From contig JANWWZ010000001.1 of the NCBI GenBank assembly GCA_025057115.1, forward strand, positions 62,001 to 126,000: a DNA stretch of 64,000 nucleotides, written 5' to 3'. Under the pieces are notes generated by a model. It had not been told where the DNA came from. It saw only the letters and a program-made list of their open reading frames with translations, and ran no database searches. Source of the DNA: Bernardetiaceae bacterium (lineage in GTDB: Bacteria > Bacteroidota > Bacteroidia > Cytophagales > Thermoflexibacteraceae). Positions 1-64,000 of the stretch are shown here, one piece after another (the first letter of the stretch is position 1; each line of letters opens with the position of its first letter). Both the position numbers and the translations under genes were made by a program.

Positions 1-223
1 CAATATTTTCGCGCTCTTTGGCAGTCATAGCAGACCAAGGCTTGCCTACGTATTTCACCCATAGGGATGAATCATTCGGGTTAGCTTTTAACTTCTTCCA
101 AAGCTCAGGTTTTTTGTAAGGGTCTTCTTGAGTAAAATCTATGGAGGGTTGAGCATATGCCTCCAACGCTAATATGGATACACTCGCCAGCAGTACAACG
201 TAGAACCTCATCTCTTTGCGCAT
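1..223 (-). CDS. Exported protein of unknown function, 3' end outside window
   Basis: A frame opens with ATG at 223 and stays open to the left edge (74 codons). The first 24 residues form a clear signal peptide: charged MRKEMR, a hydrophobic core, and EAYA before Q25, so the product is probably periplasmic or outer-membrane. The mature start reads PSIDFTQEDPYKKPELWKKL, followed by a Trp- and Lys-rich stretch (SLWVKYVGKPW). I do not recognise the family. A second in-frame ATG five codons in (MRFYVV) is an alternative start. A possible -7 box (CAAATTTA on the plus strand, 273-280) lies 50 bases upstream, but no TTG is placed correctly for it. The gene diverges from the CHASE2 gene at 521. Confidence 0.75.
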   Translation of the reverse strand, partial: MRKEMRFYVVLLASVSILALEAYAQPSIDFTQEDPYKKPELWKKLKANPNDSSLWVKYVGKPWSAMTAKERENI

Positions 224-520
224 TTATAGCGTCTTGAAACGCTTTTGTCAATTGTAACAATATTATTTTGCTCAAATTTACTACCAAAAAGCATTCCTTC
301 TCTTTTCTTGAGAGAAAAGGCGCTATGTATTCTACGTTTAAAAACTCAAATTGATGCAATTTATTGTATGGACGGACCTATTTTTTGTCCATAAGTTTTT
401 AGCCCTTCTGGAAAGGAAAGGCAAAAGAAAGATAGCAATTTTCCACTAGCAACAGGGGTTGGTTTGTACAGTTTTCAATCTAAATGACTATCTTCATTTT
501 ATGTAACTACCTGTTTTACC

Positions 521-1741
521 ATGAGCAAAATTTTCAACTGGTTTAACGTAGGGGGGGTTTTTTTTATCTTTGTAGTCATTGGAGCCTTACAGCAAGTGGC
601 TGTAAGTTTGGATTTTCTCAATGTTTTTGAAGAAGCCCTTAGTAGCTACAACGTCACTGACCTGGCTTTTGCTCAACTGCGCGAGCCCCCTCCAAGCGAT
701 ACCACTATTGTACTGGTAAATGTGGGAGCCCTAGACCGCGCTGGGATTGCAAAGGAATTATCTATCATCAATAAATATCATCCGCGTGTAGTGGGAATAG
801 ATGTGGAATTTAGCAAGCCTAAAGCCGAGTCCATAGACTCTTTGCTAGAATCTGTTTTTGCCCAAACGCCTAACTTAGTACTTTGGAGTAAAGTAGAAGG
901 GGGTAAAAGACTCCCCGACGGCACTATAGTTTGGGATACTCTCAAAAAAGTGCTCCCGCGCTTTGCCCGACATGGCTACACAGGGTTTACCAATGCTCTT
1001 ACTGAGGGAGATAGTCAGTTTGAGTCGTGGCGAGAAACCACAGCAGTGGAAAAGATCGCCAACGGAAACATAGAATATAGTTTTGCCACTCGCATCGCTC
1101 TCCTTTACGATTCTACAAAAGCACTCAAATTTATTCAGCGCAGCAAGCAAAGGGAATACGAGATTATTAATTATCGCGGCAATACTGACAAATTTACCAC
1201 TCTTGATGTAGCAGATATTTTCGAAGAGAACTTTACTCCCGAAACTTTAAAAGACAAAATTGTCATCATGTGCTACATGGGTGGAGAGTACACCCACACT
1301 ACCTGGGATATGGACAAGTATTATACCCCTTTAAATAGCAAGCAAATAGGTCGCAATCCTCCTGATATGTATGGTGGTGTAATTCATGCTAATATCGTAT
1401 CCATGATTCTGCACGAGAGTTACATTGATGAAGCACCTGCATGGCTGAGTTATTTCATAGCAGTGGTACTTTGCTTGATTAATGTGGCTTCGTTTGCAGC
1501 CCTTGAAGCCCATCATTTTTGGGGAATTTGGTACAGCATTATTTCTAAGGTCATCCAGCTGCTGGAGGTTGTGTTACTGGTATATCTCCTTTTGGTGTTT
1601 TTCATTGATTTGAGCATTAAGTTAGATTTTACCGTTACCATCGCTGTTGTACTGCTCTCGGGAGATATTTTTGAAATCTACGATGCATTAGTAAAAAATG
1701 CTGTTTCATACATAAAAATTAGAGCAAAAGCCAACATTTAG
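521..1741 (+). CDS. CHASE2-domain membrane sensor without an output domain
   Basis: 406 residues. One membrane segment lies near residues 9-30. A large extracytoplasmic domain follows with CHASE2 features: TTIVLVNVG, HPRVVGIDVEFSKP, a YRG motif, the KDKIVIMCYMG strand, and MYGGVIHANIVSMIL leading into the membrane. Three C-terminal hydrophobic segments lie at about 309-332, 340-365 and 370-388, then a short basic tail. CHASE2 normally feeds a kinase, cyclase, phosphatase or CHAT output domain; here there is none, so any signal must pass to another protein. The FecR-like gene starts 51 bases downstream on the same strand and probably shares the transcript. The CHASE2 call is firm; the ligand and partner are unknown. 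Confidence 0.8.
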   Translation: MSKIFNWFNVGGVFFIFVVIGALQQVAVSLDFLNVFEEALSSYNVTDLAFAQLREPPPSDTTIVLVNVGALDRAGIAKELSIINKYHPRVVGIDVEFSKPKAESIDSLLESVFAQTPNLVLWSKVEGGKRLPDGTIVWDTLKKVLPRFARHGYTGFTNALTEGDSQFESWRETTAVEKIANGNIEYSFATRIALLYDSTKALKFIQRSKQREYEIINYRGNTDKFTTLDVADIFEENFTPETLKDKIVIMCYMGGEYTHTTWDMDKYYTPLNSKQIGRNPPDMYGGVIHANIVSMILHESYIDEAPAWLSYFIAVVLCLINVASFAALEAHHFWGIWYSIISKVIQLLEVVLLVYLLLVFFIDLSIKLDFTVTIAVVLLSGDIFEIYDALVKNAVSYIKIRAKANI

Positions 1742-1792
1742 CACACTTTTCGCGTACATGTATGCAAAAATCCATATCTACCTCTCAAGATT

Positions 1793-2749
1793 ATGAACAA
1801 TCGAATTGTTGGTTTAATTGGGCTGTTGCTTTTCTGGGCAGGTAATTTATTAGCCCAAAACTATGCTTTTAAGGTGTTGGCAGTTAAAGGTAATGTAACC
1901 CTTGACAGCAAGCCAGTGAAAGTAGGTGCTATTATTACAGATAATCAAACACTGGTTGTAAAGGAAGGTAGTTATTTAAGCCTTGCACACCACTCTGGTA
2001 AAGCTATTGAAGTAGCTCCTGGAACTCATAAAGCGAAAGATTTAAGTGCAAGAATAAGCAGCGGTAACAATTCTGTTACTGATAAATATATAAAGTTTGT
2101 TGTCAATGAACTTACTCAAGAAGATCCCGAAGCCTCTACGGCAGCGCGCAACCGTTTCCAGCATATGAATAAGACTGGTTCAGTAGAGCGCGATATAGCC
2201 GTATCGGCAGTTCGCACATGGTTACCGCTGAACTCCAAATTGTTAGGCGATCAATTGCTCATTAAGTGGTCTAACGTCAATCCGCAGCCTGAAGAGCTTT
2301 ACGAAGTAAAAATTTTTGACTTAAGTGAACAGCTTTTATTTAGCAAGCAAACTAAAGAACACCAATTGTTAGTTGATCTTGCACGGGAAAAAATTGCCAA
2401 CCAATCGCATTTGATAGTCAAAGTACTGCCTCTGGACCCAGCTTCGGGTAAAGCACGGGTTAACCCCGAGCAACTAGATGGCAATGTGGTAATTAGACTT
2501 GATGCAGTAACATCCAAGAAACTTGAGGCAGAATTATTAGCTATAAGGAAAGAATTTGGTGAAAAGTCCGCTATTGGAAAGTTAGCAGAAGCAAACTTTT
2601 TTGAAGAAAACGGCTTTATCTCAGAAGCTATTATTGCCTATGAGCAAGCCTTGCTACTTTCGGGTAATGCTTCCCAGTACGAGGCTCTCTACAAAGATTT
2701 CCTAACAAGAAACGATTTCCACCCAACGAAATTGACTACAACAAAGTAA
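1793..2749 (+). CDS. Exported FecR-like protein with C-terminal TPR-like helices
   Basis: 318 residues. A signal peptide covers residues 1-21 (LLFWAGNLLAQ). Residues about 23-90 resemble the FecR fold: VLAVKGNVTL, KVGAIITDNQTLVVKEGSYLS, and a gel-like AHHSGKAIEVAPG strand. A central region carries Ig-like strands (LLIKWSNVNPQPEELYEVKIF). The last 65 residues have a TPR-like helix pair (AEANFFEENGFISEAIIAYEQAL). FecR-type domains usually sense or relay periplasmic signals. This one has no membrane anchor or cytoplasmic anti-sigma part, so it is not a canonical FecR. It sits just behind the CHASE2 sensor, and an intrinsic terminator at 2765-2807 closes the pair. That they work together is inferred from position only. 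Confidence 0.7.
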   Translation: MNNRIVGLIGLLLFWAGNLLAQNYAFKVLAVKGNVTLDSKPVKVGAIITDNQTLVVKEGSYLSLAHHSGKAIEVAPGTHKAKDLSARISSGNNSVTDKYIKFVVNELTQEDPEASTAARNRFQHMNKTGSVERDIAVSAVRTWLPLNSKLLGDQLLIKWSNVNPQPEELYEVKIFDLSEQLLFSKQTKEHQLLVDLAREKIANQSHLIVKVLPLDPASGKARVNPEQLDGNVVIRLDAVTSKKLEAELLAIRKEFGEKSAIGKLAEANFFEENGFISEAIIAYEQALLLSGNASQYEALYKDFLTRNDFHPTKLTTTK

Positions 2750-2764
2750 ACTAGCACTTCTGTG

Positions 2765-2807
2765 TAGGCGGCACTAGCAAAAGTAAGAAAGTGCCGCCTA
2801 TCTTTTT
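2765..2807 (+). terminator. Intrinsic terminator of the CHASE2/FecR-like pair
   Basis: TAGGCGGCACT (2765-2775) pairs perfectly with AGTGCCGCCTA (2790-2800) across a 14-base loop. A T-rich run TCTTTTT follows. It lies 16 bases past the stop codon at 2749. Confidence 0.85.
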
Positions 2808-2826
2808 AAAAATTTTTATTGAGCTC

Positions 2827-2856
2827 TTGCATATATGGCTTGACTTAATAATTTTG
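2827..2856 (+). promoter_or_regulatory. Bacteroidota-type promoter of tRNA-Thr
   Basis: TTG at 2827-2829 and TAATTTTG at 2849-2856 are separated by exactly 19 bases. This matches the Bacteroidota primary-sigma consensus (TTG, 19-21 bases, TAnnTTTG). The predicted start falls just before the mature tRNA at 2869. Confidence 0.7.
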
Positions 2857-2868
2857 CGTCACGCTTGT

Positions 2869-2941
2869 GCCTCTGTAGCTCAGCTGGTAGAGCAGCTGAC
2901 TTGTAATCAGCTGGTCGGGGGTTCGAATCCCTCCGGGGGCT
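2869..2941 (+). tRNA. tRNA-Thr (anticodon TGT)
   Basis: A 73-base cloverleaf. The acceptor strands GCCTCTG and CGGGGGC pair with two G-U wobbles; discriminator is T2941. The D arm is GCTC/GAGC. The anticodon stem GCTGA/TCAGC surrounds loop CTTGTAA, with TGT at 2902-2904. The T arm contains GGTTCGAATCC. CCA is not encoded. A strong terminator follows at once. Confidence 0.95.
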
Positions 2942-2954
2942 CTAAGGTGTCAAA

Positions 2955-2986
2955 CCCGCTTAGAAATACTTCTAAGCGGGCTTTTT
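2955..2986 (+). terminator. Intrinsic terminator after tRNA-Thr
   Basis: CCCGCTTAGAA (2955-2965) pairs perfectly with TTCTAAGCGGG (2970-2980) over a 4-base loop. A TTTTT run at 2982-2986 follows. It lies 13 bases beyond the tRNA. Confidence 0.92.
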
Positions 2987-3129
2987 GTTAGTTTACTCTA
3001 CGAAATTGAAGCAAGATTGATAATTTGAAATGCTCTTTTGCAGCGTGTTTAGGTTTTAGAAGAGCAAAAATTGTGAATAAAACAGTTGGATAAAAGGGAG
3101 AGTCGGCTAACCTCTGGGAGCCAACTTAA

Positions 3130-3330
3130 CAGCGACATATGGTGGTGGATACACTTGGATTGCTACATGTAGTCATGGTTACAGGAGCCGAGGTAAAGGA
3201 TGCTCAATCAGAGCTGGAGCTGTTGCCTGTACTTGAAAATTACAGAACCTTACAACGAATTTCCCCTGATAAGGTGTATGTGGGAGAATTTCTCGAGTCC
3301 ATCGAATGGATAGATGAGAAGAAAAAATAG
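3130..3330 (+). pseudogene. IS5-type transposase relic
   Basis: The frame reads QRHMVVDTLGLLHVVMVTGA and then VKDAQSELELLP. This closely resembles the RH(L/M)xVDTxGLL segment around the first catalytic aspartate of IS5-group DDE transposases. A weaker match to the GYxGxxxEW block follows (YVGEFLESIEW). A stop at 3127-3129 cuts the frame just upstream, and neither the N-terminal third nor the last catalytic residue is present. I find no matching inverted ends. It is therefore a decayed internal fragment. The family assignment rests on short motifs and is moderate. Confidence 0.55.
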
Positions 3331-3760
3331 TACAAAAACCAGCATCTTCTCAGCTTTATTCATCAAAAGGACGGTGTTAGGTTGAGCGAAGGTTAAGGTA
3401 GAGCCAAGCCCCGCTTAGCTTAACTTAAGCCTAAGGCACGCTAGTCCAAACTGCCGTTACATTCATCAAGCTTGCTTTCATTAATATGAATTTGACAAAA
3501 TATGATCTTATAAAAAACTAGACGACCACTAAGTCTTGAGGTTCTTTTTGCAAATTGAATAATCGAGACGCACATTTAGTAGTTGCCTATATTTTTATAG
3601 TAGTTGCGTAACAAGTATGCAAGCGGTTAGCTTCAGGTTTATTTAAGTACAATACAGGTTGAGAGGGAAGTGCTCTAAAACTGCTACATCAAATGCTAAA
3701 GCGTTGTCCGACACGTTAGAAATTAAAGCCTAAAAAAATTATAACTTCGCAAAAAACAAC
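3331..3760 (+). other. Gene-free spacer before the Dam-type gene
   Basis: 430 bases between the transposase relic and the methyltransferase. No frame shows protein-like composition. TAGTTGC occurs twice at about 3579-3608, and short AT-rich tracts are present. TATAACTTCG just before the next gene resembles a -7 element but has no TTG at the proper distance. It is probably degraded accessory DNA. Confidence 0.5.
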
Positions 3761-4705
3761 GTGGTAATAGCAAAACCATTTCTAAAATGGGCAGGTGGCA
3801 AAAGCCAACTTTTAGAACAATTTGAAAACTATTATCCCAATGAACTTAGAAAAGGTATCATTAAAAATTATGTTGAACCTTTTTTAGGGGGTGGTGCTTT
3901 GTTTTTTGCCGTTGCTCAACGTTACAAAATTCAAAATGCGTATCTATCAGACATCAACAAAGATTTAATTTTAACTTATCAAGTTATTCAGCAACGCCCC
4001 GATGATTTGCTTAATTTCTTGGAACAATATCAAAAAGATTACGACCAAACAAAACAAGAAAAACGAAATGAGCTCTTTTTAGCAGTTCGCAAACATTTTA
4101 ATTTGCAACGATTTGAGATAAACTATAAAGAATTGTCTGATAATTGGATTCCTCGAGCAGCACAATTTATTTTTTTGAATAAAACGTGCTTCAATGGTCT
4201 TTTTCGCCTGAATTCAAAAGGAGAATTTAATGTACCTTACGGAAAGTATAAAAATGTGATAATTTTTGACGAATGTAACATTTTAGCAGTTTCAAAAGTA
4301 TTGCAAAGGGCCGAAATCAAACAGGCAGACTACCCAAGCTGCTTTGACAAAGTAAACGAAAACACTTTTGTTTATTTTGATCCGCCTTATAGACCCATCA
4401 GCCGAACAGCTAGTTTTACTACTTATACGGGAACAGAATTTACAGACAAAGAACAATTACAGCTAGCCCAATTCTTCCGAAAGCTAGACAAAGAGAAAGG
4501 AGCCAAATTGATGCTTTCTAATTCAGATCCCAAAAACCAGAATCCTGAAGATGATTTTTTTGAAAGAGCATTTGCAGGATACAATATTTTTAGAGTTTCA
4601 GCCAATAGAGCTATCAATTGCCATGGCAACAAACGCGGCAAAATTAATGAACTGATAATTACGAACTATCCGTATGAACCACAAACCTTGGCAATCAATT
4701 TTTGA
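3761..4705 (+). CDS. Dam-type (D12 class) DNA N6-adenine methyltransferase
   Basis: 314 residues, complete. It transfers a methyl group from S-adenosylmethionine to adenine in DNA; family members with this layout usually recognise GATC. Motif order is that of the alpha class: FLKWAGGKSQLL (7-18), SAM motif VEPFLGGGALFF (38-49), a middle target-recognition region, then catalytic DPPY at 207-210. The C-terminal NRAINCHGNKRGKINELIITN is also typical. The start is GTG at 3761, directly before the conserved KPFLKWAGG block. The gene sits next to a broken endonuclease gene, so it probably began as the modification half of a type II restriction system. The specificity is inferred, not read. Both genes look more AT-rich than their surroundings, fitting transfer. 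Confidence 0.85.
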   Translation: MVIAKPFLKWAGGKSQLLEQFENYYPNELRKGIIKNYVEPFLGGGALFFAVAQRYKIQNAYLSDINKDLILTYQVIQQRPDDLLNFLEQYQKDYDQTKQEKRNELFLAVRKHFNLQRFEINYKELSDNWIPRAAQFIFLNKTCFNGLFRLNSKGEFNVPYGKYKNVIIFDECNILAVSKVLQRAEIKQADYPSCFDKVNENTFVYFDPPYRPISRTASFTTYTGTEFTDKEQLQLAQFFRKLDKEKGAKLMLSNSDPKNQNPEDDFFERAFAGYNIFRVSANRAINCHGNKRGKINELIITNYPYEPQTLAINF

Positions 4706-4835
4706 TACATTCCATTTATTTTGACAGCTGAATGAATCAAAAAAGTAACTGCAAATTTTACAAGTACTATTTGAAATAGAAGTTCGTGTTTTATGTAAAT
4801 AAGACACGAGAGAAAGCAGGCCAAAGTTTTCGTAG

Positions 4836-5392
4836 ATAAATGATTTGTTTATTTTACCTATTAAAAACAGCGTCTACCCTATTTTACAAGGTAAAGGCTA
4901 CATTGACATTCCTGAAATTACAACACAAGCAGTTGCTTACCAAGCTAAACTTGATTTTGATCTAGAAACTTCATTAGTTGGAGATTCCGAAATGCAGCAC
5001 TTGGATAGTTTGGTACATAGCTTTTTAGAAGATGAAAGTTGCTTTTGACCATTCAGGGTAGAAAATACACGCCAACATTTGAGTTTTATGCAGGAAAACA
5101 CAAACAGCTTATCACGGTTGAAAACGTACAAATAGAAGTAGATGCGGGCTATGAAGGCAGAGATCAAATTATACTAATAGAAGCTAAAAATGCTGAAACA
5201 AGAAATGTAATAATTAGGCAGTTGTATTATCCCTTCCACCAGTGGCAAGTTCATACTAAGAAAAGAGTAAAACTACTTTTCTTTGAAAAGCGACAAAATG
5301 CATATTCATTTTGGGAATTTGGTGAAAAGCAAAAAGTTAAAAATACAAAGGTAAACAGAAACATTAGCCAAAAGTCTAAAGCAACATTTTAG
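4836..5392 (+). pseudogene. Frameshifted type II restriction endonuclease
   Basis: Two frames cover one protein. The first (to 5048) reads ILPIKNSVYPILQGKGYIDI, then TTQAVAYQAKLDFDLETSL, GDSEMQHLD and FLEDES before a stop. The second continues from about 5039 with LLTIQGRKYTPTFEFYAGK, then VQIEVDAGYEG and IILIEAKN. These last two supply a D...EAK pair (D35 and E48-K50 of the second frame) typical of PD-(D/E)XK nucleases. A one-base shift at about 5038-5042 joins them. A stop at 4833 also cuts the frame upstream, and the expected N-terminal part cannot be read in one frame between 4706 and 4833. The layout resembles GATC-type endonucleases coded beside Dam-like methylases. It is probably inactive unless the shift is a sequencing error. 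Confidence 0.65.
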
Positions 5393-5442
5393 TTATGTGT
5401 TCGGCATTAATAAATTTTCGTAACTGCTATGACTTTCTCATT

Positions 5443-5943
5443 TTACGCCAGTAAATTCTTTCTCTTTAAAATAGTCTCTAGCAATTTAATAGATTGCTCG
5501 CCTTGAAAAACTTCGTAAGGGAAATACAAAAACTGCGCCTTAGAGATGACAAATAAATAACCGCTTTTCTTTTTTTCTACGCGCTTGATTTTATTCCATT
5601 CTATAATAAATCCTTCTTTGTCTGTTTTAAAAACTCTTATGTTACGGCTGTCTATCTCATATCGCAAGCGCTCGAAAATCAACTTAAATTGCTCTAATTG
5701 CGTAACAGCAGTAAATTGAATAAACCAAAAAAGAAGATAAAGCACTATCAATAACAAGGCAATAAAAATAGACCACCCTAGAGTATTTTTGTAAAAGACT
5801 GGAATAAGCATCACAGCTGCGGGAACAAGCCAAGCCCACCACCATTCTTTAGCAATGTTGAGCATGGCAAATTTGATGTACTGAGTTTTGTCGAACTGAA
5901 ATTTTTTTGTTTTGACAATCATAGCAAAAAGTAAAAAAATCAA
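5443..5943 (-). CDS. Small YcxB-like membrane protein
   Basis: 166 residues, function unknown. After a short polar start, two hydrophobic segments lie at about 34-52 and 55-78, separated by a short turn. A soluble C-terminal domain of about 85 residues follows with FKTDKEGFIIEWNKIKRVEK and FLYFPYEVFQ, a PH-like pattern seen in YcxB-type proteins. The first ATG overlaps the nadC stop by 4 bases, suggesting translational coupling. A second in-frame ATG at 5922 (MIVKTKKFQF) is an equally good start. It is the last gene of the minus-strand run that begins near 10259. Confidence 0.7.
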   Translation of the reverse strand: MIFLLFAMIVKTKKFQFDKTQYIKFAMLNIAKEWWWAWLVPAAVMLIPVFYKNTLGWSIFIALLLIVLYLLFWFIQFTAVTQLEQFKLIFERLRYEIDSRNIRVFKTDKEGFIIEWNKIKRVEKKKSGYLFVISKAQFLYFPYEVFQGEQSIKLLETILKRKNLLA

Positions 5944-6806
5944 AAGGCTTTTAGGCTAAAATCTAAAATTTGAGCTGAGTGAGTTAGGGCGCCCATAGAA
6001 ATAAAATCCACTCCAGTGGCAGCTATCTCGGGCAAATCTTCTATCTTAATACCTCCTGAAGCCTCTGTTTGGCAACGTCCATTAACTAGCTTTACTGCTT
6101 GGTGCATTGTTGGAATATCCATATTATCTAACATAATCACATCTACCCCTCCAATTTGCAATACTTCTTCTACTTCTGCTAAAGTTCGGGTTTCTACCTC
6201 GATTCGCAAATTAAGTCCTTTTTGACGGCAATAGGCTTGCGCTGCCTTTACTGCATTAGTAATTCCGCCTGCATATTCAATGTGATTGTCTTTGAGCATG
6301 ATCATGTCATAAAGTCCGAAACGGTGGTTCATGGCACCGCCGATAAAGGTAGCCCATTTCTCAATAATGCGAAAGTTAGGAGTAGTTTTGCGCGTGTCTA
6401 AAATGCGAGCTTTATAGCCTTTTACCATTTCTACGGCTTTTCTAGTCTGAGTAGCAATGCCGCTCATGCGCTGCATACAGTTAAGTACCAATCGCTCTGC
6501 TTTTAGAATAGCCCGGGCATTGCCTTTGACTATAAAAGCTACGTCTCCTTTGCGAATAGGGCTACCATCTTGTAGTAAAGGAGTAAGTCGTACGCCTCCT
6601 ACATAGTTGAAAATAATTTCAGCCAGTTTAACGCCTGCTAAAATCCCTTCACTTTTGACCAGTAGCCTTGCTCTTCCTTCGGCATGGGCAGGCACTGCAG
6701 ACATTGAAGAATGATCGCCAGCATTTGCTCCCGTTCCTAAATCTTCTTCGAAAGCTGCATCGATTAACCGCTTTAGTGCTTGAGTGGTTACATAGGAAGG
6801 TATCAC
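5940..6806 (-). CDS. nadC: Nicotinate-nucleotide pyrophosphorylase (carboxylating)
   Basis: 288 residues, full length. It converts quinolinate and PRPP to nicotinate mononucleotide, CO2 and pyrophosphate in de novo NAD synthesis. Visible motifs: EEDLGTGANAGDHSS (20-34), ERLVLNCMQRMSGIAT (104-119), the substrate-binding DTRKT (137-141), HR at 161-162, KDNH at 172-175, the VEVET strand, and EASGGI near the C-terminus. It lies 24 bases after the DUF4783 gene and overlaps the next gene by 4 bases. nadA and nadB are not in the window. Confidence 0.96.
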   Translation of the reverse strand: MIPSYVTTQALKRLIDAAFEEDLGTGANAGDHSSMSAVPAHAEGRARLLVKSEGILAGVKLAEIIFNYVGGVRLTPLLQDGSPIRKGDVAFIVKGNARAILKAERLVLNCMQRMSGIATQTRKAVEMVKGYKARILDTRKTTPNFRIIEKWATFIGGAMNHRFGLYDMIMLKDNHIEYAGGITNAVKAAQAYCRQKGLNLRIEVETRTLAEVEEVLQIGGVDVIMLDNMDIPTMHQAVKLVNGRCQTEASGGIKIEDLPEIAATGVDFISMGALTHSAQILDFSLKAF

Positions 6807-6830
6807 GCCACAAAAATAACGAAGGCGTCT

Positions 6831-7283
6831 TTAATTGCGCGTTTCTACTGGGTCGTCTTTGCTAAAATCGATGGCATCTATCACAAAAATACCATTGGGC
6901 TGCTGAACAATCTTCATAAATACGCGGAAAGAAGTAGCCTTGTTATTTTTATCTCGGCAGATGTATTTGCCAATAGCATAACGCAAATTCCCTTCTCTAG
7001 AAGCCCCTTCGTGAATGTACTCAAAACTTTGTGGAGGATTTTCTCTGAAAAATTCTTCTAAGATGTATTCTGCTTGGGTTTTGCTATAGTCTTTATTGGA
7101 TTTGCTAGTATTGCTTTGAATTTTTAGTTCTATCAAATTGCTAAAATGGCGAGCTAATCCTTTAGAGTCGCCTGAGCGGATAGCACTCATTGCACTAAGG
7201 ATTACTTCGTCTTGTGCCTTTAAAGAAGTAGCAACGCAAACGAACAATGCTACCGTTAGCAGGAAAGAGTACAGTTTTTTCAT
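6831..7283 (-). CDS. DUF4783 exported protein
   Basis: 150 residues from the chosen start. The start at 7283 gives MKKLYSFLLTVALFVCVATS with cleavage after KAQ; the longer frame would add an uncharacteristic hydrophobic leader. The mature part is a small NTF2-like fold: VILSAMSAIRSGDSKGLARH, IELKIQ, SKTQAEYILEEFFRENPP, FEYIHEG, NLRYAIGKYICRD, and FRVFMKIVQQ. DUF4783 is confined mainly to Bacteroidota and typically precedes nadC, as here. Its function is unknown; a periplasmic or lipid-interacting role is only a guess. Confidence 0.85.
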   Translation of the reverse strand: MKKLYSFLLTVALFVCVATSLKAQDEVILSAMSAIRSGDSKGLARHFSNLIELKIQSNTSKSNKDYSKTQAEYILEEFFRENPPQSFEYIHEGASREGNLRYAIGKYICRDKNNKATSFRVFMKIVQQPNGIFVIDAIDFSKDDPVETRN

Positions 7284-7383
7284 GTGCATGAGAGTAGTTT
7301 TGAGTATAAGGGGCAAAAGTCAAGGTTTCTAAAATAATGCCAATTTGGTGCAAAAAGGTTTGCATTTGGTTGGCAAAATGAAA

Positions 7384-8286
7384 TTAAGATGGTTCTTCGG
7401 GTAAAATTTCGATGTCGTGTACCAAAGTCCTTTGAGCAATTGCCTTGCCAGTGGGAGTAGCTGCCAGTCCGCCCAGAGCTGTTTCTTTGTAACGAGTTTC
7501 CATGCTTTGCCCTACTTGTCCAAGTACTTCTACACATTCATCTACTGGGATGATAGCGTCAAATCCAGCAATGGCCATTTGTGCAGAGGCATAAGCAATA
7601 GCAGCCGCACTCGCATTGCGCACAATACAGGGCATTTCTACTAATCCAGCGATGGGATCGCAAATCAATCCTAGCATACATTGTATCGTGATAGCTACTG
7701 CGTGGAATACTTGGTCTATAGTTCCTCCCAAGCAGTAAACGATTGCACCTGCGCCCATAGCCGCTGCTGTTCCTGTCTCTGCTTGGCAGCCTCCTACTGC
7801 TCCTGCAATAGAGGCATTTCGTTCAATAATCAGAGCAATCCCTGCTGCCACCAACAAGCCTTCTATTATTTTTTCATCGGAGAGCTGATGGATCTCCTGC
7901 AAGGTATAAAGCACTGAGGGTAAGATCCCTGAAGCTCCCGCTGTAGGAGCTGCCACAATTCTACCCATGCAGGCATTGACTTCTTTAGCAGCTAGAGCGC
8001 GAGCAATAAGCCGTTGAAATTCAGGCGAAAGTACTACGACAGGGCTGTTGTAAACCTTTTTGCCGCCATTTTGCACCATTCCTGAGCGGGACTGCATTTG
8101 TTCAACAAGACCTGTTTCTACTGCTTGGCGCATGACTTGATAGGCACGCGTTAGACCTTCCCGAATTTGGTCTTCCGTAGTGCCTTTCTGTTCTAGCTCG
8201 TACTCTATGACAGGTCTAAAAAGTGGTTTGCCCGTGGTAAGGCAGTATTCTCGCCAGCTTTTGAAATCTTCAAATAAGATGCCCAT
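7384..8286 (-). CDS. sdaAA: Iron-sulfur L-serine dehydratase, alpha chain
   Basis: 300 residues. It deaminates L-serine to pyruvate and ammonia using a [4Fe-4S] cluster. Cluster ligands expected of the alpha chain are Cys167 (GGCQAETG), Cys209 (CDPIAGLVEMPC) and Cys220. The substrate-binding AAPTAGASG lies at 112-120. Only the catalytic alpha chain is seen; the regulatory beta chain of two-chain enzymes is not adjacent, so it is either elsewhere or absent. Four bases separate it from the glycosyltransferase upstream, so the two are probably co-transcribed, with no obvious functional link. Confidence 0.92.
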   Translation of the reverse strand: MGILFEDFKSWREYCLTTGKPLFRPVIEYELEQKGTTEDQIREGLTRAYQVMRQAVETGLVEQMQSRSGMVQNGGKKVYNSPVVVLSPEFQRLIARALAAKEVNACMGRIVAAPTAGASGILPSVLYTLQEIHQLSDEKIIEGLLVAAGIALIIERNASIAGAVGGCQAETGTAAAMGAGAIVYCLGGTIDQVFHAVAITIQCMLGLICDPIAGLVEMPCIVRNASAAAIAYASAQMAIAGFDAIIPVDECVEVLGQVGQSMETRYKETALGGLAATPTGKAIAQRTLVHDIEILPEEPS

Positions 8287-8290
8287 CGTT

Positions 8291-9946
8291 TTAGCGCTTT
8301 TTAACTTCTACTAAAAATACGCGTTGTGTAACTCTATTTCTCGTTTCTGGGTTGAGAAACTCAGGGGTTAGCATTGAAATGTGGTATTTTTCAAAAGTTT
8401 TCAAGATGCGCGTTTTCAAAGGCAAACTGTGTAGCTCTTTGACTCCTACCGTGTCGGTGTAAATATAACACGCTCCTTGCTCTAGATAGGGTAGTATTTC
8501 TGATGCACTATTTAGACTGGGAACTGTTCGCTGAAGCTTGAAGTCGAGTGAATGAGCAAAAAGTTCTTGGTGGTTTCCGCTAAGTTTTGAAAGTATAAAC
8601 ACCCTTTCAGAAGGCAGTTGGTTTTCTATGACGTACTTGCCAACGGTACTTCCTGCCTGGTAAGCAAATAATTGAGGATAAAACTGAATGTTGAGCACCG
8701 CGCAAGCGGTTAAAATTCCAACAGTGGAAGGACCTAACAAGTTTTGCAAAGGTTCTTTAACCACAAAAGAGAACCATAGCCACAGAAAAAATAACAATGC
8801 CCAGCCGCTCCAAAACCACCATGCTTGGGTGGGAGTAGCCCAAAATACAAGCAGCAAGGAAGCTATGCAAAGCAAAAAACCTACTAAAGACTGGACAAAT
8901 TGCATTACTTTAAACCAGGAAGTAGATGCCTGTTGTACCAAAAAATCGACATAAACTCCTGTTAGTACAGCCCCTAGCGGAAAGACAACAAAAGTATAGT
9001 GAGGTAATTGATAGCGCGAGAGCGAAAGAGCTAGGAAAGGCAGCAAAAAACCTCCTAAAGAAATTAATTCTACTGACTGCCTTTGCATAGCGAGTTTGAG
9101 ATGAAAGACTAATGCCACTGCAAACAAAATGACCCACGGCTGAAAGCTCCACAGAAAATTTTGCGCTTGAAAGAATATGTTTACATCATTCACCCATTCG
9201 CTTTGGCCAGTGATGCGACCAAAGCTTTGTTTCCAAAAATAAAAGTAAAGCCCTTCGTAGCCGTGTTGTTTATAAAGCCCCCAAATCATAGGTGAAAGTA
9301 TAAGAGCTACCATAGCAGCCAGTATCAACCACTCCAGCCGAAAGAAATTTTTCCATTGTTTTTTGTAAATAAAATGTGAGGCAAAAGCTAGAGTTGGCAC
9401 TGCCAAGCCGATAGGACCTTTGGCAAGCATAGCACAACCAATTCCCCAACCACCTCCTAAGAGATAGTACCAAAAATTTTTAGCTTGTTCTTTGCCTTTT
9501 AGCCAAGCAGCTATTTGCCATATGCTAAAGATAACCCAACTAGTGAGCATGGTATCAGTGCGCACATCGCGATTCATGAGAAAATAAGCCATGCAGGAAG
9601 CAATCACCAGCGAAGCACAGTACGCTGCTCGATAGGTGTAATAAAGGAGCGCAAATCGGTAAGTGGCGTAAATTCCCAGTAAGGAAACTAGCAGAGGACC
9701 GAGTCGATAAGTAAAATTGCTTACCCCTAAGACCAAAAAGCTCGCTCCTGCTACCCAAAAGAGCAAGGGAGGTTTATCCAAGTAGTCCTGACCGCGGTCT
9801 TTTATTTCAAGCCATTGACCGCTGTGCATCATTTCGCGTGCAATAGCAGCGTATTGGGCTTCATCTATATCCATGACCTCTAAAAATGCACCTACTATAT
9901 ACACCAGCACAATGGCTACGAAAGGAAGGCTATTGTTACACCTCAT
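8291..9946 (-). CDS. ArnT/PMT-type glycosyltransferase (GT39), polytopic
   Basis: 551 residues with about 12 hydrophobic segments. It should transfer a sugar from a polyprenyl-phosphate donor at the outer face of the inner membrane. The first periplasmic loop holds the catalytic acidic pair in MDIDEAQYAAIAREM (D28/E29), then LDKPPLLFW, typical of ArnT and PMT_2 proteins. A periplasmic C-terminal domain follows the last membrane segment. The acceptor (lipid A, glycan or protein) cannot be told. The start overlaps the Hpt gene end by 11 bases, so the two are translationally close. Confidence 0.85.
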   Translation of the reverse strand: MRCNNSLPFVAIVLVYIVGAFLEVMDIDEAQYAAIAREMMHSGQWLEIKDRGQDYLDKPPLLFWVAGASFLVLGVSNFTYRLGPLLVSLLGIYATYRFALLYYTYRAAYCASLVIASCMAYFLMNRDVRTDTMLTSWVIFSIWQIAAWLKGKEQAKNFWYYLLGGGWGIGCAMLAKGPIGLAVPTLAFASHFIYKKQWKNFFRLEWLILAAMVALILSPMIWGLYKQHGYEGLYFYFWKQSFGRITGQSEWVNDVNIFFQAQNFLWSFQPWVILFAVALVFHLKLAMQRQSVELISLGGFLLPFLALSLSRYQLPHYTFVVFPLGAVLTGVYVDFLVQQASTSWFKVMQFVQSLVGFLLCIASLLLVFWATPTQAWWFWSGWALLFFLWLWFSFVVKEPLQNLLGPSTVGILTACAVLNIQFYPQLFAYQAGSTVGKYVIENQLPSERVFILSKLSGNHQELFAHSLDFKLQRTVPSLNSASEILPYLEQGACYIYTDTVGVKELHSLPLKTRILKTFEKYHISMLTPEFLNPETRNRVTQRVFLVEVKKR

Positions 9947-10259
9947 GGCTAGCCTGTTGGATTGCTTTGCAAAGCAAGATAGCTTTTTGCTGAAAAATAG
10001 TAAGCCATTGGAGTTGTCCTTCTGAGAGCTTCTGAACGAGTTGTTCTAGTTCAGTAGCTTGGAGAGCTTCTAAGTGAGGGTGCAGCTTGTGCCTTAGCCG
10101 AGCTATTTGCTGGCGATTGCCTTCTTGGACCGCATTTGCAAATTGGTCAAAATAAGTACTCAATTCTTGGGCTGTTAGTTTCAAAAGGCGCCGCATAAAA
10201 TGAATGTTGCCCCCAGCAGACTGGCGAAAAAATTCTAAACTGAAGGAAGGTGTTTCCAT
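9936..10259 (-). CDS. Single-domain histidine phosphotransfer (Hpt) protein
   Basis: 107 residues, almost all one four-helix Hpt domain. The likely phospho-accepting histidine is H57 in ARLRHKLHPHLEAL, preceded by the usual helix (LLKLTAQELSTYFDQF). There is no kinase or receiver domain, so it would relay phosphate between separate proteins. It diverges from the LytTR response regulator at 10301; only 41 bases separate the two start codons, so they may share a control region. The sequence is less canonical after the histidine (PHLEALQA rather than SSSxxxGA), which lowers certainty slightly. Confidence 0.75.
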   Translation of the reverse strand: METPSFSLEFFRQSAGGNIHFMRRLLKLTAQELSTYFDQFANAVQEGNRQQIARLRHKLHPHLEALQATELEQLVQKLSEGQLQWLTIFQQKAILLCKAIQQASHEV

Positions 10260-10300
10260 ATATTTTTTTCGTATTATGAAGAACTTATTGGGTTGCCTTT

Positions 10301-10990
10301 ATGCGCTGTCTCATATTAGATGACGACTTAATTACTGCCGAATTAATAGCAGAATTTGCCCACAGGGAAAAGGTTTTTAGTCAAGTGGACGTATGCCACC
10401 ATCCTGTAGAGGCATTGCAAATTTTAGAAAAAGGCGAGTACGAAGCTCTTTTCTTAGACATAGAAATGCCTGAAATGAGTGGACTTGAACTGCTGCAAGC
10501 CCTCAAAAAACCCATCCTGTGTATCCTTATCACTTCTAAGACCGAGCATGCCATAGAAGCCTTTGAATACAACGTAATCGACTACTTAGTCAAACCAGTT
10601 CGGTATTCGCGCTTTCACGCTGCAGTACAAAAACTACAGGATTTCATTCGCCTGCGCGTGCAAACCTCTTCCGATGATGATAATGTTTTCATTAAAGCCA
10701 GCGGTGGACAGTTTATTAAAATACAACTTAGCAAAATCATGTATCTTGAATCCTTATCGGATTATGTAATATTTCACATGGAAGGCGGTCAGCAGTATGT
10801 CGTACTTACCACTATGAAGGCTTTAGCGGCTAAACTGCCTGCTAATTTTATTCGCATCCATCGCTCTTATATGGTCAATTATCACAAGATAGATTCAGTA
10901 GATGATGAATCAGTGATGATTCAAAAAAGGAGCATTCCGCTTGGAGGTGTTTACAAAGCCTTGTTGTTCAAGCGCTTGCGAATTCTCTAA
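10301..10990 (+). CDS. LytTR-family response regulator
   Basis: 229 residues. Residues 1-120 form a receiver domain: acidic cluster DDD 7-9, phospho-acceptor D53 in LFLDIEMPEMSG, S79, and K98 in IDYLVKPV. Residues about 128-229 form a LytTR DNA-binding domain (VFIKASGGQFIKIQL, IMYLESLSDYVIFH, FIRIHRSYMVN, IPLGGVYK). It should control transcription from imperfect direct repeats. No histidine kinase lies nearby; the divergent orphan Hpt protein is a possible phosphate donor. The 3' end overlaps the convergent oxidoreductase by 4 bases. Confidence 0.93.
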   Translation: MRCLILDDDLITAELIAEFAHREKVFSQVDVCHHPVEALQILEKGEYEALFLDIEMPEMSGLELLQALKKPILCILITSKTEHAIEAFEYNVIDYLVKPVRYSRFHAAVQKLQDFIRLRVQTSSDDDNVFIKASGGQFIKIQLSKIMYLESLSDYVIFHMEGGQQYVVLTTMKALAAKLPANFIRIHRSYMVNYHKIDSVDDESVMIQKRSIPLGGVYKALLFKRLRIL

Positions 10991-11961
10991 CAATTAACCA
11001 GCAAAATTTTGCCGCTGCGACCTTCTCGCTCAAAAGCCTCTATTGCTTGATTTACTTGCTCTAATGGAAAAGTGCCCGTTACTTGTACTTTCAGCATGCC
11101 GCTTTGGAAAGAAGTGATGATTTCGTACGCTGCTTGCTGGCGAAGGGATGGGGCTGTCTCACTCATCCATTGGCTTAACCAAAAACCTCGAATAGTGAGT
11201 CCTTTGAAAATAAGTAAACCATTATTTACAGGAGTTTCCTTCAGGCTCATCATGCCGTAAACTATCATTTTGCCTTTGTTTTTGAGACTGCGCAAAGCTA
11301 GAGAGGCTACTGTTCCGCCAGTGGCATCGAAACAGCAGTCTACCATCGCTCCTTTGGTAATGGATGTTACTTGCTCAGGCAAGGATTCTTTTTCCGTGTT
11401 GATGACGGCTTTGGCTCCTAAACCTAAGAGGAAATCTTCATATCCCTCTCTGCGGACTGCGCATATTACGTTGATTCCCTTGCGACTTGCCATTTGAATG
11501 ACCAACTGAGCAAAAGTAGAACTTCCTCCAGTGAGCAATAACCACTCTTCTGCTTGCAAGCCAGATTCGTATAGCATCGCCCATGCAGTGAAGGGATTGA
11601 CAAAAATTTGTGCCCCTACTTCAAAGGGTATTGTTGCAGGCAGAGGCATAACGTTGTGGGCAGGTACGGCTACGTATTCCGCCCACGTTCCCAGATTGAC
11701 AAAAGCAGCAGGCGAGCCTACTGGTAACCCTACGCCTTGCCCTACTGCTTCTATAATGCCATATCCCTCAAAACCTGCTATTGCTGGCAACTGGGCCTGA
11801 ATGCCATACAAGCCTCGAATAAACATTAAATCAGAAGGATTAATAGGACTTGCTATGAGTTTGATCAACACTTTCCCAGAACCTACTTCCGGTTTTGGAA
11901 GTTCTTTGATTTGTAGCACCTCTTTGGGATGACCTACTTGTTCAAATACGAGAGCTTTCAT
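10987..11961 (-). CDS. Zinc-free MDR-family quinone/enoyl reductase-like oxidoreductase
   Basis: 324 residues, a medium-chain dehydrogenase/reductase without catalytic or structural zinc cysteines. The N-terminal GroES-like domain contains ASPINPSDLMFIRGLYG and PAIAGFEGYGIIEAVG, close to the MECR/ETR branch (PxNPSDI). The Rossmann part has LLLTGGSSTFAQLVIQMA, where the usual GxxGxxG is replaced by TGGSSTFAQ. The C-terminus GRSGKILL is normal for the superfamily. NADPH-dependent reduction of quinones or 2-enoyl thioesters is likely; the exact substrate is not. It is convergent with the response regulator. Confidence 0.8.
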   Translation of the reverse strand: MKALVFEQVGHPKEVLQIKELPKPEVGSGKVLIKLIASPINPSDLMFIRGLYGIQAQLPAIAGFEGYGIIEAVGQGVGLPVGSPAAFVNLGTWAEYVAVPAHNVMPLPATIPFEVGAQIFVNPFTAWAMLYESGLQAEEWLLLTGGSSTFAQLVIQMASRKGINVICAVRREGYEDFLLGLGAKAVINTEKESLPEQVTSITKGAMVDCCFDATGGTVASLALRSLKNKGKMIVYGMMSLKETPVNNGLLIFKGLTIRGFWLSQWMSETAPSLRQQAAYEIITSFQSGMLKVQVTGTFPLEQVNQAIEAFEREGRSGKILLVNC

Positions 11962-12031
11962 CGGATGGCATCCAGTTGATATCAGGCAAAGGTATTAACT
12001 TGCAAAAGGTTTCAAAATCAGCCAAGGACTT

Positions 12032-13822
12032 ATGTCTGTATTGAAGTGGCTTTTAAAGGCTGTCGTGCTATTGGCTGGATTGTGGGCATTTTGGTACATT
12101 AGCATATTTTGGTATAAGCCTTTTGCCATAGAGGATTTTTACGAGCGCATTGCGCTGCGCTATCTCTTGCCTAGAGAAGCCTGGCTTACAGGGGCAGTTT
12201 CTGCTCGCCAAAATATTCGAGTGGGGATTATTTTTCAACCACGCCCACCAGCACTTTTGCGAGAATGGGAAATTAATCCTGCTGACGTAGCAGCTGATTT
12301 GGAAGTACTAAAAAGCTACCGCCGCGACAAGCAAAGCCTCGAGCAACTTCTCTCTACAGATGCCCTTACTTGGCAGATGCAACAACTCATCAACGCAGAT
12401 ACTTGCCTGGCAGTAGAACATCCTTTCAATCCTTTTTCAGGAATACACCTCATTTTTGTAGAGCGTTTGTTGCTCACTCAAACTCCACAAAATGCAAAAG
12501 AAATTAGAGAATACTTAGAACAACTAGCAGGATTTGCTACCACCACTTCTCAAGCCTTGAAAAAAGCCATTCGATTAGATTCGCGCTGTAAACAGCCGTT
12601 GCCGTGTTTTGCAGTGCTTACTTCAAAAAATCAACTGATGCGCTTTCTCTCCGTAAGACCTGCTTCTAATCCAATCTATCTGCATTTTCGTCGCCACTTG
12701 GCAAGGCTTGAAACTTCCTTAGAAGCAAAACAAGAATTAGATGCAGAAGCCTTGTTATTGCTGCAAACTACTATCTATCCAGCCTTTCAAGCCATTTACG
12801 ACTATCTTCATCAATACGATTGTACTTCCTTTTTGCCTCCTCAGCAGGCCCTCATTGACTCAGTACAGTACCACAGCTATTTCCATCGTTTCGCTAACAG
12901 AATGGTTGAGCCACACAGTCTCTACCAGTATGCTGCCCGTCTTACGGATAGCCTCGTGATGGAAATTGAAAAGTTGCTAAAAGTTCCCTCAGGAAAGTCT
13001 TGGCAATCGGCTTACCGCAAACTTAATCAGACCTACCATCTTCGCTACCCCCAAAGAGCCAAAGAGCTGGCAGAGGCTCTATCACAAGCAGGGATGTATT
13101 TAGATTCTGTTGTAAGTTACCTTTTTGAGAATACCCCTGCAATCAAGCATGGTCTTTACCGGATGCCTGTGGCTTTGGAAGGATTTATTTCAACTGGAAA
13201 TCCACACCCCAGTCAGGCGCAGTTGCTTTATAATCCTTCCGACAGTGCATTTATTCCCCCTGCTGAAGTAATGGCTTTTGCTGCTTTAGAAATCATGCCA
13301 GGACGATTAATGCAACGAGCTTACCAAAGACAACAAAACAAATTACCTACCTTTCGCCGCTATTGGGACGAGCCTGTGTTTACCAATGGATGGAGTAGTT
13401 ATATTGCTTCGCTGATAGCAGAAGAAAAAATTTTTGACAACATAGATGATTATTGTGGCTTACTGCATCAGCAATTAGCACGCGCCGCCCTGACGGTGGT
13501 AGATATTGGCATGCATTTGTATAGTTGGAAATACGGCGATGCAGTGCTTTTTTTGGTGCGCAATACCGCCCTGCCTGTAGTGGAAATTAACCGCCGTTTG
13601 CATCGCTTGCTGTTATTTCCAGCTTACTATTGTACCTATATTATGGGAGGTAAATTGCTGCTGGTGATGCGCAAACAGGCTCAAGAAGTACTCGGAACCA
13701 TTTTTGACATCAGGCAATTTCATCATTACATCCTTTCTCAAGGTTCATTACCTGCCCACTTGATGGAGCGACCTTTAAAATTGTACATTGCCGCAGCTAA
13801 AAAATTTCATCTTTATGGCTAA
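12032..13822 (+). CDS. DUF885-like protein with degenerate metalloprotease motif
   Basis: 596 residues. A signal anchor lies at 5-26. The body follows the DUF885 pattern: LTWQMQQLINADTCLAVEH (112-130), HPFNPFSGIH, LEQLAGFATTTSQALKKAI, and helical repeats. In DUF885 the active site is HExxPGHxxQ followed by an EGW helix. Here residues 419-428 read LEIMPGRLMQ, so both histidines are replaced (L419, R425), and the later helix is TNGWSSYI, with N for E. The fold is kept but zinc binding and hydrolysis are unlikely. It may be a scaffold or regulator, or a gene losing function. The frame overlaps the next gene by 8 bases, suggesting co-expression. Confidence 0.7.
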   Translation: MSVLKWLLKAVVLLAGLWAFWYISIFWYKPFAIEDFYERIALRYLLPREAWLTGAVSARQNIRVGIIFQPRPPALLREWEINPADVAADLEVLKSYRRDKQSLEQLLSTDALTWQMQQLINADTCLAVEHPFNPFSGIHLIFVERLLLTQTPQNAKEIREYLEQLAGFATTTSQALKKAIRLDSRCKQPLPCFAVLTSKNQLMRFLSVRPASNPIYLHFRRHLARLETSLEAKQELDAEALLLLQTTIYPAFQAIYDYLHQYDCTSFLPPQQALIDSVQYHSYFHRFANRMVEPHSLYQYAARLTDSLVMEIEKLLKVPSGKSWQSAYRKLNQTYHLRYPQRAKELAEALSQAGMYLDSVVSYLFENTPAIKHGLYRMPVALEGFISTGNPHPSQAQLLYNPSDSAFIPPAEVMAFAALEIMPGRLMQRAYQRQQNKLPTFRRYWDEPVFTNGWSSYIASLIAEEKIFDNIDDYCGLLHQQLARAALTVVDIGMHLYSWKYGDAVLFLVRNTALPVVEINRRLHRLLLFPAYYCTYIMGGKLLLVMRKQAQEVLGTIFDIRQFHHYILSQGSLPAHLMERPLKLYIAAAKKFHLYG

Positions 13823-15128
13823 AAACTTTGTGCCTATACTTTGCTTTTTTGTAGTGGTTTCTTGCCAACACCTAGTCAAGAAAAAGGAGAAAGAAGAAGA
13901 GACCTCTTCCAAGCCATTAGTAAATTACTTAGAAAATCAACTTCTTTCTCCAGCGCCTGCTGAACAAGTAGGCATGAGTACCCGTCGCCTGGCTTACATA
14001 GACACTTTTCTACTCAAGCGCCTGCAGAAACAACTTCTTCCTGGAGCGGTTTGCTTGGTAGCCCGAAAAGGAAAAATCGTGTACCACAAGGCATTCGGAT
14101 ATCGCAATCTAGCAAGTAGAATCCCTATGGAAAAAGACGATATTTTCCGCATTATGTCCATGACGAAGGCTATCACTTCCGTTGCTGTGATGATGTTGTT
14201 TGAAGAAGGACAGTTTCTGCTTCATGAACCCATTTCTAAATTTATCCCTGAGTTTAAAAATCCGAAAGTTCTCAAGCGGCTCATTCTTAACTCTAAAGAT
14301 ACTTCTTTTACTGCTGTAGCAGCCAAACAAGAAATTACCATTTGGCATTTGCTCACTCACACAGCAGGCATTCCATACAACCATCCTTTACAGCACAAGG
14401 CAGGTATTCCCCCATTTCATACTACTAAGCCACTTACTCTATCGCAAACTATTCCTAAACTAGCCCAATTGCCGCTGATGCATGAACCAGGTGAGCAATT
14501 TACTTACGGCTTAAGCACTGATGTACTAGGCTATTTGATAGAAAAAGTTTCAGGCATGACACTATCCGAATTTTTTACCAAGCGCATTTTTAAACCTTTA
14601 GGCATGCACGACACTTTTTTCTACGTACCTTCAGATAAAAAAGAACGCTTAGTAATGCTCTGTGAAGAAGTTGAAGGCAAGGTAATTCCCCATACCAATG
14701 CCGCTGAGTATGCTGATTACGCTACTGAAGGGGCACAAACCTACTACAGTGGCGGAGCAGGGTTGTGTAGCACGGCAGCAGACTATGCCAATTTTATGCA
14801 AATGCTCCTCAATGGAGGAAGGTACAACGGGGTGCAACTACTCAGCCGCAAAACCATTGAAATGATGACCCAAAATCAAATTGGCGAGCTCACTACCTGG
14901 CGCGGTACAAAATTTGGACTGGGATTTGAACTTTTAGAGAGAGAGCAAATCAGTCGAGTACCTGGCTCTGTAGGCGTTTTTCGATGGGACGGTATGTATT
15001 CTACTTTTTTCTGGATTGACCCTAAAGAAGAGCTTATTGCCGTTTTTATGTCCCAAGTGTGGCCTACCAGCCAGACAGACCTTGCACAGCGCGTGCAAAC
15101 CCTCGTCTATCAAGCAATAGTGGACTGA
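13815..15128 (+). CDS. Beta-lactamase-fold serine hydrolase, lipoprotein
   Basis: 437 residues from ATG 13815, which starts a lipoprotein signal (MAKNFVPILCFFVVVSC, Cys17). The domain matches the class C beta-lactamase/esterase family: nucleophile S115 and K118 in IMSMTKAITS, the second motif in FTYGLSTDVLGYLIEKVSG, GGAGLCSTAADYANFMQMLL, and a late WDGMYSTFFWIDP block. Such proteins are mostly D-amino acid peptidases, esterases or penicillin-binding relatives rather than true beta-lactamases. Its tail overlaps the convergent patatin gene by 19 bases. Confidence 0.88.
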   Translation: MAKNFVPILCFFVVVSCQHLVKKKEKEEETSSKPLVNYLENQLLSPAPAEQVGMSTRRLAYIDTFLLKRLQKQLLPGAVCLVARKGKIVYHKAFGYRNLASRIPMEKDDIFRIMSMTKAITSVAVMMLFEEGQFLLHEPISKFIPEFKNPKVLKRLILNSKDTSFTAVAAKQEITIWHLLTHTAGIPYNHPLQHKAGIPPFHTTKPLTLSQTIPKLAQLPLMHEPGEQFTYGLSTDVLGYLIEKVSGMTLSEFFTKRIFKPLGMHDTFFYVPSDKKERLVMLCEEVEGKVIPHTNAAEYADYATEGAQTYYSGGAGLCSTAADYANFMQMLLNGGRYNGVQLLSRKTIEMMTQNQIGELTTWRGTKFGLGFELLEREQISRVPGSVGVFRWDGMYSTFFWIDPKEELIAVFMSQVWPTSQTDLAQRVQTLVYQAIVD

Positions 15129-15892
15129 GAGCGGCATTTAAATACCTCTGTTAATACTTTGCGCGTATGGCGATAGCCTACTTCAAAAATTTCTCGTGCT
15201 TTGGCTACATCAAACACTTTATAAGCTGCCATTTCTGGCGGTTCTATAAACAAATGGCATAGCGGTTTGCGCGAAGCTATGTTAGCATTGATAATCAAAT
15301 GAAAAGTGCGCTCTATAACTTGTTTGAGGTTACTTACTTTTAGCTGACTTACTGCGTTAGAATGAATCCCAATGATGTAGCTACAATGCTCTAATAAAGG
15401 TTCAACAGGCAAGTTGTTCAAAATACCACCATCGATGAAATATCTTCCGTTAATTTCCACAGGCGCAAAAATTAATGGAATGCAAGAGGCAGCCTGAAGG
15501 GGTTTAATGAGCTCGCCACTGCTGAAAAAGACCGTCTCTCCTCGTTCTATATCCGTGGCATTGACAAAAAGACGTATTTTCAGGCTTTCAAAATTATCTT
15601 CAGCCAAAAAGAGTTTGAAGGCTTCTACGGTGGCATCTATTCGCAGCAGACCTGTAAAGTTCCCTGAGGGCTTGAAGTAACGCAGAATATTAGTTTTAGA
15701 AATAAATTCTAAAATTTCTCTAGGGCGATGACCAGCCGCATAAAGCGCTCCCACGATAGCACCTGCACTAGTGCCTGAAATGTAATGAGGGCGAATACCT
15801 ATTTCGTCAATAGCTTGTAAAGCACCTAAATGAGAAATACCGCGCGCTCCGCCGCCAGAAAGCACAATTCCAATTGTTTCCAGCATGTTCAT
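15110..15892 (-). CDS. Patatin-like phospholipase
   Basis: About 260 residues. It has a full Ser-Asp dyad: oxyanion loop GGGARG and nucleophile elbow GTSAG with the active serine, then the DGG motif in YFIDGGILNNLPVEPL. It should cleave acyl esters of phospholipids or other lipids in the cytoplasm or at the membrane. No membrane segment or beta-barrel follows, so this is the short RssA/YchK-like type. The start at 15892 (MNMLETIGIVLSGGG) fits the family better than the upstream ATG at 15919; 15886 is also possible. Upstream lies the palindrome array. Confidence 0.88.
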   Translation of the reverse strand: MNMLETIGIVLSGGGARGISHLGALQAIDEIGIRPHYISGTSAGAIVGALYAAGHRPREILEFISKTNILRYFKPSGNFTGLLRIDATVEAFKLFLAEDNFESLKIRLFVNATDIERGETVFFSSGELIKPLQAASCIPLIFAPVEINGRYFIDGGILNNLPVEPLLEHCSYIIGIHSNAVSQLKVSNLKQVIERTFHLIINANIASRKPLCHLFIEPPEMAAYKVFDVAKAREIFEVGYRHTRKVLTEVFKCRSQSTIA

Positions 15893-15950
15893 TTGCAAAT
15901 TTACCAGCCGAGATAGCAAAACACTTCTCGAACAAATGCAAAGTTTTAAC

Positions 15951-16012
15951 AGTGAGATGGAAAAATGCGTTCACAAAAGCGGAAAAATTTACCTTTAGGA
16001 TTGTTATTGCTA
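15951..16012 (+). repeat. Left 62-bp direct repeat bracketing the palindrome array
   Basis: It begins AGTGAGATGGAAAAATGCGT and matches 16945-17006 over 62 bases with 5 differences, all transitions. It borders the array on the patatin side. It contains no evident gene. Confidence 0.85.
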
Positions 16013-16022
16013 GCAGTCGCTT

Positions 16023-16190
16023 AGGTTTTTGTAAGGCTGTTTTTGCCATTGTTCGTGTCTTCACGAACAATGCGCTTTGTTTATGCCTTGGAAAACAACC
16101 TAGCAACATGGCGGCGAGCATTTTCTTCGGCTCATCCTTGCTTTTTGCGTTAATCACAAGTTGTTCGCAAGGACATAAACAACGGCAAGG
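16023..16190 (+). repeat. Long palindrome-paired unit, copy 1
   Basis: A 168-bp unit. An inverted palindrome at 16047-16072 and a direct palindrome at 16160-16183 bound an interior of about 87 bases. This copy is the most diverged (AACCTAGCAACATGG where the others read AGCTCATTAGTATGG). Confidence 0.85.
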
Positions 16191-16219
16191 GTTGTTCGCA
16201 AGGACATGAACAACGGCGA

Positions 16220-16387
16220 AGGTTTTTGTAAGGCTGTTTTTGCCATTGTTCGTGTCTTCACGAACAATGCGCTTTGTTTATGTCTTGGAAAACAGCTCAT
16301 TAGTATGGCGGCGAGCATTTTCTTCGGCTCATCCTTGCTTTTTGCGTTAATCACAAGTTGTTCGTGAGGACACGAACAACGGCAAGG
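16220..16387 (+). repeat. Long palindrome-paired unit, copy 2
   Basis: A 168-bp unit with palindromes at 16244-16269 (inverted) and 16357-16380 (direct, perfect arms). It is nearly identical to copy 3. Confidence 0.88.
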
Positions 16388-16475
16388 GTGAGGACATGAG
16401 CAACGGCGAATCAGCGTGTACTTGGTTGCGTTTTTGATCACAAACAGTTGTTCGTGGGGACACGAACAACGGCGA

Positions 16476-16644
16476 AGGTTTTTGTAAGGCTGTTTTTTGC
16501 CATTGTTCGTGTCTTCACGAACAATGCGCTTTGTTTATGCCTTGGAAAACAGCTCATTAGTATGGCGGCGAGCATTTTCTTCGGCTCATGCTCGCTTTTT
16601 GCGTTAATCACAAGTTGTTCGTGAGGACACGAACAACGGCAAGG
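16476..16644 (+). repeat. Long palindrome-paired unit, copy 3
   Basis: A 169-bp unit, one T longer than copy 2 in the run before the inverted palindrome (16501-16526). The direct palindrome is at 16614-16637. Confidence 0.88.
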
Positions 16645-16944
16645 GTTGTTCGCAAGGACATGAACAACGGCCAATCAGCGTGTACTTGCTTGCGTTTTTG
16701 ATCACAAACAGTTGTTCGCAAGGACACGAACAACGGCAAGGGTTGTTCGCAAGGACATGAACAACGGCGAATCAGCTTGTACTTGCTTGCGTTTTTAATC
16801 ACAAACAGTTGTTCGTGAGGACACGAACAACGGCAGGGGTGAGGACATGAGCAACGGCGAATCAGCGTGTACTTGGTTGCGTTTTTGATCACAAACAGTT
16901 GTTCGCAAGGACATGAACAACAGCAAGGACAAACAATGACAGGG

Positions 16945-17006
16945 AGTGAGATAGAAAAATGCGTTCACAAAAGCGGAAGAATTTACCTTCAGGATCGTTG
17001 TTGCTA
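16945..17006 (+). repeat. Right 62-bp direct repeat bracketing the palindrome array
   Basis: Partner of 15951-16012, same orientation, 57 of 62 bases identical. It ends 88 bases before the metF start codon. Confidence 0.85.
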
Positions 17007-17094
17007 AAGCCCGAAAACTTTTGCTTCCTCGCAAAATAGAAATAGGACAAAATTACTGGCTAACTTAACTTTGCTTACATAATCTTGCTACGTC

Positions 17095-18048
17095 GTGAAG
17101 GTTATTGAACACCTCAAGAATGCCCAATCTACCCTTTTTTCTTTGGAGATTATCCCGCCAGTAAAGGGGGAAAGCATTAAATCTATTTTTGATGCTCTCG
17201 ACCCATTGATGGAGTTTAAACCGCCTTTCGTAGATGTTACTTATCATCGAGAAGAGTATGTGTATAAAACAGGAGCGAATGGAGCTTTAGTGAGACAATT
17301 GGTGCGCAAGCGACCAGGCACAGTAGGCATTTGCGCTGCTATCATGCACCGCTACAAGGTAGATCCCGTTCCGCATATCATCTGTGGAGGGTTTAGTAAG
17401 GAAGAAACAGAAAATGCCTTGATCGACTTGCACTACTTAGGTGTAGAAAATATACTGGTGCTGCGTGGCGATGCAATGAAATCCGAAGGCATGTTTAAAC
17501 CCCACCCCGAAGGACATTCCCATGCTACTGATCTTTTAGCTCAAGTAGTGGCTATGAATCAGGGGCATTATCTGGACGAAGATTTAATTAACCCTACTCC
17601 TACTAACTTTTGCATCGGCGTGGCAGGCTATCCCGAAAAACATTTCGAGGCTCCTAACATGGCTTTCGACTTAAAATATTTGAAAATGAAAGCCGATATA
17701 GGAGCAGATTTTATTGTTACGCAAATGTTTTTCGACAATCAGAAGTACTACGACTTTGTAACTCGTTGTCGGGAAATGGGTATCCAACTGCCTATTATTC
17801 CTGGACTTAAACCATTGACTTCTAAAGCTCAACTTACTTCCTTACCCCGCACTTTTCACATCGACTTACCCGAAGAGTTGGTAAAGGAAGTGGAAAAATG
17901 CCAAAATAATCAGCAGGTAAAGCAAGTGGGAATTGAGTGGTGTATTTACCAGTCGAAAGAACTCATTAAGTTTGGAGTTCCTTGCCTGCACTACTACACC
18001 ATGAGCAAATCCGATCCAGTGCGGCAAGTGGCGGAAGCAGTGTTTTAA
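17095..18048 (+). CDS. metF: 5,10-methylenetetrahydrofolate reductase
   Basis: 317 residues. It reduces methylene-THF to methyl-THF with FAD and NAD(P)H, feeding methionine synthesis. Features of the TIM barrel are present: FSLEIIPPVKG (14-24) with the catalytic Glu, FVDVTYH, GICAAIMHRYKVDP, NILVLRGDA, FCIGVAGYPEKH, ADFIVTQMFFDNQKYYDF and IIPGLKPLT. The start is GTG at 17095; no better ATG precedes the family start. A TAACTTTG box at 17066-17073 could be a -7 element, but no TTG is correctly spaced. The 3' end overlaps comM by 4 bases. Confidence 0.96.
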   Translation: MKVIEHLKNAQSTLFSLEIIPPVKGESIKSIFDALDPLMEFKPPFVDVTYHREEYVYKTGANGALVRQLVRKRPGTVGICAAIMHRYKVDPVPHIICGGFSKEETENALIDLHYLGVENILVLRGDAMKSEGMFKPHPEGHSHATDLLAQVVAMNQGHYLDEDLINPTPTNFCIGVAGYPEKHFEAPNMAFDLKYLKMKADIGADFIVTQMFFDNQKYYDFVTRCREMGIQLPIIPGLKPLTSKAQLTSLPRTFHIDLPEELVKEVEKCQNNQQVKQVGIEWCIYQSKELIKFGVPCLHYYTMSKSDPVRQVAEAVF

Positions 18049-19583
18049 CTTGCCCAATTTTCGCGGTCTAGGCTGCGGTATTGAATTGCTTCAGCAAGGT
18101 GCTCTACTTTAATTTCTTGGCTGCCTGCTAAATCAGCAATAGTGCGAGCTACTTTTAAAATTCGGTCATAAGCCCGAGCAGAAAGCCCTAAGCGCTCCAT
18201 AGCTGTTTTGAGCAATGCTTTGCCTGCATTGTTAATGACGCATATTTCTTTGACCATTGGGGAAGGCATCATAGCATTAGAATAAATGCCCTTGTGGTTT
18301 TTAAATCGCTCAGTTTGAATGGCGCGGGCTTTTACCACTCGCTGGCGAATTTGCTCACTGCTCTCTGCTGGACGAAGGCTGGTCATTTGGTCAAATGAAA
18401 CGGGAGTTACTTCTACATGTAAGTCTATCCTATCCAGCAATGGACCGCTGACCTTGTTAAGATAGCGTTGCACAGCCCCTGGAGGACATACGCATTCCTT
18501 TTCTGGGTGATTATAATAACCACAAGGGCAGGGATTCATACTTGCAACTAACATGAAGTTAGCGGGAAACTCTACCGTTACTTTAGCACGAGAAATAGTA
18601 ACGCGTCGTTCTTCCAAAGGTTGGCGCATCACTTCCAGTACGCTGCGCTTAAACTCGGGCAGTTCGTCTAAGAACAGCACGCCATTGTGAGCTAAAGAAA
18701 TTTCACCTGGTTGAGGAATTGCGCCGCCTCCTACAAGGGCTACGTCGCTGATGGTGTGGTGAGGCGCTCTAAAGGGGCGATGGGCTATTAAGCTAGCTTG
18801 TGGACCTAACCTGCCTGCTACTGAGTGAATTTTAGTTGTTTCAAGGGCTTCTTGCAGAGTCATCATAGGTAGGATGGAAGGCAATCGCTTGGCGAGCATA
18901 GTTTTGCCCGCTCCTGGAGGACCGATCATAATAACGTTATGCCCTCCAGCAGCTGCAATTTCTAGTGCGCGTTTAATATTTTCTTGCCCTTGCACATGGG
19001 CAAAATCTTCAGCATATTGGCTTTGTTCATGAAAAAAAATTTCTCGCGTATCCTTGCGCAGAGGTTCAATTTTTTTGATACCTTCTATATGTTCAATAGC
19101 TTGTTGTAGGTTTTCTACACCTATGACGTCGATATTATTCACAATGGCTGCTTCATGTGCATTCTCTTTAGGTATCATAAGAGCTCTGAATCCTTTTCTG
19201 CGCGCTTCGATGGCAATGGGTAATACTCCTCTAATAGGTCTTAAAAGACCATCTAAGGACAGTTCGCCCATGATGAGGTAATTTTCTAAGTTTTCAGCCT
19301 GGATTTGACCAGAGGCGCGCAAAATGCCAACAGCAAGAGTGAGGTCATAGGCGGAACCTTCCTTGCGCACATCGGCGGGTGCCATGTTGACTACCACCCG
19401 CTGGCGAGGCATTTTATACCCAAAAAACTTAAGAGCAGACTCTACTCGTTGAGCGCTCTCCTTTACTGCACTATCAGGTAAGCCTACCATAATGAAGCCT
19501 GTTCCCTGCATGACGGTTACTTCTACTGTAATAACTGAAGCATCAACGCCGAAAACAGCGCTTCCAAAGGTTTTTGCAACCAT
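18045..19583 (-). CDS. comM: YifB/ComM-family AAA+ ATPase (Mg-chelatase-like)
   Basis: 512 residues, full length. The N-terminal domain (1-170) has GFIMVGLPDSAVKESAQRV and VVVNMAPADVRKEG with a Lon-protease-like fold. The AAA+ module has Walker A GPPGAGKT (221-228), Walker B in GVLFLDELPEF, and a sensor region in FMLVASMNPCPCG. A Cys-rich insert with CPCGYY and CVCPPG is typical. In studied bacteria ComM helps branch migration during integration of transformed DNA. comF lies 3.4 kb away, but a full competence set is not visible. It follows the peptide-binding gene by 9 bases. Confidence 0.95.
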   Translation of the reverse strand: MVAKTFGSAVFGVDASVITVEVTVMQGTGFIMVGLPDSAVKESAQRVESALKFFGYKMPRQRVVVNMAPADVRKEGSAYDLTLAVGILRASGQIQAENLENYLIMGELSLDGLLRPIRGVLPIAIEARRKGFRALMIPKENAHEAAIVNNIDVIGVENLQQAIEHIEGIKKIEPLRKDTREIFFHEQSQYAEDFAHVQGQENIKRALEIAAAGGHNVIMIGPPGAGKTMLAKRLPSILPMMTLQEALETTKIHSVAGRLGPQASLIAHRPFRAPHHTISDVALVGGGAIPQPGEISLAHNGVLFLDELPEFKRSVLEVMRQPLEERRVTISRAKVTVEFPANFMLVASMNPCPCGYYNHPEKECVCPPGAVQRYLNKVSGPLLDRIDLHVEVTPVSFDQMTSLRPAESSEQIRQRVVKARAIQTERFKNHKGIYSNAMMPSPMVKEICVINNAGKALLKTAMERLGLSARAYDRILKVARTIADLAGSQEIKVEHLAEAIQYRSLDRENWAS

Positions 19584-19592
19584 AGGCTTACC

Positions 19593-21353
19593 TCATTGTA
19601 CTTGTTCTTGCTTAGGCTCAGTTTTTTTAGGTTTAAGGTATACCTCGCTAAAATCTCGGTATTGCATGGGGTTATTAGGCAAATTTTCTACATGTTGTTG
19701 CAAGAGTCGGTAACACTCATCGTACCATAGTACTATAATTGGCGCATCTTCCATCATAATAGATTCTGCTGCTTGAAAATATTTAGTTTGTTCCTCTAAG
19801 CTGGTAGCGGCGAGAGCTTTCTCGTAATACTGGTTAAACTTGGGATTATAGTAACGAGGAATATTGGGATAAGTGTTTTCGCCGGGCTTAAACTCACTTT
19901 TTTTGCTGTAAAACATCCACAAAAAGTTTTCTGGACTGGGAAAGTCAGCCACCCACGAAAGGCGTATCATTGCAAAATCACCTGAAAGGCATTTATCTGT
20001 TATTTCGGCGTGAGTAATGACGTTGAGTTCTATGTCAATGTTGAGCACTTCCTTAAGTTGGCGCTGTATTTCTGTTGCTACCAGAGTATGGCGCTCGCCT
20101 TCAGGGTTAAGGTCAAGGGTGATTTTGGGAAAGTTTTTGCCCATAGGGTAGCCTGCTTTGGCAATGTAATAAAGGGCGGAGTCTTTATTAAAGTCATACC
20201 CTTTGATTTTGTGAATATCGTACCAGCGGAAAGAAGGCGGAGTAATGCCATGTAAACCTGCTTCGTAACCTTCTCCATTAAGTACGCGATCTAAAATTTC
20301 TTTGCGGTCTATAGCGAAGGAGAAAGCCTTGCGAACGTTTATGTTTTTGAAAACAGGGTGAGTGTTGAGAAAGGCATATAGCTGAGTTTGGGTTTCTGGT
20401 TCGCGTTGAAGGGTATATTTGCTAATGCCTCCATCGGGATCAGTTTCTGCTTGTTCTAAAATCTCAATGATATACTCTGTTGGAAGGCGATACATCATAT
20501 CCAGATTGCCTTTCTTAAACTCAAAAAACTCTGTGCGCTTCTCCCTAATAAACTGAATAAATACGCCGTCTAAAAGAGGCAACTGGTTGCCGAATTGGTC
20601 TCTGCGGTGGTAGTTCGGGTTGCGCTTGAGGGTAATGGAGTTATTCTCGTCAATATTTGCCAACACGAATGGTCCTGTACCCACTGCTTTAAATTTCATT
20701 TCGCTGCCGTATTTTTCATAGGCTTCCCGAGGATAGATAAGCGCACCACTGCGTGCCAAGTTAGAAAGCAACAATGAATAAGGTCGCTCTAAAATCAGCT
20801 GTACAGTGTATTTGTCAATGACTTTTATGCCTTCTACTTCAAAAGAGGGTTTTTTGCCTCCTGCCGAAGCCTGATAGTATTCCCTTGCTCCTTTTAAGAT
20901 GCCATCAAACAAGTGAAAGGATTGGTTTTCTGGGATTTGGGTACAAATTTGCGTAAAACAAAATTTTACATCTTCAGCAGTAAACTCTCTTCCCTTTCCA
21001 TTGGGAAAGGCAGGGTCGTCATGGAAGTAAACATTGGGCTTAAGCTTAAATGTATAAATAGTTTGAGTAGGGTCTACTTCATATGATTGTACCAGTGATT
21101 GAATGACCTCCATCGTAACTTGGTCAAACTTAAACAGACCTTCGTATATCTGGCTAGCAACGCGGTAGGAATATACATCCACAATAGCAGGCGGGAAAAG
21201 AGTTTTGATGTATTCATTTTCATTAATGCGCAGTATACCTCCGTAGTAGCGTCCTCCAGCTGCTTGGCGCAGTTCATTAGATATCTGGTTGGGTTGTTTA
21301 GGAGAACATCCCAACAGTGAACAGACTGCCAAGATAAGTAGCTTGTCTCCCAT
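19593..21353 (-). CDS. Peptide-type ABC transporter substrate-binding lipoprotein
   Basis: 586 residues from the start at 21353, which begins a lipoprotein signal (LLILAVCSLLGCS; Cys at about 16). The remainder is an SBP_bac_5 protein: IYEGLFKFD, YTFKLKPNVYFHDD, FTAEDVKFCF, YPREAYEKYG, KAVGTGPFVL, NVRKAFSFAIDRKEIL and GYPMGKNFPKITLDLNPEG. The family binds oligopeptides or similar solutes for an ABC importer. No permease or ATPase genes are adjacent, so this is an orphan binding protein. Confidence 0.9.
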   Translation of the reverse strand: MGDKLLILAVCSLLGCSPKQPNQISNELRQAAGGRYYGGILRINENEYIKTLFPPAIVDVYSYRVASQIYEGLFKFDQVTMEVIQSLVQSYEVDPTQTIYTFKLKPNVYFHDDPAFPNGKGREFTAEDVKFCFTQICTQIPENQSFHLFDGILKGAREYYQASAGGKKPSFEVEGIKVIDKYTVQLILERPYSLLLSNLARSGALIYPREAYEKYGSEMKFKAVGTGPFVLANIDENNSITLKRNPNYHRRDQFGNQLPLLDGVFIQFIREKRTEFFEFKKGNLDMMYRLPTEYIIEILEQAETDPDGGISKYTLQREPETQTQLYAFLNTHPVFKNINVRKAFSFAIDRKEILDRVLNGEGYEAGLHGITPPSFRWYDIHKIKGYDFNKDSALYYIAKAGYPMGKNFPKITLDLNPEGERHTLVATEIQRQLKEVLNIDIELNVITHAEITDKCLSGDFAMIRLSWVADFPSPENFLWMFYSKKSEFKPGENTYPNIPRYYNPKFNQYYEKALAATSLEEQTKYFQAAESIMMEDAPIIVLWYDECYRLLQQHVENLPNNPMQYRDFSEVYLKPKKTEPKQEQVQ

Positions 21354-21500
21354 TTTTATTTTACGGCCAAAACGATAGTGCATAGTAAAACGCGTTTGAG
21401 TTGCTTGTGCTTATGCAAAGATAAGTGAACGTTATTTATAGCCAGTGTTTAACGGGCTTACTATATTAGTCATAAAAAATTACTATGCCAACTTATTGGG

Positions 21501-22265
21501 TTATTTGCTGATTTCTACCATCACAGGGCAGTGATCAGAATGGACAATATGCTCTAAAATATTGCAGTTAGTTACCTTGCTTTGCAGCAAATTGCTAGCA
21601 ATCCAGTAATCTATGCGCCAACCTAGATTGCGAGCTCTTGCATTGACCCGCTGATTCCACCACGTGTAGCGGTGCGGCTCCTTATGGAAAACCCGAAATA
21701 AATCAACAAACCCATGATTGAATAACTTATCTAGCCAAGCACGCTCTTGGGGTAGAAAACCAGAACTGTTTTTATTAGCCACTGGGTTGTGAATGTCTAT
21801 TTCGCGGTGGGCGATATTAAAATCTCCTCCAATAAGGAGGTAAGGTTGTTTTTGGCTAATTTCGTCGAGGTAACGGCTAAAACTTTCCAACCATTGGTAT
21901 TTGAACTGCTGGCGAATTTCTCCTGTGGTGCCCGAGGGCATGTATACATTAAGCAGACAAAATTCAGGTAAGTAGAATGTAATAAGCCTTCCTTCCACAT
22001 CGTAGGCGGGAATACCCATGCCATAGGTTACTAACACAGGAGTTATTTTGGAAAAGATAGCCACACCGCTATAGCCTTTTTTCTCAGCTTGGTGCCAATG
22101 GCATTGGTAGCCCATTTTTAAGAAAGGTTGTTGGTCTATTTCATCAAGAGAAGCTTTTACCTCTTGCAAGCAAATAATATCAGGTTGTTCTTCTTCTAGC
22201 CAGTTGATAAACCCTTTTTTGATAGCTGCGCGAATGCCATTGACATTGTAGGTAATAAGTTTCAT
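21501..22265 (-). CDS. xth: Exodeoxyribonuclease III / AP endonuclease
   Basis: 254 residues. Metal-dependent nuclease of the exonuclease III family, cutting abasic sites and 3' blocked ends in base-excision repair. Conserved motifs: ITYNVNGIRAA (4-14), DIICLQEVKA with the metal-binding Glu, GYSGVAIFSK, LLNVYMPSG, LLIGGDFNIAHREIDIHNP, and the C-terminal HSDHCPVMVEI with the catalytic Asp-His pair. It follows the hypothetical gene at 22267-22629 by one base, so it is the end of a three-gene run. Confidence 0.95.
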   Translation of the reverse strand: MKLITYNVNGIRAAIKKGFINWLEEEQPDIICLQEVKASLDEIDQQPFLKMGYQCHWHQAEKKGYSGVAIFSKITPVLVTYGMGIPAYDVEGRLITFYLPEFCLLNVYMPSGTTGEIRQQFKYQWLESFSRYLDEISQKQPYLLIGGDFNIAHREIDIHNPVANKNSSGFLPQERAWLDKLFNHGFVDLFRVFHKEPHRYTWWNQRVNARARNLGWRIDYWIASNLLQSKVTNCNILEHIVHSDHCPVMVEISK

Positions 22266-22266
22266 T

Positions 22267-22629
22267 TCAGAGGTCTGGAAATACTTCGCGGCGAAAATAT
22301 TCGATAATGTATTCCTTGAGTAATTCTTCTTGCATTCTTAGGCTTAAGAAAGGGAGAGGTTGCGTAGGAGTCCAATGAGGCCATCCATCCCTATCAATTC
22401 CTTCTAGTTTGTAAAAGCCCCCATAACTAAGCACTTTGCAAGTGGCAATGTGCATCAGGTCTTGCTTTTCTTCTTTGCTAAAGCGGCGCACTCCTTGGCC
22501 GAGTTCTTGCACACCGATGAGAAAAAGAACTCCATTAAGGTCTGGACGTTTGCCGAAAATAGTTTCCAGCCTTGTGAGAAGGCTTTCCCATGCTTGTTTG
22601 AGAGGAATTTCTTCTTCAGGTGCCTTCAC
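22267..22629 (-). CDS. Conserved hypothetical protein
   Basis: 120 residues, no family name I can give with certainty. It is soluble and mostly helical with conserved-looking blocks FLIGVQELGQGVRRFSKEEK and CKVLSYGGFYKLEGIDRDGW. It overlaps the AhpD-like gene by 4 bases and ends one base before xth. The tight packing, composition and lack of stops support a real gene. Small proteins of this type lie beside carboxymuconolactone-decarboxylase-like genes in other Bacteroidota, to my knowledge; no reaction can be inferred. Confidence 0.7.
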   Translation of the reverse strand: MKAPEEEIPLKQAWESLLTRLETIFGKRPDLNGVLFLIGVQELGQGVRRFSKEEKQDLMHIATCKVLSYGGFYKLEGIDRDGWPHWTPTQPLPFLSLRMQEELLKEYIIEYFRREVFPDL

Positions 22630-22976
22630 TGGGGAGAGTAGTTTTTAAACTCGTCTAGATACTCTACTGCACGGCGCAAATGCGGGATGACAATGCTGCC
22701 TCCTATCACTAAAGCAATGGAAAATACTTCTTCTATTTCCTCTGGAGTAAGTCCCGCTTCTAGGCACTTGCCAATGTGGTATTTTATGCAGTCGTCGCAG
22801 CGCAGTACCATAGAGCAAGCCAGTCCTATCATTTCTTTAGTGCGCACATCTAACTTACCTGGAAGGTAGGCATTAGTATCCAGGTTAAAGAATCGCTTGA
22901 TAATTAGGTTTTCCGAGCTAAGAATGCGCTCGTTCATACAAGTGCGATAGGCGTTGAACTCTTCTATTTTTCCCAT
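22626..22976 (-). CDS. Carboxymuconolactone decarboxylase/AhpD-like protein
   Basis: 116 residues. The core KTKEMIGLACSMVLRCDDCIKYHIGKCLEAG-type pattern is present, with redox pair CDDC and the downstream His in KYHIGKCLEAG, as in AhpD-like alkylhydroperoxidases. The following LTPEEIEEVFSIALVIGGS helix is typical. It may act in peroxide defence or as an uncharacterised member of the family. It is the first gene of a run with the hypothetical protein and xth; comF diverges from it across 28 bases. Confidence 0.87.
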   Translation of the reverse strand: MGKIEEFNAYRTCMNERILSSENLIIKRFFNLDTNAYLPGKLDVRTKEMIGLACSMVLRCDDCIKYHIGKCLEAGLTPEEIEEVFSIALVIGGSIVIPHLRRAVEYLDEFKNYSPQ

Positions 22977-23004
22977 ATAAGCACTAAATTAACTCAAAAA
23001 AGCC

Positions 23005-23700
23005 ATGTTGCTTGCAAAATTATGGCGAGATTTTGTAGAGTTAGTCTTTCCTGCTGTTTGTAGTAGTTGCCGCGCAGGACTTCTCCCAGAAGAAGAAATG
23101 ATATGCATCACTTGTCGCTTGAACTTTCCTTTAACGCATTTTCACCGTTTTCCTACCCAAAATGCTATGTTTGACAAGTTCAAAGGGAGATTGCCCATCG
23201 CTTTGGCGGCGGCTTTTATGCACTTTAACGAAAATGGCATCGCGCAAAAGCTCTCTCATCAGGTAAAGTACAGGGGTAATCAGCAGCTGGGCATTTTGCT
23301 GGGCAGGTGGTATGGCAATCAATTGCTGCAAACGGATATAAACAGCCAATTTGATTGCCTTGTACCTGTTCCCTTGCATCGGCAACGGCTCAAACAACGC
23401 GGTTATAACCAAGCGGCGTGTTTTGCTCAGGGCATTAGCCAAGTTGTTGGTCTTCCTTTGCGGGAAGATTTGGTGGCTCGCATCAAGATGACCTCTTCTC
23501 AAGTGGGGATGGATAAGCAACAACGCCTCCAGAACATTGCCGATGCTTTTGAGGTAACTGCTAAAGAACAAGTGAGCCAGTTGAGAATTTTGCTAGTGGA
23601 TGACATCGTTACCACAGGAGCCACTATAGAAGCCTGTGCGATGCCTTTAGTGAAGGCTGGTTGCCAAAAAATAGGCGTTTTGGCTTTGGCAAATGTTTGA
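23005..23700 (+). CDS. comF: ComF-family phosphoribosyltransferase-like protein
   Basis: 231 residues. An N-terminal zinc-binding pair is visible (FPAVCSSCRAGLL and ICITCRLNFP). The PRT domain follows: LVPVPLHRQRLKQRGYNQA, the conserved ComF block, and the PRPP loop ILLVDDIVTTGATIEAC. In competent bacteria ComF is needed for DNA uptake; in many others its role is unknown. Its stop is one base from the convergent exonuclease gene end. Confidence 0.92.
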   Translation: MLLAKLWRDFVELVFPAVCSSCRAGLLPEEEMICITCRLNFPLTHFHRFPTQNAMFDKFKGRLPIALAAAFMHFNENGIAQKLSHQVKYRGNQQLGILLGRWYGNQLLQTDINSQFDCLVPVPLHRQRLKQRGYNQAACFAQGISQVVGLPLREDLVARIKMTSSQVGMDKQQRLQNIADAFEVTAKEQVSQLRILLVDDIVTTGATIEACAMPLVKAGCQKIGVLALANV

Positions 23701-23701
23701 A

Positions 23702-24436
23702 TTAGGTTATTTCAATGATGTTTTGCGGAGGAAGAAGCGGAAAGCCCTGTAAAGCAAGATAAACTTGAGCAGTTGTTTTTACATCATTGCAGCACCATGC
23801 CGAAATACAGCGGTAGTCGGTTTTGATGTAAAAAATCTCGTGCATAGTTGCATTATCCCACTGATTGGAGTTTGTTGGAATATCAAAAAGTGCCGCTAGC
23901 AATTGGAGTGAAACAGCATAGCGCCGATCCCCAAACTGCCACATTTCCATAGTATCTAAATGGGGAATTTCCCAAGGTTTTTGATTGGCAATCTGAAGTA
24001 TGGCAGGAGGAGTTATGCGGTGAATTATCATGCGTCGGCAAAGAAAGGGAAAATCAAAACGCTTGCCATTGTGAGCCACTAAACGCGTTCGCTTGCTGAA
24101 GCGCGTTTCTAACAATTCTTTAAACTGGGTTAACAGCGCTTTTTCTTCAGTATTATCAAACGCTCTTACTCTCAAACTCAGTTCTTGGTTTTTATTAAGG
24201 TAAAAATAACCTGCTGCAATGCAAATAATTTTACCAAATTCTGAACTTAATGCCGCATACTGCTGGTAAAGCAACTCTGGAGGTTGGTTGGGATCAAGCC
24301 GATGCGCTTTTACTTTCCAGAATGACTGCATCGTTTGGCTTAGCAGCGATAGCTCAGAGGTGATAGCTACGGTTTTAATGTCGATAAAAAGAAGGTGTTT
24401 GAGATGATGAAAAATTTGTTTAATAGGCAGGCTCAT
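23702..24436 (-). CDS. PolB-related 3'-5' exonuclease-like protein, active-site Glu replaced
   Basis: 244 residues, an RNase H-fold exonuclease of the type predicted from PolB proofreading domains. Visible blocks: EFGKIICIAAGYFYL, RLVAHNGKRFDFPFLCRRM, HLDTMEMWQFGDRRYAVSLQ and WCCNDVKTTAQVYLALQG, which supply later Asp residues. The first motif should be FDIET (DxE). Here it is FIDIKT at residues 17-22, with AAA coding Lys21 instead of Glu. This would remove a metal ligand, so catalysis is doubtful unless another residue substitutes. The rest is well kept with no frameshift. Confidence 0.82.
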   Translation of the reverse strand: MSLPIKQIFHHLKHLLFIDIKTVAITSELSLLSQTMQSFWKVKAHRLDPNQPPELLYQQYAALSSEFGKIICIAAGYFYLNKNQELSLRVRAFDNTEEKALLTQFKELLETRFSKRTRLVAHNGKRFDFPFLCRRMIIHRITPPAILQIANQKPWEIPHLDTMEMWQFGDRRYAVSLQLLAALFDIPTNSNQWDNATMHEIFYIKTDYRCISAWCCNDVKTTAQVYLALQGFPLLPPQNIIEIT

Positions 24437-24872
24437 GGAAATTCAACCGTATTCAAGCTCTGATACTTCAAAAGAGCATTTGCATAGCCTTATAGCAATT
24501 TCATAAATTGCTTGCCAAACTAGCAAAACAAAAAAATATCTCTTTTTGCAACTAAGAGAGCTTTTTCTCTTTTCAAATGGTTGTAAGGACACAAACAACG
24601 GCGTGGGAGAAAAAGCGAAAATATTCAACTTTAACTGGATTGCTTGATACTAACCTTATCTTTAAACTCCAACTAAACGGGCGTTTTTGAGATCACGTGC
24701 AGGGGACTAAATGTTTTGTTGGACTAAAAAAAGGTCAGCAATCCTTTCCTGCTCTAAGCAGCCATGTCCTCTAAAATTTTCTTTACTTGTCGTTTATTGC
24801 TCTTGAACAGTTTTGAGCTGACGTAGAGTCCTATTAGTGCTTTAGCAAGACAAGTTTTCCGAGCAAAATATT
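24437..24872. other. Gene-poor spacer with hairpin, lone REP-like copy and possible coding relic
   Basis: 436 bases. AGCAATTT-CAT-AAATTGCT (24494-24512) is a perfect 8-bp hairpin. A lone derivative of the array palindrome lies at 24579-24603. On the minus strand, 24754-24891 stays open for 45 codons, ending ALIGLYVSSKLFKSNKRQ then VKKILEDMAA and a stop. It has no start and overlaps the end of the next gene, and looks like the tail of a lost protein, possibly a transposase. I cannot name it. Confidence 0.5.
24579..24603 (+). repeat. Lone degenerate copy of the array palindrome
   Basis: GGTTGTAAGGACACAAACAACGGCG matches the direct palindrome plus its GGCG flank, lacking four bases of the left arm. 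The nearest array copy is 7.7 kb away, so the element is dispersed, not confined to one array. Confidence 0.6.
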
Positions 24873-25334
24873 TTACTGCACTTTCACCAATTCAAAAGTA
24901 TATTCGGGCTCGGTTTTATCTACGTTTCGCGGCAACTTGAATCGAATGCGCAGACTGGTTTCAGTCAGTTCTAAAATGGCTAACACAATTTCGTTAGGAG
25001 TGCCGCGGTCCAACACAATTTGTGTATCGTTATTGGTAAGTGCCCAAGGACCTGTATTGGCAGGATTGATATTTGGCTTTGCCGGTGCATTTCCCGGAAT
25101 AACGTTGTAATTAGTAGGATTTCCTGAAGCACTCTGAAAAGTGATGCGAAAAGCCGAATAGTTTCCTGTATTGTCTGGATTACCGTTAAGCAGTACACGA
25201 GACACTCGCCATGTACCCGTAATTAACTCAACTGGTGTTTTGGCTTTCGTTCCTTTCTTACCACACTGAAAAACCAGCACTCCTACTAGCGCTAAGCTAA
25301 GCAGAGCAATTGCACGAAATACAACTTTTTCCAT
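24873..25334 (-). CDS. Lipocalin-like lipoprotein
   Basis: 153 residues. A lipoprotein-type signal (LSLALVGVLVFQCGKKG, Cys at 24) is followed by one domain opening with LITGTWRVSRVLLNGN, the usual first strand of lipocalin-like/DUF5004-type proteins of Bacteroidota. Further beta strands follow (FRITFQSASG, TQIVLDRG, EIVLAILELTETSLRIRF, YTFELVKVQ). Ligand and role are unknown. A candidate -7 box (CAAATATA on plus, 25362-25369) suggests its own promoter downstream of the ABC gene. Confidence 0.75.
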   Translation of the reverse strand: MEKVVFRAIALLSLALVGVLVFQCGKKGTKAKTPVELITGTWRVSRVLLNGNPDNTGNYSAFRITFQSASGNPTNYNVIPGNAPAKPNINPANTGPWALTNNDTQIVLDRGTPNEIVLAILELTETSLRIRFKLPRNVDKTEPEYTFELVKVQ

Positions 25335-25361
25335 GTGATTTTAATGCAAACCATTGGCTAA

Positions 25362-25369
25362 CAAATATA
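25362..25369 (-). promoter_or_regulatory. Possible -7 box for the lipocalin-like gene
   Basis: On the minus strand this reads TATATTTG, a full match to TAnnTTTG, 27 bases before the ATG at 25334. No TTG occurs 19-21 bases upstream, so support is partial. Confidence 0.35.
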
Positions 25370-25378
25370 CGCAAATTT

Positions 25379-25966
25379 TTACTTAAAATTTTCGATACAA
25401 ATATGCTCACTGCAAAGTTCAATTTCTTCAGACAAGTTGGAGGCGATGATAATGATGCGTTGTTGCTGGCTTTGAAGTTGTTCTTTAAACCATTGGGCAT
25501 TGGCAGCATCCAAATTGGTCGTAGGTTCATCTAGTAACAGAATAGGAGCCTGGCTAAAAAGTGCTAAAGCAATCCTTAATTTTTGTTTCATGCCTGAGGA
25601 GAGATAGCTCACGCGGCGATGTTGTACTTTTTCAAACTGTACTGCGGAGAAGAATTCTTTTATATCAACGCGCAAGGGTTTCAGCTGGCAATGCAATTGC
25701 ACAAGCTCTAGGACAGAAAATTCTTCTATCAACTCCATGTAAGGGGCGGCAAAAGCGATGTGCTTGAAAATATTTTCCTTATCGACGTTGTAGTCAATAC
25801 TGCCCTCTGAAGGCAGAAGCATGCCTGCTAGAATTTTCATCAAAGTAGATTTGCCACTACCGTTAGCTCCCACGATAGCGTACCTTTTGTTAGGTTGAAA
25901 ATGAGCATTTAAGTGCCGGAAAATCCACTCAAATCCGAAGCGCTTGCCCAAGTTTTCAACTCGCAT
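25379..25966 (-). CDS. ABC transporter ATP-binding protein
   Basis: 195 residues, a single compact nucleotide-binding domain. Walker A GANGSGKST, Q-loop region AFAAPYMELIEEFSVLE, signature YLSSGMKQKL, Walker B ILLLDEPTTNLD, and a late Ser where the H-loop His would be (IIASNLSEEIE). No permease is adjacent. In Bacteroidota a similar small ATPase often follows lpxA, as here (7 bases away). The partner and substrate are unknown; the missing H-loop His could slow hydrolysis. Confidence 0.88.
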   Translation of the reverse strand: MRVENLGKRFGFEWIFRHLNAHFQPNKRYAIVGANGSGKSTLMKILAGMLLPSEGSIDYNVDKENIFKHIAFAAPYMELIEEFSVLELVQLHCQLKPLRVDIKEFFSAVQFEKVQHRRVSYLSSGMKQKLRIALALFSQAPILLLDEPTTNLDAANAQWFKEQLQSQQQRIIIIASNLSEEIELCSEHICIENFK

Positions 25967-25973
25967 GACTATT

Positions 25974-26777
25974 TTACTCGTCTATTTCGCCATTGTCGTA
26001 CTTGGGTATTCCTCGCATCAGCCCTCGCGTTGCATTTTTAACGAAGGTGAGCACCTCATCGCGTTCGGCAGAAGGCGCGATTTTTTCTTCTATGGCGGCA
26101 ATGGCACGGGAATTATTCATTCCACTAAGGTAAAGAAGTCGGTAAATGTCTTGAATTTGGTTGATTGTTTCATTGCTAAACCCTCTTCGTCGCAAGCCGA
26201 CGGAATTAATGCCGACGTAACTAAGCGGCTCGCGTCCTGCTTTGGTGTAAGGCGGCACATCCTTGCGCACTAAGGAACCGCCCGAAATCATTGCATGTTT
26301 GCCAATTTTGACAAATTGGTGGACAGCACTAGTGCCACCAATGACTGCATAATCTCCTACCTCTACATGCCCCGCTAATTGTACTGAATTGGCAAGAATA
26401 CAATGGTTGCCTATAATACAGTCGTGTGCTACGTGTACGTATGCCATTAAAAGACAATGACTGCCCACAATAGTGGTGTATTTTTCCTTTGTGCCGCGGC
26501 TTACGGTTACGTATTCGCGAATAGTGGTGTTATCACCGATAACGGCAGTGGTTTCCTCTCCCTGAAATTTGAGGTCTTGCGGAATAGCAGCAATTACCGC
26601 TCCAGGAAAAATGCGGCAGTTTTTGCCAATCCTTGCCCCTGAACAAATAATAGCATGAGAGCCTATCCAAGTGCCTTCTCCTATCTCTGTATTTTCGTGT
26701 ATGACAGCAAAAGGCTCTATGATAACATTAGCTGCTATTTTTGCTTTAGGATGAATAAAAGCCAAAGGTTGATTCAT
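25974..26777 (-). CDS. lpxA: UDP-N-acetylglucosamine acyltransferase
   Basis: 267 residues. First step of lipid A synthesis: transfers a 3-hydroxyacyl chain from ACP to UDP-GlcNAc. It is a left-handed beta-helix of hexapeptide repeats (IHPKAKIAANVIIEPFAVI onward). The catalytic His lies in LMAYVHVAHDCIIG, and GSLVRKDVPPYTKAGREPL and GLRRRGF are conserved late blocks. It sits 30 bases after lpxC-fabZ in the lipid A cluster. Confidence 0.97.
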   Translation of the reverse strand: MNQPLAFIHPKAKIAANVIIEPFAVIHENTEIGEGTWIGSHAIICSGARIGKNCRIFPGAVIAAIPQDLKFQGEETTAVIGDNTTIREYVTVSRGTKEKYTTIVGSHCLLMAYVHVAHDCIIGNHCILANSVQLAGHVEVGDYAVIGGTSAVHQFVKIGKHAMISGGSLVRKDVPPYTKAGREPLSYVGINSVGLRRRGFSNETINQIQDIYRLLYLSGMNNSRAIAAIEEKIAPSAERDEVLTFVKNATRGLMRGIPKYDNGEIDE

Positions 26778-26807
26778 AAGGAACTAAAAATCACAAAATG
26801 CAATAAA

Positions 26808-28205
26808 CTACATCGGTTTTTTCTTCGACAAACTTGCAGTCAGTACGGCTTCGCAAACTAGGTTGCCCGCCACAAAAGCTTGTCCTTTCATTTTGAAAAT
26901 GCCGCGTTTGATAGGCGCTGTTAGTTCACAGCGAATAACTAACGTATCCCCTGGCAATACTGGTTTTTTGAATCGGCATTCATCGATGCCAAGAAAATAA
27001 GTCCAGTAATCATGAGGATTATCCACAGTACTTAGTGCAAAAATCCCACCTGTTTGTGCCATAGCTTCAATTTGAAGCACGCCTGGCATGACGGGATTTC
27101 CTGGAAAGTGTCCTTGGAAAAAGGACTCATTCATGGTGAGATTTTTGACCCCCACTACAGATTTATCATCTAAGTAAATGATTTTATCAATGAGCAACAT
27201 GGGATAGCGATGGGGTAGTTTTTCCATGATTTGGTTGATATTCAAAATAGGAGTAGTGGCTGGGTCATAAACAGGGGCTTGGTCAGGTTGGATTTTTTTC
27301 ATTGCCCTTTTGATTTTTCGGGCAAAAGCTACGTTGGCGGCATGTCCAGGTCGGGCTGCTAAGATTTGGGCGCGGAGAGGTTTACCTACTAAGGCTAAAT
27401 CGCCCAGTAAGTCTAGCAATTTATGGCGAGCGGGCTCATTCTTGTAGCGCAACTCTATGTTGTTGAGTATGCCTTCTTGCTTGACTTCTACCTTGGGCTT
27501 GTTAAAAAGTCTCGCTAAATATTCTAATTCCTCCTCATTGACCATGCGGTCCACTATCACGATGGCATTATCCAGGTCGCCGCCTTTGATGAGGTTATTT
27601 TTGTGAAGCATTTCCAGTTCATGGAGGAAGCAAAAAGTGCGGCAAGGGGCTATTTCCTCGGCAAATTGGCTGATATCGTTGAGATAAGCATGCTGGCTGC
27701 CCAGTACGGGAGAGTTGTAGTCCACCATTACTGTAAGACGATAGTCGTTGAGTGGTAAGGCAGCAAGTTCTACGTTTCGTTCCGGCTCGGAGTAGAAAAT
27801 GCCTGTAGGCACGTCGAAAAAGTCACGCATGATGTTTTGTTCCTCCAGACCGGCTTGGCGCAAGGCTTCCACAAATTGCAAGGCACTGCCGTCCATAATA
27901 GGGGGTTCGGGTCCGTCGAGCTGGATGAGGATATTATCTATTTGCATTCCCACGACGGCAGCTAGGGTGTGCTCTACTGTGTGTATGCGCGCGCCGTTTT
28001 GTTCTAAAGTAGTTCCACGGGAAACATCTACTACTAAATCGGCATCTGCATCTACTGTAGGCATGCCTGGTAAATCGACGCGCTGAAACTTAATGCCATG
28101 TCCAGGACGGGCAGGTAAAAAAGTCATGGAAGAAGGAATTCCCGTATGCAAGCCAACTCCTGAAACTGTTACGGCTTTTTTGATAGTATGTTGTCTAGTT
28201 TCCAT
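26808..28205 (-). CDS. lpxC-fabZ: Bifunctional LpxC deacetylase / FabZ dehydratase fusion
   Basis: 465 residues. Residues 1 to about 300 are LpxC, the zinc enzyme that deacetylates UDP-3-O-acyl-GlcNAc: QHTIKKAVTVSGVGLHTG, HTVEHTLAAVVGMQID with a zinc His, and RHKLLDLLGDLALVG with the other ligands. Residues about 315-465 are FabZ, the 3-hydroxyacyl-ACP dehydratase: LPHRYPMLLIDKI, FFQGHFPGNPVMPGVLQIEA with the catalytic His and Glu. The fusion is characteristic of Bacteroidota and links control of lipid A and fatty acid synthesis. It lies 2 bases after lpxD. Confidence 0.97.
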   Translation of the reverse strand: METRQHTIKKAVTVSGVGLHTGIPSSMTFLPARPGHGIKFQRVDLPGMPTVDADADLVVDVSRGTTLEQNGARIHTVEHTLAAVVGMQIDNILIQLDGPEPPIMDGSALQFVEALRQAGLEEQNIMRDFFDVPTGIFYSEPERNVELAALPLNDYRLTVMVDYNSPVLGSQHAYLNDISQFAEEIAPCRTFCFLHELEMLHKNNLIKGGDLDNAIVIVDRMVNEEELEYLARLFNKPKVEVKQEGILNNIELRYKNEPARHKLLDLLGDLALVGKPLRAQILAARPGHAANVAFARKIKRAMKKIQPDQAPVYDPATTPILNINQIMEKLPHRYPMLLIDKIIYLDDKSVVGVKNLTMNESFFQGHFPGNPVMPGVLQIEAMAQTGGIFALSTVDNPHDYWTYFLGIDECRFKKPVLPGDTLVIRCELTAPIKRGIFKMKGQAFVAGNLVCEAVLTASLSKKKPM

Positions 28206-28207
28206 TG

Positions 28208-29254
28208 CTACTGCTTTGAATTGTTGGCAATTATTTTTTCAAGGGCATCAAGCCTTTTGGCTATTTCCGGCAGTCTTTTGAAGATGGCAAAAGACCGCAT
28301 AAAGTCTTTGATATCTAATACCGGGGAGCCTATAAGGGTTTGATTTTCTTCCTTAATGCTCTTGATCACACCTGCTTGGGCACCGATAGTGGTGCGATTG
28401 GCTACTTTTAAATGACCCGCAAAACCTACCTGACCTGCAATTACGCAATTGTTGCCAATTTCCGTAGAACCAGAAATACCCGTTAAGGCAGCAATCACCG
28501 TGTTTTTGCCAATTTTGACATTATGGGCTACCTGGATGAGGTTATCCAACTTGACCCCGCATTGGATAAGGGTTTCACCCATAGTAGCACGGTCTATGGT
28601 AGTGTTAGCACCAATGTCTACATTATCTTCAATGACGACGTTTCCCACTTGAGGCACTGCTATGTAAGTGCCATCTGCCTGAGGAGCAAATCCGAAACCA
28701 TCACTCCCAATAACTGCTCCTGCATGAATAGTGCAGTTATTTCCAATGACACAGTTGTGATAAATTTTTACCCCTGCGTATATGGTAGTATTATTGCCAA
28801 TGGTGGTATTGTCTCCAATGTACACATGGGGATACACTTTTGTATTGTCGCCGATTTTAACATTTTGTCCTATGTAAGCAAAAGCTCCTATGTAAACATT
28901 TTCTCCTATAGAAGCGGAAGCGGCAATATAACAAGGTTGCTCTATGCCAGCCTTGACTTCTGAAGATTGGGTAAGTTTATTATACTCTCCCAGTAATTTA
29001 CTGAAGGCTACGTAGGCGTCTTCTACGCGAATGAGCGTAGCATTAATTTTCTTTCTAGGTACGAAGTCTTTATTGACAATAATAGCCGCTGCTTGGGTGG
29101 TGTAGGCATAAGGTTCGTAGAGCATGTTGGCTAAAAATACAATGTCAGTAGGGGAGGCTTCTTGTATCTTAGCTAATCCTTTGATGAGGCGCTGGCTGTC
29201 ACCCTCTATTTCTCCATTAAGTAACGCGGCTACCTGCTGTACGGTAAACTCCAT
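28208..29254 (-). CDS. lpxD: UDP-3-O-acylglucosamine N-acyltransferase
   Basis: 348 residues. Third step of lipid A synthesis, N-acylating UDP-3-O-acyl-glucosamine. The N-terminal uridine-binding domain (1-100) is followed by a long hexapeptide beta-helix; the catalytic His is in NLIQVAHNVKIGKNT. GSDGFGFAP and TTIDRATMG are family signatures. A TATCTTTG box (plus CAAAGATA, 29297-29304) inside the end of the HD gene could give an internal start, but no spaced TTG is seen. Confidence 0.96.
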   Translation of the reverse strand: MEFTVQQVAALLNGEIEGDSQRLIKGLAKIQEASPTDIVFLANMLYEPYAYTTQAAAIIVNKDFVPRKKINATLIRVEDAYVAFSKLLGEYNKLTQSSEVKAGIEQPCYIAASASIGENVYIGAFAYIGQNVKIGDNTKVYPHVYIGDNTTIGNNTTIYAGVKIYHNCVIGNNCTIHAGAVIGSDGFGFAPQADGTYIAVPQVGNVVIEDNVDIGANTTIDRATMGETLIQCGVKLDNLIQVAHNVKIGKNTVIAALTGISGSTEIGNNCVIAGQVGFAGHLKVANRTTIGAQAGVIKSIKEENQTLIGSPVLDIKDFMRSFAIFKRLPEIAKRLDALEKIIANNSKQ

Positions 29255-29293
29255 TGATATACAGACACTTGAGTGGTGTACTTCAAAAAGACC

Positions 29294-30535
29294 TTACAAA
29301 GATACATCTTTAGGATGGCATAGAAAGTACTTTTTCACAATTTTCGTAAGGGCTTTGATATTAGGCAAATCAGAAGCTTGGGCAACATCTTTTAACTCTC
29401 CGCGGCGAGTAAGAATCAAAATCCCTTCTTGAGTAGGTTGATAGGCTGCATTCGTGAGTTTGCCGTAGGTAACAAAATATTCTGCTTCAGCAAGGCTCAT
29501 TTTCCATTGTTGTGCCCATTTTTTGCGCAAGGCTTTAATTTCGGATTTGGGAATTTTTTCATCACTGATGTGCACTTTACACAACTTGCGACTAAGCAAC
29601 ATCTGGCATAAGCGGGATAGTATTGCGTCATTTTCATACTGCCACATTTTGATGCATGCCCAAATATCATGGTCGTCTAATTGGGCGAAGGCTTCCAAGT
29701 AGCGCGGATGACTTGTAAAGATTGCTTTATTTACTTGTTCTTGAAGAAATACCTTCAAAGCGGGAGTGGCAAAAACTGGCTTTCCAGAGGAAAACAAATC
29801 CTTTGCGCGGCGAATGGCTTGTAAAAGCATTTGTTCTGTGCTCACGGTAACTTTATGCATGTACACTTGCCAGTACATAAGCCGACGAGCAACAAGAAAA
29901 TTTTCAATACTGTAAATTCCCTTTTCTACAACTACTAATTTATCATCAACAATGTCGAGCATTTTGATAATTCTCATGGGATTAATGGCGCCCTCTTGCA
30001 CACCAGTGAAAAAGCTATCCCGCTGTAAATAGTCCAACCGGTCCATGTCCAACTGGCTAGCAACGAGTTGATGCAAAAATTTGCGGTGGTAAGTGCCTTT
30101 AAAAATTTGCAATGCTAAGGATAGAGCCCCGCCCATCTCTTTGTTGAGGGATTCTATCATCAGCAGGGAAATGTCTTCGTGGGGTAGGTTATCTAACAAG
30201 GAATTTTCTAAAGCATGAGAAAATGGTCCATGTCCTATGTCGTGCAACAAGATGGCTACTAATGCCGCCTCGTATTCTGCTTCCCAGATGTAGTGTCCCT
30301 TAGCCCGTAGAGTGTCTAAAGCCAACGACATGAGGTACATTGCGCCTAAAGCATGGTGAAAGCGCGTATGAATAGCGCCAGGATAAACTTGCTCTGTTAG
30401 TCCTAGTTGTTTAATTCGCCGTAGGCGTTGCAGCCAAGGGTGTTGGATAAGGTCAAAAATAAGTTGATTGGGAATGGTGATAAATCCATGAACTGGGTCG
30501 TTGATAATAGTCTTGCGGCGCAGTGGATCGCTCAT
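29294..30535 (-). CDS. HD-domain phosphohydrolase
   Basis: 413 residues. An HD domain with metal ligands is clear: HHALGAMYLM near residue 60 and LLHDIGHGPFSHALE near 105, then QLDMDRLDYLQRDSFFTG. It resembles the YdhJ/SAMHD1-like group of dNTP or nucleotide phosphohydrolases. The substrate is not known for the bacterial orthologues. In Bacteroidota the gene commonly precedes lpxD, as here, 40 bases apart, for reasons unknown. Confidence 0.92.
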   Translation of the reverse strand: MSDPLRRKTIINDPVHGFITIPNQLIFDLIQHPWLQRLRRIKQLGLTEQVYPGAIHTRFHHALGAMYLMSLALDTLRAKGHYIWEAEYEAALVAILLHDIGHGPFSHALENSLLDNLPHEDISLLMIESLNKEMGGALSLALQIFKGTYHRKFLHQLVASQLDMDRLDYLQRDSFFTGVQEGAINPMRIIKMLDIVDDKLVVVEKGIYSIENFLVARRLMYWQVYMHKVTVSTEQMLLQAIRRAKDLFSSGKPVFATPALKVFLQEQVNKAIFTSHPRYLEAFAQLDDHDIWACIKMWQYENDAILSRLCQMLLSRKLCKVHISDEKIPKSEIKALRKKWAQQWKMSLAEAEYFVTYGKLTNAAYQPTQEGILILTRRGELKDVAQASDLPNIKALTKIVKKYFLCHPKDVSL

Positions 30536-30688
30536 TTACACAGATAATTGGATTAAAACGAGCCATTCACGAGGAATGAAACACTCCATTAGCACAAAAT
30601 AACTGTTTTGCGTGGATATTATATTTCCCGTCTTTTAGTTGGGCTTCAAGGCGGGCAAGTTCGCTGGCGATATTGGCTTGTCGTTGCT

Positions 30689-31357
30689 TTACGTACCAGC
30701 GTTGACATTGCTGTCTTGTTTTTCGCTCAATATGCGATCTACCCTGTCTTCTACCGTTGTTTTGCCCTGTGCAATTTGCCGATAAGCCTCTGCTAAGGCT
30801 TGTTGATGCGCCACTTTTTCCTTGAGGCTCTCTAGTAAAGCCAAACTCTGGTGACTATCAGGTTTGAAAAGGGGCTGGTGGAGTGAAATAGTTGTTTGGC
30901 TAATTTGTTGTTTGGCTTTTAGGGTTTTTAGTTCTCCTTGCCATTGGTCAATTTGTGTTTTAAGCTGCATGGTTTGTTCTTCAAGCTGCTTAAAAGTTTG
31001 CTGGTAGTGTTGCAAGGCGCTTTCTGCAGATTGTACTTGCTGGAGAACGGCTTGTTTTTTAGCCAGTGCTTGCATTGCTAGCTGGTCTGCTTCGAGCTGA
31101 GATATATGTCCATCTCGAGCTTTTTCTAAGGCTACAATAGCTCTTCGTTCATAGTCTTGGGCAAGGTGTTTTTGAGCTTGGATCTCTTGCTGGTGGCGGA
31201 TGTACATAGCCTTGAGTTCTGCTAAACTTTTAAGGTTATCACTCAAATAGCTTTTGAGTTGATCGATGTGTTGCTCTACCAACAAAGCAGGATCTTCTGC
31301 CTGTTCTTTTTGCTTTCTGAAAAACGCATTGCATATGCGAGCAAGTAGTCTTTTCAT
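30689..31357 (-). CDS. PspA/IM30-like coiled-coil protein
   Basis: 222 residues, almost wholly helical. Early residues (MKRLLARICNAFF) form an amphipathic helix as in PspA/Vipp1, followed by EDPALLVEQHIDQLKSYL and a long coiled coil rich in Gln, Glu and Ala (AVLQQVQSAESALQHYQQTF). The family coats stressed membranes. The start overlaps the J-domain gene end by 4 bases, so they are probably translated together, behind the TamB-type gene. Confidence in the family is good but not absolute because coiled coils attract false matches. Confidence 0.78.
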   Translation of the reverse strand: MKRLLARICNAFFRKQKEQAEDPALLVEQHIDQLKSYLSDNLKSLAELKAMYIRHQQEIQAQKHLAQDYERRAIVALEKARDGHISQLEADQLAMQALAKKQAVLQQVQSAESALQHYQQTFKQLEEQTMQLKTQIDQWQGELKTLKAKQQISQTTISLHQPLFKPDSHQSLALLESLKEKVAHQQALAEAYRQIAQGKTTVEDRVDRILSEKQDSNVNAGT

Positions 31358-31716
31358 TGGGCAAACTTTTTTTCAAAATATTGATAAGCTACATTAATGC
31401 GCTGGGTAATTTCTAGGGCAATTTTTTGTTGGTCAGGTTGGTGAGCAAACTTGTCAGGGTGGTATTTTTTGATGAGATTTTTGTAGGAGGCTTTGATTTG
31501 TTCAAAACTCGCCCCAGGAGGCACTTCCAAGGCTTGGTAATGTGACAACTCTTCAGCTGTATAAACTGGAGCAGAAGTAGCGTAGCGTTCTTTGTGGTGT
31601 AAATTTTCTTGATACTGCTGTAATAGTTGCTCTAACTCTACTGCATCCCACTGAGAAGATGGCGTAAATACATCTGTAATATTAGCGCGGATAATTCTCC
31701 AAATTCGTTCGATCAT
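31354..31716 (-). CDS. J-domain protein (DnaJ-like co-chaperone)
   Basis: 120 residues. A J-domain occupies the C-terminal half: ALEVPPGASFEQIKASYKNL, then KKYHPDKF with HPD at 86-88, and a last helix with ITQRINVAYQYFEKKF. The N-terminal 55 residues hold a helix with no known domain. HPD stimulates the ATPase of Hsp70. The gene overlaps both its neighbours by 4 bases (TamB-type upstream, PspA-like downstream), so it may direct Hsp70 to membrane-bound work. Confidence 0.88.
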   Translation of the reverse strand: MIERIWRIIRANITDVFTPSSQWDAVELEQLLQQYQENLHHKERYATSAPVYTAEELSHYQALEVPPGASFEQIKASYKNLIKKYHPDKFAHQPDQQKIALEITQRINVAYQYFEKKFAQ

Positions 31717-34700
31717 GGCAATTGCTCTGTTTCTTCTTCTGATGGAAGGTAAATGTAGTTATCGCGGTAAGGAATTACTGGGTTGCGTTGCTTGGTAGAT
31801 TTACGCGGTTTTTTGCCAAAAAGTTCTGAAATGTTGTTAAAGCTACGCGTGTACATCATACTTGCCCCTGTAGTAACGTTAGCTCCTATCAAAGTAGAAT
31901 TGAAAGTATTAGCAATATTGCGCCGATACATCTTCATGCGCATTTTACCATCAGGAGTAAGTAAATATTCTACTGTCCAGTCGCCGGCAATGCTGCTGAT
32001 ATTAGCCCTATTTTGAACGTTTGTGAAGCTGCCATCGCGAGTAATGCGTACCCTGCCATTCATAAAACTGTAAGAGAGCCTGAGTTGCATGGTATTAAAA
32101 GCATTGGCATCAAAGCCGTTGAGGTCGATATCTACTTCCAAATTTTCATCTACTTGGGACATCCATGCACTCAACTGGTTGGCAATGAGCTCGCTTAAGC
32201 TATTGCCTGCCGATTGTCCAATGCCTTTGAAAGCATTTTCAGGAAGTAAGCGGCGCAGCATGAGCAGGCTAAATACTTGCTTTTGAAGTTCCTGTTCATC
32301 ACTTGCTAGCCTTGCTTTAAAAGCAGCAATAGAAGTTTCCAAAGAAATAGGAACTCCTCCAGCAATAATAGTGCGAGGATAATCAAAAAACTCTATGTTA
32401 TAGCTGATTTGTGGTCTGAGTAATTCACCAGCAAGGAACAGATCCACGCGCACAGGATAGCGCCTTTTCAGCTCGGGGCGGTTCAGAGTAGCACTATCCA
32501 ATTGTGCTCTTGCTAAAATAGGCGTTAGCGCTACTTTTTGAGTATAAGAAGCCACAATATTCATTTGCCCTTTAAATGGGTCGCCATTCCAAGTAATGGT
32601 GCTGCCTTGCTTGATGTCAAAAGATTTGCTAAACAGATTTTGAAAGGTAAAAAGGTAAGAGCCGCGCACAATTTCTACATCGCCAAACATGGTAAAATCC
32701 CCTTTAGTATCCAAATCCATTTTAAGTTTGCCGCGTGCGTTACCGCGTATAATATCTCCAGCCTTGCGGTCTAAAATGATTTCCATTTGGGCATCGGGGG
32801 TAATTTCTAAGTTTAGAGCAATGACTAACTTGGAAAGATCTATTTTGCGTTGTAGTTGCAGCTGTGCGGCCAGGCTATCTTGGGTGGTGGTGTCAGGTTT
32901 AAGTGAAACAAAGCGAATAAAACTCTTTTCTTCTGTGCTGGCGTATCCATCCAATGGCATGAAAATGCGCGTGCCGCGTTCGCTTATGGCATCGATGGTA
33001 ATTTGCAAGTTATTAGGCGGTCCGAAGATAGTCATTTTGCCAGTGGCTACTGCTGTGCCGTAGTAAAGCGCCTCTTCAGAAGGAGGTGTATTGAGCACCT
33101 TAAAACGGCGAAAATCGGCGCGCAAGTCAATGATAAAATTGGTAAAGCCATAGTGATACACCCCTCCGTCTAGAAAAGCTACGTTCTGATCCTCATCGCG
33201 CAAGCGCAATCTTCTAACAGCAATGCGGTCCTCTTCAAACAAAATGCGGTCATCAAAAAAATATGTCGTGTTGAGATAGTTAATTTTAAACCTCCCTCCT
33301 GAAATGAATAAGTCGCCGGCAATTTGTGGCGCCGTTGCTTGGCCGTAAATGCGCAATTGACCTTGTGCCTTGCCCGCCAGGTCGGAAGCGATATCAGTCA
33401 GGAACGATTCTAATACGGCGATATTGGTTTGGCGAAGGTCTATATTAAAGTCTACAGTATTGTCAGCCTGTTTATAAGTGCCTTGGATGTTCAATACTTC
33501 CCGTTGGTTGTTTATCAATGCAGATTGCATTGCAATGAGTTGCTCTTCTTGATCCCAGCTCACTTTGTTTTGCAGCTGACCGAGGAGAAAGTCGCCTAGC
33601 TTGAGATTTTGGATATAAACAAACCCATCAGCTTGAATTTGGTGATAAAGGTCCTTGAGAAAAACTTTGCCTTCTGCTTCTCCTTCAATTTTTTGTCCGA
33701 TTAAATTGCCAAGTAGTTCAATGCCAATGCGCTTGATTTCTATTTCTAACTCGGCTTCGGGATTTTCTGAAATGGTGCCCTTCACACTTATAAAGCGCTG
33801 ACCATCAGCAAAGTAAAAATTATTAATTCCAATTTCTTTGCCTTGAATGTCCACGAAAGCTGTATCAGTATTTTCCCAGCGATGGTCGTTGAAAACAGCA
33901 AACGAAGGGTGCAAAGTAAGTAGGTAGTGTTTTTGAGGCATAAAACGCAAATCGCCTTTCAGGGAGCCATGGTCAGAGCTATGAGCTGCTTGGGCAGAAA
34001 GTTCATAGCCAATGCGGTCCTTTTCCCAATGACCTCTTATTTGGATATTTTGGAGTAGTGTATCTGTTTTGCTACGCTGATCAGTTTGGTGCAAAAAGGC
34101 AGCCTTCAACTGCAATGTTGCACTGATTTGATTAGCAGTAGGAACTTTGGTAGTTTTACAAGAGGCGTTTACATCCCGCACTATCCAATTTCCATACTGA
34201 AGAACATCACTGCTCAAACTGAGCTCAAAATCCTTAGTTTGATCGCTACTGAATTGTCCCTTTACTAGACTGTTAGGACCCACTTGCAACTCTGGCAAAA
34301 GCATTTGGGTAAGTGGAGCCACATTGCGCAGGGCAATTGAATAGTGCATTTGGTAACTTTTTTCAAGCTGTTGTTGGGAGGGTTTGAGCTTGTTGGTAGC
34401 CAACTTCCGACTGTAGTAGTTTTCAATGGCTAATTGATCATTGCTTAGGTACAAAGCGTATTCATTTGCCAAAGTGCTTATATCTTTTACAAGCAAGGAA
34501 GGAGTAAAGTTACCCGTTGCTTCAAGGTCTATGAGATTGGAATAAAAACGCAAGGTGCTATTATTGGTTTTGAAGTGAGAGTAAAAAGTAACCGAGTCTA
34601 GCAGGATGTCTTTGCGGTCATAGAGAAAATACAGACTATCTAAGCGGATATGTCCAGTTAAGTTGTCAGGGTCGAAGCCATTAAGATGGCAGTGGAAGGC

Positions 34701-36356
34701 TGTTCTAAGTATTGCGGGCTTGCTAGTCCAATGGAGCTTTTGCAAGTCTGCTTGCCGAAGTACTCCGTGCAAGCGAATAAGACTATCTTTGAGATTAAAT
34801 TGCCCTGTACTTTCAAAAGCCAAGTGGGGGTCATTGATTTTTAAGTAACCTTCTGCAAATCCTTTTTTGAGCCGAAGGTCTGCTTGAAGGTGTTTGTATG
34901 AATAGTTTTGCAGCCCTAGCCTGTCCACACGCCCTTTGACCTCAGCTTCAGCATTATCCAGTGAAAAGCCTTTCCCATCGATATTCACATTTGCATCTAC
35001 CATGCCCAGCTGGGGCAGGTTGACTATTTTGCCCAGTTGTAGATTTTGTACCACTAATTGACCGCGATAGGTTTGGGGTGTTGTTTTTAAATTAATATCG
35101 GCAAAGACTGAACCTATATCAGTTTCGAAATGCCCGCGTGCTACAAAGTCGTTGAGATAACCTGCAAACTGTCCACCAAATCGTATTTTTCCCAAAGGAG
35201 CTATGAGGGCAAATTGTTCATCGCTCAAAAACGGCTTTAAGTCCGCTGGTGCAATTTGAGATTGTTTGAATTGCAATTGCAGCAAAGTTTGTTCTATTTC
35301 GGGCAAGCCTTCAAGGAAGAAATTGCCTTTGATGGTACTTTCCCGTCCCAGGTGCAAATAGAGGTCATTTAAGGTCAGATCCTCGAGTGTGCCTTCTATT
35401 GTTGCGCTGAGTTTGAGAGCTACTGGCCATTTTTTAACAGCAGGAGCAAATAAAGCCAGATCCTCTGTGTGCAAAGTAGTTTCTTTTAGCTGAGCATTGA
35501 TTTGCACTTGACTGGCGAAATGGTCCATTGCCTCAGGCGCTTGATAGCTTAAAGAAAAGGAGTTGCCCAGCCGACTTTTGTCAGTTTGTAGGTCTAACTC
35601 TTGGAAAAATAAGCCTTTGTTGCAGTAGAGGAAGGAAGTATTCAATCTATTGATATTCCAGTTTAGGTGAGGATGGCGTGCAGAAAGGTTTCTTGCTTGC
35701 AAGCTAATAGAGTCCTGAACGAGAGAAAAGTTTTTTACCTCTCCATTGAGTTGGTCTAGGGTAAAATGGTTATAGTCAAACCCTTCGGCGAGGGAGTCGC
35801 TTTTGGGTTGGTGATAGCTAAACAAGCAGTTATTAAAAATAATTTGCTCAATGACCAACTTGCCAGTTGAGGTAGTAGTAGTATCGCTTTGGGGTCCACT
35901 TAATGCGTCAATAAGGGTTACAATATTGAATTGCTCATTAGGTCCGTTGGCAATTAACCTAAAAGCTAAGCTATCTAATCGAATTCGGTTAAATATGATA
36001 TCGTTCCCTTGGAGCAATGTCCACAGGTCGTAGTCTACGCCCAACGCTGAAGCGGCTAGCATGGTTTCTCCTGTATGGTCTTTGATTAGAACGCCTTTTA
36101 GTACTGCCTGGTCCAGCCAACGGATAGAAATGCCTTGGATGTGCATTTCAAAACCTGTGCGTCGGGTAAGGTAAGCGGTAGCTTTTCTGCCCAACCACGT
36201 TTGCACCAAGGGAAACTGCAAGACCAACAAGGCAAATAGCAACAAACTGACAATGACGAAAAAGGAGGTAATAAAGAAGTTCACCAATCGAGCTCGCTTT
36301 TTGGTAACACGAGCCGTGCTTTTAGGTTGGTCATCTGTAGGCAAAATTGCGTTCAT
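31713..36356 (-). CDS. TamB-like translocation and assembly protein
   Basis: 1547 residues. One N-terminal membrane helix (residues about 28-50, FFITSFFVIVSLLLFALLVL) anchors it in the inner membrane. The rest is long beta-rich periplasmic sequence of AsmA/TamB type with repeats of paired strands. The C-terminal TamB/DUF490 domain shows IVRGSYLFTFQNLFSK, GDPFKGQMNIVASYT, and a closing RLSYSFMNGRVRITR. TamB-like proteins are thought to bridge the membranes for lipid transport or protein assembly. It starts 12 bases after menD and overlaps the J-domain gene by 4. Confidence 0.93.
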   Translation of the reverse strand: MNAILPTDDQPKSTARVTKKRARLVNFFITSFFVIVSLLLFALLVLQFPLVQTWLGRKATAYLTRRTGFEMHIQGISIRWLDQAVLKGVLIKDHTGETMLAASALGVDYDLWTLLQGNDIIFNRIRLDSLAFRLIANGPNEQFNIVTLIDALSGPQSDTTTTSTGKLVIEQIIFNNCLFSYHQPKSDSLAEGFDYNHFTLDQLNGEVKNFSLVQDSISLQARNLSARHPHLNWNINRLNTSFLYCNKGLFFQELDLQTDKSRLGNSFSLSYQAPEAMDHFASQVQINAQLKETTLHTEDLALFAPAVKKWPVALKLSATIEGTLEDLTLNDLYLHLGRESTIKGNFFLEGLPEIEQTLLQLQFKQSQIAPADLKPFLSDEQFALIAPLGKIRFGGQFAGYLNDFVARGHFETDIGSVFADINLKTTPQTYRGQLVVQNLQLGKIVNLPQLGMVDANVNIDGKGFSLDNAEAEVKGRVDRLGLQNYSYKHLQADLRLKKGFAEGYLKINDPHLAFESTGQFNLKDSLIRLHGVLRQADLQKLHWTSKPAILRTAFHCHLNGFDPDNLTGHIRLDSLYFLYDRKDILLDSVTFYSHFKTNNSTLRFYSNLIDLEATGNFTPSLLVKDISTLANEYALYLSNDQLAIENYYSRKLATNKLKPSQQQLEKSYQMHYSIALRNVAPLTQMLLPELQVGPNSLVKGQFSSDQTKDFELSLSSDVLQYGNWIVRDVNASCKTTKVPTANQISATLQLKAAFLHQTDQRSKTDTLLQNIQIRGHWEKDRIGYELSAQAAHSSDHGSLKGDLRFMPQKHYLLTLHPSFAVFNDHRWENTDTAFVDIQGKEIGINNFYFADGQRFISVKGTISENPEAELEIEIKRIGIELLGNLIGQKIEGEAEGKVFLKDLYHQIQADGFVYIQNLKLGDFLLGQLQNKVSWDQEEQLIAMQSALINNQREVLNIQGTYKQADNTVDFNIDLRQTNIAVLESFLTDIASDLAGKAQGQLRIYGQATAPQIAGDLFISGGRFKINYLNTTYFFDDRILFEEDRIAVRRLRLRDEDQNVAFLDGGVYHYGFTNFIIDLRADFRRFKVLNTPPSEEALYYGTAVATGKMTIFGPPNNLQITIDAISERGTRIFMPLDGYASTEEKSFIRFVSLKPDTTTQDSLAAQLQLQRKIDLSKLVIALNLEITPDAQMEIILDRKAGDIIRGNARGKLKMDLDTKGDFTMFGDVEIVRGSYLFTFQNLFSKSFDIKQGSTITWNGDPFKGQMNIVASYTQKVALTPILARAQLDSATLNRPELKRRYPVRVDLFLAGELLRPQISYNIEFFDYPRTIIAGGVPISLETSIAAFKARLASDEQELQKQVFSLLMLRRLLPENAFKGIGQSAGNSLSELIANQLSAWMSQVDENLEVDIDLNGFDANAFNTMQLRLSYSFMNGRVRITRDGSFTNVQNRANISSIAGDWTVEYLLTPDGKMRMKMYRRNIANTFNSTLIGANVTTGASMMYTRSFNNISELFGKKPRKSTKQRNPVIPYRDNYIYLPSEEETEQLP

Positions 36357-36368
36357 GTGAGAAAAGTT

Positions 36369-38063
36369 TTACTTTTTCCAATTATTTGGTTGTATAAATT
36401 GCCAAGCCTGTTGGTTAATTTCTTGAAAGGTAAACGTTTCCAGTAAAAGAGCTTTAGGACTGTCAAACAATTGGCAGAGTGCTTTTTCAAAAAGCGCTTT
36501 GCTGTCTGCGTAAAGATACGCAAATCCAGCGTCTTGCGCTGCAGAACGAGCCGAAAGTCTTTGCCGAGTAACCAGATATTCATCAGTTTCTGGCAAGCCT
36601 TTAGGTCCATCTATGAGGTGAAAGATACCACCACCACCATTATTGAGCACTACAATCCGCAAGTTATCTAGTGGATAATTATGCCAAAGAGCATTGCGGT
36701 CGTACATAAAGGCTACATCGCCCACTATTAACAGGTGTAGTTTTTCTGGCGAGGCTAAAGCGTGTCCTACAGCGGTGCTTACGCAACCATCTATGCCACT
36801 AGTGCCGCGATTGCAAAATACTTCTATCTGTTGATGGCGTCTTAGTCCCACTGCTTGGGCATAGCGCACAGGCATTGAGTTAGCCAAATGAAGCACTGAA
36901 TGATTAGGGATTACTTGCAAGAGGCGATAAACGATAGCAGGCTCGTTGAGGGAAAAACTTTCCCACAATCTTTCAAATTGTTGGTCGCCTTGTTGGGCTT
37001 CAAAATTGGGAAAGGGATCCCATCGCTTTTCTAAAGGGGCATTTTTGAAATAATGAACAAGTTGTTCAAAAAAAGTCTCGGGAGTAAGTCGAATAATATG
37101 CGTAAGGGATTGAAATACATCGGGTACGGCTCCTGCAGGTTGTATGTGCCAATGTTGGGGTGCAGGAAATCGACGCAGGTAATTTTTCAGCGTTTTAGAA
37201 ATTACTGACTGTCCGAAAGTAATTAACAAATCAGGTCGATGCCATGCTTGCCCTGCTAGCTGCAAACCAGCTTCATATCTAAAAACTGAATTAACAACTG
37301 TGTGAACGTTGGAAAAAATATCCCCAAATAACGGGAAGGGCAACTGCTCCAGCAGGGATGTGAGTGTTTGAGAGAACCGTTGCTGACCAGCCACAAGTAA
37401 TATTTTTTTAACTTGGGTTATGTTATCAAACAAAAAATTCCATTGTTGTTGAGTTAATTGCGCAGTTCCAGCAATTTCTGAAAAAATTTTAATCTGGTTG
37501 TCAAAAGAAATTTGGTCTTGGGGGCGGGGATAGAAAGGCTCGCGGAAGGGAATATTCAAATGCACTGGACCTGCTGGGAAATCAGTGCTTACATGGATAG
37601 CTTCACACATAGTTCGGTAGGCTGCCCAGGTAGCATCAGGATGTACGTACTCTACTGGCAATTGGTAAGCGGCTTTGCAGTGCCTGCCGAACATATAGTA
37701 TTGCCGGATGGTTTGACCGTCTGCTTGGTCTATCCATTCTGGAGGGCGGTCTGCAGTGAGTACTATCAAAGGTACTCGGCTGTAGTACGCCTCTGCAACA
37801 GCAGGAGCGTAGTTAAGCCCCGCTGAACCTGAAGTGCAAATTAGCACCGTAGGTTTGCCCCTTTGCTGTGCTATGCCTAAAGCAATAAAAGCCGCAGTGC
37901 GTTCATCGCTAATGCTATATGCTTGGATGGCAGAATGCCGGGCAAACGCAATTGCCAAAGGAGCATTGCGCGAACCAGGAGAAATAACCGCTTTTTGAAT
38001 TCCCAACTGAGCACAAATATGGGCAAGATTAATAACTGGGTAGTAAGGATAGTGCGTATTCAT
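36369..38063 (-). CDS. menD: 2-succinyl-5-enolpyruvyl-6-hydroxy-3-cyclohexene-1-carboxylate synthase
   Basis: 564 residues. ThDP enzyme of menaquinone synthesis joining 2-oxoglutarate and isochorismate. The first conserved block is AVISPGSRNAPLAIAFA; STDFPAGPVHLNIPFREP lies mid-protein; the C-terminal ThDP site has LHLLIVGDVAFMYDRNAL and LRIVVLNNGGGGIFHLI. The start at 38063 (MNTHYPYYPVINLAHICAQ) fits better than the ATG 15 bases upstream. Menaquinone as the quinone fits the lineage. It heads the menD-tamB-dnaJ-pspA run. Confidence 0.96.
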   Translation of the reverse strand: MNTHYPYYPVINLAHICAQLGIQKAVISPGSRNAPLAIAFARHSAIQAYSISDERTAAFIALGIAQQRGKPTVLICTSGSAGLNYAPAVAEAYYSRVPLIVLTADRPPEWIDQADGQTIRQYYMFGRHCKAAYQLPVEYVHPDATWAAYRTMCEAIHVSTDFPAGPVHLNIPFREPFYPRPQDQISFDNQIKIFSEIAGTAQLTQQQWNFLFDNITQVKKILLVAGQQRFSQTLTSLLEQLPFPLFGDIFSNVHTVVNSVFRYEAGLQLAGQAWHRPDLLITFGQSVISKTLKNYLRRFPAPQHWHIQPAGAVPDVFQSLTHIIRLTPETFFEQLVHYFKNAPLEKRWDPFPNFEAQQGDQQFERLWESFSLNEPAIVYRLLQVIPNHSVLHLANSMPVRYAQAVGLRRHQQIEVFCNRGTSGIDGCVSTAVGHALASPEKLHLLIVGDVAFMYDRNALWHNYPLDNLRIVVLNNGGGGIFHLIDGPKGLPETDEYLVTRQRLSARSAAQDAGFAYLYADSKALFEKALCQLFDSPKALLLETFTFQEINQQAWQFIQPNNWKK

Positions 38064-38186
38064 TTGCCACAGGCGCAAACAAGTGTGTTTTTCTACAAAA
38101 TATTATGCAACTTAGCCCTTGTTTGTTAAAACAACTGCTAGGAATCGCATTAATTTTGGCGATGATATTTAAAGCCATCTAATTTT

Positions 38187-38573
38187 ATGGTCACTGCAGT
38201 TACACAGGGAGTGAAGGTGTCTGTTAAAACGGAGTATAAGAGCCAGTACTCGCGTCCATTGCAACAACATCATGTTTTTGCCTACCATGTTACTATAGAA
38301 AACCACAGTAAATATACTATTCAACTGTTGCGCCGTCATTGGGATATTTACGATACCAATGGGGAATATTTGCAAGTAGATGGCGAAGGGGTGGTAGGAG
38401 AGCAACCTGTACTTGCCCCCGGAGAAGTGCACCGATATGCTTCAGGTTGTCATTTGAAAAGTGGTATAGGAAAAATGTCGGGATATTATACGATGGAAAG
38501 GCTCATGGATGGTTATCAATTTCCTGTGGCAATTCCCGAGTTTGTTCTTATAGCGCCTTACTTGCTTAATTAG
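38187..38573 (+). CDS. apaG: ApaG protein
   Basis: 128 residues, the usual size. A single beta-sandwich: VTQGVKVSVKTEYKSQYSRP, FAYHVTIENHSKYTIQLLRR, WDIYDTNGEYLQVDGEGVVG, and FEKW-like ends replaced by YASGCHLKSGIGKMSGYYTM. Family members influence Co/Mg resistance and diadenosine tetraphosphate levels; the mechanism is unsettled. A TAATTTTG box at 38151-38158 lies upstream, but its nearest TTG is 25 bases away, too far for the usual promoter. Confidence 0.93.
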   Translation: MVTAVTQGVKVSVKTEYKSQYSRPLQQHHVFAYHVTIENHSKYTIQLLRRHWDIYDTNGEYLQVDGEGVVGEQPVLAPGEVHRYASGCHLKSGIGKMSGYYTMERLMDGYQFPVAIPEFVLIAPYLLN

Positions 38574-38583
38574 GCTATTAACC

Positions 38584-39348
38584 ATGCCATTACTGAAAGA
38601 TTTGACAAGTTTTTTGCACTACTGGCTAAAAGCACAAACCCTGCATAGCATTCATTCGCCTTTCGTTTTTCAGTTATGCGACCAAGTGATACTTGCCAAC
38701 AAGCACTATTATGATTTTGATGAAATAGAAACGCTCTTTGAACCGCTTACCAACAACAATACTCTTATCGACCAACTCGGAGAGACGGATTTTTCTGACT
38801 CTTTTCGCCCTACTGTAAGGCAAGTGATTCATCGGTTTGAACCTTCCGAATCCGTGAGGCATTTGCTTTACAAGCTGGTAGATTTTTTTTGCCCTCAGAC
38901 GGTAGTAGTGATGGGCAGTAACACAGGTATTGCAACGCGCTACCTTGCAAAAGGGTGGCATAAAAGCCGCTTGCTGAGCATAGAGCCTTGCAAGCAGCTA
39001 GCTGAGATTTCCACCGAAATGATGCGGGATTTGCAATATGTAGAAATAATTAACGAAAATTGGCAAACAGGGATAGCAACGGTTATTAAAAAATTGACAC
39101 CTATTGATTTTTTGTGGCTCAATGCTCGCCATGCAGGCATGAATTACATCATATTTGAACAACTTGTTTCTGCTTTGCACAGCCAGAGCGTAGTGGCATT
39201 TCATTTACCTTGCCGCGCCCTTGCTGAACCGTTGTGGAAACAAGTAGTGGCTAATCCCCATGTGCGGTTTAGCATTGATTTATGGAAAATTGGTTTGGCA
39301 TTTTTTAATCGCCAGCAGCCTAAACAACATTTTGTGCTACGCTGGTAA
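38584..39348 (+). CDS. SAM-dependent methyltransferase-like protein
   Basis: 254 residues. The opening LHYWLKAQTLHSIHSPFVFQ is a conserved Bacteroidota block. A Rossmann-type core follows: FFCPQTVVVMGSNTGIATRYL (SAM-loop-like GSNTG), LLSIEPCKQLAEISTEMM and the strand TPIDFLWLNARHAGMNY, in the arrangement of the O-methyltransferase/MTase_24 families. The acceptor is unknown. It follows apaG by 10 bases, so the pair is probably one transcript. Confidence 0.75.
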   Translation: MPLLKDLTSFLHYWLKAQTLHSIHSPFVFQLCDQVILANKHYYDFDEIETLFEPLTNNNTLIDQLGETDFSDSFRPTVRQVIHRFEPSESVRHLLYKLVDFFCPQTVVVMGSNTGIATRYLAKGWHKSRLLSIEPCKQLAEISTEMMRDLQYVEIINENWQTGIATVIKKLTPIDFLWLNARHAGMNYIIFEQLVSALHSQSVVAFHLPCRALAEPLWKQVVANPHVRFSIDLWKIGLAFFNRQQPKQHFVLRW

Positions 39349-39350
39349 GA

Positions 39351-39764
39351 TTAGGTAAACAAGTCGGGATCTCGCTCAAGTAATAAAATGGCATGCTGAG
39401 GCACAATAAAATAGCGCTGCCCTCCATAAAAAACTTCGTAGGCAGATTTTTGCAGGAAAATAGCTAGATCTCCTTCCTTTGCCTGGAGAGGAATGTACTT
39501 GACTCTTTCTTCTGGAGCTTTCCAGGGTTCATCTTCATCAACTGGTAAGGGGATAGGAATGCCAGGACCTACTTTCATCACGTAGCCGCTTTGCACGCGT
39601 TCATTGTCTTGAACACTGGGCGGCAAATACAATCCGCTTTCAGTGCGCTCTGTAGGCGACTTGGGCTTGATCAACACACGGTCACCTACTACGATAATTT
39701 TATCCAAATTTGCATCCGAAGAGCCCATAGAAGTGCTTAGCGTTCTTTTTCTTACCTCAACCAT
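39351..39764 (-). CDS. GroES-like co-chaperonin paralogue
   Basis: 137 residues, about 40 longer than classical GroES. The Cpn10 fold is visible: KIIVVGDRVLIKPKSPTE, the mobile loop RTESGLYLPP, GYVMKVGPG, EGDLAIFLQKSAYEVFYGG and the last strand YFIVPQHAILLLE. An insert of about 25 residues (IPLPVDEDEPWKAPEERVKY) lies in the middle of the barrel. No groEL lies next to it. It may be a second GroES, or a stand-alone protein that kept the fold. Confidence 0.82.
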   Translation of the reverse strand: MVEVRKRTLSTSMGSSDANLDKIIVVGDRVLIKPKSPTERTESGLYLPPSVQDNERVQSGYVMKVGPGIPIPLPVDEDEPWKAPEERVKYIPLQAKEGDLAIFLQKSAYEVFYGGQRYFIVPQHAILLLERDPDLFT

Positions 39765-39906
39765 AGCTCACCACAATTTTACACCAACCCACTTTAATCA
39801 ACCCAATTTTTGGCAATCGGTTTGCCTGCTGTTAATAGCACTACAATAATACCATTTGATTGAAAACTGACAAAAAGTCAGTTTATTGGCTAAAGTAATC
39901 TTGCCT

Positions 39907-40938
39907 ATGAAAGAGCCCTTGCTGGAATGCATACCTAATTTCTCTGAAGGTCGCAACTGGTCGGTTATTGGCGCCATTGCTCGAGCTATTACCTCCGTTT
40001 CCACTGTTCAACTGTTGGAAATAGATAGCAACAGCGATGCCCATCGCACGGTAATGACTTTTGTCGGCAAACCAGCAGAAGTGTGTCAGGCAGCGTTCCG
40101 AGCCATTGCAGTGGCTGGAGAGTTGATTGACATGCGTCGGCACAAAGGGGCTCATCCGCGCATTGGGGCTACTGATGTGTGTCCATTAGTGCCCTTGTAC
40201 CACATCAGTATGGAAGAGACCGTAGCGCTTGCGCGCAAGTTAGCAAAGCAAGTGGGCAACCAACTACAAATCCCAGTGTATTGCTACGAGTATGCTGCTT
40301 TTTCTGAAGAGCGGCGCAGTTTGCCCTTTATCCGTCAAGGCGAGTATGAAGGCTTAGCCAAGCGCATGTTGCATTTCCCTCCTGATTTTGGTCCCAAAAC
40401 GTTTCAACCCAAAGTAGGAGCTACTGTTATTGGGGCAAGAAAAATACTTATTGCGTGGAACTGCAATTTAGCTACTCGTGATCTGGCAATTGCTAAAGCA
40501 ATCGCAGGGGAAATTCGCACTTCTGGAAGGAAATTACCTGGTAGCTCTCACCCCGAAAAGCAGTTTTTGCCCGGCAAGTTGCCTGCTGTAAGAGCCATTG
40601 GTTGGTTTATGCCAGAGTACAATTGCGCACAAGTGTCCACTAATTTGATTGACATCGACATTACCCCCCTGCACGTGGCATACGAGGCTATCGTAGAAAC
40701 TGCCCGAAAGTATGGTACGCAAGTCATTGGCTCGGAGTTAGTTGGATTGGCTCCCTTGCGCGCTTTTCTAGAAGCAGGGCGTTATTTTTTTACTAAACAG
40801 GGCGGTACTCCACCCACTGAGGAAGCTCAACTGATTGCCAAAGCAGTGGAAGTCATGGGATTGGATTCAATCAAACCTTTTCACCCTGAAAAGAAAATTA
40901 TTGAATACGCCATGCAGCAGCCATCGCTTAAATTTTAA
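39907..40938 (+). CDS. ftcD: Glutamate formimidoyltransferase
   Basis: 343 residues from ATG 39907. It moves the formimidoyl group from N-formimidoyl-glutamate to tetrahydrofolate at the end of histidine breakdown. Motifs: LLECIPNFSEGRNWSVIGAI, IDSNSDAHRTVMTFVG, HKGAHPRIGATDVCPLVPL and LAWNCNLATRDLAIAKAIA-like IAWNCNLATRDLAIAK. The cyclodeaminase domain found in animal enzymes is absent, as in Bacteroidota. An upstream TTG (39886) is a poor alternative start. The tail overlaps the phosphatase gene by 11 bases. Confidence 0.94.
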   Translation: MKEPLLECIPNFSEGRNWSVIGAIARAITSVSTVQLLEIDSNSDAHRTVMTFVGKPAEVCQAAFRAIAVAGELIDMRRHKGAHPRIGATDVCPLVPLYHISMEETVALARKLAKQVGNQLQIPVYCYEYAAFSEERRSLPFIRQGEYEGLAKRMLHFPPDFGPKTFQPKVGATVIGARKILIAWNCNLATRDLAIAKAIAGEIRTSGRKLPGSSHPEKQFLPGKLPAVRAIGWFMPEYNCAQVSTNLIDIDITPLHVAYEAIVETARKYGTQVIGSELVGLAPLRAFLEAGRYFFTKQGGTPPTEEAQLIAKAVEVMGLDSIKPFHPEKKIIEYAMQQPSLKF

Positions 40939-43492
40939 AACCAATTACCAATACATCGTCGGTTTGCTCTTCGTTGCCCTTCCATTCAACGAACTCTTGC
41001 TGTAAGCGTTCATACTGCATGGACATTGGCATAAAACTAAGTGCATGTAAAAGATTGCGGAAGCGTTTGCTCATGTACTTTTGGTTGCGGCTACCTCCAA
41101 ACTGGTCTTGAAAACCATCTGAATAAATGTAAAATGTGCGCTGAACTGAATTGAGAGAAAAACTGTGTTGTTGAAAAGTAAGGTACTGATTGGGAATATT
41201 GCTTAGGTTGCCACCTACTGAATATCTTTCGCCCTTGATTACGTATAGTTGCCCATTTTCTACATAGCAAAGAGGCAACCCTGCTCCAGCAAAATGCATG
41301 ATGCCTTGAGTACGGTCTATTGCACAAAGGGCAATTTCCATTCCGTCGCGGTTGTTGGTAATTTCTTGGTTGAGTAACTCGCGAACTCCTATGTGCATTT
41401 CTTCTAAAATTCTGCCAGGCTCTTTGTTGTTTTGGTAAAGAATAATCTTGTGCAACAAGTTGTGAGCCATTACGCTCATCATGGCACCAGGCACACCGTG
41501 ACCGGTGCAGTCTACTACAGCTAAGAAAGTAGTGTTGTCCTTTTGAGCAAACCAGTAAAAATCGCCGCTGACAATATCGCGAGGAATGAATAAAACAAAA
41601 CTTTCAGGGAGAACTTCGGCAATTGCTTCTACAGGAGGTAACAAAGCTTGCTGTATTCTCTTGGCATATTTGATGCTATCGATAATTTGTTCGTTTTTAG
41701 TTTGTAGCTGTTGTTGTTTTTCGCTCAATTCTGCCAACACTTGGCTTACTTGTCGATTGGCAAGCTCAAGAGCTACTGCTTGCCTTTGAATTTCTTGCTT
41801 TTGTTGGTTGAGCAATTCATTTTGCCGCTGGAGCTCTTCATTCAGTTTTTGCAAGTTTTCTGATTGCACTATTATTTCTTCCTTCTGCTGTTCTAGCACT
41901 GCATTTTTTTCTAATATGCTATCGCGTTGAGCTTCTATTTCTTCCATTACTTGGCGGATTTCTTCATTTTGCATGCTAATTTCTTCATTAGCAAGGCGGA
42001 GCCTCTCTGCTTGGGCGGCGAGTTCTTCTTTTTGGTGCTGAATTTCTGCTTGTTTTTTAAGCAGTTCTTGCCGTTGTTGTTCAAGAGAATAAGCCATTTG
42101 ATTGAATGAATTGGCGAGTATACCTAATTCATCGCTTCGGGAAATGCGAACACGAGCTTCTAAATTTCCGCTGCTTAACTGCTCTGTTGCTTTTACAAGT
42201 AGGTTAATTGGTTGAATAAAGCTATAAGCAATGGCTAATCCTATTAAAATAATTCCTAGCGCTGTCAGTCCTGTTGTTTTGACAATTCGCCAAGCAGAAG
42301 CATAGACAGGTGATAGCACTTCCTCTACATCAATTTCAGCGATGAGCACCCATTTAACGTCTGAAATTTGCAACGGCGTGTAGGCACTTAGCACTTTTGT
42401 TTTGCGATAATCTTCAATGATTTCGATCCCAGTCTGTCCATTGAGAGCTTGCCTAACACTTGGAGTAGTAACGGACTGAAAAAGGATAGTAGTTTTGTAA
42501 AATTGAATATTTTGCCGAGAAAGGCTATCTGTTTGGTAAAGATCTAACTTCTGTAGGTATTCTTCTGGCGACTCTAGAAAGAAACGCGCATCAGTGCGCA
42601 TTTTATAATCACTGCCTACAAGATAGGTTTCACCCGAGTTGCCTAACCCTTCTTCTTTCCATGCATTGTTACTGGTCATTACTTGATTTATTTTGTTAAT
42701 GGATATTTGGAAAGCCAGTGTGCCGATTTTTTTATCGCCTTCAAAAATAGGAGCGGCTAAAAAAGCAGCAGGTGCCATATAGGAAGGCAAGTACAAGGCA
42801 TAGTCGCAAAATATAACCTGGTTTTTCAAACCTGTGTAGCGAATGCGCCGAAATAAGTCTCCTAAGTTGCTATTGGCATGAAACTCACTAAGTAGGCTTG
42901 TGCCAAAATCAATTTCTTTGGCTACGGTGTAAATAATGTGTCCTGACTGGTCATCTATCAAAAAAATATCATAGTACTCGTAAGTATTCAAGAACCGACT
43001 CATTAAAGGGTGGTACTTTTCGTGGATAGCATGGTAAGGGTGCTCCACAAAAGGAGTTCGAATGCGCGTCAAATATTGTAACTGGAGAAATATGCCAGCA
43101 TTTGTACTAGGCAACAAACTATCTACGTTGATTTGACTTTGTACCTGCTCAGGTAGCTTGTCTATGAGTTCTTTTTTGTAGTAAGCTTTCAAAGCATTGA
43201 TCTGGTCTTTGTTTACAGGCATGTCATTAGCCGAAGTGAAGGCGGCTTTAAATTCTTTCATTGCGTCTATTACTGTGCGGCTTTGAGCGAAAAAAGCAAT
43301 CTCTGCCCGCTTGCGTTCAAAAAATATTTCTATGCTATTTTTTTTGACCTCCCGAACGCTGACCAGTTGTTCAAAAGCCTGTTTTTGAAGGATTTGAGTG
43401 ATTTGGTAGTATTCTATTGTAGAAATAATTAGCAAAGGTAAAATGCCCACTAATAGAAATGACAAAATTAGTTTGTAACGTATGCTATTCAT
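40928..43492 (-). CDS. Cache-HAMP-SpoIIE sensor phosphatase
   Basis: 854 residues. N-terminal membrane helix (5-27), a large periplasmic Cache-type domain (about 30-385) with DIFLIDDQSGHIIYTV and MRTDARFFLE, a second helix (about 403-423), HAMP (SSGNLEARVRISRSDELGIL), a Gln/Glu-rich coiled coil (about 470-605), and a C-terminal PP2C/SpoIIE phosphatase with SGDFYWFAQ, AVVDCTGHGVPGAMMSVMAHN and DGFQDQFGG. It should dephosphorylate an anti-sigma-factor antagonist or similar in response to an external signal. No STAS or anti-sigma gene is adjacent; the SpoIIAA-like gene at 55257 is far away. Confidence 0.93.
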   Translation of the reverse strand: MNSIRYKLILSFLLVGILPLLIISTIEYYQITQILQKQAFEQLVSVREVKKNSIEIFFERKRAEIAFFAQSRTVIDAMKEFKAAFTSANDMPVNKDQINALKAYYKKELIDKLPEQVQSQINVDSLLPSTNAGIFLQLQYLTRIRTPFVEHPYHAIHEKYHPLMSRFLNTYEYYDIFLIDDQSGHIIYTVAKEIDFGTSLLSEFHANSNLGDLFRRIRYTGLKNQVIFCDYALYLPSYMAPAAFLAAPIFEGDKKIGTLAFQISINKINQVMTSNNAWKEEGLGNSGETYLVGSDYKMRTDARFFLESPEEYLQKLDLYQTDSLSRQNIQFYKTTILFQSVTTPSVRQALNGQTGIEIIEDYRKTKVLSAYTPLQISDVKWVLIAEIDVEEVLSPVYASAWRIVKTTGLTALGIILIGLAIAYSFIQPINLLVKATEQLSSGNLEARVRISRSDELGILANSFNQMAYSLEQQRQELLKKQAEIQHQKEELAAQAERLRLANEEISMQNEEIRQVMEEIEAQRDSILEKNAVLEQQKEEIIVQSENLQKLNEELQRQNELLNQQKQEIQRQAVALELANRQVSQVLAELSEKQQQLQTKNEQIIDSIKYAKRIQQALLPPVEAIAEVLPESFVLFIPRDIVSGDFYWFAQKDNTTFLAVVDCTGHGVPGAMMSVMAHNLLHKIILYQNNKEPGRILEEMHIGVRELLNQEITNNRDGMEIALCAIDRTQGIMHFAGAGLPLCYVENGQLYVIKGERYSVGGNLSNIPNQYLTFQQHSFSLNSVQRTFYIYSDGFQDQFGGSRNQKYMSKRFRNLLHALSFMPMSMQYERLQQEFVEWKGNEEQTDDVLVIGFKI

Positions 43493-43661
43493 TTCTTGGC
43501 TGAAGTTGATGGCTTCAAACTGACTACTTAACGCAAAGTTTTAAGACGGCAATACAAGTAAGCAGGAATATTTGGTATATCTAGGTTACGAATATAGCCA
43601 AATTTCTTTTCCGTCGTTGTCATCTTGCAATAAAAAGCCAAGATTGAAGGGTGATGTCAAA

Positions 43662-44024
43662 TTAAAAAGCGTCCTCAAAGTGGGTAATTTCAGGAGGGAG
43701 GGTCCAGGTAATGGCGATAATGTCGAAGCGGATTTCGCCGTGCCAATTTGTTTGTAAGATGAAATTTTCTGCAGCGCGTTTAATGTGTGCTTGCTTTGTG
43801 GCTTTGACAAACGTTTCGGGGTAACCAAAGGCATTGCTAGAACGCGATTTGACTTCCACAAATACCAATACGGATCCACTACGGGCAATGATGTCTATTT
43901 CAGTGCGCTCAAACTGATAGTTACGGCAAAGAATTTCATAACCCCTATTTTGAAGATAGCAAGCAGCCAATTCCTCTCCTTTTTTGCCGAGTTGTCTAAA
44001 ACTGCTAGTTGACCTTTTTGGCAT
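43662..44024 (-). CDS. YraN-family endonuclease-like protein (UPF0102)
   Basis: 120 residues. A short nuclease fold: GKKGEELAACYLQNRGYEIL, then FERTEIDIIARSGSVLVFVEVKSR with the (D/E)...ExK catalytic set, and AAENFILQTNWHGEIRFDIIAI. YraN proteins are linked to DNA processing, but their role is not settled. The start diverges from the membrane protein at 44036; the intergenic region is only 11 bases long. Confidence 0.9.
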   Translation of the reverse strand: MPKRSTSSFRQLGKKGEELAACYLQNRGYEILCRNYQFERTEIDIIARSGSVLVFVEVKSRSSNAFGYPETFVKATKQAHIKRAAENFILQTNWHGEIRFDIIAITWTLPPEITHFEDAF

Positions 44025-44035
44025 ATTTTTACAAA

Positions 44036-44542
44036 ATGTTTCACTTTATGGGATTAGCAAAAATTTTCTGGATATTCTCCCTACTGGCTTTTTTGGCAGT
44101 GTTGCTCGTTACATACATCTACATGCCAGAAACGGTAGCCATTTTGTTTGACGAATTAGGATTGCCTTTTTACTTCGTTTCACGCGATAATTATTTTTAC
44201 TTTGCCTTGCTTGTATGCCTTGCGTTCAACGTCGCAATTTTACTACTTGCTGCCAGCATTAACCGACTTCCTTCTTGGATGTTGCCTACTCCTAAACGCC
44301 GCTACTGGTCATTGCGCGAAAATAGACCTCGTTTTGCCAAGCGTTTTAGCAATTGGACTAAAGGCATTGCCTTTTTTCTCAACCTCCTTCTTTGCCTTTG
44401 GCTGATAAATATACTAAAGGGCAATGATTCACAAGTGGACTTTAATACTAAGCCTCTTTCTTACTTATTTGCATCGCTGCTGGTAGTTTGGATAGGGATG
44501 TATTTTGTCATTTTTGGCATCTATGTGGAAAAAATGGATTGA
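44036..44542 (+). CDS. Small membrane protein of unknown function
   Basis: 168 residues. The start at 44036 (MFHFMGLAKIFW) is preferred; the longer frame would run over the YraN start. Four hydrophobic segments lie at about 9-28, 50-70, 112-132 and 142-162. Between segments two and three is a basic cytoplasmic loop (TPKRRYWSLRENRPRFAKR). It has the DUF1648-like look of small membrane regulators but I cannot assign a family. It overlaps the radical SAM gene by 20 bases. Confidence 0.65.
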   Translation: MFHFMGLAKIFWIFSLLAFLAVLLVTYIYMPETVAILFDELGLPFYFVSRDNYFYFALLVCLAFNVAILLLAASINRLPSWMLPTPKRRYWSLRENRPRFAKRFSNWTKGIAFFLNLLLCLWLINILKGNDSQVDFNTKPLSYLFASLLVVWIGMYFVIFGIYVEKMD

Positions 44543-45548
44543 CCGATTGGAATTGTTCAAATGCCTTACTCTTACCAAGTGTTGGAATTTTGCCCTGCTG
44601 GCAGGTAGTTTTGGACTTTCTCGAGGGAGTAAAAAAGTACTTTTTGCGGGTTTACCCGTTGCCATTTCAATTGAGCCTACCACGGCGTGTAATCTTCGCT
44701 GCCCGGAGTGCATCAGCGGACTGCGCGCCTTTAAGCGACCTACTGGCACCTTGCAAATAGAACTCTTTAAGCAAGTCATTGATCAGCTGCATCATCGCTT
44801 GATCTGGTTAACGCTGTATTTTCAAGGAGAGCCTTATTTGCATCCGCATTTTACCGAATTGGTGCGCTATGCCCGTCAGCGCGGCATTTATACTGCTACT
44901 TCTACTAACGCCCATTTTCTCAATCAAGAAAATGCCCGCAAAACGGTAGAGAGCGGCTTACATCGATTAATTATTTCCATTGATGGAGCCTCGCAGGCTA
45001 CTTATGAGAGGTACCGAATTGGAGGGAAGTTGGAAAAAGTAATAGAGGGAACGAAAAATGTGTTGGCTTGGAAAAAGCGTTTGAAAAGTACTACGCCGCA
45101 TGTCATTTTCCAAATGCTCGTGTTGCGACCTAATGAACATGAAATTGAACAAGTAAAGCAATTGGCTCACCAGTTAGGAGTAGATGAGTTACAACTCAAA
45201 ACAGCTCAAATCAATAATTATCAAAATGGTTCTCCTTTAATTCCTTTGCAAAGCAAATATGCGCGTTATGCTAGACAAATTGACGGAACTTATCAAATTA
45301 AAAATCCGCTCAACAACTCGTGTTGGAGAATGTGGCATTCTTGTGTAGTAACGTGGGACGGCAAGATAGTTCCTTGTTGCTTTGATAAAGACGCTCAACA
45401 CACTTTGGGCAACCTGACTGAAGAGTCTTTCTTGCATATCTGGTATGGAAAGGCTTATCAACACTTTAGGCAACAACTCTTACTTTCGCGCAAAGAAATT
45501 GACATTTGCCAAAATTGCACCGAAGGCATGAAAATATTTCAGTCATAA
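44523..45548 (+). CDS. Radical SAM/SPASM protein
   Basis: 341 residues from ATG 44523. The radical SAM cluster motif is CNLRCPEC (Cys56, 60, 63), then YFQGEPYLHPHFTELVRYA and LIISIDGASQATYERYR. A SPASM domain at the C-terminus has CWRMWHSCVVTWDGKIVPCC and CQNCTEG, for an auxiliary iron-sulfur cluster. Such enzymes modify peptides or lipids. No precursor-peptide or transport gene is visible. It may be a housekeeping paralogue; the substrate is unknown. Confidence 0.9.
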   Translation: MWKKWIDRLELFKCLTLTKCWNFALLAGSFGLSRGSKKVLFAGLPVAISIEPTTACNLRCPECISGLRAFKRPTGTLQIELFKQVIDQLHHRLIWLTLYFQGEPYLHPHFTELVRYARQRGIYTATSTNAHFLNQENARKTVESGLHRLIISIDGASQATYERYRIGGKLEKVIEGTKNVLAWKKRLKSTTPHVIFQMLVLRPNEHEIEQVKQLAHQLGVDELQLKTAQINNYQNGSPLIPLQSKYARYARQIDGTYQIKNPLNNSCWRMWHSCVVTWDGKIVPCCFDKDAQHTLGNLTEESFLHIWYGKAYQHFRQQLLLSRKEIDICQNCTEGMKIFQS

Positions 45549-45624
45549 ATCTTGAGTTGTTTGGTTGACTACTTGTAGTTTTTGGCAGCAAATGTATATT
45601 TAAAGCAATTGTCCCAATGCATGT

Positions 45625-46668
45625 ATGACTACAAGAGCTAAAATCATAGTAGGTATTTTCATAGGGGTATCGGTGTTGCTGGCAGTGTTTAGCCTTTATT
45701 TTTACCAAGTTTTTTTTGCTGCTAATTTTCTTGTCAATAAGCCAGACAAAGCTCTCTACATTCCGCCAAAAGCAGATTTTAAGCAAGTAATAGATTCCCT
45801 TCGGAAAGGAGAATTTTTCAACGATGAAGTTTCTTTTCGCTTTGTAGCTAAGTTGCTTCGCTACCAAGATAGGGGCAAGGTCAAGCCAGGTCGCTATCTG
45901 ATTAAATCAGGTATGAATAACCTTGCCGTGGTCAGAAAGCTCCGCAACGGAGAACAAGACCCTGTTCGGGTTACTTTTACCAAAGTACGCACCAAGCAAG
46001 AACTCGTTAAAAAAATCACGCGCCATTTGATTGCTGACCCTATGCGCTTATTGAGTTTGCTTAACGACCCCACTGTAACCGCCGCTTATGGTTTTACCCC
46101 GGAGACTATCGTAGCTATGTTTATACCCAATACTTACCAAATGTATTGGACTACTTCAGAAGAAGCACTTTTGCAGCGCATGAAACAGGAATATGACCGT
46201 TTTTGGACTCCAGAACGCAAATCAAAAGCCGATGCAATAGGGCTTACTCCTTTACAAGTGTCTATTTTAGCTTCCATTGTAGAGGCAGAGATCAAATGGC
46301 ACGAGGAAGCTTCGCGGATTGCAGGCGTGTATCTCAACCGATTAAATGCTAACTGGAAACTTGAAGCAGATCCTACCGTAGTTTTTGCCATCGGCGACTT
46401 TACCATTAAGCGACTTTCTGCAAACGACCTCAAATACGACTCTCCTTACAATACCTATTTGTATAAAGGCTTACCTCCTGGTCCTATCAATGTGCCTTCT
46501 CCCGAGGTAATTGACGCTACATTAAATGCTGAAAAGCATCGCTACATGTTTTTTTGCGCCAAAGAGGATTTGAGTGGCTATCACGCTTTTGCAAAAACTT
46601 ACGCAGAGCACCTAGCTAATGCTTTCCGCTACCACCAAGCCCTTAACCGAATAGGAATCTTTCGCTAA
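45625..46668 (+). CDS. mltG: Endolytic murein transglycosylase
   Basis: 347 residues. A single N-terminal membrane helix (6-28), then a LysM-like N-domain and the YceG/MltG catalytic domain. The catalytic Glu is E220 in ILASIVEAEIKW. Other blocks: FIPNTYQMYWTTSEE, RIAGVYLNRLNANWKLEADPT, YDSPYNTYLYKGLPPGPI and the closing FAKTYAEHLAN. It cuts nascent peptidoglycan strands and sets their length at the inner membrane. No partner genes are adjacent. Confidence 0.95.
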   Translation: MTTRAKIIVGIFIGVSVLLAVFSLYFYQVFFAANFLVNKPDKALYIPPKADFKQVIDSLRKGEFFNDEVSFRFVAKLLRYQDRGKVKPGRYLIKSGMNNLAVVRKLRNGEQDPVRVTFTKVRTKQELVKKITRHLIADPMRLLSLLNDPTVTAAYGFTPETIVAMFIPNTYQMYWTTSEEALLQRMKQEYDRFWTPERKSKADAIGLTPLQVSILASIVEAEIKWHEEASRIAGVYLNRLNANWKLEADPTVVFAIGDFTIKRLSANDLKYDSPYNTYLYKGLPPGPINVPSPEVIDATLNAEKHRYMFFCAKEDLSGYHAFAKTYAEHLANAFRYHQALNRIGIFR

Positions 46669-46702
46669 AGAGTAATTCTTGCGCGCTTGGGTTTTTATTC
46701 AA

Positions 46703-46899
46703 CTAAGGTGAAATTTTTACCACCAAGAGATCACTGCCTTCCAGTTTAACAGCCAAAGAGGTGCGCAAACAATTTGCCTCTGCCGTTATCAAAATTCCCA
46801 GCGCGTGCTTTGATTTAAGCTCGAATGAAGTGTTTAACACCCAATACCCGAGTATTTGAAGGTTGCTCAACAGCGTATTAAAACTTTCGGGCTGCTTTG
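46703..46899 (-). other. Orphan open frame without a start, abutting tRNA-Met
   Basis: On the minus strand a frame runs without stops from the tRNA 3' end to TAG at 46703. It reads TKQPESFNTLLSNLQILGYW, then VLNTSFELKSKHALGILITA, then EANCLRTSLAVKLEGSDLLV and VKISP. It has no ATG, only internal TTG/GTG. Composition is protein-like but I see no family match. It could be the truncated tail of a gene brought in at the tRNA, or chance. The region otherwise holds nothing I can name. Confidence 0.35.
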
Positions 46900-46904
46900 T
46901 TTTG

Positions 46905-46978
46905 TAGCGGGAACGGGGATCGAACCCGTGACCTTAGGGTTATGAATCCTACGCTCTAACCAACTGAGCTATCCCGCC
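46905..46978 (-). tRNA. tRNA-Met (anticodon CAT)
   Basis: A 74-base cloverleaf. Acceptor GGCGGGA/TCCCGCT with a terminal G-U; D arm GCTC/GAGC with loop AGTTGGTTA; anticodon loop TTCATAA with CAT; T arm ACGGG/CCCGT around TTCGATC. Discriminator A at 46905. The anticodon stem has an A-C mismatch at its bottom, common in elongator tRNA-Met. The GG-start and G-U first pair indicate the elongator type rather than the initiator. CCA is not fully encoded. Confidence 0.94.
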
Positions 46979-46988
46979 TTTTGAGTTG

Positions 46989-47019
46989 CAAAATTATGTA
47001 AAAATAATAATAAACTCAA
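46989..47019 (-). promoter_or_regulatory. Bacteroidota-type promoter of tRNA-Met
   Basis: On the minus strand TTG (47017-47019) and TAATTTTG (46989-46996) are 20 bases apart, matching the consensus. The box ends 10 bases before the tRNA 5' end. Confidence 0.7.
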
Positions 47020-47069
47020 AACTTTTTTGCCAGGCAAGTGCTATATTGCAATATGGAAACCCAGCGAGT

Positions 47070-47486
47070 ATGGCAAAATTCAAGTACGTTGCCGAGTTTG
47101 AAATTAATGCATCGGTTAAAATGCTGTTTCCCTATCTTTCTACTCCTACGGGGCTTTCAGAGTGGTTTGCTGAAAAGGTACAAATAGTTAATCCTGAAGA
47201 ACGAATTTATAACATTGTGTGGGACGGCGTTGGGCATCTGGCTAAACTAACAGTGCTGCAGCAAAACAGACACGTGAAATTTGTATTTTTGCCTGAAGGC
47301 GAAGAAGATAAAAAAGATCCTTCATTCTTAGAATTCAAACTTACCCATAGCGAAATGACCGAGACCTCTTTTCTAAAAATTATCGATTACTCTTCCATCG
47401 ATAATGAAGAAGACCTCAAAAACCTTTGGAATACACTTATTCATACCCTTTGTGAACTAATTGGGGCTAAAGAAAATCAGATTTAA
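47070..47486 (+). CDS. START-like domain protein
   Basis: 138 residues from ATG 47070 (MAKFKYVAEFEINASVKML); the longer frame starts in the tRNA promoter and is unlikely. It has a SRPBCC/START fold: LFPYLSTPTGLSEWFAEKVQI, FKYVAEFEI strand, LKLTHSEMTETSFLKIID and a C-terminal helix LWNTLIHTLCELIGA. Members of this Bacteroidota group bind hydrophobic ligands or act in Aha1-like roles; no ligand is known. It lies 2 bases before the Hpt gene, so they are probably co-transcribed. Confidence 0.82.
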   Translation: MAKFKYVAEFEINASVKMLFPYLSTPTGLSEWFAEKVQIVNPEERIYNIVWDGVGHLAKLTVLQQNRHVKFVFLPEGEEDKKDPSFLEFKLTHSEMTETSFLKIIDYSSIDNEEDLKNLWNTLIHTLCELIGAKENQI

Positions 47487-47488
47487 CC

Positions 47489-47833
47489 ATGATTACCCTC
47501 GACTACCTCTACCAAATTGCTGGCAATGACTCCACTATTTTAAATGAGTTATTTAGTACTTTGCGCAAAAACCTCCTAGAGTTACCTCCTGAGATACAAT
47601 TAGCTGCCCAGCAACAACAATGGGAACAACTGCGCAATGCAGCCCACAAATTAAAATCCTGCGTAGCTTATATCGGTGCCTCAGAACTCCATCAAATACT
47701 TGTAGAAATAGAGCATAACTCTTCAAATTCCTTTTCACCCATTGAATTGGAAGAGAAGGTAAAGCAGGTAAATGATTGGGCAAATCAAATACTGGCAGAG
47801 TTAAATAAAATCTCTCGTTATAGCACAGAATGA
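47489..47833 (+). CDS. Single-domain histidine phosphotransfer (Hpt) protein
   Basis: 114 residues. The Hpt motif AAHKLKSCVAYIGASEL places the phospho-accepting His at 53, followed by the typical small-residue turn and a closing amphipathic helix. It has no kinase or receiver. It is the second orphan Hpt in the window; this one is closer to consensus than that at 9936. It follows the START-like gene; no cognate kinase or regulator is adjacent. Confidence 0.88.
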   Translation: MITLDYLYQIAGNDSTILNELFSTLRKNLLELPPEIQLAAQQQQWEQLRNAAHKLKSCVAYIGASELHQILVEIEHNSSNSFSPIELEEKVKQVNDWANQILAELNKISRYSTE

Positions 47834-47839
47834 GCAAAG

Positions 47840-48970
47840 TTAATTTTTTATAAAAGGGTTGCTAAAGCGTTTGTCTTGAATAAAAGTGCTATCCGTTAGC
47901 ATATGCAAAAAGGCTAAAATAGCGCGTTTTTCTTGGGCAGTTAGATGTAATTGAATGGGTGCATTTTCGTCGTGGCGGATTTGGTTACTAGCTTCGATAA
48001 TAAGAGGGTCTAAAGTAGCGCTCATTTTGATGTGTTGATCGTAATGCTCTAGCACTTCTTCAAGGGTGTTAAACCTGCCATCGTGCATATATGGCGCTGT
48101 TAGTGCAATGTTGCGCAGAGAAACTGCTCGAAATTTACCCCTATCGTTCGGATTATTGGTAACGGCTTGTAAGCCAGGCTGTAGGTCCGCATCAGTGTCT
48201 AATCCGTTGTTGTGGAAACCTCTAAAGCCCGTAGGATCGCCTTGCACCAAAGGACCTATGTGACAATCACCACAATTGCCACCGCGCAAGCCTATTTCTG
48301 GAATGGGGTGAGTGAAAAAAAGTTGCATTCCTTGCAACTCTAAAGGAGTTGGCTTGTATTCACCGCGCAAATAGCGGTCATAGCGCGAGTTAGAACTAAT
48401 CAAAGTGCGTTCAAATTGCGCTAGGGCTTTGGCAATATTGGCAGGGGTAATTTGTTCAGAACCAAACACTTGTTTGAAACGGGGAGGGTATTCAGGAAGA
48501 CGTTGTAGTTTACTGGCTGCTTCTTGAGGGGAAATGTTCATTTCGTTAGGATTGCTAAGGGGATGTAACACTTGCTCTTCTAAAGAGGAAACTCGTCCAT
48601 CCCAAAAGAATCGGTTGACCCATAGCAAATTTGCCAGTGACATGCTATTGCGTTGGGTGGTGCGTCCCTCTACCCCCTTGCTAAAGCGATTGTTATCAGA
48701 AAAGGCGGCGCTTTGTTGATGGCAAGAGGCACAGGCTACCGTATTGTCAGCGGAAAGGCGCTTGTCGTAAAATAACATGCGTCCTAAAGCCACTCCTTGC
48801 TCAGTGAGGGGATTATCTGCTGGTATGCGAAAGTTGCGGCTGAAATACTCTGGCACTTGCAAATTGTAAGGTTTAAGCGGGGCATTAAAATCTTCCAATG
48901 TTTCTTCATAGCTTATTTTTCTGTTGCAACTCAAAACAACAAAAATGCTTAGTAACAACGGCAAGCGCAT
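47840..48970 (-). CDS. Di-haem cytochrome c peroxidase family lipoprotein
   Basis: 376 residues. Lipoprotein signal ending LSC (Cys15). Two haem c motifs: CASCH at 80-84 and CGDCH in GGNCGDCHIGPLVQGD. Further family blocks include GRMLFYDKRLSADNTVACAS-type N-terminal block, RNSMSLANLLWVNRFFWDGR and RAVSLRNIALTAPYMHDGRF. It should reduce peroxide or oxidise a partner protein in the periplasm or at the membrane. A relative at 57440 sits in the MbnP locus; this copy has no MbnP gene beside it. Confidence 0.92.
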   Translation of the reverse strand: MRLPLLLSIFVVLSCNRKISYEETLEDFNAPLKPYNLQVPEYFSRNFRIPADNPLTEQGVALGRMLFYDKRLSADNTVACASCHQQSAAFSDNNRFSKGVEGRTTQRNSMSLANLLWVNRFFWDGRVSSLEEQVLHPLSNPNEMNISPQEAASKLQRLPEYPPRFKQVFGSEQITPANIAKALAQFERTLISSNSRYDRYLRGEYKPTPLELQGMQLFFTHPIPEIGLRGGNCGDCHIGPLVQGDPTGFRGFHNNGLDTDADLQPGLQAVTNNPNDRGKFRAVSLRNIALTAPYMHDGRFNTLEEVLEHYDQHIKMSATLDPLIIEASNQIRHDENAPIQLHLTAQEKRAILAFLHMLTDSTFIQDKRFSNPFIKN

Positions 48971-49075
48971 GGTTAAGTAAAACAGTATGAAGTTCAGCTA
49001 TATAAAGAAAACTCTCGCCTGAAGAAGAGAAGGCATCTCTTTCTTGAAACTTAGTATAAAGCTCAAAAGTTCACC

Positions 49076-49116
49076 CCTAATAAACACACAGCCTGCTTCC
49101 AAGGGGAAACAGGCTG
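49076..49116 (-). terminator. Intrinsic terminator of the MBL-rhodanese gene
   Basis: On the minus strand a 12-bp stem CAGCCTGTTTCC/GGAAGCAGGCTG with a 4-base CCTT loop (49089-49116) is followed by TGTGTTTATT. One G-T wobble. It lies 36 bases past the stop codon at 49153. Confidence 0.8.
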
Positions 49117-49152
49117 TTAGCCATCAGCTTAAACCACCAGTATTACCCAATA

Positions 49153-50517
49153 TCAGTTAGCAAAGGTGTTGATTGCTTCACTCAGGTCGTAAACAGTGAT
49201 GCCTTCTTTCTCTAGCGCATTGGCGATGATGCTTGCTCCAGCAGCAGAGCGATAGCCTCCTGCACAGTGTACTACAATCGGTTTGCCTTTGGGAATATCG
49301 CCTATGCGCTCGCGTAGCTCTGGCAATGGAATGGCAATGCTGTTGTCAAATATTTTCTTAGTCTTGATTTCTGACCAGTTGCGAATATCTACAATAGCGT
49401 AGTCAGAAGGTTGCCGACGGAAGGCTTCCAGATCAATTTCAGGCGAAGTAAGTTCGGCATAGCCTTGTATCACAAAGGCACCTTTAATAAAGGGTTCGTA
49501 TCCAATTTTGGCTGCTTTGGCAATTAGTTCGTTAAGCGTTGCTTCGTCGCCTGCAGCTAAATAGTAGGGTTCGTTGGGGTTGATGATGCTACCTAGCCAA
49601 GTTTCAAATTTGCCGCCGTTCATTAAGTTGATAGAGTTGCGCAGGTGTCCTTTGCGGAACTCCACTTGTGGACGAGCATCAATAATTATTACATTGCGGT
49701 CAAGTTGGGCTACATCCTCAGCAGAGCGAATGGGATTTAAACGAGGAACGTTGTTGATGCTGGTTTGATAAGCAGGAGCTCCTTTTTTGTTCATTACTAC
49801 ATCAAAGCCGAAGTACTTGGGTACGAAAGGCTGGTCAGCGATGAGTTCTTTAATAAATTCTTCTTCACTCATGGGTCGGAGGGCGTAATTGCTCATTTTT
49901 TCAGCGCCAATGGTGCTGTAGTTAGCTCCGCTGAGAGCTTTGCCGCACAGCGAACCGGCTCCGTGAGCGGGATAAACTAGCACGTCATCATCCAACTTCA
50001 TGAGTTTTTCCCGCAAGGTATGATACATTTTCCGCGCTAGCTCTTCGCGTTGAGCAGTGATATTGCCAACATTTTCCCGCAGGTCGGGGCGCCCCACATC
50101 GCCAATGAAAAGAGTATCTCCTGTAAATACAGCGTAATCTTTGCCATTGGCATTTAGTACAATGCTAATGCTGTCGGGGGAGTGTCCAGGGGTGTTTAAT
50201 GCCCGTAAAGTAAAGTCTCCAAGGCTGATAGAATCTCCCTCGTCAAAAGGAATGTAGTCATATTCAGCTCCTAGCAGCTTGCTCACGTAGATGTTTGCTC
50301 CAGTGGTTTGAGCAATTTCCAAATGAGAGCTGACAAAATCAGCATGGGGGTGGGTTTCAATCACAGCTACAATTTGAGCCCCATGAGCTGCTGCAAAATC
50401 ATAGTAAGGCTGAGGGTTGCGCCCAGGATCGATCAAAACAACTGCTTTGTCTGATTCACTAAGGATAGCGTAGGAATAGTGGGCTAATCCTTTGTCATTA
50501 AATTGCTCTATTTTCAT
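49153..50517 (-). CDS. MBL-fold hydrolase fused to two rhodanese domains
   Basis: 454 residues. The N-terminal MBL part (1-230) is of the persulfide dioxygenase type: ETHPHADFVSSH (H56, H58, D60), TPGHSPDSISI, FTGDTLFIGDVGRPDL and YPAHGAGSLCG. Two rhodanese domains follow. The first (about 270-350) lacks the catalytic Cys (YYLAAGDEA in its place); the second has it in VVHCAGGYRSAAG. It probably handles persulfides or thiosulfate-like sulfur in sulfide detoxification. A good promoter lies 41-71 bases upstream, divergent from pdhA. Confidence 0.92.
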   Translation of the reverse strand: MKIEQFNDKGLAHYSYAILSESDKAVVLIDPGRNPQPYYDFAAAHGAQIVAVIETHPHADFVSSHLEIAQTTGANIYVSKLLGAEYDYIPFDEGDSISLGDFTLRALNTPGHSPDSISIVLNANGKDYAVFTGDTLFIGDVGRPDLRENVGNITAQREELARKMYHTLREKLMKLDDDVLVYPAHGAGSLCGKALSGANYSTIGAEKMSNYALRPMSEEEFIKELIADQPFVPKYFGFDVVMNKKGAPAYQTSINNVPRLNPIRSAEDVAQLDRNVIIIDARPQVEFRKGHLRNSINLMNGGKFETWLGSIINPNEPYYLAAGDEATLNELIAKAAKIGYEPFIKGAFVIQGYAELTSPEIDLEAFRRQPSDYAIVDIRNWSEIKTKKIFDNSIAIPLPELRERIGDIPKGKPIVVHCAGGYRSAAGASIIANALEKEGITVYDLSEAINTFAN

Positions 50518-50557
50518 AGGCTCTACCAGAAGATTGAGTTGCTGTCTAAATGATGAG

Positions 50558-50588
50558 CAAAGCTAATGCATTTTGAACAATCATGCAA
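50558..50588 (-). promoter_or_regulatory. Bacteroidota-type promoter of the MBL-rhodanese gene
   Basis: On the minus strand TTG (50586-50588) and TAGCTTTG (50558-50565) are 20 bases apart. The predicted transcript start leaves a leader of about 34 bases before ATG at 50517. Confidence 0.65.
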
Positions 50589-50640
50589 TACATGTTCATA
50601 TATATTTTTTTTTATATGTAAACAATCTTGCTGACTTTCG

Positions 50641-50670
50641 TTGATATTCGACGCTTTTTGGCTATTTTTG
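50641..50670 (+). promoter_or_regulatory. Bacteroidota-type promoter of pdhA
   Basis: TTG at 50641-50643 and TATTTTTG at 50663-50670 are 19 bases apart. The expected transcript start (about 50677) is only about 7 bases before the ATG at 50684, so the leader is very short if that ATG is used. Confidence 0.65.
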
Positions 50671-50683
50671 TTCGCATGACAAA

Positions 50684-51751
50684 ATGTCCATTATTGTTTC
50701 TCAACAAAATACAAAGAATATGGAAGTTGTACTAGCCTCCTCTGCCAATGTAGTAGACGCTCAAGGAAATTTCACTAAAGAAACATACATGTATTGGTAC
50801 GAAAGCATGTACCTGATGCGCAAATTTGAAGAAAAAGCAGGTCAGTTATATGGGCAGCAGAAAATAAGGGGTTTTTGTCATCTTTACATTGGTCAAGAAG
50901 CCTGTGTAGCAGGGGCTGTCACTGCTTTGCGCAAAGGTGACAAATGGATTACCGCTTATCGCGATCATGCTCATCCTCTAGGACTAGGCACCAGCCCCCG
51001 TGCAGTAATGGCAGAATTATTTGGAAAGGTAACGGGATGTTGCAAGGGGAAAGGCGGTTCCATGCACCTGTTCGACAAAAAAGTAAACTTTATGGGAGGG
51101 CATGGAATTGTGGGGGGGCAAATTCCTCTAGGAGCAGGTATCGCGTTTGCCGAAAAGTACAACAAAACGGGAAATATTTGCATTTGCTACATGGGCGATG
51201 GGGCAGTGCGGCAAGGTTCTTTTCACGAAACCCTTAACATGGCAATGACGTGGAAGCTACCTGTTATTTTTGTCATTGAAAACAATGGTTATGCAATGGG
51301 CACTGCGGTGCGCCGCGCTTCTAACGTTACTGACTTATACATTTTGGGAGAAGCCTATCAAATGCCTTCTATGCCAGTGGATGGCATGGACGTAGAAGCG
51401 GTTCATCATGCAGTGGCTAAAGCTGCTCAGCGTGCCCGAGCAGGTGAGGGACCTACCTTGCTTGAATTCCGAACTTACCGCTATCGGGGGCATTCCATGT
51501 CTGACCCGCAAAAGTATCGCACTAAAGAAGAAGTAGAGGAGTACAAGAAACTTGACCCAGTGGAGCAAGTGCGAGCTACCATTTTGCGCAAAGGCATCGC
51601 TAGCGAGGAAGAATTGGCTACTATCGAAGTCCGTGTTAAAGAAATTATTGAAGATGCTGTGCGTTTTGCGGAAGAGTCGCCTTATCCAGACCCCTCTGAA
51701 ACATTTACTGACGTTTACATGCAGCCTGACTATCCTTTTATTAAGGATTGA
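50684..51751 (+). CDS. pdhA: Pyruvate dehydrogenase E1 component, alpha subunit
   Basis: 355 residues. It is the ThDP-binding half of the E1 heterotetramer that decarboxylates pyruvate. Motifs: MYLMRKFEEKAGQLYGQQ, GFCHLYIGQEACVAGA, GGSMHLFDKKVNFMGGHGIV, the ThDP motif CYMGDGAVRQGSFHETLN with IENNGYAMGT, and the phospho-loop-like RYRGHSMSDPQKYR. Two starts fit: 50684 and the internal ATG at 50720 (MEVVLASS), the latter giving a 43-base leader. The E1 beta gene is not adjacent, so pdhB lies elsewhere. Confidence 0.95.
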   Translation: MSIIVSQQNTKNMEVVLASSANVVDAQGNFTKETYMYWYESMYLMRKFEEKAGQLYGQQKIRGFCHLYIGQEACVAGAVTALRKGDKWITAYRDHAHPLGLGTSPRAVMAELFGKVTGCCKGKGGSMHLFDKKVNFMGGHGIVGGQIPLGAGIAFAEKYNKTGNICICYMGDGAVRQGSFHETLNMAMTWKLPVIFVIENNGYAMGTAVRRASNVTDLYILGEAYQMPSMPVDGMDVEAVHHAVAKAAQRARAGEGPTLLEFRTYRYRGHSMSDPQKYRTKEEVEEYKKLDPVEQVRATILRKGIASEEELATIEVRVKEIIEDAVRFAEESPYPDPSETFTDVYMQPDYPFIKD

Positions 51752-51788
51752 TTTTCGATCCTATTTAATTGCCACCTTGCACAAAGGT

Positions 51789-51812
51789 GAATAAGGACGC
51801 GTTTCCTTATTC
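51789..51812. terminator. Possible shared hairpin between convergent pdhA and msrB
   Basis: GAATAAGGA (51789-51797) and TCCTTATTC (51804-51812) form a 9-bp stem with a 6-base loop, overlapping the msrB stop codon. Neither side has a strong T run, so termination is uncertain. Confidence 0.35.
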
Positions 51813-52343
51813 CTCTTCTTGCTTTTTAGTCTCTTGGCTAGCCTTTTTAAAATCAATAGCCAGTGAGTTGACGCAGTAGCGCAATCCAGTAGGAGCAGGT
51901 CCATCGTCGAAGACATGTCCTAGATGTCCTTCACAGCGTGCGCACATAATTTCGGTGCGTATCATGCCGTGAGAGGTGTCTATCTGGTACTTGATGCGTC
52001 CTTTGGCAATTTCGTCGAAGAAACTGGGCCAACCACAACCAGAGTCAAATTTTTGGTTAGAGGAGAATAACTCGTTGCCACAAGCTGCACAAACGTAAAT
52101 CCCTTTTTCTTTGTGTTTATAAAATTTGCCCGAAAAAGGACGCTCTGTTCCTTTTTGGCGCAGAATGTAGTATTGCTCTGGAGTGAGCAAGCGGCGCCAT
52201 TCTTCTTCTGATTTTACTACTTTTTCTACACTTGACAAAGCATTTTCATCAATTTTGATTTTCTTTGAACGCATGTCCATATCCTGACCATTAGTGCAGT
52301 TATTTAACAAAATTACTACTACAGTGGCAAAGAAGTACTTCAT
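51807..52343 (-). CDS. msrB: Peptide-methionine (R)-S-oxide reductase, lipoprotein-like
   Basis: 178 residues. N-terminal hydrophobic stretch with NNC (Cys16) suggests a lipoprotein or exported form. MsrB motifs are complete: CAACGNELF (zinc Cys pair), [19 protein letters not shown] (second zinc pair plus His), and catalytic Cys in [12 protein letters not shown]. It repairs R-form methionine sulfoxide in proteins, here probably in the periplasm. It is convergent with pdhA and diverges from miaE. Confidence 0.94.
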
Positions 52344-52433
52344 ACATCAACTTTGCATTAAAACACTGCATAGGAAATTTTTGTTTGCCTTCACTGATTT
52401 ATAGCGAAATTTGCAGACAACAGAAAAGCCAAT

Positions 52434-53015
52434 ATGCTACACCTCAAACTACCAACCGATCCGCGCTGGGCAAATGTAGCAGAAAAATCGTTGGAGGAAA
52501 TTCTAACAGACCATGCCTATTGCGAGCAGAAAGCAGCCTCTACGTGTATTTCCCTAATTGTAGAATATCCCGACTACGAACAAGTGGTGGAAACGCTTAC
52601 CCCTCTGGTTGCAGAAGAGTGGAGCCATTTTGAGCGCGTGCTAGAACAAATCAAAAAAAGAGGGTTTAAACTAGGCAAACAGCGAAAAGACGAATACGTA
52701 GTGGCTCTCAATCAACTTATTACTAAAGGCGACTCTCGCCAAAAGCGATTGGTTGATAAACTGCTCATTTGTGCCTTAATTGAAGCGCGCAGTTGCGAGC
52801 GTTTTAAATTGCTTTGGAAAGGAATTGCTGACGCTGAACTATCCCAATTTTACTATGAGCTAATGGCTTCTGAAGCAGGGCATTATACTACTTTTATCGA
52901 ACTTGCCCGCCAGATAATGCCTCGTCATTTGGTAGATGCTCGTTGGCAAGAATTTCTTCGCGCCGAAGCTGAAATTATTCACCAACTAGGCATTAGAGAA
53001 GGCAAAATGCACTAG
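52434..53015 (+). CDS. miaE: tRNA-(ms2io6A37) hydroxylase MiaE
   Basis: 193 residues. A di-iron ferritin-like protein hydroxylating the isoprenoid side chain at tRNA position 37. Iron ligands appear in helices: DHAYCEQKAASTC, VAEEWSHFERVLEQ, LIEARSCERFKLLW and SEAGHYTTFIELAR. No miaA or miaB is in the window, but the enzyme acts on their product. The ORF starts 90 bases after the msrB start on the opposite strand. Confidence 0.94.
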   Translation: MLHLKLPTDPRWANVAEKSLEEILTDHAYCEQKAASTCISLIVEYPDYEQVVETLTPLVAEEWSHFERVLEQIKKRGFKLGKQRKDEYVVALNQLITKGDSRQKRLVDKLLICALIEARSCERFKLLWKGIADAELSQFYYELMASEAGHYTTFIELARQIMPRHLVDARWQEFLRAEAEIIHQLGIREGKMH

Positions 53016-53035
53016 CCAAAGTGCTTTTGTTTTAA

Positions 53036-53260
53036 CTAAGCTACTGCACTAAATGCATACAAAAAGAAAAGTACTAATAGTGCTAGGGGAAGAGCAATTT
53101 TTTTTGCCCATGCCTTTGCCCTATCGTTGGAAATCCAGAACCTCGAAATTATGGTGCGTACCTTGCTTGTCGAGAAAATGCGCTTGAAAAAGTTGTAAGG
53201 GCTTGTAACGCAGTTTTCTTTCACAGGCACAAACAGCTTTTTTACTTGCAACAAATACAT
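53036..53260 (-). CDS. Possible small membrane protein, uncertain
   Basis: 74 residues. A basic, polar N-terminal half (FFKRIFSTSKVRTIISRFW) is followed by a single hydrophobic helix (IALPLALLVLFFLYAFS). I recognise no family. Its position in an otherwise empty gap and the orderly layout make it possible, but nothing else supports it; no promoter box with correct spacing is seen. It is convergent with miaE. Confidence 0.35.
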   Translation of the reverse strand: MYLLQVKKLFVPVKENCVTSPYNFFKRIFSTSKVRTIISRFWISNDRAKAWAKKIALPLALLVLFFLYAFSAVA

Positions 53261-53621
53261 GCTCTTTTTGATTTTATCACAATCAACTTATTTAGTTGTT
53301 ATCCTCATGAAGTTAGGTGCTGTAACTTCTTTTGCGTTGCCTTTGTTTAGTTTAGGTTTTGATAGGTAACTTTAATATTGCTAGTGCTACCGCAAAATTT
53401 TAGCCAAATTCGATTTTATTTGTTACAAAGTTGCATCAGCTTTGCAAACTCTAGCTGAATCATGCAGTAAGTTTGAATGCGACTATAACAATAAAAAAAG
53501 TTTTCTCGAAAGCAATTTTTTATTAATTATAACGATTAAAACACATCCAAAAATGACTTGACCGAGTCGATAGCTTGAGTAAACTTCTCTATCTTTTGCT
53601 GAAAGGCTTTAACTTTGTGCC
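53261..53621. other. AT-rich intergenic stretch before truB
   Basis: 361 bases without a credible gene. It is AT-rich with runs of A and T (TTTTTTATTAATTATAA). TAACTTTG at 53610-53617 ends 4 bases before the truB ATG and would give a leaderless transcript, but no TTG is correctly spaced. Nothing else is seen. Confidence 0.5.
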
Positions 53622-54308
53622 ATGCCATTGTTTGACTTCCAAAGTGGCGAAGTGCTGCTTGTCGACAAGCCTCTTTACTGGACATCTTTTGACGTGGTCA
53701 ACAAGTTGCGGTATGCTATCAAAACTGCCAAGGTAGGACACGCTGGCACGTTAGACCCTCTAGCAACAGGTTTGTTAATTATTTGTACTGGCAAAAAAAC
53801 TAAACTGATAGAAAACTATTGCGCACAAGTAAAAGAATACATCGGCAGTATGGTATTAGGTCAGACCACTGCTTCCTATGATGCGGAAACACCTCCTACC
53901 CCAGCAGTGGATATAAGCCACCTAACCTTAGAGAGCTTGCAAGAAGTGGTAAAACAATTCATTGGCACTATTAAACAAGTACCTCCTCTGTATTCGGCTA
54001 TTAAAGTCAATGGTGAACCGCTCTATAAAAAAGCCCGTCGAGGCGAGGTAATAGAACTTCAGCCTCGCACAGTAGAAATTTTTAGCTTCACCCTTGAACA
54101 ACTTGCCTTGCCGCAGGTTCACTTTCGCGTTGTGTGTTCAAAAGGAACTTACATCCGCAGTTTAGTACGCGATTTTGGACAAGCCCTAGGAGTAGGAGCT
54201 TATTTGAACAGCCTGCGGCGTACTCGTATCGGCGAGTTTTCTGTAGAAAATGCCTGGCAACTGCCTCAATTAATAGATGCCATTAAAGCCCAACGCAATG
54301 TATCATGA
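53622..54308 (+). CDS. truB: tRNA pseudouridine-55 synthase
   Basis: 228 residues. It makes pseudouridine 55 in the T loop of tRNAs. The catalytic Asp is in GHAGTLDPLATGLL; VDKPLYWTSFDVVNKLR, PPLYSAIKVNGEPLYKKAR and CSKGTYIRSLVRDFG are the other conserved blocks. It lacks the long C-terminal PUA extension of some enzymes. Its last codons overlap the ribF start by 4 bases, a common truB-ribF arrangement. Confidence 0.96.
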   Translation: MPLFDFQSGEVLLVDKPLYWTSFDVVNKLRYAIKTAKVGHAGTLDPLATGLLIICTGKKTKLIENYCAQVKEYIGSMVLGQTTASYDAETPPTPAVDISHLTLESLQEVVKQFIGTIKQVPPLYSAIKVNGEPLYKKARRGEVIELQPRTVEIFSFTLEQLALPQVHFRVVCSKGTYIRSLVRDFGQALGVGAYLNSLRRTRIGEFSVENAWQLPQLIDAIKAQRNVS

Positions 54309-55255
54309 AAATACAACATGGCATAGCAGGTCATGAGCCTCCCTTACATGCAATTGTTACCGAAGGCACCTTCGACGGGGTACACCTTGGACATCAAAAA
54401 ATTCTCGCTAAACTTGTAGCCGATGCCCAGCAAGCCAGATCCACTAATCCTTATGCAGAAAGTGTAGTGGTTACTTTTTGGCCTCACCCGCGTTTAGCCC
54501 TCTTTCCTGATAAAAAAGACTTAAAATTATTGACCACTTTAGAAGAAAAAACTGAAATTTTGGCGGCTATGGGCGTTGATCGGCTCGTAGTCTTGCCCTT
54601 TGACAAATCGCTCTCTAATCTTTCACCTGAGGAATATGTACAAAAAATTTTAATCACAGGGCTTAATACGCGCAAACTCATCATAGGCTATGACCATCGA
54701 TTTGGAAAAAATCGCGCTGGAGACTTCCAATTTTTAAAAGCTCATGAAAATCGTTTTGGCTTTGTAGTAGAGGAAATTCCTCGGCAAGATGTGGAAAATA
54801 TAGGAGTAAGTAGCAGCCGCATCCGACAGGCATTGCTACAAGGCGATGTAGAGACAGCAGCCAAATACTTAGGAAAATATTACTCCCTCAGTGGCAGCGT
54901 TACTCATGGAGATAAAATTGGCAGAACACTTGGCTTTCCCACGGCAAATTTGCACGTTAGCGAAAGTTATAAACTCATTCCCAAAGATGGCATTTATGCA
55001 GTGAGAGTAACGCTGCGCAAGCAGATATACGGCGGCATGCTCTATATTGGAGTTCGTTCTACCTTAGGCAATCAGTTGAAGCGAACTGTTGAAGTCAATA
55101 TTTTTAACTTTTATGATGAAATTTATGGCGAGACTTTGCGCGTAGAATTAATTGCTTACCTGCGTGGCGAAGAAACTTTTGATGGCTTGGAAAGCATGAA
55201 ACTCCAACTTGAACGCGACCGCGAAACAGCTTTAAAAGTGCTCCAGCGCATTTAA
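54305..55255 (+). CDS. ribF: Bifunctional riboflavin kinase / FAD synthetase
   Basis: 316 residues. N-terminal FMN adenylyltransferase with GTFDGVHLGHQKIL (HxGH) and IIGYDHRFGKNRAGDF; SSSRIRQALLQGDV follows. C-terminal riboflavin kinase with GDKIGRTLGFPTANLHV and VEVNIFNFYDEIYG. It makes FMN and then FAD from riboflavin. It overlaps truB by 4 bases; its stop is one base from the convergent gene's end. Confidence 0.96.
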   Translation: MKIQHGIAGHEPPLHAIVTEGTFDGVHLGHQKILAKLVADAQQARSTNPYAESVVVTFWPHPRLALFPDKKDLKLLTTLEEKTEILAAMGVDRLVVLPFDKSLSNLSPEEYVQKILITGLNTRKLIIGYDHRFGKNRAGDFQFLKAHENRFGFVVEEIPRQDVENIGVSSSRIRQALLQGDVETAAKYLGKYYSLSGSVTHGDKIGRTLGFPTANLHVSESYKLIPKDGIYAVRVTLRKQIYGGMLYIGVRSTLGNQLKRTVEVNIFNFYDEIYGETLRVELIAYLRGEETFDGLESMKLQLERDRETALKVLQRI

Positions 55256-55256
55256 C

Positions 55257-55673
55257 TTATGCTTGCAACCACTGAATAGCTTCGTCGTAATTGTGGAAAA
55301 AATTTTGTTGAATTATTTGCCGCACTTTTTCATTTTGCATGCTATCCTCTACCACTTGTTCAAGGCTAAGTTGCATAAATAAATCCTCTCCTAGCAAAAA
55401 TGCTGCTTTGCGAACCCCAGCTTCTGCTGCGGGAGGGTAAATGTTGGCATTAATCCAATCCTGCATATCGGGTCTAATTACATATTCTGCCTTTCGGCTA
55501 TCTATCAAAATTCGCTCAGGACGGTATTGCAAAATAGCATTTAGGAAAGAATACATTAACTCTTTGTATTCCTCATCCTGCAAGGTAGGCTTAGTAGTCC
55601 ATACCGTAATCATCAAGCGCTGGGTAGGATCTATGGACATTAAAAGGCTATGATTTTGAAAGATAGTGTTCAT
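55257..55673 (-). CDS. SpoIIAA/STAS-like protein
   Basis: 138 residues from ATG 55673 (MNTIFQNHSLLMSID); the upstream ATG adds an odd basic leader. The pattern LMITVWTTKPTLQDEEYKEL, ILIDSRKAEYVI and a C-terminal AIQWL fits the SpoIIAA-like family of small alpha/beta proteins in Bacteroidota (often called STAS-like). The equivalent of the STAS phospho-Ser is not obvious. It could be a partner of a SpoIIE-type phosphatase, but the one in this window is 12 kb away. Confidence 0.7.
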   Translation of the reverse strand: MNTIFQNHSLLMSIDPTQRLMITVWTTKPTLQDEEYKELMYSFLNAILQYRPERILIDSRKAEYVIRPDMQDWINANIYPPAAEAGVRKAAFLLGEDLFMQLSLEQVVEDSMQNEKVRQIIQQNFFHNYDEAIQWLQA

Positions 55674-55740
55674 TGCTTTATAGGCTTTGTTTCTTATGCT
55701 AAAGATAAACAAAATGCTTGTAGGTAATCATCGTGGGATG

Positions 55741-56079
55741 AATTTGACTGTCCCCAAAAGTGTAGTAAAGATTAGTTTAGGTTAAAAAAACAAAAAGATG
55801 AAACGCCTACGCTTTACAACGAAAGCAAATAATTAAAATTTTGGAGAAAATTTTGAAAGATAATATCCGTCAGTCAGGAGAGGGGATATTGAGGTTGGAA
55901 ACGATGATGCGCCCAAAGTAAGAGATTCACAATCAAAAGCGTGGAGATATGAGTTAATGATCAAATACGGCATAGGTATGCACAAAGGGGGCTTAACGTT
56001 GCGAGTTTCTCTAAGCCATTGTAGACAGTTTTATCTGCATATTCTGAGAGGAAGACAAGTGTCGGCAGATAGCTTTTGA
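55741..56079 (+). pseudogene. Possible IS256-type element relic
   Basis: At 55746 the sequence GACTGTCCCCAAAAGTGTAG resembles the end of IS256-family elements. Downstream, a broken frame reads NFGENFER, then YPSVRRGDIEVGNDDAPKVR, and later YGIGMHKGGLTLRVSLSHCR with QVSADSF before TGA at 56077. This recalls IS256 transposase segments (SFGE..., YAKGLTTRDI...VSADxIS), with stops interrupting it. No second end is visible. The assignment is tentative; the spacer has no other gene. Confidence 0.4.
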
Positions 56080-56086
56080 CTCACTT

Positions 56087-56467
56087 CTATAGCTCCGAAT
56101 TAGTCTTTTTAGTTGCTTTTTGATAATTTTTGTTGTCTTTTTTTACATTAGCATCTTTATGCTCTGCTAACCACCATCCTACTCCCAAGCCAAGCAATTG
56201 AATTGTAGCACTGGCAAGAAAAACGAAACTGTACGCCATTACCTCTACTAAAGGCAAAGCAGTACCCGAAAGCGCTTGCCACAAACCAACTATGCAGCCA
56301 ATTTCTACAAACAAAAGCGATACGATGATAAAAACCGCTACAAAAGGAAGTGTTTTGAAAATATTATGCACATGAAGATAAATTCTTTCTACAAAAGAAG
56401 GGCAACGCACTATTTTGCCCTTGTGATTTACATATGTTCTTGAAAGAGAGGGTTTTAGGTTCTTCAT
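56087..56467 (-). CDS. Small membrane protein, last gene of the copper-type locus
   Basis: 126 residues. Two hydrophobic segments: about 41-64 (LPFVAVFIIVSLLFVEIGCI) and 75-98 (VEVMAYSFVFLASATIQLLG), then WWLAEHKDANVKK and a highly charged tail. I cannot place the family. It follows the outer-membrane protein gene by 36 bases and probably belongs to the same transcript. Role in metal handling is only by association. Confidence 0.6.
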   Translation of the reverse strand: MKNLKPSLSRTYVNHKGKIVRCPSFVERIYLHVHNIFKTLPFVAVFIIVSLLFVEIGCIVGLWQALSGTALPLVEVMAYSFVFLASATIQLLGLGVGWWLAEHKDANVKKDNKNYQKATKKTNSEL

Positions 56468-56503
56468 CGGACCAGATGTTTAAACAAATTGAATTTTTAT
56501 CCA

Positions 56504-57424
56504 TCAAATCATAAAAGTAAGGTGAAGTACACCTCTTGCATGAGCCTGTATGGCTTTATTTGCTAAATTTTGCAACAGTGGTTGTTGAACATTTCCACCA
56601 ATAGCGATGCGACCTACGTACAACTCTGCTCCAGCGACGGCAAACAGAGCTCTGCCACCTGTATTAGTCAGCTCTGCGCCGTGGTGTGTATCCTTATAGC
56701 TAAATTCTCCGAATACTCCTGCATAAGGCAATACAGAAATTCCTCTAAAGTTGCGAGCATAGAATAAAGTTATTTGTCCATTCAAGCGATTGCCAAACCG
56801 ATAGCCATCTAAGTTAGCAGTGTTAAATTTGTAATTCAAGTCGGTGCTTAAGCCCCATTTGCCTGCGCGAATGATGTACAGCAGCGTAGCTAGGAAATCA
56901 GTACTGCCACTGCCTAGCTGAAAATTTGGATTAGCTACTTGCCGATTATCATTAGCATCAAACTTAAATCGAGAAGTGGGAAGTTTAATACCTCCTCCTA
57001 TAAGCAAATTATGCCGAAGGCGGTGTGGAAATGTATCAGCTACATTGTCCACCACTCGATAGTTTGTCAGAAATGTAGCCTCGCCCCAACCAGCCAGAGT
57101 TTTAGTAAAAGTTTGGTGGTAGTCAGTTTGCTGATTAAAGTGATAAGGCAAAAATGCCATCACTTGCCAGCGCTGAGTAGGATAGAATCTCGCCCAAATT
57201 TCTGGGGTTTGAAAAAGTTCATTAGTAGTTAGATAAGTAGCCTTACCATCAGGAGCCAGATGGGATTGGTAAGCAATTCGACGATAACGCACTCCTATAA
57301 AGTGGCGATTGAACTGGGGCGTAATGCCCATGTAAAAGTTTCCTACCCCACAGCCGCATATTTCACAGGCAAAAGCATCTGTCCCTATGTGTAAAATAAA
57401 GCAAAGTATTGCTATTTTTCTCAT
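56504..57424 (-). CDS. Exported beta-rich protein with N-terminal CEICGCG motif
   Basis: 306 residues. Signal peptide (ILCFILHIGTDAFA) leads directly to CEICGCGVGNFYMGI (Cys20, 23, 25), then alternating hydrophobic strands (HFIGVRYRRIAYQSH, RHNLLIGGGIKLPTSRF, GLSTDLNYKFN, LYVGRIAIGGNVQQPLL) typical of an outer-membrane barrel. The clustered N-terminal cysteines could bind a metal such as copper. It follows a MauG/MbnH-type peroxidase gene by 15 bases and lies in the MbnP locus. A metal-related role is inferred from that company. Confidence 0.75.
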   Translation of the reverse strand: MRKIAILCFILHIGTDAFACEICGCGVGNFYMGITPQFNRHFIGVRYRRIAYQSHLAPDGKATYLTTNELFQTPEIWARFYPTQRWQVMAFLPYHFNQQTDYHQTFTKTLAGWGEATFLTNYRVVDNVADTFPHRLRHNLLIGGGIKLPTSRFKFDANDNRQVANPNFQLGSGSTDFLATLLYIIRAGKWGLSTDLNYKFNTANLDGYRFGNRLNGQITLFYARNFRGISVLPYAGVFGEFSYKDTHHGAELTNTGGRALFAVAGAELYVGRIAIGGNVQQPLLQNLANKAIQAHARGVLHLTFMI

Positions 57425-57439
57425 AGCAATTTAAAAATT

Positions 57440-58483
57440 TTAATGTTCTTCGCTAAAGCGTTTATCAGTGAGAAATTCTTCATCAGTGAGCGTTTTTAAG
57501 AAAGCAATGATAAGTCGCTTTTCTTCCGCTGTCATGGGGATGCCGCGTTTACCATCAGGTCGGCGGAAGATAGAATCCAAAGTAGGAATATCTGCCATAC
57601 CTTCTGAATAGTGGTCTAACACCATTTCTAAATTGCGAAATCTTCCATCGTGCATATAAGGACGAGTTACTTCTACATTGCGCAAGCTAGGCACGCGAAA
57701 TTTGTATTTATCTTGCTCATTGAGGGTTATTTCGTACCTTCCCAAGTCTTGGTTAAACTCAAGGCTAAGCCCATTGTTGCGATAACTTTGGTCAGTAAAT
57801 AGGGCACCAGCATGGCATTTATCGCAACCTTTTTCCTTAAAAAGTTGCAAGCCGCGCAGTTCATCGCTGGTGAGTTGTATTTGGCCGCGCAAATACTTGT
57901 CGTAGCGCGAGTTAGCGGAAATCATCACTACCATGAATTGGGAAAGTGCTTTCAATAGCCGCTCTCCTGTAATTTCTGGGGTTCCGAAAGCTCGTTGGAA
58001 CATAGGAGGGTATTTTGGATTGCGGCGAAGTTTTTCCAAGACATTAGGCAGGGACTCGTCCATTTCTACGGGGTTTTCAATTGGAGCAAGTGGCTGTAAA
58101 TCAAGGTCGTGAATGCCTCCATCCCACATGAAATCGCTAAGAAAAGCCATGTTTTGTATAGGCAAGGCATTGCGTTTGCCCAGTCGGTCATCTACTCCGT
58201 GGCTGAGGTCATGCCCGTGATGGGTAAAGCCTGCACTCTGTTGGTGACAAAACCCGCAACTTACCATGCCATCACGTGAGAGTTGTCCTTCGTAGAAAAG
58301 GGCTTTTCCTAGTTCAAACCCAGCTTGAGTAACGGGGTTTTTCTGTAGGTCATACACCATAGGAGGGAAATAGGGAGGTACTTGCACTTCTATTGCTGGG
58401 TTGATGTCGCCTTGTTTGCAGGAAATACTTACTGATATTGCAAATACAACACTTGCAATGGTAAAAATTGTAAGTTTTTTCAT
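57440..58483 (-). CDS. MauG/MbnH-type di-haem peroxidase, lipoprotein
   Basis: 347 residues. Lipoprotein signal (Cys22). Two haem c motifs: CGFCH at 76-80 and CDKCH in EKGCDKCHAGALF. Between them are QNMAFLSDFMWDGGIH and RNVEVTRPYMHDGRFRNL as in cytochrome c peroxidases. In methanotrophs MbnH of this family oxidises a Trp of MbnP to kynurenine for copper binding; here the gene lies next to an MbnP-type gene, so the same pairing is likely. Substrate identity is inferred. Confidence 0.9.
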   Translation of the reverse strand: MKKLTIFTIASVVFAISVSISCKQGDINPAIEVQVPPYFPPMVYDLQKNPVTQAGFELGKALFYEGQLSRDGMVSCGFCHQQSAGFTHHGHDLSHGVDDRLGKRNALPIQNMAFLSDFMWDGGIHDLDLQPLAPIENPVEMDESLPNVLEKLRRNPKYPPMFQRAFGTPEITGERLLKALSQFMVVMISANSRYDKYLRGQIQLTSDELRGLQLFKEKGCDKCHAGALFTDQSYRNNGLSLEFNQDLGRYEITLNEQDKYKFRVPSLRNVEVTRPYMHDGRFRNLEMVLDHYSEGMADIPTLDSIFRRPDGKRGIPMTAEEKRLIIAFLKTLTDEEFLTDKRFSEEH

Positions 58484-58509
58484 CGGAATTTAGATTTGAT
58501 TTTTTATTT

Positions 58510-58541
58510 AGCCCAGCAGGTTCAATAATATCTGCTGGGCT
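58510..58541 (-). promoter_or_regulatory. Stem-loop between the MbnP and peroxidase genes
   Basis: AGCCCAGCAG and CTGCTGGGCT form a perfect 10-bp stem with a 12-base loop, just after the MbnP stop. On the minus strand it is followed by A-rich rather than T-rich sequence, so a processing or attenuation hairpin is more likely than a full terminator. Confidence 0.55.
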
Positions 58542-58551
58542 TAAGCAAATT

Positions 58552-59391
58552 TTAACGCGATGCAACAGTGTGCATATGATGATACTCAAACATGTGCTGG
58601 TAATTGTTAGCTACGTTTACCGAGAAAGGCGAGAACATCACAGTTGGATTTTGTGCAAGGCTAATAGTGTTAGGTCCATTAAACACCTTGAGCACGTCGG
58701 CAATGATGTGCATTTGCGGAGTGCTTTTGCTGCGTACTTTAGCTACATCGCGTTTAAAGGATAGTTCAATTTTCTTGATGTTGTTAATGGTTCGCACTGG
58801 GGGATTGCCGAATCCTCCGCCAAAGCCGCCGATGTGATAGCGGAAGCGGCGATTTCCAGCGGGATCAGGAGCAATTTGTGGCGAAGTGCCTTCTAAGCGC
58901 AAAAAAATGTATCCCGAATTCCACGTCCAATACATGCCTTCTTCGCGGGTCATGTCGGTAGGGTTGAGCACACCTTGCCTGCGGCTAATATCCATCGTAC
59001 TGCGAAGGCTATCTACACCCAGAATAAAGGAAACTCCTATGTAATCTCCTTGTGGGACGCTCAAGCGAATAACATGAGTATCAGGCACGTGTTCGCGCAC
59101 AAGAAAATAGCTTGAATCCTGAGGAACTACGTATTCTGTTCCATCTGCCTTTTTGAGGCGAATGTTACTTACGTAGTATAGCAACTGAGTAACAGTAAAG
59201 TCCTCCCCAGCCGCATTTCGGTACACGCCTCGGTTGAGTTCAAGGTCGCGCGTGCCTACTACGTTGTCAAACTCTAGCAAAATAAATCCTCTTTTTGAAG
59301 GATCAAACTCGGGTTGTACTTCTTTGTGGCAAGAAATTGACAAAGAAGCAAAGCTTATTAAAAGTATGTTGAAAATTTTGTTTGTCTTCAT
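58552..59391 (-). CDS. MbnP-family copper-binding-type lipoprotein
   Basis: 279 residues. Lipoprotein signal (SLSISC, Cys21). The MbnP domain is clear: FDNVVGTRDLELNRGVYRNA, LLYYVSNIRLKKADGTEYVV, and MYWTWNSGYIFLRLEG with the paired Trp residues. The C-terminus has YQHMFEYHHMHTVASR, a His/Met-rich tail well suited to metals. In Methylosinus-type systems MbnP binds copper after MbnH oxidises a Trp. Here the MbnH-type gene is immediately downstream. The metal is inferred, not shown. Confidence 0.88.
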   Translation of the reverse strand: MKTNKIFNILLISFASLSISCHKEVQPEFDPSKRGFILLEFDNVVGTRDLELNRGVYRNAAGEDFTVTQLLYYVSNIRLKKADGTEYVVPQDSSYFLVREHVPDTHVIRLSVPQGDYIGVSFILGVDSLRSTMDISRRQGVLNPTDMTREEGMYWTWNSGYIFLRLEGTSPQIAPDPAGNRRFRYHIGGFGGGFGNPPVRTINNIKKIELSFKRDVAKVRSKSTPQMHIIADVLKVFNGPNTISLAQNPTVMFSPFSVNVANNYQHMFEYHHMHTVASR

Positions 59392-59462
59392 GGCTAATTT
59401 GTTGATGTTTTTGGTTGATAAAAGTTATAGGGTTGATGAAGTAAAAATGTAGGACTAACAGC

Positions 59463-59483
59463 GCGCAGATTAAACCTCTGCGC
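59463..59483 (-). promoter_or_regulatory. Hairpin between the Cys-rich gene and the MbnP gene
   Basis: GCGCAGA and TCTGCGC pair perfectly around a 7-base loop, 72 bases before the MbnP start. There is no T run directly after it, so it may attenuate or process the transcript rather than end it. Confidence 0.4.
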
Positions 59484-59582
59484 TTGGCATCATTGGCTTC
59501 GTTTTTCCCTGTGCAGATACCGCAACAGGGGAAAGACTCAAGCTGCATGAAAAGTTGGAATTGCGTTTTTCATCGGCGTTGC

Positions 59583-59960
59583 TTAGCTACGGCGCGGAGG
59601 ATGTTCTATTTCGCATTTGTGCGTTCTTTCTACGCCGATCTGTAGCGGAATAAAGAATAAATCATTGTGTAAAGGCAAGAAAACGAAGAGTTCTAAGCCA
59701 AATTTATCGGGTGAGGGAAAGAAAGTAACGTCGAAGTGATTTTTCAGTTTTGGGATATTAGCTTCGTGCTTCTGAGCCTTTGCCATTTGCTTGGCAAGAT
59801 AACACTTACCGCCGCAGCGCATTTCTGGGCGGTCTTTATATTCGCAGAGATATTGGGCGATATACTGGCGGTTAAGTTGAAAAGAAAGCCATACCCATAC
59901 GCGGCTAAAACTTTGGTTCAGCACTATGAGCGCACAAAGTATAGCACCTAACCGCAGCAT
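59583..59960 (-). CDS. Small Cys-rich protein with CGGKCYL motif
   Basis: 125 residues. An N-terminal hydrophobic segment (GAILCALIVLNQSFS) then MRCGGKCYLAKQM with Cys49 and Cys53, plus Cys39 and a late HKCEIEHPP. CGGKC(Y/F)L proteins of this size occur near MbnP and copper genes in Bacteroidota, to my knowledge, but have no known role. The CxxxC plus upstream Cys could bind copper or receive it from the MbnP-type protein. Its own promoter lies at 59983-60013, so it starts the transcript. Confidence 0.78.
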   Translation of the reverse strand: MLRLGAILCALIVLNQSFSRVWVWLSFQLNRQYIAQYLCEYKDRPEMRCGGKCYLAKQMAKAQKHEANIPKLKNHFDVTFFPSPDKFGLELFVFLPLHNDLFFIPLQIGVERTHKCEIEHPPRRS

Positions 59961-59982
59961 GTAGGGGCACCGTTTCTTAAAA

Positions 59983-60013
59983 CAAATATACTGTTAGCTG
60001 GTTAAATTTTCAA
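59983..60013 (-). promoter_or_regulatory. Bacteroidota-type promoter of the Cys-rich/MbnP locus
   Basis: On the minus strand TTG (60011-60013) and TATATTTG (59983-59990) are exactly 20 bases apart. The leader to ATG at 59960 would be about 16 bases. No obvious metal-regulator operator is recognised. Confidence 0.68.
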
Positions 60014-60024
60014 ATTTTTAAAGC

Positions 60025-60048
60025 TAAGAACCTAACTTGGGGTTCTTA
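60025..60048 (-). terminator. Weak hairpin after the CDF-type transporter gene
   Basis: TAAGAACC and GGTTCTTA form an 8-bp stem with an 8-base loop, 46 bases past the transporter stop. On the minus strand the next bases are GCTTTAAAAATTT, only a modest T content. Confidence 0.4.
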
Positions 60049-60094
60049 CAAAAACAAGCTAAAAAGTGGACCAGCATTTCTGCAGTTGCAAGGG

Positions 60095-60907
60095 TCAACT
60101 GCTTATTTTTAATATGCGCAAAGCCCCTCGCGTTACCATGAAAAACACTATGAGCCCAATAATTAAATCGGGAATTTTAGAGTCAAGGAGCCATACTAGG
60201 AATCCAGCTAAAATAACTCCAGCATTTGCAATCATATCGCTAGAGGTAAAAATAAGGCTTGCTTGCATGTGGGCTTGAGGGTTTTGGTTCTTTTGCAACA
60301 GGTAAAAGGAAATGGCATTTCCTAACAAAGCGAAAAATGAAACCGTCATCATAGTACCAAAATGAGGTACGAGCTCCTGACCTACAAAGCGTCGCAGCGT
60401 TTCTGCAAATCCAAACATGGCAAGTGATAACTGAAAATATCCACTGATGCGCGCTACTTGCCTTTGATATTTTTCTTTGCTGCCTACAACAAAAAGTGCC
60501 ATGCCGTATACCAGGCTATCAGCTAGCATATCTAGCCCATCTGCCAGCAATCCCATCGAGTCGGCCAAAATTCCAAAAACTACCTCAGCAAAGAAAAAAA
60601 GTAAGTTAATTACTAAAACCACAATCAATAAATGCCGCTGCTGTGCTTGGTTAATCGATGAATTCAAGGGATTTGTTTCAGGGTTTGTTACTTGGCAGTG
60701 GCAGAAAGTAACTTTTAAGTTGAGGTTTTGTAGAGCCACTTCGATGTCTTGCCATTGACCGCTGTGCAATACAGTGAGTTGGTGACGCGCAAGGTCAAAA
60801 ATGAGTTGCTTCACTTGGGGTAATTGGGCAAGGTGCATCTTAATGAGCTGCTCTTCAGCAGGGCAATCCAACTGAGGTATTGTGAAAACGGTGCGATATA
60901 AGTTCAT
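60095..60907 (-). CDS. CDF-type cation transporter with N-terminal HMA-like domain
   Basis: 270 residues. The first 70 resemble a heavy-metal-associated domain (FTIPQLDCPAEEQLIKMHLA, with one Cys15 rather than CxxC). Six hydrophobic segments follow. Segment two has the metal site LLADGLDMLADSLVYG and segment five has FTSSDMIANAGVILAG, as in cation diffusion facilitators. It should export divalent metal ions across the inner membrane. It overlaps the oxidoreductase gene by 4 bases and lies beside the MbnP locus, strengthening a metal theme. Confidence 0.85.
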   Translation of the reverse strand: MNLYRTVFTIPQLDCPAEEQLIKMHLAQLPQVKQLIFDLARHQLTVLHSGQWQDIEVALQNLNLKVTFCHCQVTNPETNPLNSSINQAQQRHLLIVVLVINLLFFFAEVVFGILADSMGLLADGLDMLADSLVYGMALFVVGSKEKYQRQVARISGYFQLSLAMFGFAETLRRFVGQELVPHFGTMMTVSFFALLGNAISFYLLQKNQNPQAHMQASLIFTSSDMIANAGVILAGFLVWLLDSKIPDLIIGLIVFFMVTRGALRILKISS

Positions 60908-61569
60908 ATTTTAAAGTGGTCGGCAATTTCTTGGATTTCATCAGAAGGATAGCGCCACACTCCTGAAGCTGGTTGCAGTGCGATTTTAAACATAGCTTTG
61001 GCTACATCAACTGCTTGAATGGGGCGATACTTGCGCAAACTTCCTACTAGCAAAGGAGTGAATAAAGGAGCAAGTAATTTGGCAAAATCCTCTCCTAAGC
61101 GCTTCTCTTTTCTATCTCCCAGCAACAAAGAAGGTTGAAAAATGCTCAAGGAAGGAAATTGCAAGGCTTCCAAAGAACGTTCTAACTCTCCTTTAACTCG
61201 GCTGTAAAAAAAGATAGAGCTAGGATGGCTCCCCACAGCAGTAATTACTAAAAAGTGTGGCGTGCCTTTATCTCGCATTGCTTTGGCTAAAAACAGGGGA
61301 TAGTCGTAGTCCACATGGCGAAAAGCCACTTGCGAGCCTGCTTTTTTGATAGTAGTGCCTAAACAGCAGAAAGCGGCATCCACTTGCGGCAAGGTTTGAT
61401 AGTGTTGCTTGTTTTCAAAGTCAAACACAATTTCTTGCAAGCGGTCGTGGGAAACTCCCAACGGTCGCCTGACAAGTGAGATAACTTGTGAAACGGCAGA
61501 ACTTTGCAACAACTGACGCAGCAAATAACTGCCTACCAGCCCGCTTGCACCCGCGATTAGTGTTTTCAT
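60904..61569 (-). CDS. NAD(P)-binding Rossmann-fold oxidoreductase
   Basis: 221 residues. An atypical short-chain/extended dehydrogenase: MKTLIAGASGLVGSYLLRQL (GxxGxxG), FCCLGTTIKKAGSQ, FLVITAVGSHPSSIFFYSRVKGELE with a YxxxK-like pattern shifted, and a C-terminal PIQAVDVAKAMFK. It belongs to the HIM1/NmrA-like group. The substrate is unknown. A possible -7 box (plus CAAATTTA, 61575-61582) lies just upstream but without a properly spaced TTG. It is co-transcribed with the transporter. Confidence 0.82.
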   Translation of the reverse strand: MKTLIAGASGLVGSYLLRQLLQSSAVSQVISLVRRPLGVSHDRLQEIVFDFENKQHYQTLPQVDAAFCCLGTTIKKAGSQVAFRHVDYDYPLFLAKAMRDKGTPHFLVITAVGSHPSSIFFYSRVKGELERSLEALQFPSLSIFQPSLLLGDRKEKRLGEDFAKLLAPLFTPLLVGSLRKYRPIQAVDVAKAMFKIALQPASGVWRYPSDEIQEIADHFKI

Positions 61570-61761
61570 AAAGGCAAATTTACACCAGTGTTGATAACTA
61601 CCATCGGCATGGCGTCAATCGCAAAAGCATATGCCTGCCAGGTTTGATCACCTTGCTAAAATTTGATTCGAGTAACTTGGCTAAAATGGTAGCAAGCCAT
61701 TGAGGAAAGATGCAAACAGTTGCCACCTATCTAGGTTTAAATCAAAAACAAACTGGTCAAA

Positions 61762-63423
61762 ATGGCTACTTCTCAAACTCTCCCGCCTACGTACTACTTG
61801 GATTATTTTCTCTACCTAATTGACTTTGTTAAGCAGCGCTATGAAAATTTTTTAGATAAACCTTCGCAGAACTTCGAGAAAGTTTTTCGTGCCCTTTCTC
61901 GCAATGCCCAATTGATGTATGTGCGCATAGCCAACCGCACTCCCATCTTCTTTACAGTAGAATCCCTTCTTAAATACAAAGAAATCGATAGTCCAGAGGA
62001 TGCCATAGAGGAACTTTGCCACTATAAATTGCTTGACCGAGTCAAACCCTTGAGTATTTCTGATGAACTTACAAGAGTAGAGGCTCTTTCAAGTCTCACG
62101 AAAAAGCAGTTAGGTCAGCTGGCGGCTTGTTTACCTGGTGGATTTTGTCAGAAAGCGCGCAAGGTTGATTTAATAAAATTGCTAAACCAGTATCGAAATA
62201 ATTCTTTTTCTGATGTTGAATTGATTTGGCAGATATCTGAGCGGGAGGTGGCATTCTGGCAATTTTTATTTTTTGGTTCTCTGGCAAAGGACAACATGGC
62301 TCAGTTTGTCATTGATGCGTTGGGAAATGCTAAGTTCTATCGCTGGCAGGAAAAAGACTTTTCACCCGTAGCCAAATCAGCTCAAGAGGCACAGGATCAT
62401 TTTGCGGCTCACTGGCATTACTACATATTCAAGAAGCACCTCCGCTACGGCAGTGAGCCATGTAAAGTTTTTGCATGGTTCGAGCAGTTGCCCAAACCGC
62501 TATTTGCCTTTGCCATATTCGGCAAACTTTGCCTACGGCTTGGCAAGTGGTTGGAAAAAAATCAATTGCTGCAAGAAGCATTGACTGTTTATCGCCATAC
62601 CTTACAACCGCCTTCGCGCAAGCAACAAGTGCGCATTTTGAGCCGACAGGGAAACATTTCAGAGGCGTTGGCTACCTGCTGGCACATAGTAGAACATCCT
62701 AACTCTGTTGAAGAGGAAATTTTTGCTCGAGATTTTTTGCGCCGACACATGCAAAAGGACAATGATGTGCGTAACGTCCTTACTGACTATTTGCTAAAAG
62801 CGCCTACTGTTTCCTTGCCCCAGCAATACAAAACTTGTGTAGAGCAAGGAGTTATAGAGTACTATCGGGCTAGGGGTTTCCAAGCAGCACACACGGAAAA
62901 TTACATCTGGCGCGGCATTTTCGGACTTGTTTTTTGGCAAGTAATTTACCAGAATCCTCTTCAGGTACATCATCCCTTGCAGCGCTATCCTGCTGAGCTT
63001 TTTGACGAAAATTTTTACCTCTTGCGCGCTCAAGAGATTCAAGAACAACTAAATAGATTTGAGGATACTAAGGATTCTTGGCAATATGTGCAGGAAATTT
63101 ACTACCAATACAAGGGAATTGCCAATCCATTTGTCGGCTGGCATCCGAATTTTTTGCCGTTGGCAGAAGTTTACTTTGCCAGTTTACAATGGAAGCAAAT
63201 CAAGGCGGTGCTCTTGCAAATGGCTCGCTGTCCTAAGGAAAACAGTTGCGGTTTTCCCGACCTGACTGTATGGAATGAAAAAGAATTTTTCTTTGTAGAA
63301 ATCAAATCAACCACTGATCAACTCTCCGCACAGCAATATTTTTGGCTGGAGTTTTTTGCCCAACTTCAAGTGCCTTCGCAAATTCTGCGCGTCCATTGCA
63401 CGGAATCACTTCGCTTGCAGTAA
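61762..63423 (+). CDS. VRR-NUC nuclease, FAN1-like
   Basis: 553 residues. The VRR-NUC domain is at the C-terminus: NSCGFPDLTVWNEKEFFFVE then IKSTTDQLSAQQYFWLEFFA supplies the PD...(E)xK nuclease residues. The N-terminal part holds a SAP-like or helical DNA-binding region (LTKKQLGQLAACLPGG near 115-130), and the middle has TPR-like helices, as in bacterial FAN1. Members cut flap or crosslinked DNA. No SOS-type box is recognised upstream. It is a stand-alone gene. Confidence 0.88.
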   Translation: MATSQTLPPTYYLDYFLYLIDFVKQRYENFLDKPSQNFEKVFRALSRNAQLMYVRIANRTPIFFTVESLLKYKEIDSPEDAIEELCHYKLLDRVKPLSISDELTRVEALSSLTKKQLGQLAACLPGGFCQKARKVDLIKLLNQYRNNSFSDVELIWQISEREVAFWQFLFFGSLAKDNMAQFVIDALGNAKFYRWQEKDFSPVAKSAQEAQDHFAAHWHYYIFKKHLRYGSEPCKVFAWFEQLPKPLFAFAIFGKLCLRLGKWLEKNQLLQEALTVYRHTLQPPSRKQQVRILSRQGNISEALATCWHIVEHPNSVEEEIFARDFLRRHMQKDNDVRNVLTDYLLKAPTVSLPQQYKTCVEQGVIEYYRARGFQAAHTENYIWRGIFGLVFWQVIYQNPLQVHHPLQRYPAELFDENFYLLRAQEIQEQLNRFEDTKDSWQYVQEIYYQYKGIANPFVGWHPNFLPLAEVYFASLQWKQIKAVLLQMARCPKENSCGFPDLTVWNEKEFFFVEIKSTTDQLSAQQYFWLEFFAQLQVPSQILRVHCTESLRLQ

Positions 63424-63471
63424 ATTTGCAGTTTGCAGAAGAGGCTTTTAAAGCCTACTGTTCATTTTTTG

Positions 63472-63479
63472 TAACTTTG
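63472..63479 (+). promoter_or_regulatory. Possible -7 box immediately before trhO
   Basis: TAACTTTG ends 4 bases before the ATG at 63484, which would give a leaderless transcript. No TTG lies 19-21 bases upstream, so the support is partial. Confidence 0.3.
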
Positions 63480-63483
63480 TCTT

Positions 63484-64000
63484 ATGATGGAACAAGCCTA
63501 TAACATACTGCTCTATTACTGCTACACCCAAATAGAAGATCCCGAAACATTCCGAGACCAGCATCACGAGCTTTGTTTGTTACTTAATTTGCGCGGAAGA
63601 ATTATCATAGCTGCAGAAGGACTCAATGGAACCGTCTCGGGACTCAAAGCCGATACGGAGCGCTACATGGAAATAGTTAAATCTGACCCGCGCTTTGCCA
63701 ATATCGATTTTAAAGTAGAACCTTATCACAAACACGTATTTGCCAAACTACATGTGCGCGTAAAACCCGAAATTGTTCACTCTGATTTGCATCACATTAA
63801 CCCCACTGTTAGAACGGGCATTCACCTTTCACCTGCAGAATTTAAAAAAATCAAAGATGCTGAAGACGTAGTCATCCTTGATGTGCGCTCTAAGTACGAA
63901 CATGCTATCGGCAAATTTAAAAATGCCATTACGCTGGATATTGAAAACTTTCGCGAGTTCCCCACTAAAATCCATGAATTGGAAAAGTACAAGAGCAAAA
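63484..64000 (+). CDS. trhO: tRNA uridine(34) hydroxylase (rhodanese-type), 3' end outside window
   Basis: The first 172 codons are present. It matches the YceA/TrhO family, which makes 5-hydroxyuridine at tRNA position 34. Blocks: NILLYYCYTQIEDPETFRDQ, GRIIIAAEGLNGTVSG, VKSDPRFANIDFKVE, FAKLHVRVKPEIV and the start of the rhodanese domain DVVILDVRSKYEHAIGKF. The catalytic Cys lies beyond the right edge. The start is ATG 63484 or the adjacent ATG 63487. Confidence 0.93.
   Translation, partial: MMEQAYNILLYYCYTQIEDPETFRDQHHELCLLLNLRGRIIIAAEGLNGTVSGLKADTERYMEIVKSDPRFANIDFKVEPYHKHVFAKLHVRVKPEIVHSDLHHINPTVRTGIHLSPAEFKKIKDAEDVVILDVRSKYEHAIGKFKNAITLDIENFREFPTKIHELEKYKSK

Follow-up and report, generated by a model that had tools for sequence, protein, structure and literature searches.

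The window, i.e., the whole stretch of 64,000 nucleotides that was analyzed, carries an array of palindromes between a patatin-like gene on the minus strand and a methylenetetrahydrofolate reductase gene on the plus strand (Table 1). All 13 palindromes reported in the initial annotation were found, between positions 16048 and 16921 and with up to four mismatches allowed, 3 of them inverted and 10 direct, and its three long units, each with an inverted and a direct hairpin, were borne out. The interior of these units is present as well, with a length of 88 rather than about 87 bases. The flank GGCAA, said to be kept beside both orientations, held in its first three bases, with GGC after the right arm in 12 of the 13 copies, whereas the continuation varies (mostly GGCAA or GGCGA) and the last copy reads AGC. 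The 24-base core with up to three mismatches occurs at 12 places in the window and at none in 100 shuffles of it. Inside the array the tandem units are of varying period. The fold check suggested by the same annotation gave a clear result, since the long unit at 16240-16417 folds far better than its shuffles, both as RNA (z of -6.0) and as DNA (z of -6.8). A single degenerate hairpin of the same family, with four mismatches, lies at 24573-24609, and a comparison of the whole window with Rfam at the gathering threshold returned only two tRNAs. The ends of the array, 15951 and 17006, are the outer edges of two 62-bp direct repeats with 57 of 62 identical positions. These repeats, which are absent from the text of the initial annotation, turn out to be the key feature of the array.

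Table 1. Features of the array, its neighbor genes and the IS5-family relic in the window
Feature	Position	Strand	Remarks
Decayed IS5-family relic	3042..3533	+	leader sequence, inverted, at right end (~3489-3533)
Patatin-like phospholipase gene, left neighbor	15110..15919	-	PF01734; first TTG start as listed
Left copy of 62-bp direct repeat (target duplication)	15951..16012	+	57/62 identical to 16945-17006; abuts element
Leader, 35 bp, akin to the terminus of the decayed IS5-family element	16013..16047	+	target ...GCTA before it; score 14.5
Hairpin A' (inverted), long unit 1	16048..16071	-	core match
Interior, 88 bases, long unit 1	16072..16159	+	
Hairpin B, long unit 1	16160..16183	+	4 mismatches
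Hairpin B	16191..16214	+	core match
Hairpin A' (inverted), long unit 2	16245..16268	-	core match
Interior, 88 bases, long unit 2	16269..16356	+	
Hairpin B, long unit 2	16357..16380	+	exact core
Hairpin B	16447..16470	+	core match
Hairpin A' (inverted), long unit 3	16502..16525	-	core match
Interior, 88 bases, long unit 3	16526..16613	+	
Hairpin B, long unit 3	16614..16637	+	exact core
Hairpin B	16645..16668	+	core match
Hairpin B	16711..16734	+	core match
Hairpin B	16742..16765	+	core match
Hairpin B	16808..16831	+	exact core
Hairpin B, last full copy	16898..16921	+	core match
Degenerate half unit, ...AATGACAGGG at 3' junction	16922..16944	+	by eye
Right copy of 62-bp direct repeat (target duplication)	16945..17006	+	compared with 15951-16012
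Methylenetetrahydrofolate reductase gene, right neighbor	17095..18048	+	PF02219; GTG start as listed

A search of the 2,995,891-base draft genome (86 contigs) with the core pattern TGTTCGTGNNNNCACGAACA and up to two mismatches yielded 147 occurrences, and the reversed pattern, used as a control in the same genome, yielded none. The array is accordingly one of a dispersed family; the 147 cores fall in about 40 clusters, and 140 matching pieces were obtained with the whole array as a query. From 35 genome stretches with clusters, 43 intervals were delimited by homology among the arrays. Five of these, shorter than about 140 bp, were omitted from the survey of neighbor genes and from the all-against-all comparison of flanks, and L133 was added to the latter. 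The copies lie mostly between genes, a point that the initial annotation had proposed for checking, and the 33 intervals of at least 140 bp with frames on both sides have neighbors in the orientations ++ or -- (16), +- (11), and -+ (6). Frames of 111 to 201 codons that traverse 11 arrays look like read-through of the repeats. At L035 (3912-4126), the array is traversed by a 477-codon frame (first start, as listed), and intergenic placement is not certain there. Since five intervals end at a contig end, the arrays seem to break the assembly. The 4435-base contig C25 (L061) has one array inside and another at its far end, and the stretch that separates the two arrays holds open reading frames of 479 and 271 codons.

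In a set of 59 genomes, composed of this one and 58 relatives, a search with up to one mismatch found the core in 10, i.e., this genome with 108 matches, the congener G002 with 20, G004 with 8, and seven further genomes with 1 or 2 each, and there are none in the congeners G001 and G003. A scan of one genome per species, from which this genome was possibly omitted, returned 24 stretches whose titles all point to Bacteroidota, with Bernardetiaceae or Cytophagales named in 13, Algoriphagus in 3, Arcicella in 1, and others in 7. The congeners, 65 to 72% identical, lack collinearity at the single locus compared. In other genomes the hairpins have a conserved GTGNNGACAC centre and a stem altered on both sides, and 44 of 74 occurrences also retain the GGC tag; at L097, L098, and L078 of relatives, the same centre and tag are combined with quite different yet paired stems. 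Stem position 1 is paired in 36 of 40 arm pairs from other genomes versus 18.6 after shuffling (six loci duplicating G002 omitted), and the 35 distinct arm pairs of this genome, half units included, show little excess of pairing. In other Bacteroidota, hairpins of the same centre were seen by eye at L079 (2950-3350) and L111 (1200-1560), seemingly within open reading frames and in frame.

The BIME-like build of paired palindromes in both orientations, to which the initial annotation had drawn attention, is confirmed. Together with an unpaired tag and many, mostly intergenic, copies, this build would suit REP/BIME elements moved by a RAYT (Y1) transposase, the mobilization that had been assumed, but the distribution of the enzyme makes it very improbable. 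PF01797 has no match in this genome (G000) or in the only repeat-bearing congener, G002, in a search that very remote relatives could escape, and one match in G001, which lacks the repeat. The same search was positive for 38 of the 59 genomes and for 5 of 14 control genomes, including E. coli. The hairpins scanned at six RAYT loci from relatives (L066 to L071, out of the 38 genomes with a match) are unlike this family. Insertion of single strands by Y1 enzymes is not expected to produce long target duplications. Moreover, the tag of the palindrome is GGC and not GTAG or CGTC, the REP tag classes treated together with RAYTs in a portion of PMC3733652.

For each array, the two flanks were compared by local score, with 1500 control positions. 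A score of at least 13 was reached by 15 of 29 arrays with at least two hairpins, 2 of 6 single-hairpin places, and 37 of the 1500 controls; a score of at least 40 was reached by 8, 1, and 13 of them, respectively. About half of the tested arrays are bracketed by direct repeats of about 28 to 190 bp, whose lengths (identical positions in parentheses) are 62 (57) in the window, 28 (25) at L032, 35 (29) at L033, 76 (72) at L038, 28 (25) at L040, 55 (41) at the right element of L042, 35 (28) at L044, 190/180 (167) at L045, 74/76 (62) and 75 (64) for the two repeats of L046, 89/88 (82) at L047, 91/89 (87) at L051, 47/46 (45) at L059, 55 (49) at L060, 53 (51) at L061, and 28 (23) at L063. A 23-bp repeat at L047:3864-3886, set apart from its array, was not counted as a target duplication. 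Most repeats adjoin the element, with a larger distance in a few; from the leader to the edge of the duplication there are 4 bases in L032 and 29 in L044. The copies of each duplication have diverged to about 75 to 98% identity, which disfavors overlaps of the assembly.

These flank repeats look like target duplications, because some of them copy gene ends and because two inverted arrays have swapped theirs. At L060, ychF ends within one copy (its PF06071 match extends to residue 365 of 366), and an orphan duplicate of this 3' end stands on the far side of the array. In three further arrays, L045, L059, and L038, the two copies contain ends of different neighbors, one each (frames from the first start codon). 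The swap emerged from an all-against-all comparison of 73 flanks from 39 arrays, 34 of which have two flanks. Opposite-direction matches of at least 34 were found within the same array in 10 of the 34 two-flank arrays, and 18 of the 34 lack a repeat of at least 16, with L041 and L042 counted as having one; with the sequence windows of the single-array comparison, the scores of L033 and L040 are 20 and 19. The sole cross-array matches of at least 34 join the left flanks of L041 and L042 (130/133) and their right flanks (59/63), which adds two duplications of 133 and 63 bp. L042 (4083-4938) and L041 (3843-4365) are both located on contig C2, with the arrays at 27,582-28,437 and 58,342-58,864, and, with one of them reversed, they align with each other at 90% over as many as 396 bases. 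Such a reciprocal exchange of flanks is consistent with recombination between the two arrays, pointing to a putative inversion of about 30 kb. Apart from this exchange, each duplication is particular to its site.

The initial annotation had named two observations that would speak for a local expansion rather than a mobile family, namely, a core confined to the array and the lack of a Y1 transposase. No such transposase was found, but the core recurs 147 times across the genome. Tandem expansion on the spot without mobility would readily explain the internal tandem units of varying period; against some 40 clusters of cores and site-specific duplications, those of L041 and L042 apart, it can practically be dismissed.

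Many arrays start with a leader of about 35 bp, a homolog of which terminates a decayed element of the IS5 family; this element has 30 matching pieces in this genome, including the one in the window. The best match of the relic peptide is NCBIfam NF033580 (IS5 family transposase; E value of 1.9e-5, 24.4 bits, below the cut-off of 110), and Pfam returned nothing for it. In this genome, NF033580 has two matches, both with stops and both below the cut-off, PF01609 has none, and no intact IS5-type transposase was found in the draft assembly. A leader consensus derived from the relics scored at least 13 in 16 and at least 15 in 13 of the 43 intervals (better of two ends each), with a background of 8 in 2000 single windows at 15 or more; the leaders of the window and of L059 score only 14.5 and 12.5. 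The mean similarity of 13 array leaders to five relic termini is 20.2, compared with a mean of 8.6 and a maximum of 10.6 for shuffles. A strict leader pattern occurs at seven places in this genome and nowhere in G001 to G003. The relic peptide has no match in these three congeners either. Alignment revealed a diverged leader beside a hairpin at L104 of G002, and a leader-like stretch at L088 of the same genome (about 3298-3359) adjoins neither a hairpin nor a recognizable transposase.

The edges of leader and duplication coincide within one base in the window, at L038, and for two elements of L046, as well as at L059 by eye. Of the 10 leader arrays flanked by a duplication, 9 have a TA among the final three bases of the target on the leader side (background of 0.123, P of 5.6e-8), and in 7 of these 9 both duplication copies contain it; the opposite junction has such a TA in none of 8 cases (L041 and L042 not included). 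One end of the hairpin element seems to derive from a transposable element that is now defunct. A SINE-type retroelement inserted by target-primed reverse transcription would likewise combine a structured and rather constant 3' end with a 5' end of greater variability, and its target duplications would vary, but a leader homologous to the terminus of a DNA transposon and the lack of any match to RVT_1 (PF00078) in all four genomes of the genus, this one included, render it extremely improbable.

At the end opposite the leader, nearly all duplication-flanked cases show the right arm of a hairpin, GGC, and a few, mostly purine, bases. The unpaired GGC on the 3' side of the palindrome is present at 126 of 149 occurrences. 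In a full copy, about 180 bp long, the leader of about 35 bp is followed by an inverted hairpin, the interior of about 88 bases, a direct hairpin, and finally GGCRRG. The leader end alone is IS-like, and no second IS-derived terminus was recognized. A GC target preference at the hairpin junction had been suspected by eye and was not borne out (6 of 16 versus a background of 0.48).

Long, variable duplications at the insert might also have been generated without a transposase if the hairpins provoked template switching, i.e., if a stalled nascent strand copied an array elsewhere and returned upstream of its starting point. The strong folding of the long unit would agree with this scenario, as would duplications in arrays without a recognized leader (8 of 16, with the non-abutting 23-bp repeat omitted). 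Yet the insert ends are non-random, with the start of the leader on one side and the hairpin with GGC on the other, 9 of 10 leader junctions have the TA target, and neither junction has an excess of microhomology over shuffled pairing (16 loci, P of 0.72 and 0.38), and we regard template switching as rather unlikely. Alternatively, two-ended DDE transposition could by itself make long variable direct repeats. There is a precedent in IS1549 and IS1634, with variable direct repeats of 8 to 514 bp, for which no mechanistic model was proposed according to the available part of a 2008 study of the IS4 family (PMC2266710). A second end might be provided by the right hairpin arm, which, read inward (GCCGTTGTT), resembles by eye the starts of some leaders (GCAGTTGTT in L128). 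But seven relics examined lack long repeats, the target motif is confined to one junction, and PF01609 is without a match in this genome, all of which makes two-ended transposition distinctly improbable.

The combination of long direct repeats with an IS5-type terminus argues for a route other than RAYT. On balance, we lean toward the array being one insertion of a dispersed, non-autonomous hairpin element that was moved by IS5-type one-ended transposition, an inferred mechanism. The leader end would have been joined to a TTA-like target by a transposase of the IS5 family that is no longer intact in this genome. The opposite end, hairpin plus GGC and devoid of a recognizable IS end, would have been fixed upstream through synthesis or repair by the host, at no set distance (tens to nearly 200 bp), whereby the stretch between would be duplicated. 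Surviving insertions would be those whose duplication leaves both neighbor genes whole. Many copies then grew internally by tandem hairpin units of about 21 to 33 bp, and the arrays may afterwards have served as sites of recombination and of assembly breaks. Several points count against one-ended IS5-type transposition, namely, the missing intact transposase, relics without a long duplication, duplication-flanked arrays without a recognized leader, arrays without repeats, the leader offsets in L032 and L044, the solitary leader-like stretch at L088 of G002, and the lack of duplications in G002. Indeed, copies from other genomes (L072 to L115, G002 included) show no convincing flank duplication, the best score being 13.0 for a 13-base match in G004. 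Arrays without a leader and arrays without repeats fall outside the explanation; loss, decay, or a hairpin-to-hairpin variant are possible.

Several known systems share features with the hairpin family. As in BIMEs and REPINs, there are short palindromes with an unpaired tag, pairs in opposite orientation, tandem arrays, and many, mostly intergenic, copies, but the family differs by its GGC tag instead of GTAG or CGTC, its long target duplications, its one IS5-family-like end, and the fact that no Y1 transposase was found. IS5-derived MITEs are likewise small and non-coding, with a terminus homologous to an IS and a TA-containing target. IS5 target duplications are short, a few bases, in contrast to about 28 to 190 bp in those arrays that have one, although the remaining arrays may carry short ones, and only one IS terminus was recognized here, the other end being a hairpin with GGC. 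The enzyme of IS801 and IS91 is of the rolling-circle type. One-ended transposition of IS801 also combines one genuine IS end with a second end elsewhere, a tetranucleotide resembling the wild-type end, whereas a long target duplication is not mentioned in the accessible section of the report (PMC3189936). The long direct repeats of variable length at insertions are shared with IS1549 and IS1634, IS4-related ISs as described in the part of PMC2266710 cited above, which are, however, autonomous, unlike the non-autonomous, hairpin-based family with its IS5-type terminus. Mitochondrial hairpin elements, including double ones, are potentially mobile and intergenic as well, but they are organellar, and those of Allomyces are without flanking duplications, as stated in an excerpt of PMC2800124. 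A description of the hairpin family itself was not found in the portions of the literature reached by our search.

Bacterial transposition rarely yields long, variable target duplications, and 18 insertions of different ages in a single genome (16 plus the 2 of L041 and L042) constitute a natural series with readable junctions. Tentatively, and with considerable doubt, they may even reflect a distinct route, in which an IS5-type DDE transposase would join a single terminus to TTA-like targets while the end with hairpin and GGC would be placed freely up to about 190 bp away by replication, giving rise to long variable duplications and to a hairpin family that spares the genes of a compact genome. 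If true, this route would serve as a worked model of how the long, unexplained repeats of IS1549 and IS1634 could arise. The hairpin family suggests that palindrome arrays can spread without a RAYT enzyme, and that insertions can spare both neighbor genes by way of duplicated ends and be followed by recombination between arrays.
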